Positions 1 to 56,339 of a DNA stretch of 56,339 bases are shown piece after piece (the first letter of the stretch is position 1; each line of letters starts with the position of its first letter). Made by a program: the position numbers and the translations under genes. The DNA lies in contig NZ_BLZO01000018.1 of assembly GCF_014132355.1 (NCBI RefSeq), positions 1 through 56,339 on the forward strand, read 5' to 3'. Source of the stretch: Okeania sp. KiyG1. GTDB taxonomy: Bacteria; Cyanobacteriota; Cyanobacteriia; Cyanobacteriales; Microcoleaceae. Under the pieces are notes generated by a model. The model saw nothing but the letters and a program-made list of their open reading frames with translations, had not been told where the DNA came from and searched no databases.

Positions 1-1227
1 TCCCACCTGAATCAAATGATGCTCCAATAAATCCTCCAACCAACACATCGCACGGTCATCAGGAGCTTCTACTTTCCCCCGCAAAAACTCCGTCAACACC
101 TCCTCAGCTTTTTGTCGAGAAATAGCAACCATAATCTCAGTTTTCGACTCCCCATTCGTCATCACCCACGCCAACTCCTGCAATAACCTATCCCACCAAC
201 GTCGAGAACTTTCATCAACGGGAACATCTTGCTTGAGGCGACTCCTATAACTCTCAGTAAAACTCCGAAACACCAATCCCAGATTGCTTGGTATTACTTT
301 ATTATAGCCAAACACCGAACACAACATCAACAAAAACATCGGAGTTTCTCCCAACTCCCGCAACCTCCCCTGCAACTGCTGCCATAATTTTTCTCCCTGC
401 TCAGGCAAATAAGCACTGATAAACTCCCGCATTTGAGATTCAGTCAGAGGTTGCATTTCCCACCTTTTCTCTATCCCCAAATCTCCCCCCAGACTCAAAT
501 CTCGCGTCGTAAACACCATGGCAGTTTGGGGGTAGTCTTGCCGAAACGTTCTCACCTGTTGTCGTGCCGCTTCCGATGCCATTTCGTTAAACCCATCGAA
601 CAGGAGCAAAAATTCACCTTGACGGAGCCAAGTTTCTAGAGTTGCTGTATCTATATTTATGGTGGGGTGGTGTTTGTGGATAAATGCTTGAATTCTGGAA
701 AGTATGGAAGATTGACTGTAGCGGAGTTCGATGAGGATGGGAATTTTTCGATCCCCCCCTGCCCCCCTTGGAAAGGTTTTATCCCCCCCAACCCCCCTTG
801 GAAAGGGGGGAGTTTTTCCTGTTTCCCCTTCCTCCTCCGTCTCCATTGGAAAAAAAGTATTTTCTCCTGTTTCCCCCCTTCTAAAGGGGGGACTAAGGGG
901 GGATCTTAATTTCTCCGCCTCTTCCAACAACAATCTAGCCAAAGCAGTAGATTTTCCTGACCCCGGCCGCCCCAGCAACAACACATGATTTGGAGCATAT
1001 TTGCGCAAACCCTCCAAAACGGTCAACCGTTCAATTTTCTCTTCTTGTCTTTCCCTCTGTTTTTCTTCCGCAACAGTTTGTACCATCAAACCCAAATCCA
1101 ACAGTGGGGAAATATGCTGCTGCTGCTGAAGAGACTTTTTTCCCCTCACATCCGTCAGAGTATAAACCTCCCACCATTTGGCATAGTCCCGACAAACCGA
1201 TTCTAGATAGGGCTTCCAATTAATCAT
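1..1227 (-). CDS. NACHT-type NTPase, 5' part (runs off the window)
   Basis: The reading frame stays open from an ATG at 1227 to the window edge (409 codons) and has no stop. Visible parts are an N-terminal segment with a charged helix, a Walker A motif GRPGSGKST at residues 86-94, a Walker B-like DGFNE at 211-215, and a following helical region (ETPMFLLMLCSVF) typical of NACHT proteins. The family couples NTP-dependent oligomerisation to a C-terminal sensor or effector; the sensor part lies outside the window. Between Walker A and the next strand (residues about 108-160) the protein carries an in-frame insertion encoded by G/C-rich repeats (PPFPRGVGGDK, TFPRGAGGD). Function beyond a STAND NTPase cannot be told. 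The domain assignment rests on motif order, not a database search. Confidence 0.85.
   Translation of the reverse strand, partial: MINWKPYLESVCRDYAKWWEVYTLTDVRGKKSLQQQQHISPLLDLGLMVQTVAEEKQRERQEEKIERLTVLEGLRKYAPNHVLLLGRPGSGKSTALARLLLEEAEKLRSPLSPPFRRGETGENTFFPMETEEEGETGKTPPFPRGVGGDKTFPRGAGGDRKIPILIELRYSQSSILSRIQAFIHKHHPTINIDTATLETWLRQGEFLLLFDGFNEMASEAARQQVRTFRQDYPQTAMVFTTRDLSLGGDLGIEKRWEMQPLTESQMREFISAYLPEQGEKLWQQLQGRLRELGETPMFLLMLCSVFGYNKVIPSNLGLVFRSFTESYRSRLKQDVPVDESSRRWWDRLLQELAWVMTNGESKTEIMVAISRQKAEEVLTEFLRGKVEAPDDRAMCWLEDLLEHHLIQVG
748..906. repeat. C/G-run repeat cluster inserted in frame in the NACHT gene
   Basis: Three related units built on CCCCCCTT-GGAAAGGGGGG or CCCCCCTT-CTAAAGGGGGG palindromes stand in a row. 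They are translated as part of the NACHT protein without a stop or frame change, adding about 53 residues just after the P-loop helix. A related palindrome (CCCCCCAAGTTTGGGGGG) lies in non-coding DNA near 14240-14270. Confidence 0.8.
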
Positions 1228-1603
1228 AAGTCAAAAGTCAAAAGTCAAAAGTCAAAAGTGAGAAATTTTAAATTAAAAGTTAGAATTTAGGAGATTCAGT
1301 AGTATTTTAAGTCAAAAGTCAACAGTTGCACCAGTTTCGCTAAGGCGATCGGTAGTAACGGTACGGAAAGAAAGGCAGGAGACAGGAGGGAAGAAAAGGC
1401 GCTTACGAGAAAAAGTTTTTGCATCACTAATTATCCGGACATAATATTAATCAGGGTTTTAATAATTCTCACAGCACCTCAAATGGTCTTAGTGCATAAG
1501 TTTTTGTACCAAAACTACCGAACGCCCAATTACTTCAATATTTAGTCTACTCCCCCACTCCCCCACTCCCCCACTCCCCCACTCCCCTACTTAGTATCAT
1601 TGC
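1228..1603. repeat. Gene-free spacer with simple repeats
   Basis: No gene is seen. The spacer starts with four copies of the decamer AAGTCAAAAG (about 1228-1258) directly upstream of the NACHT start codon. It ends with five copies of the heptamer ACTCCCC/CCCCACT (about 1550-1592), just downstream of glk. The middle is A/T-rich with no recognisable RNA. Confidence 0.7.
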
Positions 1604-2659
1604 CTATAAATTAGAAGCACGAATTGCTGCACCAATTAATCCCACTTGAGGGTTTAACACAATATGAACAGGTACTTTTTCTAACAATGCTCTCATTCGT
1701 CCCTTATGATGAAAAGCTTCCATGAAAGTACCTGACTTCATCAATGGCAGGATTTTAGCAGCGATACCACCTGCTATATATAAGCCACCATAAGGTAAAA
1801 GTTTCAATGCTAAATTACCTGCTTCTGCTCCATAACCTTCCACAAAAAGCTCTAAAACTTTCTCGCACAAGCGATCGCTCTTTTCCAACGCAGCTTTCCC
1901 AATAATTGCACCTGGATCTACTGTAATTTCATTTGAGCCAATTTCTGTTTCCCACTTTCTTAGTACTTCCGCTATTTCAGGAGATTCAGCAGCAGATTTG
2001 CGATCGCGTAAAAATTGATAAATTGCCACAATTCCCATGCCTGAAACTACTCTTTCTACAGACACTCGGTCTATATTATGCTTTGCTAATAAATATTTTA
2101 ATAGATCAAATTCCAACTCAGAGCGTGGTGCAAAATCTGCATGACCCCCCTCTGTGGGATAAACTCTAACCGTTCCCGCAGCTCTAACCAAAAAACATTC
2201 TCCTAACCCAGTACCTGCACCAATTACAGCTATTGGGGCATCACCTTGGGGTTCGCCAGTTTGTAAAGTCTCTAAATCATTGTCAGTTAAACCCAAAATT
2301 CCATAACCCACTGCTTCAAAATCGTTGATCAGGCTAACTTGAGATACCCCTAATTCATTTTCTAGCAGTTTAGCATCCAGCATCCAAGGCAGATTCGTCA
2401 ATTTAACAGTATTGTTGACAATAGGACCAGCGATCGCAAAACAAGCTTTTTCTGGTTGGAATTGCTGTCCCAATTGCTCATTTGCTTCTGCCAAAAATTT
2501 TTGTACTATAGGTACTAAATCTGGAAAATCGTGACTAGAGTAACGATTCTCATAAAGGCTCTGAAATTCCACGGTAGCCTTTGATTCTTCTCGTGTAGCC
2601 TCTACCAGTTGTAGTATTGTTTTAGTACCGCCAATGTCACCAGCTAGTAGCAATGTCAT
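1604..2659 (-). CDS. glk: Glucokinase
   Basis: ATP-dependent glucokinase (glucose to glucose-6-phosphate) in the cytoplasm, feeding glycolysis and the oxidative pentose phosphate pathway. The 351-residue product has the usual length of bacterial Glk. It opens with the phosphate-1 motif LLAGDIGGTKT (residues 4-14), followed by FAIAGPIV, NDFEAVGYG (catalytic Asp in ND), the phosphate-2/adenosine loop AVIGAGTGLGECF, and the zinc-free EGGHADFAPR segment. A strong Shine-Dalgarno AGGAGG lies 10-15 bases upstream of the ATG. The gene is intact and has no operon partner on either side. It is one of the few housekeeping genes in the window and helps place it in a cyanobacterium. Confidence 0.95.
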   Translation of the reverse strand: MTLLLAGDIGGTKTILQLVEATREESKATVEFQSLYENRYSSHDFPDLVPIVQKFLAEANEQLGQQFQPEKACFAIAGPIVNNTVKLTNLPWMLDAKLLENELGVSQVSLINDFEAVGYGILGLTDNDLETLQTGEPQGDAPIAVIGAGTGLGECFLVRAAGTVRVYPTEGGHADFAPRSELEFDLLKYLLAKHNIDRVSVERVVSGMGIVAIYQFLRDRKSAAESPEIAEVLRKWETEIGSNEITVDPGAIIGKAALEKSDRLCEKVLELFVEGYGAEAGNLALKLLPYGGLYIAGGIAAKILPLMKSGTFMEAFHHKGRMRALLEKVPVHIVLNPQVGLIGAAIRASNL

Positions 2660-2837
2660 AGATTATATCCTCCTGAACAACTATTTAGTTTTTATTATCA
2701 TATCCTGTTTGGTAACTTTGGTAGTGAGGATGACAAAGGTTTTTTATTATACTCATTGACTAATTTTTGGTATAATTAAGTAATGCTTTTTCAATTGTAT
2801 AAAAATATTCTGGGAAAAAGCAACAAAGGTTCAACAA

Positions 2838-2905
2838 TTATTAATTATTAATTATTAATTATTAATTATTAATTACCTCTCCTTGAAAATAAGAGGATTG
2901 ACTTA
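2838..2905. repeat. ATTATTAATT tandem repeat with adjoining AGAGG palindrome
   Basis: Several copies of the decamer ATTAATTATT run into CTCTCCTTG-AAAATAAGAG, a short palindrome. The same combination occurs near 24600-24650 and inside the IS630 transposase relic at about 6083-6145, so this is a dispersed repeat unit. Confidence 0.6.
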
Positions 2906-2928
2906 AAGGAAACTTTTTTTCTCTCTTG

Positions 2929-3112
2929 GTCGATTGGATATGGCGAGGAGACCCGCTCTTATCAGAGCCACTCCGCTTTTTCGATCGGAATGCGCTCGCA
3001 TTCATGTCGGCGACAGCCGTTAACGTAGTTATGCGCTAGCAAAACGCCATCCCATCCTAACGGACTGCTCCGCAAACGACCGCTTGTTTCTCCTTTAAAG
3101 GAGAGGGTTTAA
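2929..3112. repeat. Dispersed element beginning CTTGGTCGATTGGATATGGCG
   Basis: One end carries TTGGTCGATTGGATATGGCG and the other TTTCTCCTTTAAAGGAGAGG. Related copies lie at about 10388-10450, 23718-23798 (reverse) and 24486-24590 (reverse), with variable GC-rich interiors rich in small palindromes. This looks like a non-coding interspersed repeat of this genome; I cannot name it. Confidence 0.6.
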
Positions 3113-3203
3113 ACCTTAGTTATTCGGTAAGATTTCAAAACTGTTTATCCATTTGGGATTTGTTGATTTTTTTTTACTTATGCAAAAAGTCTATTTTTAA
3201 ATC

Positions 3204-3272
3204 ATACTTCTTCCTTCTTACTTCTTCCTTCTTACTTCTTCCTTCTTACTTCTTCCTTCTTACTTCTTCCTT
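3204..3272. repeat. CTTCTTACTTC tandem repeat upstream of the kinase gene
   Basis: About five copies of an 11-13-base unit (TTCTTCCTTCTTAC) end only 26 bases before the kinase start codon. Similar polypurine/polypyrimidine repeats recur at gene borders through the window. Confidence 0.7.
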
Positions 3273-3298
3273 AAACTAAATTATTACCAGTACAAAAT

Positions 3299-5125
3299 AT
3301 GAGTTATTGCTACAATCCTACTTGCCAAAAACCTCAAAACCCAGATAAAAATAGATTTTGCCAAAGTTGCGGTGCAAAACTCATCCTGAGAGAACATTAC
3401 CGCCTCCTCAAACCAATCGGAATAGGTACATTTAGCAGAACATTCTTAGCAATCGATGAAGATATTCCTTCCAAACCAATATGTGTAATTAAACAATTTT
3501 TACCTGTAGGTATTCCCGGCAAAAATGCAGCACAAAATATTAGTGAAATAGAAAAAGCATCAGCCTATTTTAACCGAGAAGCATTACAACTAGACAAACT
3601 GGGAAAACATCCACAAATTCCTAGTTTATTAGCCTATTTTGTTGTATCATCTTATAGGTATTTAGTACAAGAATATATAGAAGGCAAAAATTTAGCTCAA
3701 GAATTAAAAGAACAGGGGACATTTAATGAACAAAAAATCAGAAAATTTCTGAGAGAAATACTGCCAGTTTTGCAGTTTATCCACAAAAATCAAGTAATTC
3801 ATCGGGATATTAAACCAGAAAATATTATTCGTCGTGGTACTAATGAGAGTGAATATGACTGGGGAATAAATTTATATTTAGTAGGTTTCGGCGCTGCAAA
3901 AGCTATTTCTACTAATCCCGCAGTCAAAAGTGGTACGGTTATCGGTTCTCCAGAATATACTGCACCGGAACAGTTAATTGGTCAAGCAGTATTTGCTAGC
4001 GATATCTATAGTTTAGGTATTGTCTGCATTCAGTTAATGACTCTACTCGACCCCTTCGACCTGCGTCATGGTGAAGAATGGTTATGGCAGCAACATTTAC
4101 CTAGACCTGTAAGCACATCTTTGAATAATATTATCGAACGGATGTTACAACCATCGCTGCAACAACGCTATAGTTCAGCAGAAGAAGTACTGAAAGATTT
4201 AATGCAGACAACAAAGAGTTCTTGGGAAGGGTCTGAAAGTATAGAAAGTCACGGCGATAAAGTCAGAACAGTAGCATTTAGTATTGACGGTCAGACTGTG
4301 GTGAGTGGGGGTGAGGATAATAGCATTAAAGTCTGGACTCTGAAGACTGGTAGCGAACCCCGTACTTTGGGAGGGTGGATGTTTAGTCATTCGGGATGGG
4401 TGCAGGAGATCGCTTTTAGTTCAGATGGTCAGACTTTGGTGAGTGGTAGTAATGACGGTACTGTAAAAGTTTGGAATTTGGGGACTGGTAAGTTAGTGCG
4501 AACTCTAGGTGGTTGGTTGGGTCAAGACTGGGGTCCCGTGCAGGCGATCGCTATTAGTCAAGATGGTCAGATATTGGCAAGCGGTCATGGTGACAAGACG
4601 GTGAAGGTTTGGTATCTCAATAGTGGGAAAATGCGAGGATATTTGAAAGGTCATACTGCATGGGTGGAGTCGGTTGCTATTAGTCCTGATGGCAAGGTCT
4701 TAGCGAGTGGGAGTGGGGATAAGACGATTAAGTTGTGGGATGTGGGGACAGGGAGGTTGTTGTTGACTTTGACTGGTCATAGTGATGTGGTGCGGGGTGT
4801 GGCGATCGCTCCTGATGGTCAGATATTGGCGAGTGGGAGTAGTGACAATACTATTAGGTTGTGGCAGTTAGCGACTGGAGATTTATTGGGAACATTGCAA
4901 CATCCTGATGGAGTGAATGCTGTTGCTATTAGTCCCGATGGTTTGATTTTAGCAAGTGGATGTCGAGATGGGAATATGTATTTATGGAACCCTTATACGA
5001 TGGAGGAGTTAGGAGTATTGAGTCAGGAAGCAGCAGTGAATGCAGTAACGTTTAGCGTAGATGGTCAGATGTTGGCAGCAGGTTGTGGTGATGGGAGTGT
5101 TGGTATTTGGCGGAGGTTGAGTTAG
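3299..5125 (+). CDS. Zinc-ribbon Ser/Thr kinase-WD40 protein with altered DFG
   Basis: This 608-residue cytoplasmic protein combines three parts. An N-terminal zinc ribbon has Cys4, Cys9, Cys21 and Cys24. A Hanks-type kinase domain covers about residues 34-300: G-loop IGIGTFSRTFLA, Lys in VIKQF, HRDIKPEN at 168-175 and APEQ at 222-225. A C-terminal WD40 propeller of about six or seven repeats covers roughly 315-608 (SGSGDKTIKLWD and similar). Such kinases are common in filamentous cyanobacteria and are thought to act in signalling. The oddity is the metal-binding DFG motif, which reads GFG at 196-198 (LVGFGAAK instead of LIDFGAVK) because codon 196 is GGT, one base from GAT. The catalytic Asp of HRD is kept. 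It may be a weak kinase or a pseudokinase scaffold. The gene stands alone, next to a relic of a second kinase-WD40 gene. Confidence 0.92.
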   Translation: MSYCYNPTCQKPQNPDKNRFCQSCGAKLILREHYRLLKPIGIGTFSRTFLAIDEDIPSKPICVIKQFLPVGIPGKNAAQNISEIEKASAYFNREALQLDKLGKHPQIPSLLAYFVVSSYRYLVQEYIEGKNLAQELKEQGTFNEQKIRKFLREILPVLQFIHKNQVIHRDIKPENIIRRGTNESEYDWGINLYLVGFGAAKAISTNPAVKSGTVIGSPEYTAPEQLIGQAVFASDIYSLGIVCIQLMTLLDPFDLRHGEEWLWQQHLPRPVSTSLNNIIERMLQPSLQQRYSSAEEVLKDLMQTTKSSWEGSESIESHGDKVRTVAFSIDGQTVVSGGEDNSIKVWTLKTGSEPRTLGGWMFSHSGWVQEIAFSSDGQTLVSGSNDGTVKVWNLGTGKLVRTLGGWLGQDWGPVQAIAISQDGQILASGHGDKTVKVWYLNSGKMRGYLKGHTAWVESVAISPDGKVLASGSGDKTIKLWDVGTGRLLLTLTGHSDVVRGVAIAPDGQILASGSSDNTIRLWQLATGDLLGTLQHPDGVNAVAISPDGLILASGCRDGNMYLWNPYTMEELGVLSQEAAVNAVTFSVDGQMLAAGCGDGSVGIWRRLS

Positions 5126-5126
5126 A

Positions 5127-5260
5127 GTAGAGGAGTAGGAGAGTGGGGGAGTAGGGGAGTGTGGGAGTGGGGGAGTTAGGGAATAGGAGAGTAGGGGAGT
5201 GGGGGAGTTAGGGAGTGGGGGAGTTAGGGAGTAGGAGAGTAGGGGAGTGGGGGAGTGAAG
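5127..5260. repeat. GGGGGAGTAGGGGAGT simple repeat downstream of the kinase
   Basis: A run of 7-9-base units (GTAGGGGA, GTGGGGGA, GTTAGGGA) begins directly at the stop codon region of the kinase gene. It is an example of the G-rich repeats that cap several genes in this window. Confidence 0.75.
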
Positions 5261-5345
5261 TAATTATAGAATTATCAAATATTTTCTTGCATCCTGTTTA
5301 AGTCGGAAATACTGATAACTGATAACTGATAACTGAAATTACCTA

Positions 5346-5637
5346 CTACCGCGCCGACCAAATTTTAATAGTTTTGTCATCGCTACCACTAACAATAGTT
5401 TGTCCGTCGGAACTTATGGCAATAGAAGTTACGACCCATGTATGACCAGTGAGAGTATTTTTGAGACTACCCGTTGCTAAATCCCAAATTTTGATAGTTT
5501 TGTCCTCGCTACCACTAACAATAGTTGTATGACCCCCAGTTGTAATTGCTAACCCCTTAATTTCTTTGACAGGACCAAAATCGATTAATACAATTTTTCC
5601 ATCAGATTTTCTCCGCATAATATTTTGCAGTTTTAAT
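5346..5637 (-). pseudogene. Remnant of a second kinase-WD40 gene
   Basis: Only about 97 codons of a kinase-WD40 gene remain. They begin inside the catalytic loop (QNIMRRKSDGKIVLIDFG, with the normal DFG) and jump after VKEIKG straight into two WD40 blades (SGSEDKTIKIWD and SGSDDKTIKIWSAR). The rest of the kinase and most of the propeller are missing. The 5' edge coincides with the end of the IS630 element, which sits in the codons of the HRDIKP motif. No matching upstream half is visible on the other side of the element, so insertion was accompanied by deletion. An ATG inside the element makes a 112-codon frame, but it is unlikely to be functional. Confidence 0.8.
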
Positions 5638-5638
5638 A

Positions 5639-6573
5639 CCAAGCGTGAAAAAAGAATGTTACAAATGATTAGGAGCGATCGCATAAATTAAAAATCGATG
5701 TCTGGAATACTAAAAATTAATATTACAGAGTCAGAAGAAGTCCTAAAAAAGTTGTTTTTGGACCAAAAAACGGCTAAACACAGAGAAAGAGTACAAGTTT
5801 TATATTTGCTTGTTACTAATCAGGCTGAAACTGTTGGCCATTTAGCTGCTTTGACTGGTCACCCCGTGAGGTGACAATTTCTAGGTGGTTAAGTCAATAT
5901 CGTCAAGGTGGACTAGAAAATTTATTAACAATTAGCACAAGTCCAGGTCGTCAATCATTAATTCCAGAAACAGTTAAAGATAAATTAAAAGGAGAATTAG
6001 AAGACCCAGAAGGTTTTGATAGTTATACTGAAATTCATGGCTTGGCTCCATAGTGTTTATGATATTCAAGCAAGTTATTCAATCCTCTTCCTTTTAGGGA
6101 GAGGTAATTATCAATTATCCATTATCAATTATCAATTATTGAATCACCTTAATAGTATTTGCAAATGAATTGTTTTTAGAATTATTTGCAGAGCAATTCA
6201 AAGATGAAATTCACATAATTCAGCTAGACAATGGTGGTTTACACAAAGCTTTAAACTTAAATCTTCCTGAGAATATTATTTTATTGTTTCAACCACCATA
6301 TAGTCCACAAATTAATCCCATAGAAAGATTATGGCAATACATGAAAGAAGATTTTAAGTGGATTAATTTCGACAGTATAGAAGAGTTACAAAATGCTCTG
6401 ACTAAGAGTTTAAATAAATTAACCCAAAAAGTAATATCTCAAATAACTGGCTGGGAATTTATTATCAATGCTTGATCAATGGCCAATATTTAGCACTGCG
6501 ATCGCATTTAAGTATCCAATATTTTCAAAGTGATTGCACTAAAGTATTTGTAACATTCTTTTTTCACGCTTGG
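5639..6573 (+). mobile_element. IS630-family insertion sequence, decayed
   Basis: Perfect 28-base inverted ends (CCAAGCGTGAAAAAAGAATG and on to 5666; complement at 6546-6573) enclose a broken transposase gene. Both ends are flanked by TA, the target duplicated by IS630/Tc1 elements. The element is about 935 bp long and shorter than an intact one because its transposase has lost part of its centre. The same end sequence, slightly changed, borders MITE-like elements at 6601-6803, 14798-14991 and 27447-27643. Confidence 0.88.
5698..6475 (+). pseudogene. IS630 transposase with frameshifts and internal deletion
   Basis: The N-terminal helix-turn-helix part (ATG at 5698, MSGILKINITESEEVLKKLF) runs to LTG near 5862. 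It shifts frame around CACCCCGTGAGGTGA and continues as TISRWLSQYRQGGLENLL. A second shift near 6045 leads to WLHSVYDIQASYS. There a short AGAGG/ATTATC repeat (about 6083-6145) replaces the centre of the gene. The C-terminal DDE part resumes at about 6170 with QLDNGGLHKA and PPYSPQINPIERLW, which hold the second Asp and the Glu. The first catalytic Asp is lost, so this copy cannot encode an active transposase. Confidence 0.9.
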
Positions 6574-6600
6574 TATAAGCACTGTAAGCCTTTGCCAGTA

Positions 6601-6803
6601 ATACCAAGGGTGATAAATGTTTGTTACAAATGGTAGGGACGTTGCATAAGGGCGTCCCTACGAAAGAAGGAAGAAGTGATAAATATTTAAAAAAATGGAA
6701 AAACGATATAAATAACTATCTAAAATGAACTAGACTAGCTATTTTTAAGCATATCCGATCGAGGTCTACCTTTTTGTAGCATTCTTTTTTTAAATTGGTA
6801 TAA
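6601..6803. mobile_element. MITE with IS630-like ends
   Basis: A non-coding element of about 200 bp is bounded by ATACCAAGGGTGATAAATG and, in inverse, ATACCAATTTAAAAAAAGAA. The outer parts resemble the inverted repeats of the neighbouring IS630 element. The left arm also contains a small GTAGGGACG...CGTCCCTAC hairpin (about 6632-6662). A homologous copy in opposite orientation is at 14798-14991, and a third is at 27447-27643. Confidence 0.75.
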
Positions 6804-6880
6804 TATCTTCAGTCTTCAAAATAAATCGTTTTTTGGAAGAACTTTGTACTCTCCAGTTATTAATTATTAATTAATAATTA

Positions 6881-9800
6881 TTAATTATTAATTACTAAAA
6901 CTCCTTCCATTTTACTCAACCAATCTATTAAACTTTCTAACTGTTTATCAGCACTTAAAACACCTAAACCACGAACTGTTACTTTACCCTTACTAAACAC
7001 AAAACGAGACTTTAAATGACCTGGTAATTTCTCCTTTAATAAATTCCATGCAGGTTCCTCCATTGGTGTTTCTAAAACAACGTGTTGTTTGCCTTCTACT
7101 TTAATTCGAGAAAAGCCTATTTTTTTGGCAATTTGTTTTAATTCCATCATCCTTAATAACTGTAAACCAGCTTTTGGGATACTACCGTAGCGATCGCTCC
7201 AATCAATTTCTATTTGACTCAACTCTTCCCGACTATTAGCAGCAGCAACTAACCGATATGCACTCATTTTTTGATCTAAATCTAGAATATAGTCTGCGGG
7301 AATAAATGCAGTCAAACTCAAATCAATTTGCGTATCATCCACCTGCGGAATTTCTTGACCTTTAACCTCACTAATTGCCTCTTGCAGCATTTCTGTATAC
7401 AGATCGAACCCAATAGTATTAACCTGACCAGACTGCTCTGCACCCAAAATATCCCCCGCTCCCCGAATCTCCAAATCTCGCATTGCTAACTGATATCCAG
7501 AACCCAACTGGGTAAACTCCTGAATTGCGCGCAACCGTTTTTGAGCATCATCTGTCAGCGCTATCCCACCGGAAGCAGTAGTCGGATAAAACAACCACGC
7601 ATGAGCTTGCACCCCCGCACGACCAACCCTTCCCCGCAACTGATACAACTGAGACAAGCCAAACTTTTGAGCATCCTCTATTAATATCGTGTTAACGCGA
7701 GGAATATCCAAACCAGACTCAATAATTGTGGTACAAACCAAAATATCAGCTTCACCAGCACTAAACGTGAGCATTATTGACTCCAATTCGTTAGCATCCA
7801 TTTGACCGTGACCAATATTTATTCTAGCTCCGGGAATCATTTCTCGTAACTTTCCCGCTAATTCCTCAATACCCTCAATGCGCGGCACAACATAAAATAC
7901 CTGTCCTCCTCTATTCAACTCTTGGCGAATTGCAGTGCGAGCAGTTTCCAGATCGTAAGGTGCAAGATGAGTTTTTATCGGACGACGCAATGGGGGTGGA
8001 GTCGCAATTAAACTCATTTCGCGAATTCCTGAAAGCGCCATATATAAAGTCCGAGGAATTGGCGTTGCAGTCAATGTCAGCACATCTACCTGAGCTTTGA
8101 GCGCCTTAATTTTTTCCTTCTGGTTAACGCCAAACCGTTGTTCCTCATCCACCACCAACAACCCTAACTCCCGAAAGTTAATTGTTTTGCTTAAAATAGA
8201 ATGGGTGCCAACAATAATATCCAACTCCCCAGTCGCCAACCTCCGCTGAATTTCTTTCTTTTCATTAGTAGTACGGAAGCGGTTGAGTAAACCTATTTCT
8301 ATAGGATAAGGTGCAAAACGTTCCTTGAGAGTATGATAATGTTGTTGAGTTAAAACTGTAGTCGGGGCGAGAAATGCTACTTGTTTGTTAGCAGTGACTG
8401 CTTTGAAAATTGCTCGAATAGCAACTTCTGTTTTACCAAAACCCACATCACCACAAACAAGACGATCCATTGCTCGCTCACTTTCCATATCCCGTTTCAC
8501 ATCTTGAGTTGCTTTCAACTGGTCGGGAGTAGGTTGATAGGGGAACGAATCTTCCATTTCTTCTTGCCATGGGGAGTCAGCAGGAAAACTATAACCTGTT
8601 TGTTTGGCGCGTTGAGCATAAAGTTTCAGCAGGTCAACGGCTAATTTTTTGATTGACTTACGGACTTTATTTTTGGTGCTTTCCCAAGTTTTACCCGTCA
8701 GTTTATTGAGCTGCGGTTTTTTCTTATCCGTACTTCTCAACCGCGACAGGGAACTAAGTTGGTCGGCGGCAACTCTGAGTAAACCGTCCGCATATTGAAT
8801 TACTAGATAGTCGCGGGTTTCATTATTCAGAGTCAGACTTTCTAATTTGACAAACTTGCCGATACCATGTTGACGGTGAACCACATAATCTCCGGGACGC
8901 AGTTTGTTGGGGTCTACTTGTTTGGAAGCTGCTTGACGACGTTTGCGAATATAGGTGGGAGTAGCGAGGGTGTGTTGTCCATAAAATTCTCGGTCGGTGA
9001 TGACAACTAACCGGAATGTGGGCAAAATAAATCCTTCTAATTCTGCTAAACCACTATATTTGAGAGCAACAGGGGTATGTTGGGTTTGCAGTCTGTCAAT
9101 GGCAGGGTAGTCGCGGGGGGTTGGGGATGAACTGAGCGGGACAGTCGTGTTCCTGGAGTAGGGATACGGAGCGCGATGGTTGAGCGGAAATGAGGAATAC
9201 GGAAAATTTCCGTTCCCTTTCCTGGCGCAGGTTTTCTGCCAGTTTTGCGTATTGGTGCGGCATTACTGGTAAGGGACGACTGGCGAGGTTGAGGGTGTAT
9301 TCCACTGAGCTGGTAATACTGCTATTGCTTTCTTTGACGAGTTCGGATAAATATAGTCTGGGAAATAATTCTACTTCTGCGAGGGAGTCGGCAAAAGTAC
9401 GATGAATTTTTGGTAATGGTTGGGATGTTTGGTCAGCGTTGAGTTGTTGCCAGTTTTCTTCTACCAGTTCAAACCAGCGATCGCCATGAGCAGCACATTG
9501 GTCAGCTTCGTCTATGGCGACTAGGGTATTTTCTGGCAAATAATCTAAAAGGGAGACAAATTTTGAGTCGGTTATTGACTCTAAGTTTCCCCACCCCCAC
9601 TGACTAAAGTTTGTGGGAGTCACTACTATTTTGGCAATTTTGTCAAGGGAGCGTTGAGTCGAGGGGTCAAATTCCCGAATTTTTTTCGAGTTCGTCACCA
9701 AACCATTCTAGGCGTACTGGTAATTCTGAGGCGACAGGAAATATATCTATAATATCCCCTCGGCGACTCCACTGACCCTCGGTTTCTACTAGGGGTACTC

Positions 9801-10314
9801 TTTCATATCCCATCTTGGCTAGTTTTTCATCGAAGGTTTTAGAATTGCTGCTAATACCTGGGTTGAGTTTTAGGCAGTATGGTTGAAATTGTTTAACTGT
9901 GGGTAGGTGGGGTTGGAGCGATCGCTCTGTTGCCACTACGGCCATTTTTGCTTTATTGCTTGCATTTTCTGGCGCATTCTCACTCAGCAAGTCTGCCAAT
10001 ACCTGCATTTGTCCCCAAATCATTTCTTCGGACTGGGAGGTTTCGTAGGGTGATGCTTCTGAGGTGGGATAAAAGTGTACTGTCGGCCATCCTATTGCTT
10101 CTAATTGTGCCGCCCACCGTCCCGCTTCTTCTAAGGTAGCAGTGACAATGAACAAATTTTGCTGTTGTTGTTGGGCCAGGGTAGATGCAACTAAGCCTTT
10201 GGGTAAACGGGGAGCGCCGTTTAGTTGTAGGCATTGGTGTTGTTGGAGTTTGTTTAGGAGTTCGGTTGTTAAGGGCGATCGCCCTAGTAGTTTAATAATA
10301 GAAGATAGTGTCAT
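6881..10314 (-). pseudogene. mfd: Transcription-repair coupling factor Mfd, two frameshifts
   Basis: Mfd removes stalled RNA polymerase and recruits UvrA. Three consecutive frames together give a protein of about 1143 residues, the normal length. 10314-9690 is the UvrB-like N-terminal part ([16 protein letters not shown] to EWFGDELEK). 9690-9116 continues it ([10 protein letters not shown] to FIPNP). 9116-6881 has the RNAP-binding domain ([14 protein letters not shown]), the helicase motifs ([44 protein letters not shown]) and the C-terminal TRCF domain. The shifts are an extra A in a 7-A run (9689-9695) and an extra C in a 6-C run (9113-9118); all codons around them are otherwise conserved. 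Sequencing error is as likely as real inactivation. The last residues (VINN) come from an ATTAATT repeat, and the start abuts a TCAGTTATCAG repeat, so no clear ribosome site is seen. Confidence 0.9.
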
Positions 10315-10315
10315 T

Positions 10316-10450
10316 TCAGTTATCAGTTATCAGTTATCAGTACCTCCGACTAAAGCCAAAGGCTTGAAATACTTAAGTTTACTTTTTCTTGGTCGATTGG
10401 ATATGGCGAGGAAACCCGCTCTTGACAGAGTCGCTCCGAATGGCGTCATC
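10316..10450. repeat. CAGTTAT repeat and TTGGTCGATTGG element upstream of mfd
   Basis: Three copies of TCAGTTATCAG are followed by a unit (TACCTCCGACTAAAGCC) that resembles the 35-36 kb array unit. Then comes a copy of the TTGGTCGATTGGATATGGCG element (10388-10450). Confidence 0.55.
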
Positions 10451-10460
10451 CCACCCTTAT

Positions 10461-11120
10461 GATACATATAGTGTTTTTGTCGGAAAATCCTTAAGTCCTG
10501 TTGGAATTGGAGCTGAAATAAATCTTCTTTCTTTGACAATAATTAGGCAAAACCACTGTATATAGTAGATAAAAACTATAGCACTATGGTACATATAGTG
10601 TTTTTATTGGAAAAATCTTTAAGTCCTGTTTGAATTGGAACCGAAATAAATCTTCTTTCTTTGACCAGAATTAGGCAAAAGCACTATATTTAGTAGATAA
10701 AAACTATAGCACTATGATACATATAGTGTTTTTGTCGGAAAATGCTTAAGTCCTGTTGGAATTGGAACCGAAATAAATCTTCTTTCTTTGACAATAATTA
10801 GGCAAAACCACTGTATATAGTAGATAAAAACTATAGCACTATGGTACATATAGTGTTTTTATTGGAAAAATCTTTAAGTCCTGTTTGAATTGGAACCGAA
10901 ATAAATCTTCTTTCTTTGACCAGAATTAGGCAAAACCACTGTATATAGTAGATAAAAACTATAGCACTATGGTACATATAGTGTTTTTGTTGGAAAAATG
11001 CTTAAGTCCTGTTTGAATTGGAACCGAAATACATCCTCTTTCTTTGACCAGAATTAGGCAAAACCACTGTATATAGTAGATAAAAACTATAGCACTATGG
11101 CACATATAGTGTTTTTTTTG
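10461..11120. repeat. Tandem array, five copies of a 127/128-bp unit
   Basis: The marker ACATATAGTGTTTTT recurs at 10464, 10591, 10719, 10846, 10974 and 11102, so periods alternate between 127 and 128. Each unit holds a near-palindrome around AAAAACTATAGCACTATG. It also holds a TTAAGTCCTG box also found, as AAGTCCT, at the ends of the hairpins at 30408-30495, 30538-30627 and 45432-45519. Units 1 and 3 share variants (GTCGG, GACAATAATTAG), and units 2 and 4 share others (ATTGG, GACCAGAATTAG), so the array is partly a dimer repeat. No open reading frame runs through it. Confidence 0.85.
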
Positions 11121-11320
11121 GAAAAATGCTCCCTACTCCCTTACTCCCTATCTTCCTACCTCCCCTCAGATGAGTTATATAGCAGTCTAAGGAAAGGTTA
11201 GGACAGATCGCTCATCTTAAAACTCAGACAACGCAATATTTTTCCTTCTTCCTTCTTCCTTCTTCCTTCTTTCAATTGGAAACTATAGTTCATAAAAATA
11301 TAGTCAAATATGACATATCC
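11121..11320. other. Spacer between tandem array and tnpB
   Basis: It contains ACTCCCT and CTTCCTTC simple repeats (11130-11160, 11243-11270) and, at 11290-11320, the conserved 3' flank of the TnpB element (TAGTCAAATATGACATATCC). No gene is seen. Confidence 0.6.
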
Positions 11321-12780
11321 TTATTTTGCAGGTGTTATTCTGACTGGGTGAACTACAACACCCTCTATCCCATGGTCAAAGACATTTGGGACTGCTTTTT
11401 TCATTATGTTTAGAGAACCGTTCACATCAGCATTAATCAATCCAATGCTTGTGGTACGATACAAACCTCTTTTTACTCTTTTTCCAGAAAAAGTGACATG
11501 ATTATTCTCACCTTCCTTGTACACTGGAATCAAATCATTATCTATAAAACTCGCTTTTGACGTATAAGATTCTTCTGTAATAATTACATCTATCCCTACC
11601 ATCTTGGCTTTATAAGATAAAATTTCTATTAACTTGTTGTAGGGAACACAGACAAAATTTTGATTATTTCTTTTCCCTAGATTTATCTTCTGTTTCCATT
11701 CTTCATTGTGCCCAATTATCAATGTTCCTATTTTCTGATTAATCAGGGTATTAATAATTAAACGAGATGATTTATGAAGATAATCATTGATTTTGAATTC
11801 TCTCTTATTACAAAGCTTTTTTAGTCTCTTACTTGATTGATTTTCCCGGAGTTGAGATTGTAGTAAGCTTTTAACTTTATTATAGTATTGATTGATAGAT
11901 TTTAACGGTCTGCCATTTATCAAGAGTGGTTTGATTCCGGCTTGATTAAAAGTTAATGTAGCTAGATTGTTTAATCCTATATCAATACTGGCACAACGAT
12001 TTTTCTCTAGCTCGTATTGTTTTTCGCATTTCTCATAAATCACCTCAATTACATAATGGTTAAGTCTAGGCACGAGACGAACTTGCTTAATTTGTGAAGT
12101 AGGTACTAATGTTTTTAGATAAATTCCGGTTTTACTGGGATTAATAATTCCTTGTTTAAGTTGCCTCTTGCTGATAGCTTGTGTCGTATAAACTACAATA
12201 TTTCTTCCTGTTATTTTATTCTTATATCCAGGAATACGAGGACGAGCATTAAACTTTGATGGGTTCTGTTGATAAACTTCGCTTGCTGCTAAAAAACTCT
12301 TCCAGTTTCTATCTAGTATCATCAATATTTGTTGAGATACTTTAGCTGGCATTGCTTGATAATCTGGTTGAGTAGAGAGTGTTTTTTGCAGGTCGTAATA
12401 GTGACGATAATTATTTTCAAAGATGAAAGATTGACGAACTAAATAATTAGCATAGTTATAGAGATTTTTAGACAAGAAACACAGTCGGTCTATTTCAGGA
12501 TAAAACCGATGATTTTTTTGAATAATATGTCTCTCAACTAATCTCATAAATCAAGGGGTTAAAATTATATTAGGATTCGAGGACGCGCGGAATTTTGATG
12601 ATTATTTAGTCTGGAACTAAGCGTGCCAATTTCATTATACTATTAAACAGATGGCCTTTGAGTTATTAAATTTTGTCAAATATTTAGTAACTCTTTTGCA
12701 CAAATCAACGAAGATATTTGACATTATTTGACTATATATGACTATATTTACGTATAACTTTTATTATACCAGAGCAAAGT
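11290..12780 (-). mobile_element. IS1341-like TnpB-only element, approximate limits
   Basis: The tnpB gene has a 3' flank TAGTCAAATATGACATATCC that is repeated at 37258-37290 next to another tnpB 3' end, so it belongs to the element. The 5' side (12548-12780) is non-coding with TTTGACTATATATGACTATA near 12730. No tnpA gene is present, so movement would need a transposase in trans. The exact left boundary is not determinable here. Confidence 0.45.
11321..12547 (-). CDS. tnpB: TnpB-family RNA-guided nuclease without zinc finger
   Basis: This 408-residue OrfB/TnpB protein is the ancestor type of Cas12 nucleases. The RuvC residues are visible: Asp in ASIDIGLNN (about 189), Glu in ITEESYTSKASF (about 324) and Asp in LINADVNGSLNI (about 377). 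The usual four-cysteine zinc finger between the last two motifs is absent and replaced by FIDNDLIPVYKEGENNHVTFSGKRVKRGLYR. This is a known cyanobacterial variant. The gene has no stop or shift and looks intact. A guide RNA would be expected to overlap its 3' end and the conserved flank at 11290-11330. A degraded copy of that 3' end lies at 37084-37290. Confidence 0.9.
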   Translation of the reverse strand: MRLVERHIIQKNHRFYPEIDRLCFLSKNLYNYANYLVRQSFIFENNYRHYYDLQKTLSTQPDYQAMPAKVSQQILMILDRNWKSFLAASEVYQQNPSKFNARPRIPGYKNKITGRNIVVYTTQAISKRQLKQGIINPSKTGIYLKTLVPTSQIKQVRLVPRLNHYVIEVIYEKCEKQYELEKNRCASIDIGLNNLATLTFNQAGIKPLLINGRPLKSINQYYNKVKSLLQSQLRENQSSKRLKKLCNKREFKINDYLHKSSRLIINTLINQKIGTLIIGHNEEWKQKINLGKRNNQNFVCVPYNKLIEILSYKAKMVGIDVIITEESYTSKASFIDNDLIPVYKEGENNHVTFSGKRVKRGLYRTTSIGLINADVNGSLNIMKKAVPNVFDHGIEGVVVHPVRITPAK

Positions 12781-12949
12781 ACTATATTTTTAATTCCCTA
12801 TATTTTGATTTTGGGTTTAATACCCCACCGTCAACGGTCGTGTTCAAAATTACTTGGGGAAGGCTAGACGCAGAGCGGCTATTCGTTGACTATCCATAAG
12901 TAATTTCCCTCCTGTCTCCTGTCTTCTGTCTCCTGTCTCCTTCTTCAAT
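12548..12949. other. Spacer between tnpB and SGNH gene
   Basis: The first 230 bases are the probable left end of the TnpB element. 12850-12895 holds a short GCTAGACGCAGAGCGGCTA palindromic repeat, and 12908-12942 holds TCTCCTGTC repeats up to the next start codon. No gene is seen. Confidence 0.6.
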
Positions 12950-14152
12950 ATGTTATCAAAATACCTGAAATTGATTAACTGGAAAAATTTTAATACATTT
13001 TTATTATTAACATTTACCTGGATAGTTATACCTCTGTTTTTGGTAGAAGTTGTGATGATTGTTTTGGAGCCTTATCTATTTAAAGGTCTCTATCAGTACG
13101 ATTCAGATTTAGGATTTAGAGTACGACCTTATATTAATGGAAATAATCAATTTGGTTTTAATGATAGAGATTATCCTTTGCAAAAAGACCAGAATAAATT
13201 TCGCTTGTTAGTAGTTAGTGATTCGTTTAATTGGGCTGGTGGAAAGGAGGGAAATTATACGGCTTTGTTGGAGAAAAAATTTGAGAATTATTATGGCAAA
13301 AATCAGGTTGATGTGATTAATGTAGGCTATCCAGGAACTCATACTGGGGAGCAGTTAGCTATGTTGAAAAAGTACGGGTTACAATATAATCCCGATTTGG
13401 TAGTATTGGGTTTTTTTGTTGGTAATGATTTTCGAGATGCTGACCCAGAAAGAAAACGAATTATTGTCAATGGCATATATATAGATATAGATAAGGAAGA
13501 TGAATTAATTATTTTTGGTTATCCGATTATTGGTAGGTCTAGATTGTTGATGTTTTTACAGCAGAAATATCAAGTTTACCAGGAATTACAAAGGGCTAAA
13601 CAGGATTCTGCCCAGTTATCTAGTAGTTCTCTAGTCGCTAGTTTAAATTTAGCATCAGCTCCAATTATTGAACGGGAAAAGTCACCGGGAATTTTATCTG
13701 AAAAAGCTTTTCTGCGGGTAGAAAAAAGTAGGCTCAAGTTTTGTAAGATTAGAGATTTACTTGAGGGTAAGCGAGACGATAATGTTAACTATATTTTTCA
13801 GAGTATTTCAGAAATGCAAGCATTATTAGAGTCTCGAAATATTCAGTTTGTGGTGGCAATTTATCCCGATGAATATCAAGTTAATGATGAATTATTGAAT
13901 GATATTTTTGCCGAATATGATGATTTGAAGCCAGAGTCTTATAATACGACTTGTCAGCAAGAGATTTTAATCAAGTATTTAGAGGCTAATGGTATTCCTT
14001 ATATAGATATGTTAGATAGATTTAGAAGAGAGCAAAAAAATCGTCCTTTATACTTACTGAGGGAACCTCATTGGAATAGTTCTGGAAATTTATTAGCTGC
14101 GGATATTTTATTCGATTATTTAGTTAAAGATATAGATGAGTTTTTTGAATAA
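12950..14152 (+). CDS. Membrane-anchored SGNH/GDSL-like hydrolase, class C
   Basis: The 400-residue protein has an N-terminal transmembrane segment (residues 14-40, FLLLTFTWIVIPLFLVEVV), so its catalytic part is probably outside the membrane. SGNH blocks are visible: block I VVSDSFNWAGG (about 90, with S for the usual G), block III GFFVGNDFRDA (about 160) and block V EPHWNSSGN (about 378). The family hydrolyses or transfers acyl groups on glycans or lipids; the substrate cannot be read. A second, damaged member of this class is at 18786-19848. The start at 12950 follows TCTCCTT repeats and has no clear Shine-Dalgarno, but the next Met would remove the anchor. Confidence 0.8.
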   Translation: MLSKYLKLINWKNFNTFLLLTFTWIVIPLFLVEVVMIVLEPYLFKGLYQYDSDLGFRVRPYINGNNQFGFNDRDYPLQKDQNKFRLLVVSDSFNWAGGKEGNYTALLEKKFENYYGKNQVDVINVGYPGTHTGEQLAMLKKYGLQYNPDLVVLGFFVGNDFRDADPERKRIIVNGIYIDIDKEDELIIFGYPIIGRSRLLMFLQQKYQVYQELQRAKQDSAQLSSSSLVASLNLASAPIIEREKSPGILSEKAFLRVEKSRLKFCKIRDLLEGKRDDNVNYIFQSISEMQALLESRNIQFVVAIYPDEYQVNDELLNDIFAEYDDLKPESYNTTCQQEILIKYLEANGIPYIDMLDRFRREQKNRPLYLLREPHWNSSGNLLAADILFDYLVKDIDEFFE

Positions 14153-14797
14153 GCAAGATTGCTATAGTAGAAGGAAGAAGGAAGAAGATTGCCTTGTCTA
14201 AGAGGATATCTGAAAAGTTTTTTGATACTGAATTTTGCCCCCCTAGCCCCCCAAGTTTGGGGGGAACAAGAGTTAATTTGCTTGCTCTAGTCCCCCTTTA
14301 TTAATCCCCCTCCCGTCCCCCGCAGGATCGGGGGAAGCCAGAGGATGCTGCGCTTTTTTTTGAACGGAGGATGCGCGGGGGCTTGGATGTAGCAAATGGG
14401 ACTTCTCAGACAACCTCTAAGTTATAAACTTTAAACAGAACTGATATAGCGGTCCAAGGAAAGTTTAACATAGATCAAAAGCTGATACAATTTCTCCATA
14501 AATTTGCACTGAATATAAAGATGAGAATAGTCAGTGTAATAAGGTTTGAACAACAATTATTCAGCACATTGTTACAGAATAAAAATGATATTAAAGCATT
14601 AAAACTTAAAAAACGTAAGATTTTCCTTCTTCTTAATTTATTCCTTCTTCCTTCTGCTATACCCGTTTAATTTTTCTCTTTTGACGGTTCATTTTTGATT
14701 AACTTTAAGAGTTATTCCCGTGATAAATTCAGTAATTGAATTAGTATTTGAGCATATTCATCAGCAGACAAGTTTAATAAAGTTTCCACAACTTCTA
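14153..14797. other. Repeat-containing spacer, no gene
   Basis: GAAGGAAGAAG repeats follow the SGNH stop codon. CCCCCCAAGTTTGGGGGG (about 14250) forms a strong hairpin and is related to the repeat inside the NACHT gene. A GATCGGGGGAAGCCAGAGG segment and CTTCCTTCT repeats (14620-14660) follow. No coding frame is convincing. Confidence 0.6.
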
Positions 14798-14991
14798 ATA
14801 CCAATTTTAAAAAAGAATGCTATGAAAAGTGCCACTCTATCAGATATGCTTAAAAATAGTGACTATCGTGGATTTTAGATAGTTATTTATATCGTTTTTA
14901 CATTTTTTTCAATATTTACTTCTTCTTCCTTCTTCCTTCTTCCTTCTTTCTTACTTCTACTATTTGTAACAAACACTTATCAAATTGGTAT
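14798..14991. mobile_element. MITE with IS630-like ends, inserted in an Rpn-like gene
   Basis: The ends ATACCAATTTTAAAAAAGAA and, inverted, ATACCAATTTGATAAGTGTT match those of the 6601-6803 element, in opposite orientation. The right half includes a CTTCCTTCTTC repeat. It overlaps the 3' end of the gene read at 15425-14916 and supplies its last 24 codons and stop. Confidence 0.78.
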
Positions 14992-15870
14992 AATAACTCT
15001 TGGTCGAGTTCGTCAAATCGATTTTTTAGCAAGCTTTCCAGTATAATCTTTCGTTCTTCTTGTTGTCCTTCTTGTCGTCCTTCTTGCCTTACATCTTCAC
15101 GCCATTTTAGATAAGCTGGTGATAAATTCATAATTAATTCTCTCTCCTCATTAGTTAAATCTTGTTTAATTTCTAAATTAGTTCTCCAAATTGAAACCTG
15201 TTCTAGTGCCAGATTTTTAAAAGGGTTTTCTGGCGATAAATCAACCAATTCTAATATGGCTAATTCTTGAGTTTTTCCCTTGCCTAAAATTCTTAACCAC
15301 AATGTTTCTGGAATTACTGGTAATTGGTTAATAGCAATTAGATTTATTTTCCATCCTGCTGGAGAAACATAAACTCCTGTAACCCAGTTTTCTTGGTCTA
15401 ACTGAAAACCAAAACTATTGATCAATTTCTCAGAAGCAGAAGTAGCTAAAATCCTTGAAGAAGGAAGAAGGAAGAAGGAAGAAGAAAGAAGAAAGGAAGA
15501 AGAAAGAAAGAAGGAAAAAAAATGGATTGGGACTCAAAACCCAACCAATTGTAAACACCGTGTAGACGGCGCTTTTTTCAACCCAAAAGATAAATTAGGC
15601 AAATATAATTCTGGAATATATTCTTGATTCCGTTTTGCTTATCGCTGCAATTCACTCTGAAAATAAAATAACTTCAGCAAACAACTACTAACTTCATTCA
15701 AGGTTGTTTGATTCTGAAATGGTTCAATTAAAGAATCACTCAATAATATTTTATCCAATACTCCTAAATTTAGGCCAGAATTAGGAGGGTTTGATACCGG
15801 AGAAAAATAAATATCTACCTGTCTAACTTCCCCTGTTACTTCTCGACTAATTTCGACTTTACCAAAAGGT
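14916..15870 (-). pseudogene. Rpn/PD-(D/E)XK-like cyanobacterial protein, broken
   Basis: The remains match a cyanobacterial family related to Rpn (recombination-promoting nuclease-like) proteins, judged by remembered family features. The 5' part at 15870-15640 reads GEVRQVDIYFSP, LIEPFQNQTTLNEV and SCLLKLFYFQSELQR, then a stop. The 3' part is in another frame from about 15445: LATSASEKLINSFGF, PETLWLRILGKGK, SPAYLKWREDVRQEGRQEGQ. Between them sits a GAAGGAAGAAG repeat of about 90 bases (15450-15535) that shifts the frame. The C-terminus YQFDKCLLQIVEVRKKEEGR is encoded by the inserted MITE. The true N-terminus is missing, where a TCAGTTATCAG repeat begins at 15871. Three separate repeat insertions have thus eroded one gene. 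Confidence 0.72.
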
Positions 15871-16287
15871 CATTTCAGTTACCAGTTATCAGTTATCAGT
15901 TATCAGTTATCAGCACCTCCTGTAACGGGAGGCTACGAAAATACGGAATTCTCTTTTTTTTATCTCCTTAAAAGGGGAAGCTATTGACCTGATTTTTTGG
16001 TCATTTAATGTTAGGTTTTTATTTGCTAGTTATATTCAGATATGAGAAATAGTTTTATAGCAATTATGAAAAAGAAGACTAAGTACCTAAGCAAAATTAA
16101 TCGTGTATTTATACTCTATTTTATGAACGTTAAATATCCTACTCTATCTAAGCTGCAACTATTTTTTATGAAAATTAAAATGCACTGGTTATTTTGTGTA
16201 TCTTCTTCCCTAAAAAAATTTAATTTTTGGCTAAAAATTAGCTTTTACCATCCTCTGTACAACTTATTTATATCTCTAAATTTTTTC
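15871..16287. repeat. CAGTTAT repeat and single copy of the 35-kb array unit; rest empty
   Basis: TTCAGTTA/CCAGTTATCAG occurs four times, followed by CACCTCCTGTAACGGGAGG and TATCTCCTTAAAAGGGG. This arrangement resembles one unit of the array at 35019-36243. 16000-16287 is A/T-rich and holds no gene I can support. Confidence 0.5.
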
Positions 16288-18134
16288 CTATTCCCTCTTC
16301 CCTCTTCCCTCTTCCCTCTTCCTTCTTCCTTCTTCCCTATTTATTGAAACAACACTAAGATTTTGACCATTCTTATTAACAATATGAATACCAGGAATTA
16401 GATAAAATTTAGCAGTATCTGTATCTAATGCCCAAGCTTTAACATTAATATTTCCTTGGGGAAATTTATGAGTAGATAATACCTTTTGCCATCCTGACTT
16501 AAAGTATTTTTGACCCTTAAATCCTTGCACCAGATAAGGTCTTGATATTGTCATATCTGCCACAGCAGAAACAATAGATTCACCTTGAGAATTATCATAA
16601 CTCAAAACAATGGCATCTACAGGTAAACCCGTATCACTAAATATTGCCCAACCAGTTGCTAGTAAATTATTACCACCAATGAATTCTAGCTTTTCAAAAA
16701 GACCTTCTACTTCTCTCTCATTATTAGTATTTACAAGGTCTTGAATGCGATTAGTTTGAATTAAACCAGGGTGTAAAAAACCCATTTCGCTTAAGTAACG
16801 CGCCCGCTGTCTGTAAGATTCAAAATAGTAAGAATCAATCAAATTTTGACAGTTATCGTGAGTAAAATTAATGAGTAATAAACATCCTTTATATTTCAAA
16901 TAATTTTGTCGCCATAATTGCATCTTTTCTATACCATAAGTAAAATTATGTATTTGCAGAACAGTTATTATCCCGAGAAACCAGCAAATTATTTTTGATA
17001 ATAAGCTTCTATTAATTAACAAGTATTCTTTTTTATCCAATCTTCTCCCACAATTATCATTAAATGAATTATGGAGATAATTAGATAAGTGGAAAAGGTT
17101 GTATATCTTGAGGAAAGTGCTTGTTCTATACCAAATGAAACTCTACCAAAGGATGTAACTAAGGCACTAATAATTGTATATGAACCAAGCATAATCCAAC
17201 CAATGGTTTGAGACAGAATTTGATAGTCTTTAATCTGCCATAGTACATAAGAACATAAACAAATAAATAGAGTAATAGTTATTGAGCCAAGAATAATTGA
17301 ATTATTGAGGGGTTGTATACTGCTACCTATACCAAGAGCAGTACCTATAAATGCTAGAAAATATTGAAATATTTGATATGGATATTTAATAGATTCTACT
17401 GGATTAGGGTGAGATAATGGCTTTTGATAATCGTAAAAATATAAAGCTATATTTGCTATAAATCCAATTATCCATAGGAGATATAAATTGATATTTTTTA
17501 GTATATCTGACCAAGATTTTAGTTTGGCTAAAGCTAAAACTGGCAAGACAATTACCCAGGCTAATAAACCATTAGCATAAGAAAAAGTGCTGATGGTTGC
17601 CAATAACATACAAATTAAAAATTTCGCTGTATTATTCAGTCGAGAATAAGCAATTAATATAGAGGTAGTAATACAGGCGATGGGAATAAAAACAACTATT
17701 TGAATACCCCATAACCAATTTTCATATTGCACGGCAGAAAATATAAAAATATTAGATACGAATGCTATAGTCAGACTTTTGATAAAGGAGGTATTAATTG
17801 TTAATCGATTTAAAAGATAAATATTTACAGCAACTATACAGGCAAGTAAAAATATGACTAACATTTCATATCTAATATTCCATTTTGTCAGAAATGCTAG
17901 GGCAATAAAAATTAGTCTGGGGAAAAATTTTCTGCTTTCATTATGCTGTGCCATTAAATCGCTGAAAGACAAAGTTCTGGTATTAACTTTTTCAAAAATA
18001 GCAGAAATTTGCCATTGGTCTTGAATCGGTACATTAAGGCTATACTTAAGAATAAGAATTCCCAGAACTATAGCTGGAATTATCGCTAAACATAAATTGA
18101 TTCCTAAAACTAATTTAGAATGAGTACGTTGCAT
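16288..18134 (-). pseudogene. Polytopic membrane protein split by one frameshift
   Basis: Two abutting frames form one gene of about 610 codons. The first half (start at Met MQRTHSKLVLG, 18134, preferred over the ATG at 18200 whose leader is encoded by a GGGAACAGGGAA repeat) has about ten transmembrane helices and motifs seen in large cyanobacterial membrane proteins of surface-polysaccharide loci (VQYENWLWGIQ, SRYTTFSTYLI). After GEDWIKK the frame shifts in a run of six A (17029-17034). Adding one A would join it to KEYLLINRSLLSKIICW, a last helix and a soluble C-terminal domain (LEFIGGNNLLATGWAIFSD, VKAWALDTDTAKFY). The tail REEGRRKREEGRGKRE comes from a GGAAGAGGGA repeat. Function is unknown; a GT-C-like glycan enzyme or flippase is possible. 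The shift may be a sequencing error. Confidence 0.7.
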
Positions 18135-18785
18135 ATTTATAAAAAAAGGGAACAGGGAACAGGGAACAGGGAATGGGGAATAGGGAAAAATTACACTCAA
18201 ATTTAATTTTCCAGATTGCCAAATCTAAACCTCCCTTATAGCGCTTCTCTATCTAGACAAAATTAATTTAGAGGTATTTTTAAACTGGTGTTATATTAAC
18301 ATCTTAGCAATCGCTAATCTAGATTAACTGTACTTAATCCAGTCAAAACATTGCATATTTATAAAAAAAGGGAATAGGGGAATAGGGAATGGGAAATGGG
18401 GAAAAATTACACTCAAATTTAATTTTATAGACTGCCAAATCTAAACTTCCTATATCGCGCTTCTCTATCTAGAAAAAGTTAATTTATAGATGTTTTTTTA
18501 CTTGTTTTTACCCTGTATAAAAAAGAATGTGTTTGAATAATAAGTACGATTAAAAGACTTTTCGGAGATATTCCTTTGATAAAAAAATAGAATTACCTAC
18601 CTAAAAATTGGTATTAAAGTCATTCATTCTGACTCCTGAGTTCTGACTCCTGAATCCTAATAAAGAGCCTAGTCATTTGTAACAAACATTGATAAAATTG
18701 GTGTTATATTAACATCAAGTGCGACCGCTAATCTAGATTAACTGTACTTAATCTACTCAAAACTTTCATACTTGAAAATTTAATA
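18135..18785. repeat. Imperfect duplication of an about 220-bp non-coding unit
   Basis: GCATATTTATAAAAAAAGGG occurs at 18131 and again at 18352. TTACACTCAAATTTAATTTT occurs at about 18191 and 18407. CTAATCTAGATTAACTGTAC occurs at about 18315 and 18730. The spacer is therefore two full copies and one partial copy of the same sequence, with GGGAATAGGGAA simple repeats inside. A half MITE (CATTTGTAACAAACATTG, 18675-18708) interrupts the last copy. No gene is seen. Confidence 0.7.
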
Positions 18786-19848
18786 ATGAAAAGATTTTTT
18801 CTATCCTCCGTCAAACAGCAATTATATCTTTAATAACTTTTGGCTTAACAGAAGTCACATTCAGAATTTATCACAAAATTAATCCATCTTTTATGTTTTA
18901 TGACCCCTCATCTTATAATCGTTGGCGTGGGAAACCATTATCTACAGATTATGACTTCCAATTAAATTCTCGGGGATTTAAAGATGTAGAATTTAATAAA
19001 CAAAAAGCAGAAGGTACATATAGAATTCTGGGTATAGGTGATTCTTTTGCTTATGGAGGTATTCCCTACAAACATAATTTTCTAACTCTATTGGAGTCAA
19101 AACTTAATCAAGATAGTCAGCAACCAATAGAATTAATAAATATGGGAATAATTGCTATTGGGCCAAAAGATTATTTATCCCTATTAGTGAATGAAGGATT
19201 AGAATTAAATCCTGATATGGTGTTGTTATCTTTTTACGTCGGAAATGACTTTTCTGATAACTATAAATCACAACAAGACCGGAGATTACTTAAAGTTCAA
19301 GATTCTTATGTTTTCTCATTTTTTATTTTCTGATTAAGGTAAATAGTAAGTTTGAAGGTAATCTTTATCATCATAATATTGAGTATCGAGAAGATTTACC
19401 TACTGTACCGGATGACTTTCATCTGGAAGAGGCAAAAAAGAGGAGTTATATTTTTCTCAAAAATCCTGAAGAAACTGAATTTAAAGAACATTTTAATGAT
19501 GCTTTGGGCGACTTATTAAAAATCCAAGAAATCTGCGATCGCAGAAATATTACTTTAGTGGTAGTCTTAATGCCTGATGAAGTACAAGTTATCGAAGAAT
19601 TAAGAGATAAAGTAGTTGCTAGTTACAATTTTACTCCTGATAAATTTGATTTTCGACAGCCTAACAAATTATTATCTCAAGCACTTGTCAAAAATAATAT
19701 ATATTATCTTGACATTGTTGAAGAATTTGTGGCTGCAGGTACTCAAACTCCTCTTTATAAACCTAACGATATTCATTGGAATATTGCTGGTAATAGATTA
19801 GCTGCTGAAGTAATAGATAAGTATCTTTCTGGAGAATTTTTTCAGTAG
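18786..19848 (+). pseudogene. SGNH/GDSL-like hydrolase, class C, two frameshifts
   Basis: Related to the gene at 12950. ATG at 18786 gives MKRFF and then a 6-T run (18795-18800); one more T would restore SILRQTAIISLITFGLTEV, the N-terminal anchor. The centre reads GIGDSFAYGGIP (block I, canonical GDSF) and SFYVGNDFSDN (block III). A second 6-T run (19319-19324) again lacks one T before LIKVNSKFEGNLY. The C-terminal part has VVVLMPDEVQ and DIHWNIAGNRLAAEV (block V Asp-His). The restored protein is about 354 residues and complete. Both lesions are one-base homopolymer losses, so the gene may be intact in the organism. Confidence 0.78.
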
Positions 19849-19918
19849 ATATGGCAATTCGCTCATTGGTTGTGAAAATTTCTATAATAGACATCTGTTC
19901 AACAATTAATAATTAATT

Positions 19919-20172
19919 AGGGTTTGCTGATTAAATATCAAAGCATTGACTGATATTGGTTTTAGTATTTTTTGGTCTAAAAAAGTGCCAGCTTTTCAGC
20001 TCAAAAAGCTCAAAAAGTTAGTATTTTAGGATGATTATGACAGAAAAATCAAGGGATAATTTTTCCGACTACCTCTTCTATAATTCCCATTTCTCCTGTC
20101 TTCCCCTCCTGGGAGGAGGGGCGAGGGGTGGGTTGTCTCCTGTCTCCTACCCCTACTAAAAGACTTTTTCAG
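19919..20172. mobile_element. MITE-like repeat family 2, copy 1
   Basis: The ends are AGGGTTTGCTGATTAAATAT on the left and, inverted, AGGGTCTGCTGAAAAAGTCT on the right. The interior holds AAAAAGTGCC, TTTTCCGACTACCTC and a CCTCCTGGGAGGAGGGG hairpin. Related copies are at 22138-22360, 24009-24312, 26546-26810 and (part) 33578-33690. No coding capacity. Confidence 0.75.
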
Positions 20173-20377
20173 CAGACCCTAATTATTAATTATTAATCCC
20201 ACATTCCACACTTCAATTTGTAACATGAAAATTAGTATAAAATCTGTAGCTTGCTTAGGTATTTATACTATATAAATGATCTTAATTTACCTTTATCAGG
20301 AGTCAAATTCTCAGTTAAATATTAAGCATAAATACTTACTGAATCCTTGACTCCTATTGACCACTATAATTTACTTC

Positions 20378-21808
20378 TTACTTCTTACTTCTTACTTTTG
20401 ACTTTTGACTTTTGACTTTTGACTTTTGATTTGGAGCAAGTATATTAAAGATTGAATTAGCTATATATTCAGACAAAATATTTTCTCCAGTTTTCGTATA
20501 ATGGCAGCAACTATCAATATAAACTATCTCTTTTTCATTATCTAAAATATTCACACCATTAAAAATATTCACGCCATTATTTTTTAAATCATCTATCTTG
20601 TTCAAAAGCACTGGATACCCCAATTCTGTTGCTTCTTTAAAAGGAGTATCAGAATCAAAAGCAATTTTCTTTTCTGCTTCACTGTAAATTCTATTGGTCG
20701 GATAATATTGATTTGGCTGTAGAATATGAAAATATAAAATATTATTATTAGCAGCAATTTGCTTCATCATTATAGACGCTTTTTTCCAGTGTTCTGCCAT
20801 AATCTTATATAATTCTGATTTTTCTAGTTGAGGAGATTGTGCATAAAAATAAACAATACTAGCTTCAGTTTCTCCCGCAGCTTGTTTAGCTGCTTTTTTC
20901 CTTTCTTTATCAAATATTTTTACATTTTTGCGATAGGTACTTGCTAGATTTTGTACATAGATTGATGTCAAGGCATAACAGTAAGCTACTTGACACTTAT
21001 CTAAAGTTTCTAAAGCATCTTTCAATTTACCTTTACTGTCGTTAATTTTTAACATTGCTCTAATAGATTTTGTCGAGAGACTATTATTCGCTATATTAGT
21101 TAACGGCACAACGTGATTGGTACTTGGCATCATAATATCAATATTATTTTTATTGTTTGCTTTTGCCAAAGTTACCTCATTAAAACCATCTATATTGATA
21201 ATCATATCAAATTGCTGACCAATGGAAAGAAAGTAGTTTAATAATATTAATTGCTGTGGTTGTTTATAGCCTCCCGTGGCAAAGGATAAGATAATAAATT
21301 CCCGGTCTTTAAATTCTGGAATTTGTCTTAATTTCTTTTCTAAGATTTGATTCTGAATTTCATATATTGAATAGTTTGAGGCAACGGAACCACCGAAAAT
21401 TCCAATTATATATTGATTATCATGCTTCTTTTGATAAGGATAATCATAAGGAGAAATAAAACCAGCAGTATTATATTTAAAACCTTTTCTAAAATCTGGT
21501 CCGGGTTTTTGTACATACCCAAAGTAAGGATGAATTCTTTCTATTACAGAATCTTCTAATCTAATTCCTGCTAAGTTGATTCCCATCGGATTTGTATTGG
21601 TATTAATATTTTCATTTTCTTCTTGATTTTCTAGTTCTTCTCCTTGATTATTTTCTGCTACTTTTTCTCTGGTGTAGAAAAATTGCTTATATTTGAAAAA
21701 ATACCAACCCAGAGAACCCAACTCTAAAAATACAAATAAGAAAATTATATTTATCAAAATTATTTTCCATAGTTCTGAGGTTTTATTCAAAATACTCAAG
21801 TTTTTCAT
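20378..21808 (-). CDS. SGNH-like hydrolase, class B
   Basis: This 476-residue protein has an N-terminal transmembrane anchor (residues 15-38, IILINIIFLFVFLELGSLG) and a soluble domain with SGNH-type landmarks: IGIFGGSVASNY (nucleophile candidate Ser141), GGYKQPQQLILLNYF, NIDGFNEV (207-212) and, near the C-terminus, IDSCCHYTKTGENIL with Asp and His spaced as in block V (about 432-436). It is a clear paralogue of 25157-26500. The substrate is unknown; surface-glycan acyl chemistry is plausible for anchored SGNH proteins. The last 15 residues (KSKVKSQKSKVRSKK) are translated from a GTCAAAA tandem repeat that has replaced the original stop. It lies downstream of a class A gene on the same strand. 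Confidence 0.75.
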   Translation of the reverse strand: MKNLSILNKTSELWKIILINIIFLFVFLELGSLGWYFFKYKQFFYTREKVAENNQGEELENQEENENINTNTNPMGINLAGIRLEDSVIERIHPYFGYVQKPGPDFRKGFKYNTAGFISPYDYPYQKKHDNQYIIGIFGGSVASNYSIYEIQNQILEKKLRQIPEFKDREFIILSFATGGYKQPQQLILLNYFLSIGQQFDMIINIDGFNEVTLAKANNKNNIDIMMPSTNHVVPLTNIANNSLSTKSIRAMLKINDSKGKLKDALETLDKCQVAYCYALTSIYVQNLASTYRKNVKIFDKERKKAAKQAAGETEASIVYFYAQSPQLEKSELYKIMAEHWKKASIMMKQIAANNNILYFHILQPNQYYPTNRIYSEAEKKIAFDSDTPFKEATELGYPVLLNKIDDLKNNGVNIFNGVNILDNEKEIVYIDSCCHYTKTGENILSEYIANSIFNILAPNQKSKVKSQKSKVRSKK

Positions 21809-22137
21809 GGCAATTTTATAGCAAGTAATTTAGAGATTTTTTCAATTTTGCTTCAGCAGAAGTATCTAGTATTCCTGACTGATGTTCTATTTATCCTAAG
21901 AGTTATCCGATGAAGGATTTTTCTGATTATATAATAGTCTTTAACCTGGTTATTTAAAAGATATCTGGGAATTAAATAATACTAATTTCATCAAATATTA
22001 CTACAGTCATGGCATAGGGAACAGGGAATAAGGAAATAAATGCATATAAAAAGGTTGTTTTTTGACAATTTATAGGACAAGTATTGGGTTATATAATTTA
22101 CAGCAGATTCGGTGGTATATGAAGTACAGAGATTAAC
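21809..22137. other. Spacer, nothing recognised
   Basis: A/T-rich sequence between class B and class A SGNH genes. Apart from a short AGGGAACAGGGAATAAGG repeat near 22016, I see no gene or RNA. Confidence 0.5.
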
Positions 22138-22374
22138 AATTAGGGCGTGATAGATCAAATATAAAAGCACTGACAGATAAATATTTTAGCCTTTAAAGAA
22201 TGGAAAAAAGTGCCTAGTATCATGTTGAAAACGCTCAAAAAGTTACCATTTATAAGCAGAATAATAGCAGAAAAATCACTCTGACAAATATATCCGACTA
22301 TATCCTAATTAATTCCTCGTTTCTCCTAACTACTCCCCACTCCCCCACTCCCCACTCCCCTACTCCCCTACTCC
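22138..22374. mobile_element. MITE-like repeat family 2, copy 2, plus CTCCCCTA repeat
   Basis: Homologous to 19919-20172 over AAAGCACTGAC, AAAAAGTGCC, GCTCAAAAAGTTA, CAGAAAAATCA and CGACTATATCCT. The right end is replaced by a run of CCCCTACTCC units (22323-22395), which continues into the 3' end of the next gene. Confidence 0.6.
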
Positions 22375-23609
22375 CTACTCCCCTACTCCCCTACTCCTTT
22401 CCAACTTATACTTATCACATAAATAATTTGACATGATTTTTCCTACAAATTTATGACCTTCAATATTCCAATGACCTCCACAAGGTTCTGCATTATCAAA
22501 TCCATACAAACACTTGCCTGTTTTTTGTGCTTCATTTCCTAATGGTCCAGATAAAATATAAACTGGAATATTTTCTTGTTTGCCAAACGCTTCTATTCTC
22601 CGGTCTGGATAGTATAAATCTGATAAATTATGATTATTTTTAAATTTTTCACGGTGTTCTAAATTGGGATGCACTTGATGAGAATCACTAATTGCTATAA
22701 CCATAAAACCTGCACCTCTTTCATATACTTCATCTCTCATTAATTTAATCAAACCTTCTGTAACTTTCCAAGCTTCATCCCACTCGGAATTTAATTCAGG
22801 TTCTCGATAAAAAGAAATCAAACTTTTACCTTTTTCATCTAAAAATTGACGTGGTTTAGCATCCATATCAACTTTTCTGATTAGCTGTAAAATTCGGGAA
22901 TTTCTCACTAACCAAATTGGTAATATATCAACCATTGAAAAAACATAACGACCTCTTTCCCAAGGTTTCATTGTCTGGAATGACATATCTAATTCTAACT
23001 CACCATTTTTATAGACAAAATAAGGTCTGAGGTAGTCGTGGTCTAGAGGGCGATAATTATTCCGAAGATCATTAGCAGCATAAAAAGCTAATATAACTAA
23101 ATCTGGTGCATAATCCCAAACATGATGCCTTAAAGTCATCAATTCTTGAGCTGTTCCATAACCCTGTGATCCAAAATTCATTACCTCAACTTTTTGGTCT
23201 TTTAATACAGAACATTGTTGTAATTTTTGCTCCATAATTGCACCATAAGTATCCTCCAATTTGACATGAAACGCTTCTGTAAAAGAATCTCCTAATAAAG
23301 CAATTCTTAATCCATTTTTTGGTTTAGTTTTACTACGTTCATAATCACGAAACCCTCCACTATTCATTTTCAATTCTGAAGGTATACCTTCTCCTGTCCA
23401 AAATGCTGTGGCGTTAGGATTTCCTGCCCAACCTCGATGAGGATCTTTGCTAGTATATAGAGATTTACTTTCTGATTTTTTATCTGTTCTTGGTGGTGGG
23501 GGATGTTTAATCCTAATATTCTTAATCCTATTTCTCCTACTATCAAAGCGAATATAAATGTACCTATTGTTATTCCTAGATTTACTACTAAATTTTGTGT
23601 TTTTTTCAT
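22375..23609 (-). pseudogene. SGNH/GDSL hydrolase, class A, one frameshift
   Basis: A paralogue of 27749-28972. The 5' part (23609, MKKTQNLVVNLGITIGTF, transmembrane anchor) goes out of frame near 23508 after LRILG, where one A is missing before ATTAAACATCC. The correct frame continues as IKHPPPPR, RGWAGNPNATAFWTGEGIPSE and then MNSGGFRDYERS. The catalytic part is complete: ALLGDSFTEAF (block I), GSQGYGTAQELM, AFYAANDLRNN (block III) and EPCGGHWNIEGHKFVG (block V His). The C-terminus ERSRGVGE and the stop codon are made by the GGAGTAGGGGAGTAG repeat. It is either inactivated or a base was missed in sequencing. Confidence 0.8.
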
Positions 23610-24008
23610 TTTTTATACTAAGTTTTCCATCTGGACTTTCGGTGAAACTAGATAAGCAAACAGCCGTCAGCTATCAGCTATCATCTATCAGCTTCATTAC
23701 TGAAAAATTCAGGTCTAAAGTCTCCCTTTTTAAGGGGATAAAAAGCGGTCGAGAGATGGCGAGGAAACTTCGCCATATCTAATCGACCAAGAGAAAATAG
23801 CATATTCCGCATTTTCTTGCCTCCTTATTGTAGATGTACTGATAACTTATAACTGAAATGACCTGTAGTTGACAACTAAAGAGCGTCGTTCTTGTGCTTC
23901 AATTCTCTGGTTGAAAATATAGCAGAAGTTAAGTGAATGCTTGTTTCATTCATTAAAAAGCTAAGAACTAACTACTAATAGTTGAATCCTTATGAAACTA
24001 GAAAGATA
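23610..24008. repeat. Repeat-filled spacer, no gene
   Basis: It contains CAGCTATCAGCTATCAT repeats (about 23668-23695), a reverse copy of the TTGGTCGATTGG element (23718-23798), a GATAACTTATAACTGAAATG piece, and the 80-bp unit AAGTTAAGTGAATGCTTGTT at 23928-24008. That unit is repeated at 24708-24800 and in part near 55033. Confidence 0.65.
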
Positions 24009-24312
24009 ATTAGGGTTTGCGCTCAAAAGTCTTTTGGTAGGGGTAGGAGACAGGAGACAACCCACCCCTGACCCCTCCCAACCCACCCCTCGCCCCTCCC
24101 CTCCCAGGAGGAGGGGAAGACAGGAGACAGGAGAAATGGAAATTATAGAGGAGGTAGTCGTAAAAATTGTCCCAAGATTGTTCTGCCATAATCATCCCAA
24201 AATACTAGCTTTATGCAGCTCTTTAGACCGAAAAGCTTGCACTTTTTAAAGGCAAAAAAATGCTGAAAGCAATATCAGTCAATGCTTTGATATTTAATCA
24301 GCAAGCCCTAAT
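24009..24312. mobile_element. MITE-like repeat family 2, copy 3 (inverted)
   Basis: The ends are AGGGTTTGCGCTCAAAAGTC and, inverted, AGGGCTTGCTGATTAAATAT. The interior matches copy 1 in reverse (GGAAATTATAGAGGAGGTAG, ATCAGTCAATGCTTTGATAT) and includes an enlarged CCCCTCCC region. No coding capacity. Confidence 0.75.
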
Positions 24313-25156
24313 TACTTCTAAGGTTTGGTCTGGGGACTTTAGCAGTAACTTTTTATTCTTTCTCAATTTCAAAGATTGCTTTTACCAAATAATTAATAAT
24401 TAATAATGAATAATTAATAATTAAGAGTTGATAGTTAATAATTAAGAGTTGATAGTTAATAATTATTCATTCAACAATTCACGCCTTGAAGCCTCCCCTT
24501 TTAAGGGGATAAAGTGGTCGTAGCGCAGCTTCCCGGAGGGTGGGATTGCTCCGAAACCTGCGCCATATCCAATCGACCAAGAGAATCAAAAAAAATCCTT
24601 TTAGTCAATCCTATCCGTTTTAAGAAGAGGTAATTATTAATTGTTAATTGTTAATGACTGAAGCAGACCCAAAATTAATAACTGACGGCTGAATACTTAC
24701 GGTTGAAAATGTAGCATAAGTTAAGTGAATGCTTGTTTCATTCATTAAAAAGCTAAGAACTAATTGCTAACAGTTAAATGCTTATGAAACTAGAAATATA
24801 ATTACCGAATAATTAATAATTATTAATTAAATAATTAGCAATATTTGCCTCCCCAAGGCGAGGCCGCGAGCTGTTGCTCTACAAGGGAAAAAAAGTGCTA
24901 GGATATTTCCTTATATTCAATTCCGTAACGGTTAAAACCCGAAGTAATTATCCATTAATGAATATAAGCTTTAACCATTCAACTATCATCTCAAGTCAAA
25001 ACTATTGACTGTAATAAATTTTAATTTTATCAAAGTCATATAAGGCAAATATCACTCTTTTTATACTTTATAATTCTCCTTAAATCTCTCAATACTAATT
25101 CCTGTGAGAAAAGCCATGAATTAATAGCTGATAGCTGATAGCTGATAGCTGAATGC
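24313..25156. repeat. Repeat-filled spacer, no gene
   Basis: It holds TTAATAATTAATAATT and GAGTTGATAGTTAATAATTA repeats (24395-24475) and a reverse TTGGTCGATTGG element (24486-24590). An AGAGGTAATTATTAATTG unit (24615-24650), a second copy of the TTAAGTGAATGCTTGTTTC unit (24708-24800) and CTGATAGCTGATAG repeats (25125-25150) follow, the last directly at the 3' end of the class B gene. Confidence 0.65.
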
Positions 25157-26500
25157 TTACTCTTCCATGATAGTTTTGATGGCATTAACAATATATTCTT
25201 CTAATATTGTCTGACCCATCATATTGTAATGGCAGCAAGCATCTCGATAAACTATTTCTTTTTCCCCATCAAAAATATTCACAGTATTAAATATATTAAC
25301 CTCTGCTTCTTCTAAGCTATTAATTTTAGAAAATAATACTGGATAACCTTTTCTAACTCCTATGGCATAAGGATGACCTTCAATAATAAAAATTTTTTCT
25401 TCTGGGCTAAATACTCTTTCTGTCGAATAATATTGATTAGGCTGAATAAAGTGAAAATACCATATATTTCTCTCGGCTAGAATTTGACTCATTGTTAGTG
25501 ATGACTCATACCAATTTTGAGCAACTTTCTCAAAAGCAACTTTATCCTCTAATACTTCTGACATTTTCTTCAAAGATACTAGACTATTACTCCCATCAAT
25601 TTTGCTAGAATTTCTGGCGACTTGTTCATCATATTTGATAATCTCTGCTTGATATCTATCTAATAATCCTTTAACCTGCAAACTTCTCCAACCATGACAC
25701 AATGCTAATTTACAACTTTCCAATTTATTAATAGCAGTTGATAAATTATTTTTCAGTTCGCTAATTTGAACGATCGCCTTCATTACTGACAAATCATTGC
25801 TAGCTAACTGTGTTAAAGGTAGGATATGTTGTATGCTTGGCAAAGATAAATCTATTCTTTCCTGATTATTTTGGTGAGATAGTGCTACTTCATTGAACCC
25901 ATCTATATTAATAACTAAATCAAATTCTTGCCCAATAGAAATAAAATAGTTAAGCATTAATAACTGTTGTGGTTGTTTATAACCCCCACCGGCAAAAGAT
26001 AAAATGATAATTTCTTTGTCTTTGAATTGAGGAATTCGTTTTATATATTCAATAAATCCTTCATTTCCTCTAGCTTGATTAATAACCGAATTTAGAGCCA
26101 AATCATTAGCAACTGAACCGCCAAATACACCGATAACAAACTGATTTTTATTGCTTTTAACAAAAGGATAATCATACTTAGATAGAAAACCATAATTATT
26201 AACCCTTATTCCTGATTCTTCGTGGGTAAAACTTCCTTCTTTTAATACATAGCCAAAAAAAGGATGTAGTCGCTCTAAGATTGATTCATTATTTATATCT
26301 GTATTTAGTCTAGTTCCTGTTTTTTCCAACTCTTCCCGAACTTGAGAAACAGTATTTTTTCTAGTATAAAATAGTTGCTTTTCCTGAAAATAATAAAATC
26401 CTAATGAAACAGCCTCTAAGCCAATAAATGCTAAAACCAAGTTAATACTAACTAAAGTAAATCCTGTTTTTATTCCCTGCATTAATTTAAAAATTTTCAT
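25157..26500 (-). CDS. SGNH-like hydrolase, class B
   Basis: A 447-residue paralogue of 20378-21808 without its repeat-encoded tail; it ends cleanly at IKTIMEE. N-terminal anchor at residues 12-37 (FTLVSINLVLAFIGLEAVS), then FFGYVLKEG, IGVFGGSVANDL (nucleophile candidate in GGSVA, about residue 131), GGGYKQPQQLLMLNYF, NIDGFNEVALSH and YRDACCHYNMMGQTIL (Asp/His pair). HFIQPNQYYSTERVFSPEEK is shared with the other class B gene. The two proteins differ in the linker after the anchor. The neighbours on both sides are class A genes or their relics, on the same strand. The enzymatic role is inferred only from the motif pattern; classical block II and III Gly/Asn are not certain. Confidence 0.76.
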   Translation of the reverse strand: MKIFKLMQGIKTGFTLVSINLVLAFIGLEAVSLGFYYFQEKQLFYTRKNTVSQVREELEKTGTRLNTDINNESILERLHPFFGYVLKEGSFTHEESGIRVNNYGFLSKYDYPFVKSNKNQFVIGVFGGSVANDLALNSVINQARGNEGFIEYIKRIPQFKDKEIIILSFAGGGYKQPQQLLMLNYFISIGQEFDLVINIDGFNEVALSHQNNQERIDLSLPSIQHILPLTQLASNDLSVMKAIVQISELKNNLSTAINKLESCKLALCHGWRSLQVKGLLDRYQAEIIKYDEQVARNSSKIDGSNSLVSLKKMSEVLEDKVAFEKVAQNWYESSLTMSQILAERNIWYFHFIQPNQYYSTERVFSPEEKIFIIEGHPYAIGVRKGYPVLFSKINSLEEAEVNIFNTVNIFDGEKEIVYRDACCHYNMMGQTILEEYIVNAIKTIMEE

Positions 26501-26545
26501 AGCATTGCTGAATTTTTGTTTACCCTAATTGCGTGTTGTTATAAT

Positions 26546-26810
26546 TAGGTTTGCTGAAAAGTCTTTTAGTAAGGGGAGGAGTCAACCCATCCCTAGCCCC
26601 TCCCAGGAGGGGAGGAGCGAGTTAGGATAAATGGGAATTATAGAGGAGATAGTAGGAAGAATCGTCCCTTGATTTTTCTGCCCAACTCTTGACCAAAATC
26701 CTAAATTTTTGAACCTGAGCCACTTAAAACTGCGCACTTTTTGATACTTAAAAAGGCACTTACTTTTATCTGTAAACACTTTTAGATTTAATCAGCAAGC
26801 CTTAATTAAA
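26546..26810. mobile_element. MITE-like repeat family 2, copy 4 (inverted)
   Basis: The ends are AGGTTTGCTGAAAAGTCTTT and, inverted, AAGGCTTGCTGATTAAATCT, with the shared interior GGGAATTATAGAGGAGATAG and a CCCCTCCCAGGAGGGGAGG hairpin. It lies just upstream of the class B gene at 26500, so it may carry or disturb that promoter. Confidence 0.72.
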
Positions 26811-26989
26811 TGTACTTATTGTTATTCTTAGTGCAGGATGGCGGAAATAACTGACCAGTTACAAAATCCTAAAAGCCTTACTTTTGACTTTCTTGAGTGC
26901 GTCTTACATTCTGAGGAAACCTCGCCAATTAGCACTCGCTTTTGTATGGGGGAATGGCTATTCCCCCATACTGACTTTTAACTTCCGCG

Positions 26990-27031
26990 TAGCGACACTA
27001 GGGTTACTACTAAATTTTGTAGCTTTTTCAT
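26990..27031 (-). pseudogene. Relic of the start of a class A SGNH gene
   Basis: Read from 27031 it gives MKKLQNLVV, the conserved start of class A proteins (compare MKKTQNLVVNLG at 23609). The 5' flank AAAATTTAGTATAAAAAATG also matches that gene. After about ten codons homology is lost near GTAGCGACACTAGG. Confidence 0.65.
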
Positions 27032-27071
27032 TTTTTATACTAAATTTTCCATCTGGATTTTTGATGAATGC

Positions 27072-27143
27072 TTACTCTTTCTTTTCCATAGCAGTTTTAA
27101 ATGAATTAGCAATATATTTGTCTAATATTGTTTGACCAATTTT
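27072..27143 (-). pseudogene. Relic of the end of a class B SGNH gene
   Basis: Read on the minus strand it gives IGQTILDKYIANSFKTAMEKKE and a stop, matching the C-terminus of the class B proteins (MGQTILEEYIVNAIKTIMEE). Only about 40 bases separate it from the class A start relic, so the two mark a lost A-B gene border. Confidence 0.65.
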
Positions 27144-27299
27144 TTTCAATATTTACTCCTTCTATCTTAGATAACTAAACTTCTTCTCTCCTACCTCCTA
27201 GATAACTAAACTCCTTCTATCCTAGATATAATTGTTCAACTTAAGGATGAGACAAAAATAGAGTAAAATCTTCAAATAGAATTGAGGGGAGTTTAAAGA
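27144..27299. repeat. AGATAACTAAACTCCTTCT repeats
   Basis: A unit of about 20 bases (GATAACTAAACTCCTTCTAT) occurs two or three times here and again near 27655-27705. No gene is seen. Confidence 0.5.
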
Positions 27300-27440
27300 A
27301 TGACTTATAGTTTAGAGTTAAGAAAAAAAGTAATAGTAAATGATATTGAACATGATTTTAGTGCATTAAAGAGAGCCAGAATGTATGCCCCTTCACATAA
27401 ATCTTTAGATGAAATTATCCGTGATTATTGTATAGCTTAA
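27300..27440 (+). pseudogene. Short frame with IS630-type start, probable transposase remnant
   Basis: A 46-codon frame begins MTYSLELRKKVI, which resembles the first residues of many IS630 transposases. It then continues with unrelated sequence (DFSALKRARMYAPSHKSLDEIIRDYCIA). A GGGGAG ribosome site-like stretch precedes the ATG. It could be a tiny real gene of unknown function, but a fusion of remnants beside the IS630-type MITE at 27447 is more likely. Confidence 0.35.
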
Positions 27441-27446
27441 TGTCTC

Positions 27447-27643
27447 ATACCAAATTGATAAATATTTGCTACAAATAGCTAGGATATTTCTTAGGAGTCA
27501 GGAGTCAGGAGTCAGGAGTCGTATGGGAATAGCTTAAATACCATTTTTCAGGTCGGAAATCATTCTTTTTGTCAAAGGACATATCCTGCATTTGTCTTTT
27601 TATTTCTCTTACTATTCGTAACATTCTTTTTTCAAATTAGTAT
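27447..27643. mobile_element. MITE with IS630-like ends, third copy
   Basis: The ends are ATACCAAATTGATAAATATT and, inverted, ATACTAATTTGAAAAAAGAA. The shared box GTAACATTCTTTTTTCA matches the IS630 inverted repeat at 6551. The interior holds AGTCAGGAGTCAGGAGTC simple repeats. Length is about 197 bp, like the two other copies. Confidence 0.7.
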
Positions 27644-27748
27644 CATTCTTAAGTCAAATAACTATAAGTAAACTCCTTCTATTCTAGATAAGTAAACTCC
27701 TTCTTCTCTCTTCCTTCTTCCCTCTTCCTTCTTCCCTCTTCCTTACTT

Positions 27749-28972
27749 CTATTTACTTAGCAAAGTAGTATATCTTTCACAAAGATAATTTGCCATTATT
27801 TCCCCTACAAATTTATGACCTGCCATATTCCAATGACCTCCACAGGGAATTGCATTATCAAAACCATGGAAACATTTACCTGTTTTTTTAGCCTCATCCC
27901 AAATAGGTCCGGCTAAAGTATAAACTGGTATATTTTCCTCCTTACCAAAATTTTTTAGCCTGATATCTGGATAAAATAAATTTGGTACATTCAAAGACTT
28001 TCTCAATCCATCACGCCTTTGAATATCCGGTAAAACCTGATGAGAATCACTAGCTGTTATCACCATAAAATCTGCCCCTTTTTCGTAGACTTCATCTCTC
28101 ATTAATTTAATCAAACCCTCAGTCACTTTCCAAGTTTCTTCCCAATCATAATTTGCTTTTGGATCTTGATAGAAAGCCATATTAATTTCACTATAATCTT
28201 TTTCATACTGACGGCGTTTTCCATCAATATCTACCTTTCTAATTAGCTGTAAAATCCGAGAATTTTCCACTAACCAAAATGGTAAGAAATCCACTAGAGA
28301 AAAAGCATAACGATCTCTCTGCCAAAACTTCAAATCACGGAATGACATATCTGCCACAAGTTGACCATCTTCATAAATAAAATAGGGTCGTAAATGGTCA
28401 TGTTCCAAAGTACGAGAATTATTACGAAGGTCGTTAGCAGCAAAAAAAATTAAGATGACTAAATCTGGTGAATAATCCCAAACATGATGTCTTAAAGTCA
28501 TTAATTGTTGTGCTGTTCCATAACCCTGTACTCCGAAATTCATTACCTCAACTTTCCGGTCTTTTAAAACAGGACATTGCTGTAAACTTTCTTCTATTAT
28601 TGCAGCATGAGTATCTTCTAACTTTACCTGAAGTGCTTCCGTAAAAGAATCTCCTAATAAAGCAATTCTCAATCCATTTTCCGGTTTAGTTTTACTCCGT
28701 TCATAATCCCTAAACCCTCCACTATTCATTTTTATTTCCGAAGGTATACCTTCTCCAGTCCAAAAAGATTTGCCATTAGGGTTTCCTCCCCAACCTCGAT
28801 AAGAGTCTTGGAAAGTGTAGGGAGTATTTTCATCTACTTCCGCATCCATTCTTGGCGGTGGGGGATGCTCAATTCCTCCTACTCTTAGACCTATTTCACC
28901 TATAGCGATAGTAAATATTAATGTACTGAGTGTTAATCCTAAATTGATAGCTAAATTTTTCAGTTTTTTCAT
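27749..28972 (-). CDS. SGNH/GDSL hydrolase, class A
   Basis: The 407-residue protein has an N-terminal transmembrane helix (residues 6-28). The linker RGWGGNPNGKSFWTGEGIPS is followed by a full SGNH domain: block I ALLGDSFTEAL with Ser109, GVQGYGTAQQL (block II Gly), FFAANDLRNN with Asn180, and CGGHWNMAGHKFVG with the block V His near residue 380. The fold is that of acyl esterases and transferases acting on surface glycans; the substrate cannot be deduced. It is closely related to the genes at 22375, 32353 and 33713. A cluster of class A genes next to SxtJ/DUF5989 suggests that they work on the product of that pathway (inference). The 3' end abuts CTTCCCTCTTCC repeats. Confidence 0.85.
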   Translation of the reverse strand: MKKLKNLAINLGLTLSTLIFTIAIGEIGLRVGGIEHPPPPRMDAEVDENTPYTFQDSYRGWGGNPNGKSFWTGEGIPSEIKMNSGGFRDYERSKTKPENGLRIALLGDSFTEALQVKLEDTHAAIIEESLQQCPVLKDRKVEVMNFGVQGYGTAQQLMTLRHHVWDYSPDLVILIFFAANDLRNNSRTLEHDHLRPYFIYEDGQLVADMSFRDLKFWQRDRYAFSLVDFLPFWLVENSRILQLIRKVDIDGKRRQYEKDYSEINMAFYQDPKANYDWEETWKVTEGLIKLMRDEVYEKGADFMVITASDSHQVLPDIQRRDGLRKSLNVPNLFYPDIRLKNFGKEENIPVYTLAGPIWDEAKKTGKCFHGFDNAIPCGGHWNMAGHKFVGEIMANYLCERYTTLLSK

Positions 28973-29511
28973 TCTATAAAATTTACTTGAGCAAGAAATT
29001 ATTCTTAGTTTTAGTATTGAGAATAAGTTAAGTTAAAAATCAAGTTATATATAGTAGCCGAAAATTGAAACAATTCTGGGAATTTTCTTATTTTGTAAGC
29101 ATTCAGCCGTCAGCTATTAGCTATCAGCTATTAATTTTGGAGAAGATAAAAGCAACCTTTTCAATTGAGAAAGAATAAAAATTTACTGGCAAAGTCCCAT
29201 TTCTAAACCGGAGAAGTAATTATTCATTACTAATTAGCTGATAGCTGACTGCTAATAGCTGTTTGCGCAGCATTCCGCAGGAAATGCTTACCTTATTTTT
29301 GAAGATACAACGTGGAAATAATAGTCTCTTGCCAAATTTTTTCATTCATATTTTATACCAATTACTAAAAGTAATGCTATGCTTCAGCTATACTTCAAAA
29401 GTTAAATAGTTGCCAAGGTTTTTATCTTTTTTTGACAATTATTTATCAATCAGTCTTGATTGAGACTACTTTGACTTCTCCCTGTTCCCTCTTTTCTGAA
29501 GAGGTCTAATA
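28973..29511. repeat. Spacer with GCTATCAGCTAT repeats, no gene
   Basis: Two blocks of AGCTATTAGCTATCAG-type repeats (29100-29135 and 29230-29260) and a small palindrome GCTGTTTGCGCAGCATTCC (29260-29290) that recurs near 54870. The rest is A/T-rich and empty. Confidence 0.6.
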
Positions 29512-29979
29512 TTAATATTTAATCTCATACCATTTTTGAGCGTTAATAAAACGACTCAAATGCTTAACATTTGCGGTAGCAACTACGAGGTTTTGACCAG
29601 GATTTTCGATTTGCATTAGTTGACATTGAGCTGCAATAATTACATCAACATCAATATTTTGAGGATTAGCTGTAGGCATCCCTTGAAAACGAGAAATTGC
29701 CCACAACTGGGCAGCTTGTTGCATCACTGATTTTGTAATAGGTAAAAAATCAATTAAATTGTCTAAATTATTTAGATTATCAATACTTTGATTTGATGTT
29801 CCTCTGATTGATTTTAAAATTAAACTTCTTCTGACTTCATAATCACATAAATCTGAACTAATAACATAAACACCTTTTGATAATAAGGAGTATAGCCATT
29901 CTTGACATTGTTGAACTTCTAATTTTTCGTTTGGAGATTATAGTAAACCTAAAACACTACTATCAATAAAAACTATCAT
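29512..29979 (-). pseudogene. PIN-domain toxin (VapC-like) with a premature stop
   Basis: ATG at 29979 starts MIVFIDSSVLGLL, then TAA at codon 14. After the stop the same frame runs on without interruption to 29512 (155 codons in all). PIN landmarks are Asp6, the SDLCDYEVRR acidic/basic segment, DVDVIIAAQ (second Asp) and VVATANVKHLSRF. VapC toxins are Mg-dependent RNases. The start overlaps the stop of the antitoxin gene by ATGA, as in intact operons. The single nonsense codon should abolish the toxin while leaving the antitoxin free, unless translation restarts downstream. Confidence 0.8.
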
Positions 29980-30209
29980 TTTTCGCTATATAATTTATGT
30001 CCTAGTGGTCTGAAGCTGTCAAGAATTTGTTTGAATTTTTCTAAGTTTTCTTTTCTGGTTTGTATTTCGGTTTCTGTGACTTTTTCTTCTATTTGTTTTT
30101 TTAACCATTCCATTACTGGTTGATTAAGACGTAATTGTTCTTCTATTGTGCGACCTTGATGTTTTAAATAGGGAGCAAAATTATTAGGATTTTCTTTGTA
30201 ATTAGACAT
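29976..30209 (-). CDS. Antitoxin of the PIN toxin operon
   Basis: A 77-residue, charged, mostly helical protein (IEEQLRLNQPVMEWLKKQIEEKVTETEIQ) encoded directly before the PIN gene with an ATGA overlap. Position, size and composition fit an antitoxin. No MazE/AbrB, RHH or Phd motif is obvious, so the class is open. The C-terminal part (FKQILDSFRPLGHKLYSEK) may be the toxin-binding tail (inference). It looks intact. Confidence 0.65.
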   Translation of the reverse strand: MSNYKENPNNFAPYLKHQGRTIEEQLRLNQPVMEWLKKQIEEKVTETEIQTRKENLEKFKQILDSFRPLGHKLYSEK

Positions 30210-30264
30210 AATTTTATTCTGGTTTTTTCAGTTCAAATTCTAATAATTAGTTATTGTAGATCAT

Positions 30265-30342
30265 TGCGACTAGAACAAAGTGGAAGGGAGCAATCTTGAA
30301 AATCCCTGAGATTGCTTCCTCTCGTCGCAATGACCACTTTTC
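30265..30342. repeat. ATTGCGAC...GTCGCAAT hairpin
   Basis: TCATTGCGAC and GTCGCAATGA, with AGCAATCT and AGATTGCT inside, form a long imperfect hairpin. It resembles the ATTGCGAG/GAAGCAATC repeats common in many bacterial genomes. Confidence 0.65.
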
Positions 30343-30407
30343 AGCCGGGTTATATCTACATATATATAGTATAGGCATGAAAAAAATGTAGGGACTTTTC
30401 ATGGTTA

Positions 30408-30495
30408 GGACTTACACAGATACGCTATATATAGTACTTGTAACTATTGGACAATAGTTACTGGACTCTATACATAGTGTCTTTGCGTAAGTCCT
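30408..30495. repeat. AGGACTTA palindromic element, copy 1
   Basis: The ends AGGACTTACACAGATACGCT and GCGTAAGTCCT are inverted. The centre has AACTATTGGACAATAGTT. Copies are at 30538-30627 and 45432-45519. The whole unit can fold as one hairpin. Confidence 0.75.
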
Positions 30496-30537
30496 GATGG
30501 TACATCCCTACAAGTTCTCCATCGAAGCTTTAAAGCC

Positions 30538-30627
30538 AGGACTTACGCATTTTTCCGATAAAAACACTATATATACCATAGTGCTATAGTTTTTATCTAC
30601 TATATATAGTGCCTTTTCGTAAGTCCT
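30538..30627. repeat. AGGACTTA palindromic element, copy 2
   Basis: The ends AGGACTTACGCATTTTTCC and CGTAAGTCCT are inverted. The centre CACTATATATACCATAGTGC and AAAACTATAGCACTATG-like sequence are those of the 10461-11120 array unit in reverse, so the array seems to have grown from this element. Confidence 0.75.
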
Positions 30628-30808
30628 CAAAGCTTTAAATTTTGCCTCTCCTGTCCTAAACTAAACCATCCGTACCTGGAGGAAGTGCCCAGAAACCAAC
30701 AAACTCGTCTCGATAGTTAAGTGTATCAAGCACTAACTGCCTATTCTATTATTTGGATCGGAAGTATAAAAATGATTGACTACTCTCCTGGCTAAAGCCG
30801 AGGGGATT

Positions 30809-32242
30809 CTAAGTTGATACTACGCAACAGGATAAGTCCATGTTGCTCCGTTTTTTCTTAGCTGACCAAAGATACACTCTCTGGGGACAAGTCAAAGTGC
30901 CCCTACACAGTCGGCTTAAGTTTAACCCTAGCTTTCTGCTTACTTTTGTGATGATATTTGCAGCCCCATTACAGTCTGCATTAATCAAGCAATTATTACC
31001 AGTTCTATACAAACCACGCTGTCTTGATGCAGTCGCTCATGGGGGAAACCCCCAAGACCGCGCTGCATCGCTTTATTCTTTTTCCTGTTTCGCTGCGCGA
31101 CATGAAAAGCGTTTGCGTAGCATTCCGTAGGAAAGCTTGTCTGAAAGACTTAGGTTTCCAATCATTGGGTTTCTCACCATAAATAGGTAGATAGTCACCA
31201 TCTAAAAATGAAGGGGCGAATGCCATTCGCCCCTACAAGTATAACTTTCTTCGGTTTCTATCAATATTATTCCATATTCGTCGCACAACTGAGCTATTCT
31301 TTCTTTGATTCTAGCTGTGGGAATTGGTACAAATTCTGAATTACTTTTCTTTCCTAATTCTATTTGATTTTTCTGACCTTTATTCCAACCAAATACAATT
31401 TTACCAATAGAATTTTTAAACAATGATTAATTACTATTCTAGCTGCTTTGTTAATACCGTCACGGATTTGGCGGTTACGAATTTCAGTAATGGCAGCTAG
31501 CTTATTTGACCAAAATCCTTGAGATTTATTTTCTTTGATAGTTGATATCTGTTTGTTGTACCAACGATTCATTGATTTGAGATGTTTACCATCTACAATT
31601 AAACTAGTACCTACATTAGAGACACAACTCAACCAATTATTTACACCATGGTCAATTCCTAATACATTGTCTTGATTTAATTGAGGTTTAATTACCACTT
31701 CTTTTTCATAGACACGCTTCCCAATAAAAACATTTATTTCTGGGTAATATTCTCAGTTCTTTCAGAGATGAAAATTCTAGATTGCTCGGCATTGGAATTA
31801 AAAAGCTATCTACTCCAAACCAGCGTTTACAGGTATTACAAGCGTGGCACTCTAATTTGATTACCTTTAAGTTTTAATGCTTGCTTGGGGTAACTTACTG
31901 TAGCCATTCCCCCTTTTTTTCTGTAGTTAGGAATTTTTGGTCTGTCTGAGATTTTTCCTTCATTGTAGGCAATAATCAGACCATAATAAGAGCGAAATGA
32001 TTCAGCTACAGTTCTCAGTATTTGTTGTGCTGAAGAGCGAATATAAAACTTTGTAATGATAGTTCTTTTTGTAGACTAATTCCTGCGTCATACTTACCCA
32101 GAGTTTTGTGAGACTTAAAATATAATTGTCTGCCATAATATATTCCCATGTTAGTGAGCTTGTGAGACTGTTCGCACAAGAATGTTAAAATAGCAATTAA
32201 TTCGGGATTTTTACCTACTAAAACTTGCTGACAAGAGTACAT
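30809..32242 (-). pseudogene. tnpB (OrfB) pseudogene with several frameshifts and a hairpin insertion
   Basis: Fragments in different frames align end to end with a TnpB protein. They are MYSCQQVLVGKNPEL (32242), VLGIDHGVNNWLSCVS (RuvC Asp, about 31655), IGKIVFGWNKGQKNQIELG (31420), IETEESYT (RuvC Glu, 31250), FLDGDYLPIYGEKPNDWKP and CLINADCNGAANI (RuvC Asp, about 30980). After EESYT a palindrome GTAGGGGCGAATGGCATTCG (31209-31241) has been inserted and shifts the frame. It lacks the zinc-finger cysteines, like the intact copy at 11321, but is a different lineage. It stands between class A SGNH genes and probably arrived by transposition. Confidence 0.85.
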
Positions 32243-32352
32243 TTGAAACGAGGATTAGATGGCTTTATTCTGAGTAATAATTAACTTGAGCTGAACATCT
32301 TTAAAATTCTGACTGATAACTGATAACTGATAACTGATAACTGAAAAGACTC

Positions 32353-33555
32353 CTAACTCCTATATTTCTCGCACAAATAATTTCCCATTATTTCCCCTAC
32401 CAACTTATGACCTTCTACATTCCAATGACCGCCACAGGGAAGTGCATTATCAAAACCATGTAAACATTTACCTGTTTTTTTAGCCTCATTCCAAATAGGT
32501 CCAGCTAAATTATAGACTGGTATATTTTCCTCTTTCCCAAAATTTTTCAGCCTGATATCTGGGTAAAATAAATTTGACACATTTAAAATTTTTTTCAAGT
32601 TATCGCGCTCTTGAAGATCGGGCAGTACTTGAGAAGAATGACTAACTGTTATCAGCATAAAATCTGCCTTTTTTTCATGTACTTCATCTCGTATTAACTT
32701 AATCAAACCCTCAGTTACATCCCAAGCTTCTTCCCAATCAGAATTAGGTTTTGGTTCTTTGAAAAAATCTATATTAATTGCATTGTAATCCCGATTATAC
32801 TGACGGCGTTTAGCATCAATATCTACCTTTCTAATTAACTGTAGAATTCGAGAATTTTTTATTAACCAATATGGCAAGAAATCTACCAGAGAAAAAGCAT
32901 AACGATTTCTCTGCCAAAACTTCAAATTTCGGAATGACATATCTGCCACAAGTTGCCCATCTTGGTAAACAAAATAAGGGCGTAAATGGTCATGTTCTAG
33001 AGCACGATAATTGTTACTAATATCGTTACCTGGATAAAAAGCTAAAATGACAAAATCTGGTTGATAATCCCAAACATGATGTCTTAAAGTCATTAATTGT
33101 TGTGCTGTTCCATAACCATTTACGCCAAAATTCATTACTTCTACTTTTCGGTTTTTTAACCCAGAGCATTCTTGTAATTTTTCTTCCATTATTGCACCAT
33201 AAGTGTCTTCTAACTTGACATTAAGTGCTTCTGTAAAAGAATCTCCTAATAAGGCAATTCTTAATCCATTTTCTGGTTTATTTTTACTCCGTTCATAATC
33301 GCGAAATCCTCCACTATTCATTATTATTTCAGAAGGGATACCTTCTTCCTGCCAAAATCCTTTACCATTAGGTTTTCCTGCCCAACCTCTGTACATATCT
33401 TTGAAAGTATGGAGAGGATTTTGATCTCCATCTATTTTTATCGTTGGATGCTCAATTCCTGCTATTCTTAATCCTATTTCACCTACTGTCAGAGTAAATA
33501 TTAATGTACCTAATGTTAATCCTAAATTGATGGCTAAATTCTTGAGTTTTTTCAT
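32353..33555 (-). CDS. SGNH/GDSL hydrolase, class A
   Basis: The 400-residue protein is very similar to 27749-28972 along its whole length: N-terminal anchor MKKLKNLAINLGLTLGTL, linker RGWAGKPNGKGFWQEEGIPS, ALLGDSFTEAL (block I Ser), GVNGYGTAQQLM, AFYPGNDISNNYR (block III with canonical GND) and LPCGGHWNVEGHKLVGEIM (block V). It keeps the canonical Gly-Asn-Asp, which the 27749 copy has changed to AND. It lies 157 bases downstream of another class A gene on the same strand and may be cotranscribed with it. CTGATAACTGATAACTG repeats (32310-32343) follow the stop codon. Confidence 0.87.
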   Translation of the reverse strand: MKKLKNLAINLGLTLGTLIFTLTVGEIGLRIAGIEHPTIKIDGDQNPLHTFKDMYRGWAGKPNGKGFWQEEGIPSEIIMNSGGFRDYERSKNKPENGLRIALLGDSFTEALNVKLEDTYGAIMEEKLQECSGLKNRKVEVMNFGVNGYGTAQQLMTLRHHVWDYQPDFVILAFYPGNDISNNYRALEHDHLRPYFVYQDGQLVADMSFRNLKFWQRNRYAFSLVDFLPYWLIKNSRILQLIRKVDIDAKRRQYNRDYNAINIDFFKEPKPNSDWEEAWDVTEGLIKLIRDEVHEKKADFMLITVSHSSQVLPDLQERDNLKKILNVSNLFYPDIRLKNFGKEENIPVYNLAGPIWNEAKKTGKCLHGFDNALPCGGHWNVEGHKLVGEIMGNYLCEKYRS

Positions 33556-33577
33556 TCTATTGGAGATTTTTTTGTTA

Positions 33578-33690
33578 AGAAAAAGTCTTTTGGTAAGGGT
33601 AGGAGTAAGAATTCAGGAGAATTACAGAGAAGGAAGGAAGAAGAATTGTCCCTTAATTTTTCTGTTCTCATCTACCTAAAATACTCCCTT
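33578..33690. mobile_element. MITE-like repeat family 2, truncated copy 5
   Basis: AAAAAGTCTTTTGGTAAGGG and GAATTGTCCCTTAATTTTTC match parts of the copies at 24009 and 26546. The other half is missing, and a CCCTTACTCCC repeat takes its place up to the stop of the next gene. Confidence 0.5.
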
Positions 33691-33712
33691 ACTCCCTTAC
33701 TCCCCTACTCCC

Positions 33713-34930
33713 TTACTCCCCTACTCCCCTAAGCCCTTTACATAAATTTTCAGCAATAATTTCTCCTGCCAATTTATGTCCTGTAGCATTCCAATGTCCT
33801 GCACACATTGCCGTATTTTTAAACCCATGAACACAAACAGGATTTTCTGCAACATAATCATCAAAAGGTTCAACTAAATCAATCACAGAAAAATTATAAG
33901 TTTCTCCTAAATTTTGCAGTCTTTTTATCGGATATAACCAGTCTTGAATATTCATGATTTTCATATATCCTTCTCGCCATCCTTTATGGGGATGAACTTG
34001 CATCGGAGTCATCACTGTAGCTACTTTAAATTCTGCTCCTTTTTCTTGAACTTCTTTTGCCATAATTCCAATTAGTTCATCTGTAATTTTCCAAGCTTCT
34101 TTCCAAGCATAATTTGGTGGTTCTCTAAAATTATTTGCTTGTAAATTTTCAAAGTGTCTTGCCGCATTTCTCTTCCTTTGGTCTGCCTCTACTTTTTTGA
34201 TAATCTGTAAAATTCTTACATTATTTACTAGCCAAGTCGGTAATTTATCAACTGTAGTAATCATGTAGCGGTTTGCTTGACTAATAGTTAGCTGTCTAAA
34301 TGATAAATCTAATTCTAACTTCCCATTTTCATAAACAAAAAAAGGTCGATAATGATTATTTTCTAACTTTCGAGAATTATCCGTAACATCATTGCCCATA
34401 AAAAAAGCTAAAAGCACAATATCAGGCTGAAAATCCCATACTTTTTCTCGCAGAGTTAATAATTGTTGGGCTGTACCATAACCATCCACTCCAAAATTAA
34501 TTACCTCTACTTTTTGACTTTTTAAATCGACACATTTTCCCAATTCCTTCTCCATTACTGCCACAAAAGTTTGCTGATAAGAAATCTGCACTGCTGAAGT
34601 AAAAGAATCTCCAAGTACAGCAATTCTTAGAGTATTTTCTGGTTTTGCTTTAGTAATTTCCGGTCCTCTAAGACCATGACTATTAAACTCTAAATAAGCC
34701 TTTCCTTCGCTCGTCCACCAACCAGAAACATTACCTCTATATTCCCAACCTCTAACCGGATGAGGAATAGTATGAAACGTAGGATAAAATTCTGCATGGG
34801 TACTTTCCGGCATTTTTTTTAAACCCTCCAAACCAGCAATTCTTGCTCCTACTTCAGCGATCGCTACCCCAACAAATAAACTGGCGAAAATCATACCTAA
34901 ATTTACCGCCAAAGTTTTTAGTTTAATCAT
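33713..34930 (-). CDS. SGNH/GDSL hydrolase, class A, divergent member
   Basis: The 405-residue protein has an anchor (MIKLKTLAVNLGMIFASLFVG), then RGWEYRGNVSGWWTSEG and an SGNH domain with AVLGDSFTSAV (block I), GVDGYGTAQQLL, AFFMGNDVTDNSRK (block III, intact GND) and MCAGHWNATGHKLAGEI (block V). It is less similar to the other class A proteins than they are to one another, so it may be the oldest copy. It is the first SGNH gene after DUF5989 in transcription order, the position held by SGNH genes in comparable SxtJ/DUF5989 clusters. The C-terminal RGVGE and the stop come from the GGAGTAGGGGAGTAA repeat. Function is inferred as acyl hydrolysis or transfer outside the membrane. Confidence 0.87.
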   Translation of the reverse strand: MIKLKTLAVNLGMIFASLFVGVAIAEVGARIAGLEGLKKMPESTHAEFYPTFHTIPHPVRGWEYRGNVSGWWTSEGKAYLEFNSHGLRGPEITKAKPENTLRIAVLGDSFTSAVQISYQQTFVAVMEKELGKCVDLKSQKVEVINFGVDGYGTAQQLLTLREKVWDFQPDIVLLAFFMGNDVTDNSRKLENNHYRPFFVYENGKLELDLSFRQLTISQANRYMITTVDKLPTWLVNNVRILQIIKKVEADQRKRNAARHFENLQANNFREPPNYAWKEAWKITDELIGIMAKEVQEKGAEFKVATVMTPMQVHPHKGWREGYMKIMNIQDWLYPIKRLQNLGETYNFSVIDLVEPFDDYVAENPVCVHGFKNTAMCAGHWNATGHKLAGEIIAENLCKGLRGVGE

Positions 34931-35018
34931 CCTCTCAGCTATAATTTTTTTGTATTTTGATCGTGTAGATTGGGTTGAAAAAAATTAGCGGAGTTTATCC
35001 GCAGGATAAACCCAACTT

Positions 35019-36243
35019 TTCAATTATCAGTTATTAGTACCTCTAGTTGAAACCTTCTGCTGGAAATGGAAATATAGAATATTCTCTTTTTTTTATCCTC
35101 TCAAAAGCAGAGAGTCTTTAGCCAAAATTTTCGGTAATTTCAGTTATTAGTACCTCTAGTTGAAACCTTCTGCTGGAAATGAAAATATAGAATATTCTCT
35201 TTTTGTATCCTCTCAAAAGCAGAGAGTCTTTAGCCAAAATTTTCGGTAATTTCAGTTATCAGTACCTCTAGCTAAAACCTTCTGCTAGAAATGGAAATAT
35301 AGAATATTCTCTTTTTTATCCTCTCAAAAGCAGAGACTATTTACTCAAAATTTTCGGTAACTTCAGTTATCAGTACCTCTAGCTAAAACCTTCTGCTAGA
35401 AATGGAAATATAGAATATTCTCTTTTTTTTATCCTCTCAAAAGCAGAGAGTATTTACTCAAAATTTTCGGTAATTTCAGTTATCAGTACCTCTAGCTAAA
35501 ACCTTCTGCTGGAAATGAAAATATAGAATATTCTCTTTTTGTATCCTCTCAAAAGCAGAGAGTCTTTAGCCAAAATTTTCGGTAATTTCAGTTATCAGTA
35601 CCTCTAGCTAAAACCTTCTGCTAGAAATGGAAATATAGAATATTCTCTTTTTTTTATCCTCTCAAAAGCAGAGAGTATTTACTCAAAATTTTCGGTAACT
35701 TCAGTTATCAGTACCTCTAGCTAAAACCTTCTGCTAGAAATGGAAATATAGAATATTCTCTTTTTTATCCTCTCAAAAGCAGAGAGTATTTACTCAAAAT
35801 TTTCGGTAATTTCAGTTATCAGTACCTCTAGCTAAAACCTTCTGCTAGAAATATAGAATATTCTCTTTTTTTTATCCTCTCAAAAGCAGAAGCTATTTAC
35901 CCAAAATTTTCGGTAACTTCAGTTATCAGTACCTCTAGCTAAAACCTTCTGCTAGAAATGGAAATATAGAATATTCTCTTTTTTTTATCCTCTCAAAAGC
36001 AGAGACTATTTACCCAAAATTTTCGGTAACTTCAGTTATCAGTACTCCTAGCTAAAACCTTCTGCTAGAAATATAGAATATTCTCTTTTTTATCCTCTCA
36101 AAAGCAGAAGCTATTTACCCAAAATTTTCGGTAACTTCAGTTATCAGTACCTCTAGCTAAAACCTTCTGCTGGAAATGGAAATATAGAATATTCTCTTTT
36201 TTATCCTCTTAAAAGCAGAGAGTCTTTAGCCAAAATTTTCGGT
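35019..36243. repeat. Tandem array, eleven copies of a 106-114-bp unit
   Basis: The unit contains TTCAGTTATCAGTACCTCTA, ACCTTCTGCTAGAAATGG, AATATAGAATATTCTCTTTT, CTCTCAAAAGCAGAG and CAAAATTTTCGGTAA. Copies begin near 35023, 35137, 35251, 35363, 35475, 35588, 35700, 35811, 35917, 36028 and 36137. Copies 8 and 10 lack the short GGAAAT duplication. The poly-T length varies between units (4-8). It fills the gap between DUF5989 and the first SGNH gene and would be transcribed with them if they form one operon. No coding frame runs through. Confidence 0.88.
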
Positions 36244-36308
36244 CAAGGAAGACATAGGTAAAGTTAAAAAAACTTTTTCCTTTCTTCTTTACTGCCAACA
36301 TAGTCAGA

Positions 36309-36473
36309 TTAAAACAAAGTATAAATAAACGGCGCAATTACAGAAGACTGACTCAGAACAATCAAAGCTCCTAACAAAACTAAAGTAATAATCAAAGGCA
36401 ATAACCAATACTTTTTCCGCTCTCCCATAAAACCCCAAAGGTCTTTAAGAAACTCTAATATTCCTTCAAACAT
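36309..36473 (-). CDS. DUF5989 family small membrane protein (SxtK-like)
   Basis: A 54-residue protein not covered by frames longer than 60 codons: MFEGILEFLKDLWGF, then MGERKKYWLLPLIITLVLL with one transmembrane helix and a short tail ending FIYTLF. It is typical of the DUF5989 proteins found next to SxtJ and carbamoyltransferases, including the saxitoxin cluster. It starts directly at the stop of the SxtJ gene (TAAATG), so the two are translationally coupled. The biochemical role is unknown; a partner of the membrane protein SxtJ is a reasonable guess. Confidence 0.85.
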   Translation of the reverse strand: MFEGILEFLKDLWGFMGERKKYWLLPLIITLVLLGALIVLSQSSVIAPFIYTLF

Positions 36474-36881
36474 TTAAAAAGGTCGCTCCATACTTTCTCT
36501 AGTTTTTAATTGACTCATCACCCGATAAGTTGAAGTTTCAGTATTAAATTGTCGCTCCATAGGGTCTTTTTTAAACATTCGCATAATCAAACCCATTGGC
36601 ATAACTACAAGATAAAATACTAACCCCATCCATAGGGGAGTCATTATTGTACTCAGGAAAATTCCCACCCGCATCCAAAACTTATAAACAGGTCCCAAAG
36701 TAGAGGGTGAAACAATTGCCAATACCAATAGAGGAGTAGCAATTATCCAAGGCCATGGATGCGGAGGCCAATTTCTGTGGAGTAATGGTAGTAATAGGCC
36801 AAATAAACCGCCAAAAACACCACCTACTATTAGACCAAACTCCCTGAGACCCTTTTTATCAATTTTCGGTATCATAAACAC
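36474..36881 (-). CDS. SxtJ-family membrane protein
   Basis: A 135-residue protein with two or three transmembrane helices (residues 14-36 GLIVGGVFGGLFGLLLPLL, 43-62 and 78-100) and a basic C-terminal tail. RNWPPHPWPWIIATPLL and MTPLWMGLVFYLVVMPMGL are characteristic of the SxtJ family. This family is regularly coded beside NodU/CmcH carbamoyltransferases and DUF5989. Its function is not established. The start is GTG at 36881 or more likely ATG at 36875 (MIPKIDKKGLREFG). The carbamoyltransferase expected next to it is 6 kb upstream at 44997-43066, behind a block that looks inserted. Confidence 0.85.
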   Translation of the reverse strand: MFMIPKIDKKGLREFGLIVGGVFGGLFGLLLPLLHRNWPPHPWPWIIATPLLVLAIVSPSTLGPVYKFWMRVGIFLSTIMTPLWMGLVFYLVVMPMGLIMRMFKKDPMERQFNTETSTYRVMSQLKTRESMERPF

Positions 36882-37083
36882 TCAACACAAATATAGTCTT
36901 ATGTAGTTAAATATAGTCTTTTGTCTCCATAAATTTGGGCGACTATTGACATAATCTAACAATGCCTGTAATAATAGAAAACTAAATAGCCTCAAGAGTC
37001 AACGATCTGAGTTCAATAGGGTGAAATTCCTGGACTGACACGCTACCTCTAGACACATAAGAACCTACGTCCAAGCCTCTGTA
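36882..37083. other. Spacer upstream of SxtJ, no gene
   Basis: It contains ATATAGTCTTATGTAGTTAA and ATATAGTCTTTTG near the SxtJ start. The stretch 37000-37083 may still belong to the decayed tnpB, but the frame is too damaged to say. Confidence 0.4.
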
Positions 37084-37290
37084 TTATGACCAAGTAGAAA
37101 TTGAATCAGGGAGATCATCATGCAAAGAGGAAAAGAAAAAGCAGTCCCAAATGCTTTTGGCTATGGGATAGAGAAGCCAGTGCGTTGGGCGGGTCCCCCG
37201 ACTTGAAGCAACTGGCGTGGTGTTGTAGTTCATCCAGTCAGAGTAAGACCTGCAAAATAAGGATATGTCATATTTGACTATATTTTTATC
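37084..37290 (+). pseudogene. 3' end of a tnpB gene with its flank
   Basis: KKAVPNAFGYGIE and, after a short insertion (KPVRWAGPP), GVVVHPVRVRPAK and a stop match the last 35 codons of the intact tnpB at 11321 (MKKAVPNVFDHGIEGVVVHPVRITPAK). The flank TGCAAAATAAGGATATGTCATATTTGACTATATTTTTAT-type sequence (37250-37290) is nearly identical to the one at 11290-11330. The rest of the element is gone. It lies at one edge of the block that separates SxtJ from the carbamoyltransferase. Confidence 0.8.
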
Positions 37291-38009
37291 AACTATCTCG
37301 CGATCGCTCATTAGTTATCCATAAATCAATATTTTGTTAACTTTTAACTCGTAGCAGAAAAGTAATCAAAAGTCAATGTAGGTTGGCTAGAACGATAGTG
37401 TTAGCGTAGCTTATCCGTAGGAGATACCCAACAAATATTTGTTGATGTTGAGTTTTCTCTATTGAAGACCCTGTGGAAACGGGACATTCCTTAATCTCAT
37501 ATATAAATACTAATCGGTCATATTTGTCTTCCTTTTTCCTTTCGCATACCACAAAATTGTCAATTTCTCAAACTGCCCAAAAGTTAGGAGATAAAAATTT
37601 GTAATTTATGCTTGAGGAACACAAGACTATTTGCCTCTAAAACAACGAAATAATCAGTATTTGCAGCGTCAAAATTCTCTTAAGCAATACTTACTCTTGG
37701 ATTTTTCTATTATTTAGAGTATCACACAACTGAGCTAAAGTGCTAAAAACATTGAAACTTAGTTAGGTGCATCAGACAAATCTTCTCCTTTTTTGTCATC
37801 AAATCCTGACAAAATTAAAAATATTCAAACTAAAAGACTAAAACTTATAAGTAAAAGTTAAGTGTTCAACTAATTTTGAGATATAGAAGTTTTTGAAGCG
37901 TTGGCGGAGCCTAGCGGCAGCTATATCGCTTTAGTGGAGTGAAACATATTAGTCGGAGCGATCGCTCGTCCGTCCGCTGCAAAAAATTGTGAGACTGGAT
38001 AAAGGCAAA
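37291..38009. other. Spacer, no intact gene
   Basis: It contains GCGATCGC sites, a small palindromic repeat GCGTAGCTTATCCGTAGGAG (about 37402) and GCGTTGGCGGAGCCTAGCGGC (about 37897). 37551-37590 (ACCACAAAATTGTCAATTTC) and 37975-38045 recur near 38822 and 38895. No coding frame is convincing. Confidence 0.5.
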
Positions 38010-38045
38010 TCAAATTGCCGACAAACGCTTGACCTCAATATCACG
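37975..38045. repeat. Direct repeat, left copy (right copy 38895-38965)
   Basis: GGATAAAGGCAAATCAAAT and ACAAACGCTTGACCTCAATA are shared with 38895-38965 in the same orientation, with about 85 percent identity by eye over 70 bases. Together with the ACCACAAAATTGTCAAT match (37551 and 38822), this shows an imperfect duplication around the HTH gene at 38208-38681. Confidence 0.7.
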
Positions 38046-38180
38046 GATGGTCATTTCTGCTTGCCATATTATGTTGTATTGGGTTTGCTGGTTGAGCCAA
38101 CTTTCGGCAGATGTACTAAAAGACTTAGAAATTTGTCACCCTGTAAACTTTTTGAGCTTTCTAGACTCAAATAGGCGCAC
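38010..38180 (-). pseudogene. Remnant of a HigA-like antitoxin gene
   Basis: Read on the minus strand it gives RKLKKFTG, a stop, then QISKSFSTSAESWLNQQTQYNIIWQAEMTIRDIEVKRLSAI and a stop. The segment from SAESWLN onward resembles the C-terminus of HigA/XRE-type antitoxins. The upstream helix-turn-helix is absent. Its last codons are duplicated at about 38905-38965 (VDIEVKRLSTI), on the other side of the HTH gene. Confidence 0.42.
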
Positions 38181-38207
38181 TTTTTTCCACCCTAAGATGG
38201 AAATGAA

Positions 38208-38681
38208 CTATGCGTAGATTTGCTTGCTGGATTGCCTTGCGGTAGCTGGATTCGATTTAGTATCTATAAATTGCACAGAATCAAAAGTATTAATCCACAA
38301 GTGAGCGCCACAACTTGCTGGTTTATAAGGTCGATAGACGATTTGGCAAGGACCTGAAATATATAACTCATAACCATAATAGTTCTTACCGCCGTGCTTA
38401 ACTGACACTACAGCTTCCAATTCTGTTGGAGGCTTACTTTTATTACTTTGAATTTTGTTTTGATTGACATGAATCATTTTTGGTGTGGTAGATTCTCTCT
38501 TGCGCCACATACCTTTCGGACCCCGCCGAGCCGGAATTATTACCGGCATTCCACTCTCAGAAGCTGGTATTTCCCAGAATCTACCCTTTTTTTCGGCTCC
38601 TTTAACTCTTCCTTGAGCGAGTAAAACTAATAAACGTTGACGAGATATACCTAATAAAAAAGATGCTTCTCTAGTACCCAT
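38208..38681 (-). CDS. Helix-turn-helix protein of unknown role
   Basis: The 157-residue protein starts with a MerR/excisionase-like DNA-binding segment (MGTREASFLLGISRQRLLVLLAQGRVKGAEKKGRFWEIP, residues 1-39 over two lines of motif) and then a basic linker (IIPARRGPKGMWRKRE). The C-terminal part of about 75 residues (KHGGKNYYGYELYISGPCQIVYRP) is not recognised. Such proteins occur on cyanobacterial mobile or toxin-antitoxin islands. No partner gene in frame overlap is seen. The surrounding direct repeats and antitoxin relic suggest that it arrived with accessory DNA. Confidence 0.6.
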   Translation of the reverse strand: MGTREASFLLGISRQRLLVLLAQGRVKGAEKKGRFWEIPASESGMPVIIPARRGPKGMWRKRESTTPKMIHVNQNKIQSNKSKPPTELEAVVSVKHGGKNYYGYELYISGPCQIVYRPYKPASCGAHLWINTFDSVQFIDTKSNPATARQSSKQIYA

Positions 38682-38980
38682 GATTTTTTTCCTTAACTGT
38701 TGGACAATAGTTAGTGTTTTATAAAAAAGATAACATTAATTATCAAAGTTACCATAGCCTAAAAAGTGTTTGGGGAAGGGTGGAGCGATCGCTTACCTAC
38801 TACAATTTTCCATTTTTCATTACCACAAAATTGTCAATCTATCAAATTGCTGAAAGGTCAAAATGTAGGGGCTTTCTCGCAATTCGCCCCTACCGTCTGC
38901 TGCACTGAATTGTTAGACCGGATAAAGGCAAATCAAATGGTGGACAAACGCTTGACCTCAATATCAACGTTAATATTTGA
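38682..38980. other. Spacer with direct-repeat copy and GTAGGGGC palindrome
   Basis: 38862-38900 holds GTAGGGGCTTTCTCGCAATTCGCCCCTAC, a short hairpin repeat. 38895-38965 is the right copy of the direct repeat. No gene is seen. Confidence 0.55.
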
Positions 38981-40386
38981 TCATGTATTAGCAACATCAG
39001 CTAAGGGAATTTTATTAAGTTCAGAGAGATTTTTTGCACACTGATCAATAATTTGTTCCTCATTTGCTGATAACCAATCAAAATTAGTAGCGGTACATAC
39101 TTCTTGCACAATCTCATAACGTCGAGCAATTACCAATTCATCAACTTCTTTCCCAACAGCAAATCCATGCTGTGAAAGTGCCCAAATGACAGTAATACAA
39201 ATACACTCAATTTTACTAAGTTCCTCTCTAGATAGCTGTGCACTAATATCTGTCTGGGCATTGTCTATAATTCCCCAAATTCCTCCTAGACAAGTCCCAA
39301 TCACCGAGCCAACTTGTGTACCTATCCAAATACCACTAATAATTCCGACTCCTCCTGTTAAAACACCAGAAGTCGATGCTCCAATAGCTGCACCGAACGT
39401 AGCTCCAAGAGCAGCAAGCCCACTTGTAGTAGAACCTGTATATATCAAAAGCTCTCTAATATTAGTTTTTCTTCTTATATTAGGTTCAGGATTTTTAATA
39501 ACTGCATTATCTACATTTGACGGTACAGATACTTCGTAATACAGCTCGGAAGCATTCTGAATAAATTTTGTCACTGCATCATAGACAAATTCAGATATTA
39601 TGAATAGAGCTTCCTCTTTTGATTTGTCTAGATTGTAATCAAATTTTGAGGTTTGAACAGTTATTGTCTGCCGACATTCATCTAAACACTCGAATATGAA
39701 ATTGTAAGCTTCCTTAACTTTATTTTCTTGGTGCTGCTGAAAGGCTGACAGACTTTTCTCAAATAATAAACTTTTATCATAAGGGAGACATTCTTTTATA
39801 GCGCTATATATCTCTACCACTCTTTCTGGATCATACCAATGAGCATCAAATACAAAGGTGTCAGACACACCACAGTTGTAAAGTACGTCTTTCCATTGTC
39901 CAATTCGTGTTATCCGTTCAGCAACTACATTTGACTCTATGGTTGCTTGAAGCAAGGAAATACCTTTATTTAAGAGAGCTACAACTCCTTTTTGAGAAGA
40001 TACGACTAACTCTATCTCTGTTTGATGAGAGCCATCTGGCACTGTCTCTAAAGAGGCTACATACAATATAACGTCACTTGATTTAATTGCCTCCCAAGCT
40101 TTCATTTCATACTCTAACTTTTTTCTAATACTGAATCTAATTTCATTAAACCTTGTTGTACATAGAGGAGAGTATTTGCTTCTTGGAAACCAGGAGTATC
40201 AATAAAAACAGCCTGTAGCCCTTCATATTCATATGGAGTAAGTTTAATCTTTTTCGTCACATTTGCTCGATCATCTATTTTTCCTATTTCTTGCTTCATT
40301 AAAGTTTGGATCAGAGTAGTTTTTCCACTATTAGTATGTCCAACAACTGCAATTTTAATCAATTCAAATTTTGGCATCTTATTCAT
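38981..40386 (-). pseudogene. P-loop GTPase with glycine-zipper tail, one frameshift
   Basis: The 5' part (MNKMPKFELIKIAVVGHTNSGKTTL) has G1 at 16-23, a G2 region and G3 DTPG at 63-66. It then runs into a six-A run (40119-40124). One more A would join it to KLEYEMKAWEAIKSSDVILYV, with G4-like VALLNKG. A helical middle and a hydrophobic glycine-rich stretch (GLAALGATFGAAIGAS through GTCLGGIWGIID) probably bind membranes, as in GTPases of the Era/YfjP type. The restored protein is about 468 residues. Partner and role are unknown. The frameshift lies in a homopolymer and may be a sequencing error. The neighbours are an orphan solute-binding lipoprotein and a membrane WD40 protein on the same strand. 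Confidence 0.8.
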
Positions 40387-40450
40387 ATCCTATACATTTC
40401 TTGAGAAACAATTGAGTCTAATAACAATTACTACATTAGTTTAGAGAACA

Positions 40451-41596
40451 TTATCGGAATGGAGGGGAATAAATTAACCCTGGCTCCTCTTGGTTATTCC
40501 ATAAGTTATTTAGCCCTCGTCTAATCCGAGTAGAAGAATTTGGACCTAAATTTCTCTCATATATTTCACCGTAATTTCCAACATGACGAATAATTCTTTG
40601 GGCATAATCTGGCTCAAGCCCTAAACGTGAACCTATACTATCCGCTGTTCCTTCTAGACCTAAAAAACGAATGATTTTGGGATCTTTACTGGCTTTCTTC
40701 TGCTCAAGATTATTTTGATTAATCCCTAATTCTTCAGCCTCTATCAGAGCAAATATAATCCATCGAACAATATTAACCCACTGTGAGTCACTATCGATTA
40801 CAACTGGAGCTAAAGGTTCTTTAGATAAGGTTTCCCGTAAAATAAGATGCTCATCTGGATTTTCAAGTAAGTTCCTATTTACATCAAGTTGCGATCTATC
40901 AGAAGTTACTGCTTGACACTCACCTGCTTCATATAGTCGATAGACATCCTTTTTATCTTGAAGCTCTCTAATTTGAAATGTTAAGTTACGCTTCTTCCTT
41001 TCATCTTCTAAATTTTTTTGGCTAGTAGTTTCTGTCTCGACACAAATTACCTTACCATTTAGATCGTTAAGTGACCTTACTTCACTATTTTCTCGAACCA
41101 AAATACTTTGTTCATCATAAAAAACTATTGGAGCAAATTCGATATTAATTGATACATCTCTCTCGATAGTCCACGTTGTATTTCTGGAAAGAACATCAAT
41201 TTTTCTTGAAGAGATTTCTTCAAAGCGTTCTTTAGTATCAAGAAACCGATATTTTACTGCATTGGGGTCGTCGAAAATAGCCGCAGCAATAGCCCTACAT
41301 ATATCTACATCAAAGCCAACAACAGAACTTTGTATCTGCTCATAAATATTATTTGGAATGTTTGGATCGTTATCTATTTTTGTTACGTCAAAATCTTTCA
41401 ATTGCACATAACTGAAGCCTGGTATATTACCATTTACGCCACAATTTAACCATCCTCTTTTTTTTACCTGTTTCAAGATACTCCGTTCTCCTAAAGTCTG
41501 TTCTGAAGTCTTATAAGTTTGGGTTAAAGAACAAGCATTCAAAAGCAACAATATCAAACCTAATAACCAAATATTTTTAACATTTTTAAATTTCAT
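40451..41596 (-). CDS. Amino-acid-type solute-binding lipoprotein without transporter
   Basis: The 381-residue lipoprotein has signal peptide and lipobox LNAC at residues 19-22. The mature part reads like polar amino-acid binding proteins of the AapJ type: KRGWLNCGVNGNIPGFSY, VGFDVDICRAIAAAIFDD, SRNTTWTIERD, VICVETETTSQKNLE, AVTSDRSQLDVNR and EPLAPVVIDSDSQWVNIVRWI. No permease or ATPase is nearby. The gene sits between a membrane-anchored WD40 gene and a GTPase gene on the same strand (64 bases to GTPase, 71 bases to WD40). It may serve as a sensor part rather than a transporter part (inference). The gene is intact. Confidence 0.85.
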   Translation of the reverse strand: MKFKNVKNIWLLGLILLLLNACSLTQTYKTSEQTLGERSILKQVKKRGWLNCGVNGNIPGFSYVQLKDFDVTKIDNDPNIPNNIYEQIQSSVVGFDVDICRAIAAAIFDDPNAVKYRFLDTKERFEEISSRKIDVLSRNTTWTIERDVSINIEFAPIVFYDEQSILVRENSEVRSLNDLNGKVICVETETTSQKNLEDERKKRNLTFQIRELQDKKDVYRLYEAGECQAVTSDRSQLDVNRNLLENPDEHLILRETLSKEPLAPVVIDSDSQWVNIVRWIIFALIEAEELGINQNNLEQKKASKDPKIIRFLGLEGTADSIGSRLGLEPDYAQRIIRHVGNYGEIYERNLGPNSSTRIRRGLNNLWNNQEEPGLIYSPPFR

Positions 41597-41667
41597 AGCA
41601 TTATTCCTTGCAACAAAAATACCTCAAATTAACAAATAAAGTATTTCATTTTTGATTTACAGAATTA

Positions 41668-42744
41668 CTATTTCTCTTCTCTTTTCCAAATTATAATTTT
41701 GCGGTCTAAGCTCCCACTTACAATATGAATTTGATCTGAGCTAATATCAACTGAGCGAACCGATCCTTTGTGTTCTGATAAAGTTTTAAAGGTTTTTTTG
41801 CTGCACAAGTTCCATAGCTTTATTTGATTATCATTACTTCCACTCACAAGTAGTTTTCCTTCTTCCGAAATTGTCAAAGTATTTACTGGTTGAGAATCAT
41901 GTTCCCCAATGAATTCCCTAGCTGTTTCTGGTTGCTCTTGTGTATTCCAAACTTTAATTTGGCCATTGTTTGTACCAAAAATAAGTTCATTATTATCAGC
42001 TCTAAAGACAAGAGAATTTATTGGCCAAGAATTTTTGTATGAAGATACTTCGTCCCCATTATTCATAGTATTTTGAGTACCTAAATTCCAGGTTTTAATC
42101 AGTTTGTCATTTCCAACTGTAAATAAAGTTTGATCGTCATTACCAAAAACTAGAGCAAAAACCTCGCGTCCGGAATGCCCTGAAAAAATTCTGTAACGAA
42201 GTTTCCAACCATTTCCACTTTCACTATGTTCCCAAATCAAAATCGTGTTGTTGCTACTTGCACCAATGAGCTTCCCACTTCTACTAATATCAATTGATGA
42301 TACCTTTTCACTTTGCTTTTCAGGAAAAATTATGTAATCCTCACTCCAACCATTCTTTGATGATTTATCTGATTGCCATAAGACTACAGAGCCATCTGTA
42401 GTGCCACCAGCAAGATAACCTATTTCTTCATTTACATCTAAAGACCTAAATCCTTTAAATTCTGTCTGGAGAATTGGATAATCTTTTTTACCACCCAAAT
42501 CTAAAATATAAATTTCAGAAGAATTACCAGCGCCTACTACTGTTTTATTTAAGTTGTTAATGACTACAGATGATACGTCAAACCCAAGGTCAAAATCTTG
42601 AAAAGAAACATACTTAGGAGGGGTATAGTTTTGATTATTACACTTTTCTAGATTGCTATTAAAATGAATCCCTATTGGGACAATAATAAAAACCGAGAGA
42701 ACTAATATAAAAATAAGTCCTGGAGGAGGAAGCCTGAAACTCAT
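41668..42744 (-). CDS. Membrane-anchored WD40 repeat protein
   Basis: The 358-residue protein has one N-terminal transmembrane helix (residues 8-27, GLIFILVLSVFIIVPIGIH). A seven-bladed WD40 propeller follows (VVLWQ, TILIWEHS, LIKTWNLG, QIKVWNTQ, QIKLWNLC, KIIIWKRE at the blade ends). WD40 domains bind other proteins; here no catalytic domain is attached. Orientation and short spacing suggest that it is the first gene of an operon with the lipoprotein and GTPase genes downstream. The WD40 blades resemble sensor propellers of cyanobacterial nSTAND1 proteins, whose NTPase part is absent here. Function is not known. Confidence 0.85.
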   Translation of the reverse strand: MSFRLPPPGLIFILVLSVFIIVPIGIHFNSNLEKCNNQNYTPPKYVSFQDFDLGFDVSSVVINNLNKTVVGAGNSSEIYILDLGGKKDYPILQTEFKGFRSLDVNEEIGYLAGGTTDGSVVLWQSDKSSKNGWSEDYIIFPEKQSEKVSSIDISRSGKLIGASSNNTILIWEHSESGNGWKLRYRIFSGHSGREVFALVFGNDDQTLFTVGNDKLIKTWNLGTQNTMNNGDEVSSYKNSWPINSLVFRADNNELIFGTNNGQIKVWNTQEQPETAREFIGEHDSQPVNTLTISEEGKLLVSGSNDNQIKLWNLCSKKTFKTLSEHKGSVRSVDISSDQIHIVSGSLDRKIIIWKREEK

Positions 42745-43065
42745 GGGAAATAATACTTTAGATATTCAAGTCAAAATTTTTCGTTAATTTTAACCTGAGT
42801 TTGATGCTCATGGGATGATAAGCAAGCTACAAAACTGATTTGGTAATAGTTTCGGAGATTAGCTTTAATTATTTTTAACTCAGAAAGAGAGCTTATTCGG
42901 AATTAGAGTAAGTTGGCGACATAACCATAAAATTATGGCCTTGCTGAGACATAATGACCAGTAGTTAAAGGTATAATCAAAAAACAAAAATCTAATTTTT
43001 TCCTTGATATCTAAATCTAAAAATCATTGCCATTCAGCAAAACCAAAATTACTTTTAACTGAATT
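42745..43065. other. Spacer, no gene seen
   Basis: About 320 bases of A/T-rich sequence between the WD40 gene and the carbamoyltransferase 3' end. No repeat family or coding frame was recognised. Confidence 0.5.
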
Positions 43066-44997
43066 CTAATCCAACTCAAACTCGTCTTTCCAAGAATCAT
43101 CCTTTTTCCAAGGAATCTGCTGAGTCTTCGCCATCAAAAAATTCTCCACCACCAAATAATCCATCTCTGTCCGCATAAAACACCGATAAGCATCTTCGGG
43201 CGTACAAACAATTGGCTCACCTCTTACATTAAAAGATGTATTCACTATCACCCCACATCCGGTCAACTTCTCAAAATGCCGAATTAAATCATAGTACCGA
43301 GGGTTAGTTTCCTGATGAATAGTTTGAATTCTCGCCGAATAATCAACATGAGTAATTGCCGGAATTTCCGATCGCGGCACATTCAATTTCTCAATTCCAA
43401 ACAACTGCTTTTGCTCCTCAGTCATCGGAATTAATAAACTCTCCTGCACCGGAGCTACTAACAACATATAAGGACTAGAATGTTCAATGTCAAAATAATC
43501 AGAAACTCGGTCTGCCAAAACTGAAGGAGCAAAAGGTCGAAAAGACTCCCGATACTTAATCTTCAAATTCATCACCGACTGCATTTTTTGATTCCGGGGG
43601 TCGCCAATAATAGACCGCCCTCCCAAAGCACGGGGTCCGAATTCCATCCGACCTTGAAACCATCCCACCACATTGCCGTTATTTAAAATTTCTGCTAACC
43701 GTGGCATTAATTCTGTATCTGGCAAATATTCATATTTCGCCTGAATAGCATCCAGATATTCCCGAATTTCCTCATCTGCAAATTTCGGTCCGAGATAAGC
43801 TCCCTGCATCATGTCATTAGGAGCAGGACAAACGGGAGGTTTTGCTAAAGAAACAGCAGAATTTCCAGACTCCACAGAAATTAATTCCTTTTCTGGAATA
43901 TTCTCAACCACTTTTTCTATTACCCGTGGTTGGTTGTGATATTCGTACCAAATAGCCAAAGCAGCACCCAACGCACCACCAGCATCTCCCGCAGCAGGTT
44001 GAATCCAAATATCTTTAAAAATACCTTCCCGTAAAATCTTGCCATTCGCCACACAATTGAGAGCAACTCCCCCTGCCAAACAAAGGTAGTCAGCATCAAG
44101 TTCTTTTTGCACTGTGCGACTCAGACGTAATACTACTTCCTCAGTAACTCTCTGAATAGAAGCAGCAATATCCATTTCTCGTTGACTAATTTTAGTTTCA
44201 GCTTTGCGAGGAGGTCCGCCAAAAAGTTTGTCAAATTTCTCATTAGTCATAGTCAACCCAGTCGTATAGTTGAAATATTCCATATTCAACCGGAAAGTAC
44301 CATCAGCTTTTAAATCTATCAAGTTGTTGAGAATCAAATCTACATAATTAGGTTCTCCGTAGGGAGCCAAACCCATAAGTTTGTATTCCCCAGAGTTGAC
44401 TTTGAAACCTGTGTAATAGGTAAAAGCTGAATAGAGTAAACCCAATGAATGAGGAAAATCTATTTCCCACTGGGGAGTAAGTTTATTTCCTTCTCCCAAC
44501 CAAACCGAAGTTGTCGCCCACTCACCCACTCCATCCAAACACATTACTGCAGCACGGTCGAAGGGACTGGGGAAAAAAGCTGAAGCTGCATGAGACTGAT
44601 GATGTTCAGTAAACATCAGTTGGGGAAGATGGGATGATTTACATTTACCTAATGTAGCTAATTCTCTTCTTAAAAGTGTTTTTAAATATAGTTTTTCTTT
44701 TAACCAAATTGGCATTGCCATGAGAAAAGACCGAAAACCTTTAGGAGCATAACTAAGGTAGGTTTCCAGAAGTCGCTCGAATTTAATTAAGGGTTTGTCG
44801 TAGAAAACTACTTGGTCTAGGTCGAGTAATTCTATGTTGGCTTCTTTCAAACAATAGGAAATAGCATTTTGGGGAAATCTGGCATCGTGTTTTTTACGAG
44901 AAAATCTTTCTTCTTGAGCGGCGGCGATAATTTTTCCATCACATACTAGGGCGGCGGCGCTGTCGTGGTAATAAGCTGAGATTCCCAGGATTTTCAT
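43066..44997 (-). CDS. NodU/CmcH-family carbamoyltransferase (SxtI-like)
   Basis: O-carbamoyltransferase transferring a carbamoyl group from carbamoyl phosphate to a hydroxyl via carbamoyl-adenylate. The start is placed at ATG 44997 (MKILGISAYYHDSAAAL), the conserved N-terminus; a longer frame to 45048 would add 17 unlike residues. The length of about 643 residues fits the family. Visible motifs are the HHQSHAASAFFPSPF metal/ATP site, DGVGEWATTSVW, GGVALNCVANGKI, and in the C-terminal YrdC-like part GWFQGRMEFGPRALGGRSI and NTSFNVRGEPIV. A Shine-Dalgarno GGAG lies upstream. The acceptor may be a sugar of the surface glycan or a natural product. SxtJ and DUF5989, its usual partners, are found 6 kb downstream. 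Confidence 0.92.
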   Translation of the reverse strand: MKILGISAYYHDSAAALVCDGKIIAAAQEERFSRKKHDARFPQNAISYCLKEANIELLDLDQVVFYDKPLIKFERLLETYLSYAPKGFRSFLMAMPIWLKEKLYLKTLLRRELATLGKCKSSHLPQLMFTEHHQSHAASAFFPSPFDRAAVMCLDGVGEWATTSVWLGEGNKLTPQWEIDFPHSLGLLYSAFTYYTGFKVNSGEYKLMGLAPYGEPNYVDLILNNLIDLKADGTFRLNMEYFNYTTGLTMTNEKFDKLFGGPPRKAETKISQREMDIAASIQRVTEEVVLRLSRTVQKELDADYLCLAGGVALNCVANGKILREGIFKDIWIQPAAGDAGGALGAALAIWYEYHNQPRVIEKVVENIPEKELISVESGNSAVSLAKPPVCPAPNDMMQGAYLGPKFADEEIREYLDAIQAKYEYLPDTELMPRLAEILNNGNVVGWFQGRMEFGPRALGGRSIIGDPRNQKMQSVMNLKIKYRESFRPFAPSVLADRVSDYFDIEHSSPYMLLVAPVQESLLIPMTEEQKQLFGIEKLNVPRSEIPAITHVDYSARIQTIHQETNPRYYDLIRHFEKLTGCGVIVNTSFNVRGEPIVCTPEDAYRCFMRTEMDYLVVENFLMAKTQQIPWKKDDSWKDEFELD

Positions 44998-45109
44998 ATT
45001 TATCTTCTTAGTCTCCTTCACAGATAGCTTTATATATTTTTTGGCCAAATTTTTAGCAAAATATCCTCAAATTATAGTTCATCAAAGCACAGTGTCTTGA
45101 TCTCCCCAT

Positions 45110-45240
45110 CCTCCCCACACTCCCAACACGAGGACACGGAGACACGGAGAGAGAGACACGGAGAGAGGGAGATAGGGTGTCACTGAGACACCGCATCACC
45201 TCGCCTATAGAGCGTCCCCGCGTCTCCGTGTCAAATCTTA
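45110..45240. repeat. GACACGGAGA repeats and inverted partner
   Basis: GAGGACACGGAGACACGGAG (45131 on) and GTCTCCGTGTC (45220-45232) are inverted to each other, with GTGTCACTGAGACACC between. The block could fold as a long hairpin 130-240 bases upstream of the carbamoyltransferase start. Confidence 0.6.
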
Positions 45241-45431
45241 CACCCTCCCCCTGTTGAGGCAAAACTTAGAGTGGGTTCCCTGTTCCCTCTTTTGTGGAGA
45301 TGTCTATTGCACAGTTTTAGCTGTGTCAGTCTACTAGGAGAAATTACGATTTTAAATTTATTTTTAAAAATAAAAAGTAATTACTGACTGAAATCAGCTT
45401 GTGGAGCGATCGCGAAACTGTATTATCAGCA

Positions 45432-45519
45432 TGACTTACGCAAAGGCACTATTTATAGAGTGCAAGTACTATTGGACAATAGTTTTGAGCGCTATATATA
45501 GCGTATCTGCGTAAGTCCT
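45432..45519. repeat. AGGACTTA palindromic element, copy 3
   Basis: TGACTTACGCAAAGGCAC and, inverted, AGGACTTACGCAGATACGC bound a unit with the core ACTATTGGACAATAGTT, as at 30408-30495. Confidence 0.72.
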
Positions 45520-45686
45520 AATCAAAATATTCTTTTTCTTTAGACTATTGACTCTTCATTCAAAGACATTTGGTTTTGCAGATAAGCTCTGCCTATAAAT
45601 GATAAATATTTTTATATAAAAAATGTATTGTTATCTGCTTTGATTATGTGTATATTAAAACTATGAAGTAAAGCAGAGCAAAAGAT

Positions 45687-45908
45687 ATGTTGAGTAGCAG
45701 TTCAGAAAGGTCAATTATCACAACATTTACAAATACACATTCAGTCACGAATATAGAAGATATTGACAGTACTAAATCTCCAATTGCTTGGCAAATATAT
45801 GAAGAGTTTTTAGGCAATATAGCTAATCGACAGAAGCAGCAAATAGCTTCTATGTTTGATGATTACTGTAGACAAAATCCTCATGCTGTTGAGTGCAGTA
45901 TTTACTAA
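45687..45908 (+). CDS. Small hypothetical protein
   Basis: A 73-residue protein, start ATG at 45687 with weak purine-rich leader. After a Ser/Thr-rich start it has a helical segment (SPIAWQIYEEFLGNIANRQKQQIASMFDDY) and a short tail CRQNPHAVECSIY with two Cys. I recall similar small cyanobacterial proteins but cannot name a family. It precedes the Mo-nitrogenase C-terminal-like gene on the same strand (67-base gap), so cotranscription is likely. Confidence 0.6.
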   Translation: MLSSSSERSIITTFTNTHSVTNIEDIDSTKSPIAWQIYEEFLGNIANRQKQQIASMFDDYCRQNPHAVECSIY

Positions 45909-45975
45909 TCGTAATTCTCTTTTTTTCAAATATCTATCATCATTGCAATTAATTCAAAATAATAGGAGAAAAAAG

Positions 45976-46272
45976 ATGCAAACTACTACCAATAATTATC
46001 CCCAAAACCCCATTGATGTTTTGCTACAACCAGGCCGTAACTTTATAGAAAATATAGATATTAATAATCCTGAATTTGCCAGAAAATTATGTCAATTGAT
46101 TCCAGCTCAATGCCCCTTTGCCAGAGATATTAAATTCTTCGGTCGTACAGTTTTGCATATTCCACCTCTATGTAAAATAAATCCTTTTTACTATGAACTA
46201 ATGACTTTACGTTTTCGTGCTCTAACTTTCTTAGCTGATGTTTGTTTAGAAGATGTTACTCCTTATTGTTAA
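45976..46272 (+). CDS. Mo-dependent nitrogenase C-terminal-domain family protein
   Basis: A 98-residue protein beginning MQTTTNNYPQNPID at 45976, chosen because an AGGAGA ribosome site lies just upstream. It carries the domain signature LCQLIPAQCPFARDIKFFGR, then HIPPLCKINPFYYELMTLRFRALTFLAD and EDVTPYC. This domain is annotated as the C-terminal part of Mo-dependent nitrogenase but is widespread as a stand-alone small protein in cyanobacteria, including non-fixers, so a nitrogen-fixation role is not implied. The 220-bp tandem array starts directly at its stop codon. Confidence 0.82.
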   Translation: MQTTTNNYPQNPIDVLLQPGRNFIENIDINNPEFARKLCQLIPAQCPFARDIKFFGRTVLHIPPLCKINPFYYELMTLRFRALTFLADVCLEDVTPYC

Positions 46273-49130
46273 GCAGAAGGAAGAAGGAAGAGAAAAGAAG
46301 GAAGAAGGAAAAATATTGCTTTGTCTGAGTTTTAACAATCATTCCTTCCACTGCTATAACTACTCTATAACAGACAAAATAGCTCAAACTTAATTACTAA
46401 TAACTATTAGCACTATAAATCATTTCAAAACTCAGAGCTAAATATCTGACTTTCTCCAGATACAATCTTCTACTACCGAAGCGATCGCTTTATTGTTAAG
46501 TAGAAGGAAGAGAAAAGAAGGAAGAAGGAAAAATATTGCTTTGTCTGAGTTTTAATCATCATTCCTTCCACTGCTATAACTACTCTATAACAGACAAAAT
46601 AGCTCAAACTTAATTACTAATAACTATTAGCACTATAAATCATTTCAAAACTCAGAGTTAAATATCTGACTTTCTCCAGATACAATCTTCTACTACCGAA
46701 GCGATCGCTTGATTGTTAAGTAGAAGAAACAAGGAAGAAGAAGGAAGGAAAAATATTGCTTTGTCTGAGTTTTAATAATCATTCCTTCCACTGCTATAAC
46801 TATTCTATAACAGACAAAATAGCTAAAACTTAATTACTAATAACTATTAGCACTATAAATCATTTCAAAAATCAGAGCTAAATATCTGACTTTCTCCAGA
46901 TACAATCTTCTACTACAGAAGTTATAACTTTATTGTTGAGTAGAAGGAAGAGAAAAGAAGGAAGAAGGAAAATATTGCTTTGTCTGAGTTTTAATAATCA
47001 TTCCTTCCACTGCTATAACTACTCTATAACAGACAAAATAGCTCAAACCTAATTACTAATAGCTATTAGCACTATAAATCATTTCAAAACTCACAGCTAA
47101 ATATCTGACTTTCTCCAGATACAATCTTCTACTACCGAAGCAATCGCTTGATTGTGGAGTAGAAGGAAGAGAAAAGAAGGAAGAGGGAAAATATTGCTTT
47201 GTCTGAGTTTTAATAATCATTCCTTCCACTGCTATAACTATTCTATAACAGACAAAATAGCTAAAACCTAATTACTAATAACGATTAGCACTATAAATCA
47301 TTTCAAAACTCACAGCTAAATATCTGACTTTCTCCAGATACAATCTTCTACTACCGAAGTTATAACTTTATTGTTGAGTAGAAGGAAGAGAAAAGAAGGA
47401 AGAGGGAAAATATTGCTTTGTCTGAGTTTTAATAATCATTCCTTCCACTGCTATAACTATTCTATAACAGACAAAATAGCTAAAATTTAATTACTAATAA
47501 CTATTAGCACTATAAATCATTTCAAAACTCAGAGCTAAATATCTGACTTTCTCCAGATACAATCTTCTACTACCGAAGTTATAACTTTATTGTTGAGTAG
47601 AAGGAATAGAAAAGAAGGAAGAAGGAAAAATATTGCTTTGTCTGAGTTTTAATAATCATTCCTTCCACTGCTATAACTATTCTATAACAGACAAAATAGC
47701 TAAAATCTAATTACTAATAACTATTAGCACTATAAATCATTTCAAAACTCAGAGCTAAATATCTGACTTTCTCCAGATACAATCTTCTACTACCGAAGTT
47801 ATAACTTTATTGTTGAGTAGAAGGAAGAGAAAAGAAGGAAGAGGGAAAATATTGCTTTGTCTGAGTTTTAATAATCATTCCTTCCACTGCTATAACTATT
47901 CTATAACAGACAAAATAGCTAAAATTTAATTACTAATAACTATTAGCACTATAAATCATTTCAAAACTCAGAGCTAAATATCTGACTTTCTCCAGATACA
48001 ATCTTCTACTACCGAAGTTATAACTTTATTGTTGAGTAGAAGGAAGAGAAAAGAAGGAAGAGGGAAAATATTGCTTTGTCTGAGTTTTAATAATCATTCC
48101 TTCCACTGCTATAACTATTCTATAACAGACAAAATAGCTAAAATTTAATTACTAATAACTATTAGCACTATAAATCATTTCAAAACTCAGAGCTAAATAT
48201 CTGACTTTCTCCAGATACAATCTTCTACTACCGAAGTTATAACTTTATTGTTGAGTAGAAGGAATAGAAAAGAAGGAAGAAGGAAAAATATTGCTTTGTC
48301 TGAGTTTTAATAATCATTCCTTCCACTGCTATAACTATTCTATAACAGACAAAATAGCTAAAATCTAATTACTAATAACTATTAGCACTATAAATCATTT
48401 CAAAACTCAGAGTTAAATATCTGACTTTCTCCAGATACAATCTTCTACTACCGAAGCGATCGCTTTATTGTTGAGTAGAAGAAACAAGGAAGAAGAAGGA
48501 AGGAAAAATATTGCTTTGTCTGAGTTTTAATCATCATTCCTTCCACTGCTATAACTATTCTATAACAGACAAAATAGCTAAAATCTAATTACTAATAACT
48601 ATTAGCACTATAAATCATTTCAAAACTCAGAGTTAAATATCTGACTTTCTCCAGATACAATCTTCTACTACCGAAGCGATCGCTTGATTGTTAAGTAGAA
48701 GGAATAGAAAAGAAGGAAGAAGGAAAAATATTGCTTTGTCTGAGTTTTAATCATCATTCCTTCCACTGCTATAACTACTCTATAACAGACAAAATAGCTC
48801 AAACTTAATTACTAATAAATATTAGCTCCATAAATTATTTCAAAACTCACAGCTAAATATCTGACTTTCTCCAGATACAATCTTCTACTACAGAAGTTAT
48901 AACTTTATTGTTGAGTAGAAGGAATAGAAAAGAAGGAAGAAGGAAAAATATTGCTTTGTCTGAGTTTTAATCATCATTCCTTCCACTGCTATAACTACTC
49001 TATAACAGACAAAATAGCTCAAACCTAATTACTAATAACTATTAGCACTATAAATCATTTCAAAACTCAGAGCTAAATATCTGACTTTCTCCAGATACAA
49101 TCTTCTACTACCGAAGTTATAACTTTTATG
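46273..49130. repeat. Tandem array, thirteen copies of a 219-220-bp unit
   Basis: The marker CTGACTTTCTCCAGATACAA recurs at 46446, 46666, 46886, 47105, 47324, 47543, 47763, 47982, 48201, 48421, 48641, 48861 and 49081. Each unit also has a GAAGGAAGAGAAAAGAAGG run, TGCTTTGTCTGAGTTTTAA, CTATAACAGACAAAATAGCT and ACTATTAGCACTATAAATC. The last copy is the genuine 3' end of the NTPase gene (49073-52229), so every unit repeats its final codons and stop plus about 170 bases of downstream sequence. The octamer after CTACCGAA is GCGATCGC in units 1, 2, 10 and 11, GCAATCGC in unit 4 and GTTATAAC in the others. Confidence 0.92.
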
Positions 49131-52100
49131 CCTTCTTTTTCAGAAGTATGGTAATTTTCAGGTATATCAGTATTATATGTTTCCACAGGTTGAATATTTA
49201 GAGTAAATTTACCCTTGATAATTCCCCTATATCTGCTAATAAATTCACCTAACCAAACCTCTCCTTCAGTCTGAAAATTTCCTTGAATTTGATTACCAAC
49301 TTTCTTTAAAGTTCCTTGAGTGATAAAGTTAGTTTCAATAATTGCATTAAAAGGAAGAACAGAAAGTGTATCCTTTCCTTGATTACGATTGCTTATAATT
49401 TTTTTGACGACAAAATTCACAGTTTTATTTTCACCAAGGGGTTCAAACAAATATATTTCCACTGATCTGCCACTAATTTGCAGTATCATGTGACGATTAG
49501 ATGGATTGTAACTTCCAATTACGCCAGATTTCTCCTTATCAACAGGAACTAACCGAGGATACTCACTGTAGGTTATTTTGCCACTACCATCAGTTATTTG
49601 GAAATAATTACTAATAGTTTGAGTAGGTTTTTATTAAGATTTTCCAAAGATTGTTGTAAATCTAAAATAGTTTTATTTTCACATTTACTTCTCTCTGGAT
49701 TAGGAAATGTAGAATCTTTCATAACCTCTTCAAGATGTTGCTGTGCATCAATAGGTCCATAAAAAATTAAACTGCTCAAACTAGCTTTATTTAATAGTTC
49801 ACACTCATCAGCTTTGCGATTATCTTCTTTGCCAAACCATCCACATTTTTTATCCGTATATTGACGCCATAAATCTTCAATTTTCAGTAAAATTTTTTTT
49901 GGCATTCTCCTAGCTTCTTCTTCATTACCTATAGAACCACTTTTATTAATATCTGCTCCTAAATCAACTATGAGAATTTTATATGTTTCTCGTAATGCTC
50001 CTTCAGTGAACTGCTCTTCAAAATCGCTAGGTCTCTTATCAGCTTTTTTATATCCTATATATTTTTTCTCTTTTTTCAGATCTGCTTTTTTCAGGTATTC
50101 TTCCAGTCTTGGTATGCGATATTTGAGAATTATTTCAGTTAATGAATTACTAGCTCTTTCTTTGATTTTTATAATTTCAATTAAAAGCTTTTCTTCTTTA
50201 GAGTATGTAAAAATATTTATCAATTTACACTGTATAAAATATTTAGTTAAATCAGTCACCATATCATCAGAAAACTCTCTGATATCTTGATATTGATTTT
50301 CACATTGAAGAATATGTTTATATTTACTAGGATTATCTGCTAGAGAATCTTTAATTCGTTTTTGAGCTAAATTGATGAAGTTTAGTACATTTTTGTAATC
50401 AGATATAGCACTCTCTATATTTTTGTTTCTTTGATTTTTATCTTTTGCTGCTTCTATCAGCTTTTTATCACCTTTTTCTATCATCTTAGGTAATAATTTA
50501 ATTGTTTCAGATTCAAACTCACCTCTATTAATATTTATAATTGATTGAAGCAGTATTCCTTGTTGTTTTCCTTGCCAAAATAACCATCCTAATACTCCTG
50601 CTAATAAACTTAGAATAGTAGCTATAACTAATGTGAGCAAAAATTTATTTTTTGTTCTCTCTTTCTCTAGGGATTCTTTAGCCAATTCTTTCTCTGTTAT
50701 TTCAAGTTTTAATTCTTTTTGTCTCTTTTCCTCTTCTTCATTCTCTAATTGTTTTTTTCGCTCATCACTTGCTTGAATAAACTTCTTAGTTTCTTCATCG
50801 AAACTACTAAATTCCTCTTCATTAATCAATCTATGAAATTTTTCCAGATTGTATCCCACCCATAATTCCTTTTCCACGTTATGATTATTTTCCTCTTTTA
50901 ATCTTTGCCACTGTTGAACATCACTAAACAATCTATTTCTAAGAATAATAATTTCTTCTTTGTCGTTAATTAACTTTTGAAGAACTTGCCAAGAGCGGAG
51001 CAACTGTTCATGGGCAACTTCAACAGTTGACCTCCTATATCTTCCACTCACTAATAGCCGATTATCAATTAGTTTTTCTAAAACTTTATTGATAGTTTCA
51101 TTATTTCTAAATTGAGACCGATCTACCCTTCTACTAATTGGCTCTTTAACCTTCAAATCTATTAATTCAATAAAAATTTTTTCGGCAGTTTTTCTTTCTT
51201 CATCATTCAATAATTCTGAATTGTATATTTTATTGGCTTGCTTTTGTAAAGCACCAGAAACTCCACCAATCTTTCGATAAGTTTCACGATTTAAAACTCG
51301 ATTATTTTCAGATGGTTTGTCTTCTCTCCAAAGCAAATCTAAAGTGTATTGTAATAAAGGAAGAGAACCTGCTTGGTGATAAAAATCATGAATAATTGTC
51401 TCAACCAGACCCTTTTCAAAAGTTACTCCATTTCTAGCAGCAGGTTCAGCGATCGCTAATCTCAATTCTATTTCGGTCATTTCTCTAGTGAACCGAATCT
51501 TCTGTTTTTCTACTTCATTAGTTAAATCAGCATATTGTTGAAGCTCGTCTAAAAAATCAGAGCGCATAGCAAGAATTAGCTTAATAGATTCATCCTGTTG
51601 CTGAACTAAAGGAATCAGATTAGCAATAAATTTATCTCTTTCCAACTTAGGTGTTCTGGCAAATAATTCTTCAAACTGATCGATAAAAATAATCCATTTG
51701 AATGACTCTTCCTGACAACTTTTAATAACATCAATTAGAGTCAAATTATTTGGCGAATTAAAAAAATTAGACGCTTTATTCTGATATTTTTGGGAAAATT
51801 TTCAGAGAAAGATGTAAAAGGATTATTATCAGGGACAAAAATTATTGTTACTAGCTGAGATGTTCCCCATTGATCTGATAAATAAGGAATTAACCCAGCT
51901 TGAACTAAGGAAGATTTACCACTACCCGAAGCTCCTAATAGTAAAAGTAAATTATTGTTTTTTAAGTCATTACTTAATTTAATAATCCACTTTTCTCGAC
52001 CAAAAAATTTGTCTTTATCTCCAGGTTCAAATTTATTAAGTGACAAGTAAGGAGAACCTGGTTTTAAATTTCGACTATGAATTTCAGCTTCGGAATGTTG

Positions 52101-52229
52101 GGCGATGATATATTGATTGACAACTCCTCCTTTAATATCACCAATAATACCTTTAACATCACCATCACCAATAATACCTTTAACATCACCACCAATATCA
52201 TTTATATAAGCAGAACTTGGCTCGCTCAT
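49073..52229 (-). pseudogene. nSTAND1-type NTPase with amyloid-like N-terminal motif, two frameshifts
   Basis: Three frames join into about 1050 residues. N-terminus: a repeat-rich motif GGDVKGIIGDGDVKGIIGD (13-31). Then FFGREKWI, Walker A GASGSGKSS (99-107) and, after a shift in a 5-A run (51787-51791), Walker B IIFIDQFEELF, MRSDFLDELQQ, AGSLPLLQYTLDLLWR and VEVAHEQLLRSW, all typical of nSTAND1 NTPases. A coiled coil and one transmembrane helix (FLLTLVIATILSLLAGVLGW) follow. The region behind is not WD40 but an unknown helical part. After another shift in a 5-A run (49628-49632) comes a beta-rich end (YFQITDGSGKITYSEYPR, HMILQISGRSVEIYLFEP). Both shifts lack one A and may be sequencing errors. 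It would act as sensor/oligomeriser signalling to the product of the preceding gene (inference). Confidence 0.8.
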
Positions 52230-52251
52230 ATTTTTCTCCAGTTATTACGAA

Positions 52252-52653
52252 CTAAAAAGTCATATTAATTTGTCCACCACTAACATCTCCAATAACACCC
52301 CCCTTAATATTAGTCTTATCTCCTATAGAACCCTTTACATCCCCAGAAACCTTAATATTTAAGCCTGTTGCTGCTTCTTCTGATTTTAACTTTTCTAGTA
52401 ACTCCTCAGCTTTCTTGATCACTTCTTCGTCTTTATCAATACCCCCTTCAATTAATTTCTCTTTCAAGGGTTCTTGATAAGTTTTAGGGTTTTTCTCGTG
52501 TTCTTCTAAAATCATATTTGCTAATGAGTTGTCTGCAAATTTACGCTTAATTAATGCCTTTAAGTTCTGATAAATATCTTTAACTAAACTACCAGCAGTC
52601 GCTTCACCAGCGCCAGTAACTAGAGCGGTAAGAATCAAAGAAATAGGTTCCAT
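52252..52653 (-). CDS. Bell-like effector candidate with C-terminal amyloid-like motif
   Basis: This 133-residue protein starts MEPISLILTALVTGAGEATA, a hydrophobic first helix, followed by SLVKDIYQNLKALIKRKFAD and acidic helices (EEVIKKAEELLEKLKSEE). This pattern fits the Bell domain, the bacterial counterpart of fungal HeLo/HELL membrane-damaging domains. The C-terminal 35 residues (SGDVKGSIGDKTNIKGGVIG, then DVSGGQINMTF) match the motif at the N-terminus of the NTPase encoded 22 bases downstream. In known systems such pairs signal by amyloid templating: the activated NTPase nucleates the effector, which then damages the membrane. Assignment is from pattern memory, not a search. Alternative: an unrelated beta-solenoid repeat protein. 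Confidence 0.68.
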   Translation of the reverse strand: MEPISLILTALVTGAGEATAGSLVKDIYQNLKALIKRKFADNSLANMILEEHEKNPKTYQEPLKEKLIEGGIDKDEEVIKKAEELLEKLKSEEAATGLNIKVSGDVKGSIGDKTNIKGGVIGDVSGGQINMTF

Positions 52654-52873
52654 AAACTTAAACTTTTCTCAAATTATGTACGTCTTTATTATTATATCAA
52701 CATTCAAAATTAAGCAGCAACTGCCACTCTATTTGACATACTCCCCGGCTATCAGGCACGGGGATTCTCACGAAAAGTGATTCTTTGCTCATCGACACAA
52801 CTTACTAAATTAAGTTACCCATCATTAGCAGAGGCTGTTATCTCCCAAAGCGTTCCCTATTACTAGGAGGTTC

Positions 52874-52901
52874 CTGAATGCCCTGCCTTCGGCGCGCCGC
52901 T
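52874..52901. repeat. GCGCGCC palindromic repeat, copy 1
   Basis: GCCTTCGGCGCGCCGCTCCG followed by CGTCTAC, translated in the tnpB frame as VDAERRAEGR. An identical copy is at 53222-53248. Confidence 0.8.
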
Positions 52902-53221
52902 CCGCGTCTACAGTACCTTGATTCCACTCAATACCTATTATTTCTAATCCACGATTCAAGATGTTTCGTGCTGCGTTAGTATCACGACATATTTCAACAT
53001 GACAACTAGGGCAAACATGAGTACGAGTTGACAAAGTTTTCTTGACTCTATGCCCAAAATTAGAACAATCTTGAGAAGTAAATTTGGGATTTACTGAAAC
53101 AACTGCTTTATCCCAAATTTTTCCATAGTATTCCAACCATTGAGTGAACTGATACCACGATGCGTCAGATATTGACTTTGCCAAATGATGGTTTTTGACC
53201 ATGTTTTGTATCTTCAGGTCT

Positions 53222-53248
53222 GCCTTCGGCGCGCCGCTCCGCGTCTAC
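53222..53248. repeat. GCGCGCC palindromic repeat, copy 2
   Basis: The same sequence as 52874-52901, inserted between VVVY and the codons for DLKIQNMVK of tnpB. It shifts the frame there. Confidence 0.8.
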
Positions 53249-54308
53249 ATAGACTACAACATCGTTAGATGCTACTACGCACCGGGCTTGTTTAATGCTC
53301 CAGTCTTTACGCTGCCTACTTACCTTCAAGTGACATAACCCTAGTCTCTTTCTGGCTTTATGGTAATTGTTTGATTGAGGTTTCTTGCCTTTAACAAACT
53401 TCTTGCTTAATTGTCGTTGCCGACGCTTTAATTTTTTCTCTGATTTTCTCAGATATTGAGGATAAACAACTGCATTATCTTTTTGGTCTTTGTAGAAATA
53501 TTTCAATCCTAAATCAATGCCTATAAAATTACCAGTATAATTTCCTGGTTCTTCTCTATTAGCATCTATACAAAACTGACAATAATAACCGTCTGCACGT
53601 CTAACTATTCTCACTCGATTAATTTTTGACCTAAACAAATCCTCTCTTGTTTCTGAGTTACAATACAGAGAAAATTTGCCAGATTTAAACTTATCAGTAA
53701 AAGTTATAAACATACAATCATCTGATAATTTCCAACCAGACTGTTTATATTCTACAGACCGACAATGCTTTTTGAATTTAGGATATCCTCTCTTGGTGCG
53801 CGTTCCCTTGCGACTATCGTCGTCGCGGGGTCGCACCGCTTTCTTTTGGCTCCTTCAAATGCAGCGACGATAAAAGTTACTAATCGAAGTCCAAGCTACT
53901 TCTACTGAGGCTTGTCTAGCTGATGAATTTAATTTGTTTGCAAAAGCAAATTCACTAGCTAATTCTTTACTCAGTTTGTATAAACGCGACTTATCTACTC
54001 CTTGGTTGTCTATCCAGTATCTGACAGCTTTATTTCTAATAAACTGTGCTGTTATGATAGCTTCATCCAAGGATTTATATTGATTTGATGTTCCGTTTAA
54101 TAACTTAGCCTCTCTTACTAACATGGTGATTTTTTGTTTCTATGCTATTATTTTAGCAGATATTTTTTCCGATCAAACAATTATTAAAAAAATATTGATG
54201 CAGAAAAGTCGCTCGCTTATGGGCGAGGCTTTAAACCAATTTTTTCGGTAAATCAAGCATATCTACTCAGGCTAAGTATTGATTTTGAAAGAAAAATTAA
54301 CTTTTATA

Positions 54309-54827
54309 CTACTGTAAAATAACTGCAACTTCAGGCAAATATAATAACTTTTCATACAAAAGATTAGCAAAAAATTCATTGCCAAATACAGAATAATGCC
54401 CATCACCTTCCAAGAAGACTCTTTCTACTTTTTCATTAGGTATGATTTTTCTAAATTCAGCAATTAAATCAAGATAAATTATGTTGCGTTTCTCTAACTC
54501 AACCTGTAGATATTGTCGCCAAAAATCAGATTCATTTCCATAATAGTCAGAACGAATAGGTAAATAAACCACCACCAACTTACTATTTTTATCCCTATTT
54601 ATTTCTGCCAACTTCTCAAATATTTTCATAGCTATAGCAGGAGTTTGAGCAACATATTGATTATCAGTTTCTAACTTTCTCGGAAACAATGTTTGCCATA
54701 GACCTAAAAATCTTAACTCTTGAATATATCTGCTGCCTTCTCTAATTTTTGGAAATAAAAAAGCACCTCTAGGCGCAGGAAAATTATGATTAACTAACTC
54801 CCCACTTTTTAAACTTGTAAAAATCAT
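54309..54827 (-). pseudogene. C-terminal part of an SGNH-like hydrolase, class D
   Basis: A 172-codon frame corresponds to the C-terminal half of a larger protein: SLKSGELVNHNFPAPRGAF, YIQELRFLGLWQTLFPRKLE, LVVVYLPIRSDYYG, RNIIYLDLIAEFRK and a block V-like GDGHYSVFGNEFFANLLYEK. The upstream catalytic Ser block is missing. It matches the partial gene at 55626-56270 closely, and a third short copy lies at 55263-55350, so this 3' end has been duplicated. The first ATG (MIFTS) is probably not a native start. Confidence 0.7.
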
Positions 54828-55262
54828 TATATTTACTCTTTAGTATGAAGATTAGTGGTAAGCATTTCCTGCGGAATGCTGCGCAAACAGCGGTCAGCTA
54901 TCAGCTATTCCTAGGTCATGCTACGCAAACAGCTTTATAGAATTAAAAGTATGAGTAATAGAATTGCCAATTACTTAACCTTAGCAGTAAGCGCGAACCA
55001 CATCTACATTTCCCTCCATAGAGTTAAAAATGTAGTAGAAGTTAAGCGAGTACTTGCTTCATTCATTTTTATTGCGCTCTAGCTGACTGCTAATAGCTGA
55101 ATGCTAATAGCTGAATGCTTACGATTAGTGTTTTATCGATGCCATAGTTAAATCATTTGAATTTCAGTGAGCGATCGCCTTCATCAGATGTTTGAACGTT
55201 AATATTTTTACTTCACATAGTTAGAATCTGCTTTTTTGCTTGTTCTGTATCCTATTCCTTAT
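54828..55262. repeat. Repeat-filled spacer, no gene
   Basis: It holds GCATTTCCTGCGGAATGCTG with AGCGGTCAGCTATCAGC (about 54860-54905) and part of the AAGTTAAGCGAGTACTTGC unit (55033-55070). GCTGACTGCTAATAGCTG/ATGCTAATAGCTGA repeats (55080-55120) follow. No coding frame was recognised. Confidence 0.55.
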
Positions 55263-55350
55263 CCCCTTGTAAAATAACTGCAACTTCTGGCATAGATAAT
55301 AACTTTTCATACAAAAGATTAGCAAAAAATTCATTACTCCTACCAACAGA
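55263..55350 (-). pseudogene. Third copy of the class D SGNH 3' end
   Basis: Reads NEFFANLLYEKLLSMPEVAVILQ on the minus strand, nearly the same as the ends of 54309-54827 and 55626-56270. Upstream the homology stops within about 25 codons. Confidence 0.7.
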
Positions 55351-55625
55351 ATAAAACACTGTAACAGTATTTTTTGAAAATGGTATCAGTTTAATTTCAG
55401 TGAGCGATCGCCCTGACCTTAAGTAATATCAAGTCTAATTGATAGCCATAATAAAAACGTTCTTCTCTCAAATGCGAGAATATTTTTTAAAATTTCCCCT
55501 GTTCCCTACTCCCTGCTCCCTAAATTTTTCCTGGTTATTAAAAGAGACATGATATAAGCTATCAGCACTCAGGTATCAAGTTTGTTTATACGCTATTATT
55601 GCCTACTAAAAAGAAACCTATAAAC
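55351..55625. other. Spacer, no gene seen
   Basis: A/T-rich sequence with two GCGATCGC sites and a CCCTGTTCCCTACTCCC repeat near 55498-55525. Confidence 0.5.
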
Positions 55626-56270
55626 TTAATTATACTGCTGCAAAATAACTGCAACTTCTGGCAAAGATAACAACTTTTCATACAAAACATTAGCAATAAA
55701 TTCATTGCCAGATACAGAATAATGCCCATTACCACCTAAGAAAGCAGTTTCTACTTGTTCATTAGGCATTCTCTTTCTAAATTCAGCAATTAAATCAATA
55801 TAAATTATGTTTCGTTTTTCTAATTCAGCCTGTAGATATTGTCGCCAAAAACTAGATTCATTCAGATAATAATCAGAATATATCGGTAAATAAACAACCA
55901 CTAACTTACTATTTTTCCCTTGATTAATTTTCGCCAACTCTTCAAATATTTTGATAGCTATAGCAGGAGTTTGAACAACATATTTATTGTCAGTTTCAAG
56001 TTTTATAGGAAACAATTTTTGCCATAAACCTAAAAATCTTAACTCCTGAATATATCTGCTACCTTGTGTAAATTTTTGGAGCTAAAAAAGAACCTCTAGG
56101 CACAGGAAAATTATCATTAACTAACTCCCCATTTTCTAAAGATAATAATGGTTTGCCGTAACCCGTAAAATTTGCACTCTGCATCCGCACAAAATCATCA
56201 GTAATAAAAGCAAATATCTGAATTTTATGCTCAAATTTAGTACCATCACGTTTGTACCATATCCCCCTTA
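55626..56270 (-). pseudogene. C-terminal part of an SGNH-like hydrolase, class D, with a frameshift
   Basis: The frame begins after a stop near 56275 with YGLRGIWYKRDGTKFEHKIQ, FAFITDDFVRMQSANFTGYG, KPLLSLENGELVND and PVPRGSFLAPK. An extra A in the AAAAA run near 56085 shifts it; the sequence continues as TQGSRYIQELRFLGLWQKLF, LVVVYLPIYSDYYLN and GGNGHYSVSGNEFIANVLYEK to a stop at 55626. The N-terminal catalytic part is absent in the remaining 60 bases of the window, where an in-frame stop precedes YGLRG. It shares its 3' half with 54309-54827. Confidence 0.7.
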
Positions 56271-56339
56271 AACCATATTAATAGTTTGTAGCCTTTGGTT
56301 GATTGATCTTAAAAGGTGACACCAGCTTTGATTGTTGCT

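Follow-up and report, generated by a model that had tools for sequence, protein, structure and literature searches.

A two-gene effector/receptor locus of Okeania with paired C- and N-terminal motifs: a candidate variant of bacterial amyloid NLR signalling

Dyrka et al. reportedly described, in 2020, the motifs BASS1 to BASS10 of bacterial amyloid signalling together with their Bell effectors. Do two adjacent genes of the filamentous marine cyanobacterium Okeania sp. KiyG1, encoding a small protein and an nSTAND1 NTPase, form a pair of this type? A sequence-only reading of the window (the whole stretch of 56,339 nucleotides analysed here) had placed an effector and an NTPase at 49073..52653. 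The genes are there, but the NTPase is broken by two frameshifts and is not one open frame (Table 1). Both genes are on the minus strand, and 22 bp separate the effector from the receptor ATG at 52229.

Table 1. Positions of the effector, the receptor and their parts in the window
Feature	Position	Strand	Remark
Effector, 133 aa	52252..52653	(-)	Bell-like domain (residues 1 to ~97) and C-terminal motif
Effector C-terminal amyloid-like motif	52255..52359	(-)	Units GDVKGSIGD and IKGGVIGD, SGGQIN tail
Receptor N-terminal motif	52104..52205	(-)	Two identical GDVKGIIGD units; exact 27-bp tandem duplication 52137-52190
Receptor piece 1: motif and start of nSTAND1 (PF20703, E = 8.9e-24)	51741..52229	(-)	Walker A at 51909-51935; ends at first frameshift
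Receptor piece 2: remaining nSTAND1 (PF20703, E = 1.1e-71), membrane segment, sensor	49594..51744	(-)	
Predicted membrane-spanning segment of receptor	50587..50643	(-)	Kyte-Doolittle hydropathy
Non-WD40 sensor region common to CHAT-/caspase-fused nSTAND1 proteins	49681..50640	(-)	
EF-hand-like loop DINKSGSIGNEE	49918-49953	(-)	Inside sensor region
Two cysteines	within 49792-49851	(-)	Invariant in 8 aligned sensor sequences
Third open stretch, beyond second frameshift	49073..49615	(-)	Probable C-terminal end of receptor

The Gly-rich motif SGDVKGSIGDKTNIKGGVIGDVSGG closes the 133-residue effector (residues ~99 to 133). The receptor opens with GGDVKGIIGDGDVKGIIGDIKGG, its own motif occupying residues ~13 to 38, ahead of the Walker A GASGSGKSS (residues 99 to 107). 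The alignment of the effector tail with the receptor N-terminus scored 79, against a mean of 27.7 and a maximum of 62 in 20,000 shuffles of the N-terminus, which rules out a chance likeness of two Gly-rich ends. The claim that one motif stands at the effector C-terminus and, before the P-loop, at the NTPase N-terminus was thus confirmed for the Okeania window, as far as sequence can tell. When the effector was used as a query against its own 11-Mb genome, the receptor N-terminus was the only second match (E = 0.001, in an alignment that begins upstream of the receptor ATG and crosses two TAA). A profile of the motif gave its next match beyond the pair at E = 4, ruling out a motif widespread in the genome. 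Nor is the motif a piece of a conserved domain, since no significant Pfam match covers it in either partner, and the matches that reach into the effector motif are at chance level (e.g., E = 0.068). RHIM-like motifs have the core pattern [VI]Q[VILMC]G; this strict core is absent from both window motifs, as is the spacing QxG....Q.

The tandem duplication ascribed to the NTPase is present but not special to it, both partners carrying two units. Only in the receptor is the duplication exact in the DNA itself (two copies of 27 bp), and the second copy in Okeania sp. SIO2B3 differs slightly. Because the units in the window are identical in DNA, the duplication in the receptor is either recent or homogenised.

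The motif pair was also expected to recur in homologous loci, and it does so in Okeania SIO2B3, in Microcystis (loci L126, L128, L131 and L139) and in Symploca (L129), the receptor side in SIO2B3 being cut off near the end of the contig. Effector and receptor stand in the same order in all three, with a small gene between them in Microcystis. A profile of the GDVKG motif found 11 matches in 6 of 386 cyanobacterial genomes; since it was built from the same families, the finding lies in the lack of matches in all other genomes. Okeania and four Microcystis, five genomes in all, have exactly two matches each, one at the end of the effector and the other at the start of the receptor; the sixth (G161) holds a single match, a relic. 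The numbers of motif units in effector and receptor are 2/2 in Okeania, 2/2 in Microcystis and 1/1 in Symploca, a covariation that rests on three lineages, too few for a test. Repeats on the Bell side are known from another motif, BASS4, in which they are frequent (PMC8086366).

The Microcystis loci show two further features. In Microcystis viridis (L075/L150), the effector tail is interrupted before the motif and the receptor start is intact; because of this interruption, the effector-side match lies outside the effector frame, downstream in a separate frame of 42 aa. The third small gene of L126, L128, L131 and L139 encodes a protein of 131 aa in which coiled-coil-like segments (GVEKRLEEKID) recur and whose C-terminal end is a membrane helix (computed for L131).

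To what extent does the motif of an effector fit its own receptor? The set comprised 94 effector/neighbour pairs. In 81 of these, a Walker A lies within the first 520 residues of the receptor, and 48 are non-redundant. The mean own-partner score of these 48 was 51.4, against 24.1 ± 1.5 when partners were re-dealt, and none of 20,000 re-deals scored as high; a first run with 32 pairs had given 45.0 and 23.7, respectively. Scores of at least 40 were reached by 34 pairs. The other 14 showed no match and belong mostly, as judged by eye, to a divergent EPLT-type effector subgroup with other P-loop neighbours; in some of them, the start may have been misplaced or the neighbour may be the wrong gene. 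A dozen or so classes of motif could be distinguished by eye, including YAATSGTGNA, ISGGxVQG, GDxxFxPVQ, EVKGAQVGD and GDVxGVAG.

A search of 190 comparisons between NTPases at least 50% identical returned, as the most striking among the matches listed, two cases of near-identical NTPases with different motifs. Over 268 aa, the NTPases of Microcystis L154 and L128 share 96% identity, and their motifs score 100 with own partners and 34.5 when crossed; the NTPases of L079 and L086, whose genomes belong to the same genus, share 98% identity, and the motif scores are 60.5 and 18.5. Each motif fits its own effector, and the two cases are natural module swaps. In a tree of 23 chosen receptors, the NTPases of the window and of Symploca L129 were sisters (97/94), the Microcystis GDVKG receptors shared a clade with GDVFGVAG receptors (95/98), and L154 was placed among the Microcystis GDVKG receptors. 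The GDxFxPVQ motif appeared on two distant clades, so that motif classes are not clades. The swaps and the tree therefore indicate that motif and effector move together, independently of the NTPase.

The effector belongs to a broader family. A profile search with its N-terminal domain found relatives in 38 of 386 cyanobacterial genomes (its own included), and 51 loci, 44 of them cyanobacterial, came from a pattern scan covering 84,980 species. The remaining seven were from two Desulfobulbaceae, one cable bacterium, one Rhodospirillales MAG and three actinobacteria. In the class of a Streptosporangiaceae MAG, 7 of 197 sampled genomes (that MAG included) matched the family. The family profile collects actinobacterial, Desulfobulbaceae and cable-bacterial members, several of which adjoin a gene starting with the same motif (e.g., L159, L161, L163, L201, L204, L207 and L212). 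The cable-bacterial pair of Candidatus Electronema aureum (L207) carries GVIGDNANVKDGIHFG and GIIGKKARVKGGIHF, which resemble, by eye only, the second half of the window effector motif. Another distant family member, of 168 aa, occurs in two identical copies near the starts of contigs 7 and 37 of G000 (L062 and L063), one of which adjoins a P-loop ATPase (by eye).

Is this family of the Bell kind? The hydrophobic N-terminus noted in the effector is present but weak (best 19-residue mean, 1.46). The window effector matched PF20701 (HetE-N) with 20.6 bits, under the cut-off of 25; with E ≤ 0.01 as the limit, this domain was found in 17 of the 44 family members (best 2e-4) and, with E ≤ 1, in 14 of the 25 of the broader effector set (best 3.2e-21). 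PF12721 (RHIM) matched one member in 44 (E = 0.0054). RHIM-like motifs spaced QxG....Q close the effectors of L204 (Actinoplanes) and L212 (from the class of the Streptosporangiaceae MAG), and are also seen in L145 and L197. In L204 and L212, the next ORF repeats the motif, with the spacing lightly varied in L212. The QxG....Q spacing is the one that separates Q113 and Q120 of a BASS3 protein, at which proline mutations abolish foci (PMC9815663). Because members carry RHIM-like motifs with BASS3-like spacing, these relatives would tie the family, by motif and family profile, to the Bell/BASS kind. Searches for the effector in other collections found no PDB sequence match at E < 0.1 with its profile and nothing useful in PADLOC (OloA, E = 0.016) or PHROGs; NCBIfam GapS6a was not among the matches of the window effector and was weak in 4 of 25 family members (best E = 1.8e-4).

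The pairing, the swaps and the matched repeat numbers would be equally expected of any homotypic beta-interaction, including a non-amyloid adapter, such as a small beta-solenoid or a strand-swapped patch, that docks one-to-one with no self-propagating templating. We consider such an adapter improbable: the RHIM-like motifs of the effector family resemble BASS3, for which fibrils and foci have been reported (PMC7885112, PMC9815663), and short Gly-rich tails with no significant domain match suit an amyloid better than a folded adapter.

On the receptor side, the end of the protein had been read as non-WD40 with a membrane helix. The first part was borne out, as Pfam gave no WD40 or TPR match at E ≤ 1, and a WD40 receptor was rejected. 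The helix is found by hydropathy but is no special feature, being present in 22 of the 39 sufficiently long receptors. After it comes a sensor region of ~260 positions that aligns with the sensors of L129, L113, L108 to L112 and L114, most of the aligned sequences having a DxNxDG-type loop. A profile of the sensor matched at full length in 8 of 386 genomes, seven of which were used to build it, and weakly in five more. Weak GUN4 matches over the sensor in 5 of 8 proteins (E from 3.8e-6 to 0.0076, all below the cut-off) suggest that it is, at most, distantly akin to GUN4. The block of nSTAND1, membrane segment and sensor is fused to CHAT in L108, L110 and L112 and to caspase C14 in L109 and L114, so that the motif of the Okeania receptor occupies the place held elsewhere by an integrated killer domain. 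In L113, the block has a different motif-like N-terminus, with no Bell-like ORF immediately upstream. The Symploca receptor (L129) is intact, with 781 aa, and lies in a row with its effector and a companion gene of 502 aa. Companions with a hydrophobic N-terminus accompany 6 of 6 receptors (L129, L113, L108, L109, L110 and L112); none was found directly downstream of L114, and no secreted companion was found alongside the window receptor, where a 220-bp tandem array stands instead. Of the eight receptors with the sensor, five have a charge bias at the membrane segment that fits an outward-facing sensor; the window receptor, L129 and L108 do not. We infer that the sensor may be extracytoplasmic; the domain appears rare, membrane-linked and Cys/EF-hand-like, perhaps facing outward. 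Its arrangement was not found described in the accessible portions of the literature searched.

A sensor that may face outward, an EF-hand-like loop and the secreted-looking companions of relatives would fit ion or envelope sensing, and a link to phage was not found at the Okeania locus. The pair could then be a regulatory signalosome, developmental or stress-related, rather than a killing or phage-defence module. This seems rather unlikely to us, as caspase or CHAT domains are found in relatives that share this sensor, and the effector is distributed as an accessory conflict gene might be, patchily (in one of the five further Okeania genomes).

The two frameshifts of the receptor lie near 51741-51790 and near 49620, with a short A-run beside each. 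The locus might accordingly be a decaying remnant, with the effector kept and the receptor dead. The receptor homology in SIO2B3, which stops just past the motif, 133 bases from the contig end, would agree with decay, as would the interrupted effector tail of M. viridis (L150) and the single-match relic of G161. Upstream of the pair are two SGNH-like genes, both whole in SIO2B3, and the truncation of one of them in the window, a rearrangement rather than an indel, points the same way. Against decay, the transcription-repair coupling factor gene of the window (6881-10314) is split into three ORFs in different frames and the other SGNH-like gene, which runs off the contig, is read in two, so that assembly indels are likely; rpoB, the other housekeeping gene examined, is whole. 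Moreover, the effector, 97% identical to that of SIO2B3 (L115), has no amino-acid change in residues 1 to 117, all four changes falling in the last 16 residues, at the motif end. Assembly errors are thus likelier than true decay, and we hold a dead receptor to be possible but doubtful. No relatives of the third open stretch were found among the fetched loci.

The module is flanked on both sides by other elements. Directly downstream of the receptor, at 46282-49126, a 220-bp unit is repeated 13 times in tandem (95% matches), the final copy reaching into the end of the third receptor stretch. An insertion of 1,515 bp (52733-54247), with fragments of a transposon-type ORF (TnpB-like, by eye), is found 79 bp upstream of where the effector starts, at a site that is empty in SIO2B3.

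How does the Okeania pair compare with known systems? The fungal HET-s/NWD2, sigma and PP systems are amyloid NLR signalosomes, and the likeness to them is one of logic: the N-terminal motif of an NLR templates the motif that ends a membrane-targeting killer. The CHAT- and caspase-nSTAND1 fusions (L108, L109, L110, L112 and L114) have the same nSTAND1, membrane segment and C-terminal sensor, but there the output domain is fused directly, while in Okeania it would be recruited by the motif. EADs are folded domains, unlike the common part of the Okeania proteins, a repeat motif of ~35 residues. The likeness to EAD conflict systems and HetE-N (PF20701) lies in an adapter carried by both receptor and effector, and the effector family overlaps HetE-N (PMC8195603). 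The analogy itself is based on bacterial amyloid signalling with Bell effectors (PMC7889193, PMC8086366, PMC9815663), with which the pair has in common adjacent genes, a motif at the effector C-terminus and the STAND receptor N-terminus, a small effector with a hydrophobic N-terminus, and occurrence in multicellular bacteria. It differs in a GDVKG/IGD motif without the RHIM-like core, in a receptor end that is not WD40, and in a unit number that follows in both partners. Further motif pairs escape the ten BASS profiles (PMC8086366). The GDVKG/IGD class and its host were not found in the accessible portions of the literature searched, and the supplement of the primary BASS paper may contain them. 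The Okeania module is, on these comparisons, a putative variant of bacterial amyloid NLR signalling.

The proposal of an amyloid-signalling effector/NLR pair is supported, at the sequence level, by the paired motifs, the relatives of the family and the co-occurrence of the motif pair, and a two-gene bacterial amyloid NLR signalling module is, in our judgement, a quite probable explanation of the whole locus. What the sequences themselves establish are the matching motifs and their preference for own partners, the effector family, the nSTAND1 domain, the membrane segment and the sensor module. By likeness to BASS systems (PMC7889193) and fungal signalosomes, the receptor would sit in the membrane with its nSTAND1 NTPase and N-terminal motif in the cytoplasm and its Cys/EF-hand-like sensor probably in the periplasm. 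Once the sensor is triggered, possibly by a phage, the NTPase would oligomerise and gather many N-terminal motifs, which may fold into a cross-beta stack with two rungs per molecule. With this stack as template, the motif at the C-terminus of the Bell-like effector would adopt that fold too, and the hydrophobic N-terminal helix of the clustered effector could then attack the membrane, the death of the cell protecting the filament. A more specific version, a transmembrane, outward-sensing amyloid NLR whose periplasmic sensor fires the Bell killer through a cytoplasmic two-rung seed, is offered as a tentative and less likely reading; in it, the rung number co-inherited by both partners would mean that partner choice is set by motif sequence and rung count together.

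The natural swaps are a ready-made test of whether a motif of 20 to 35 residues suffices on its own to decide which partner is chosen in bacterial NLR signalling, and with versions of one and of two units, the number of rungs in a signalling amyloid becomes open to experiment. The sensor common to CHAT, caspase and motif receptors suggests how direct fusions and amyloid relays interchange in evolution. It also gives a hint of outward sensing, an uncommon property, if real, among NLR-like proteins.
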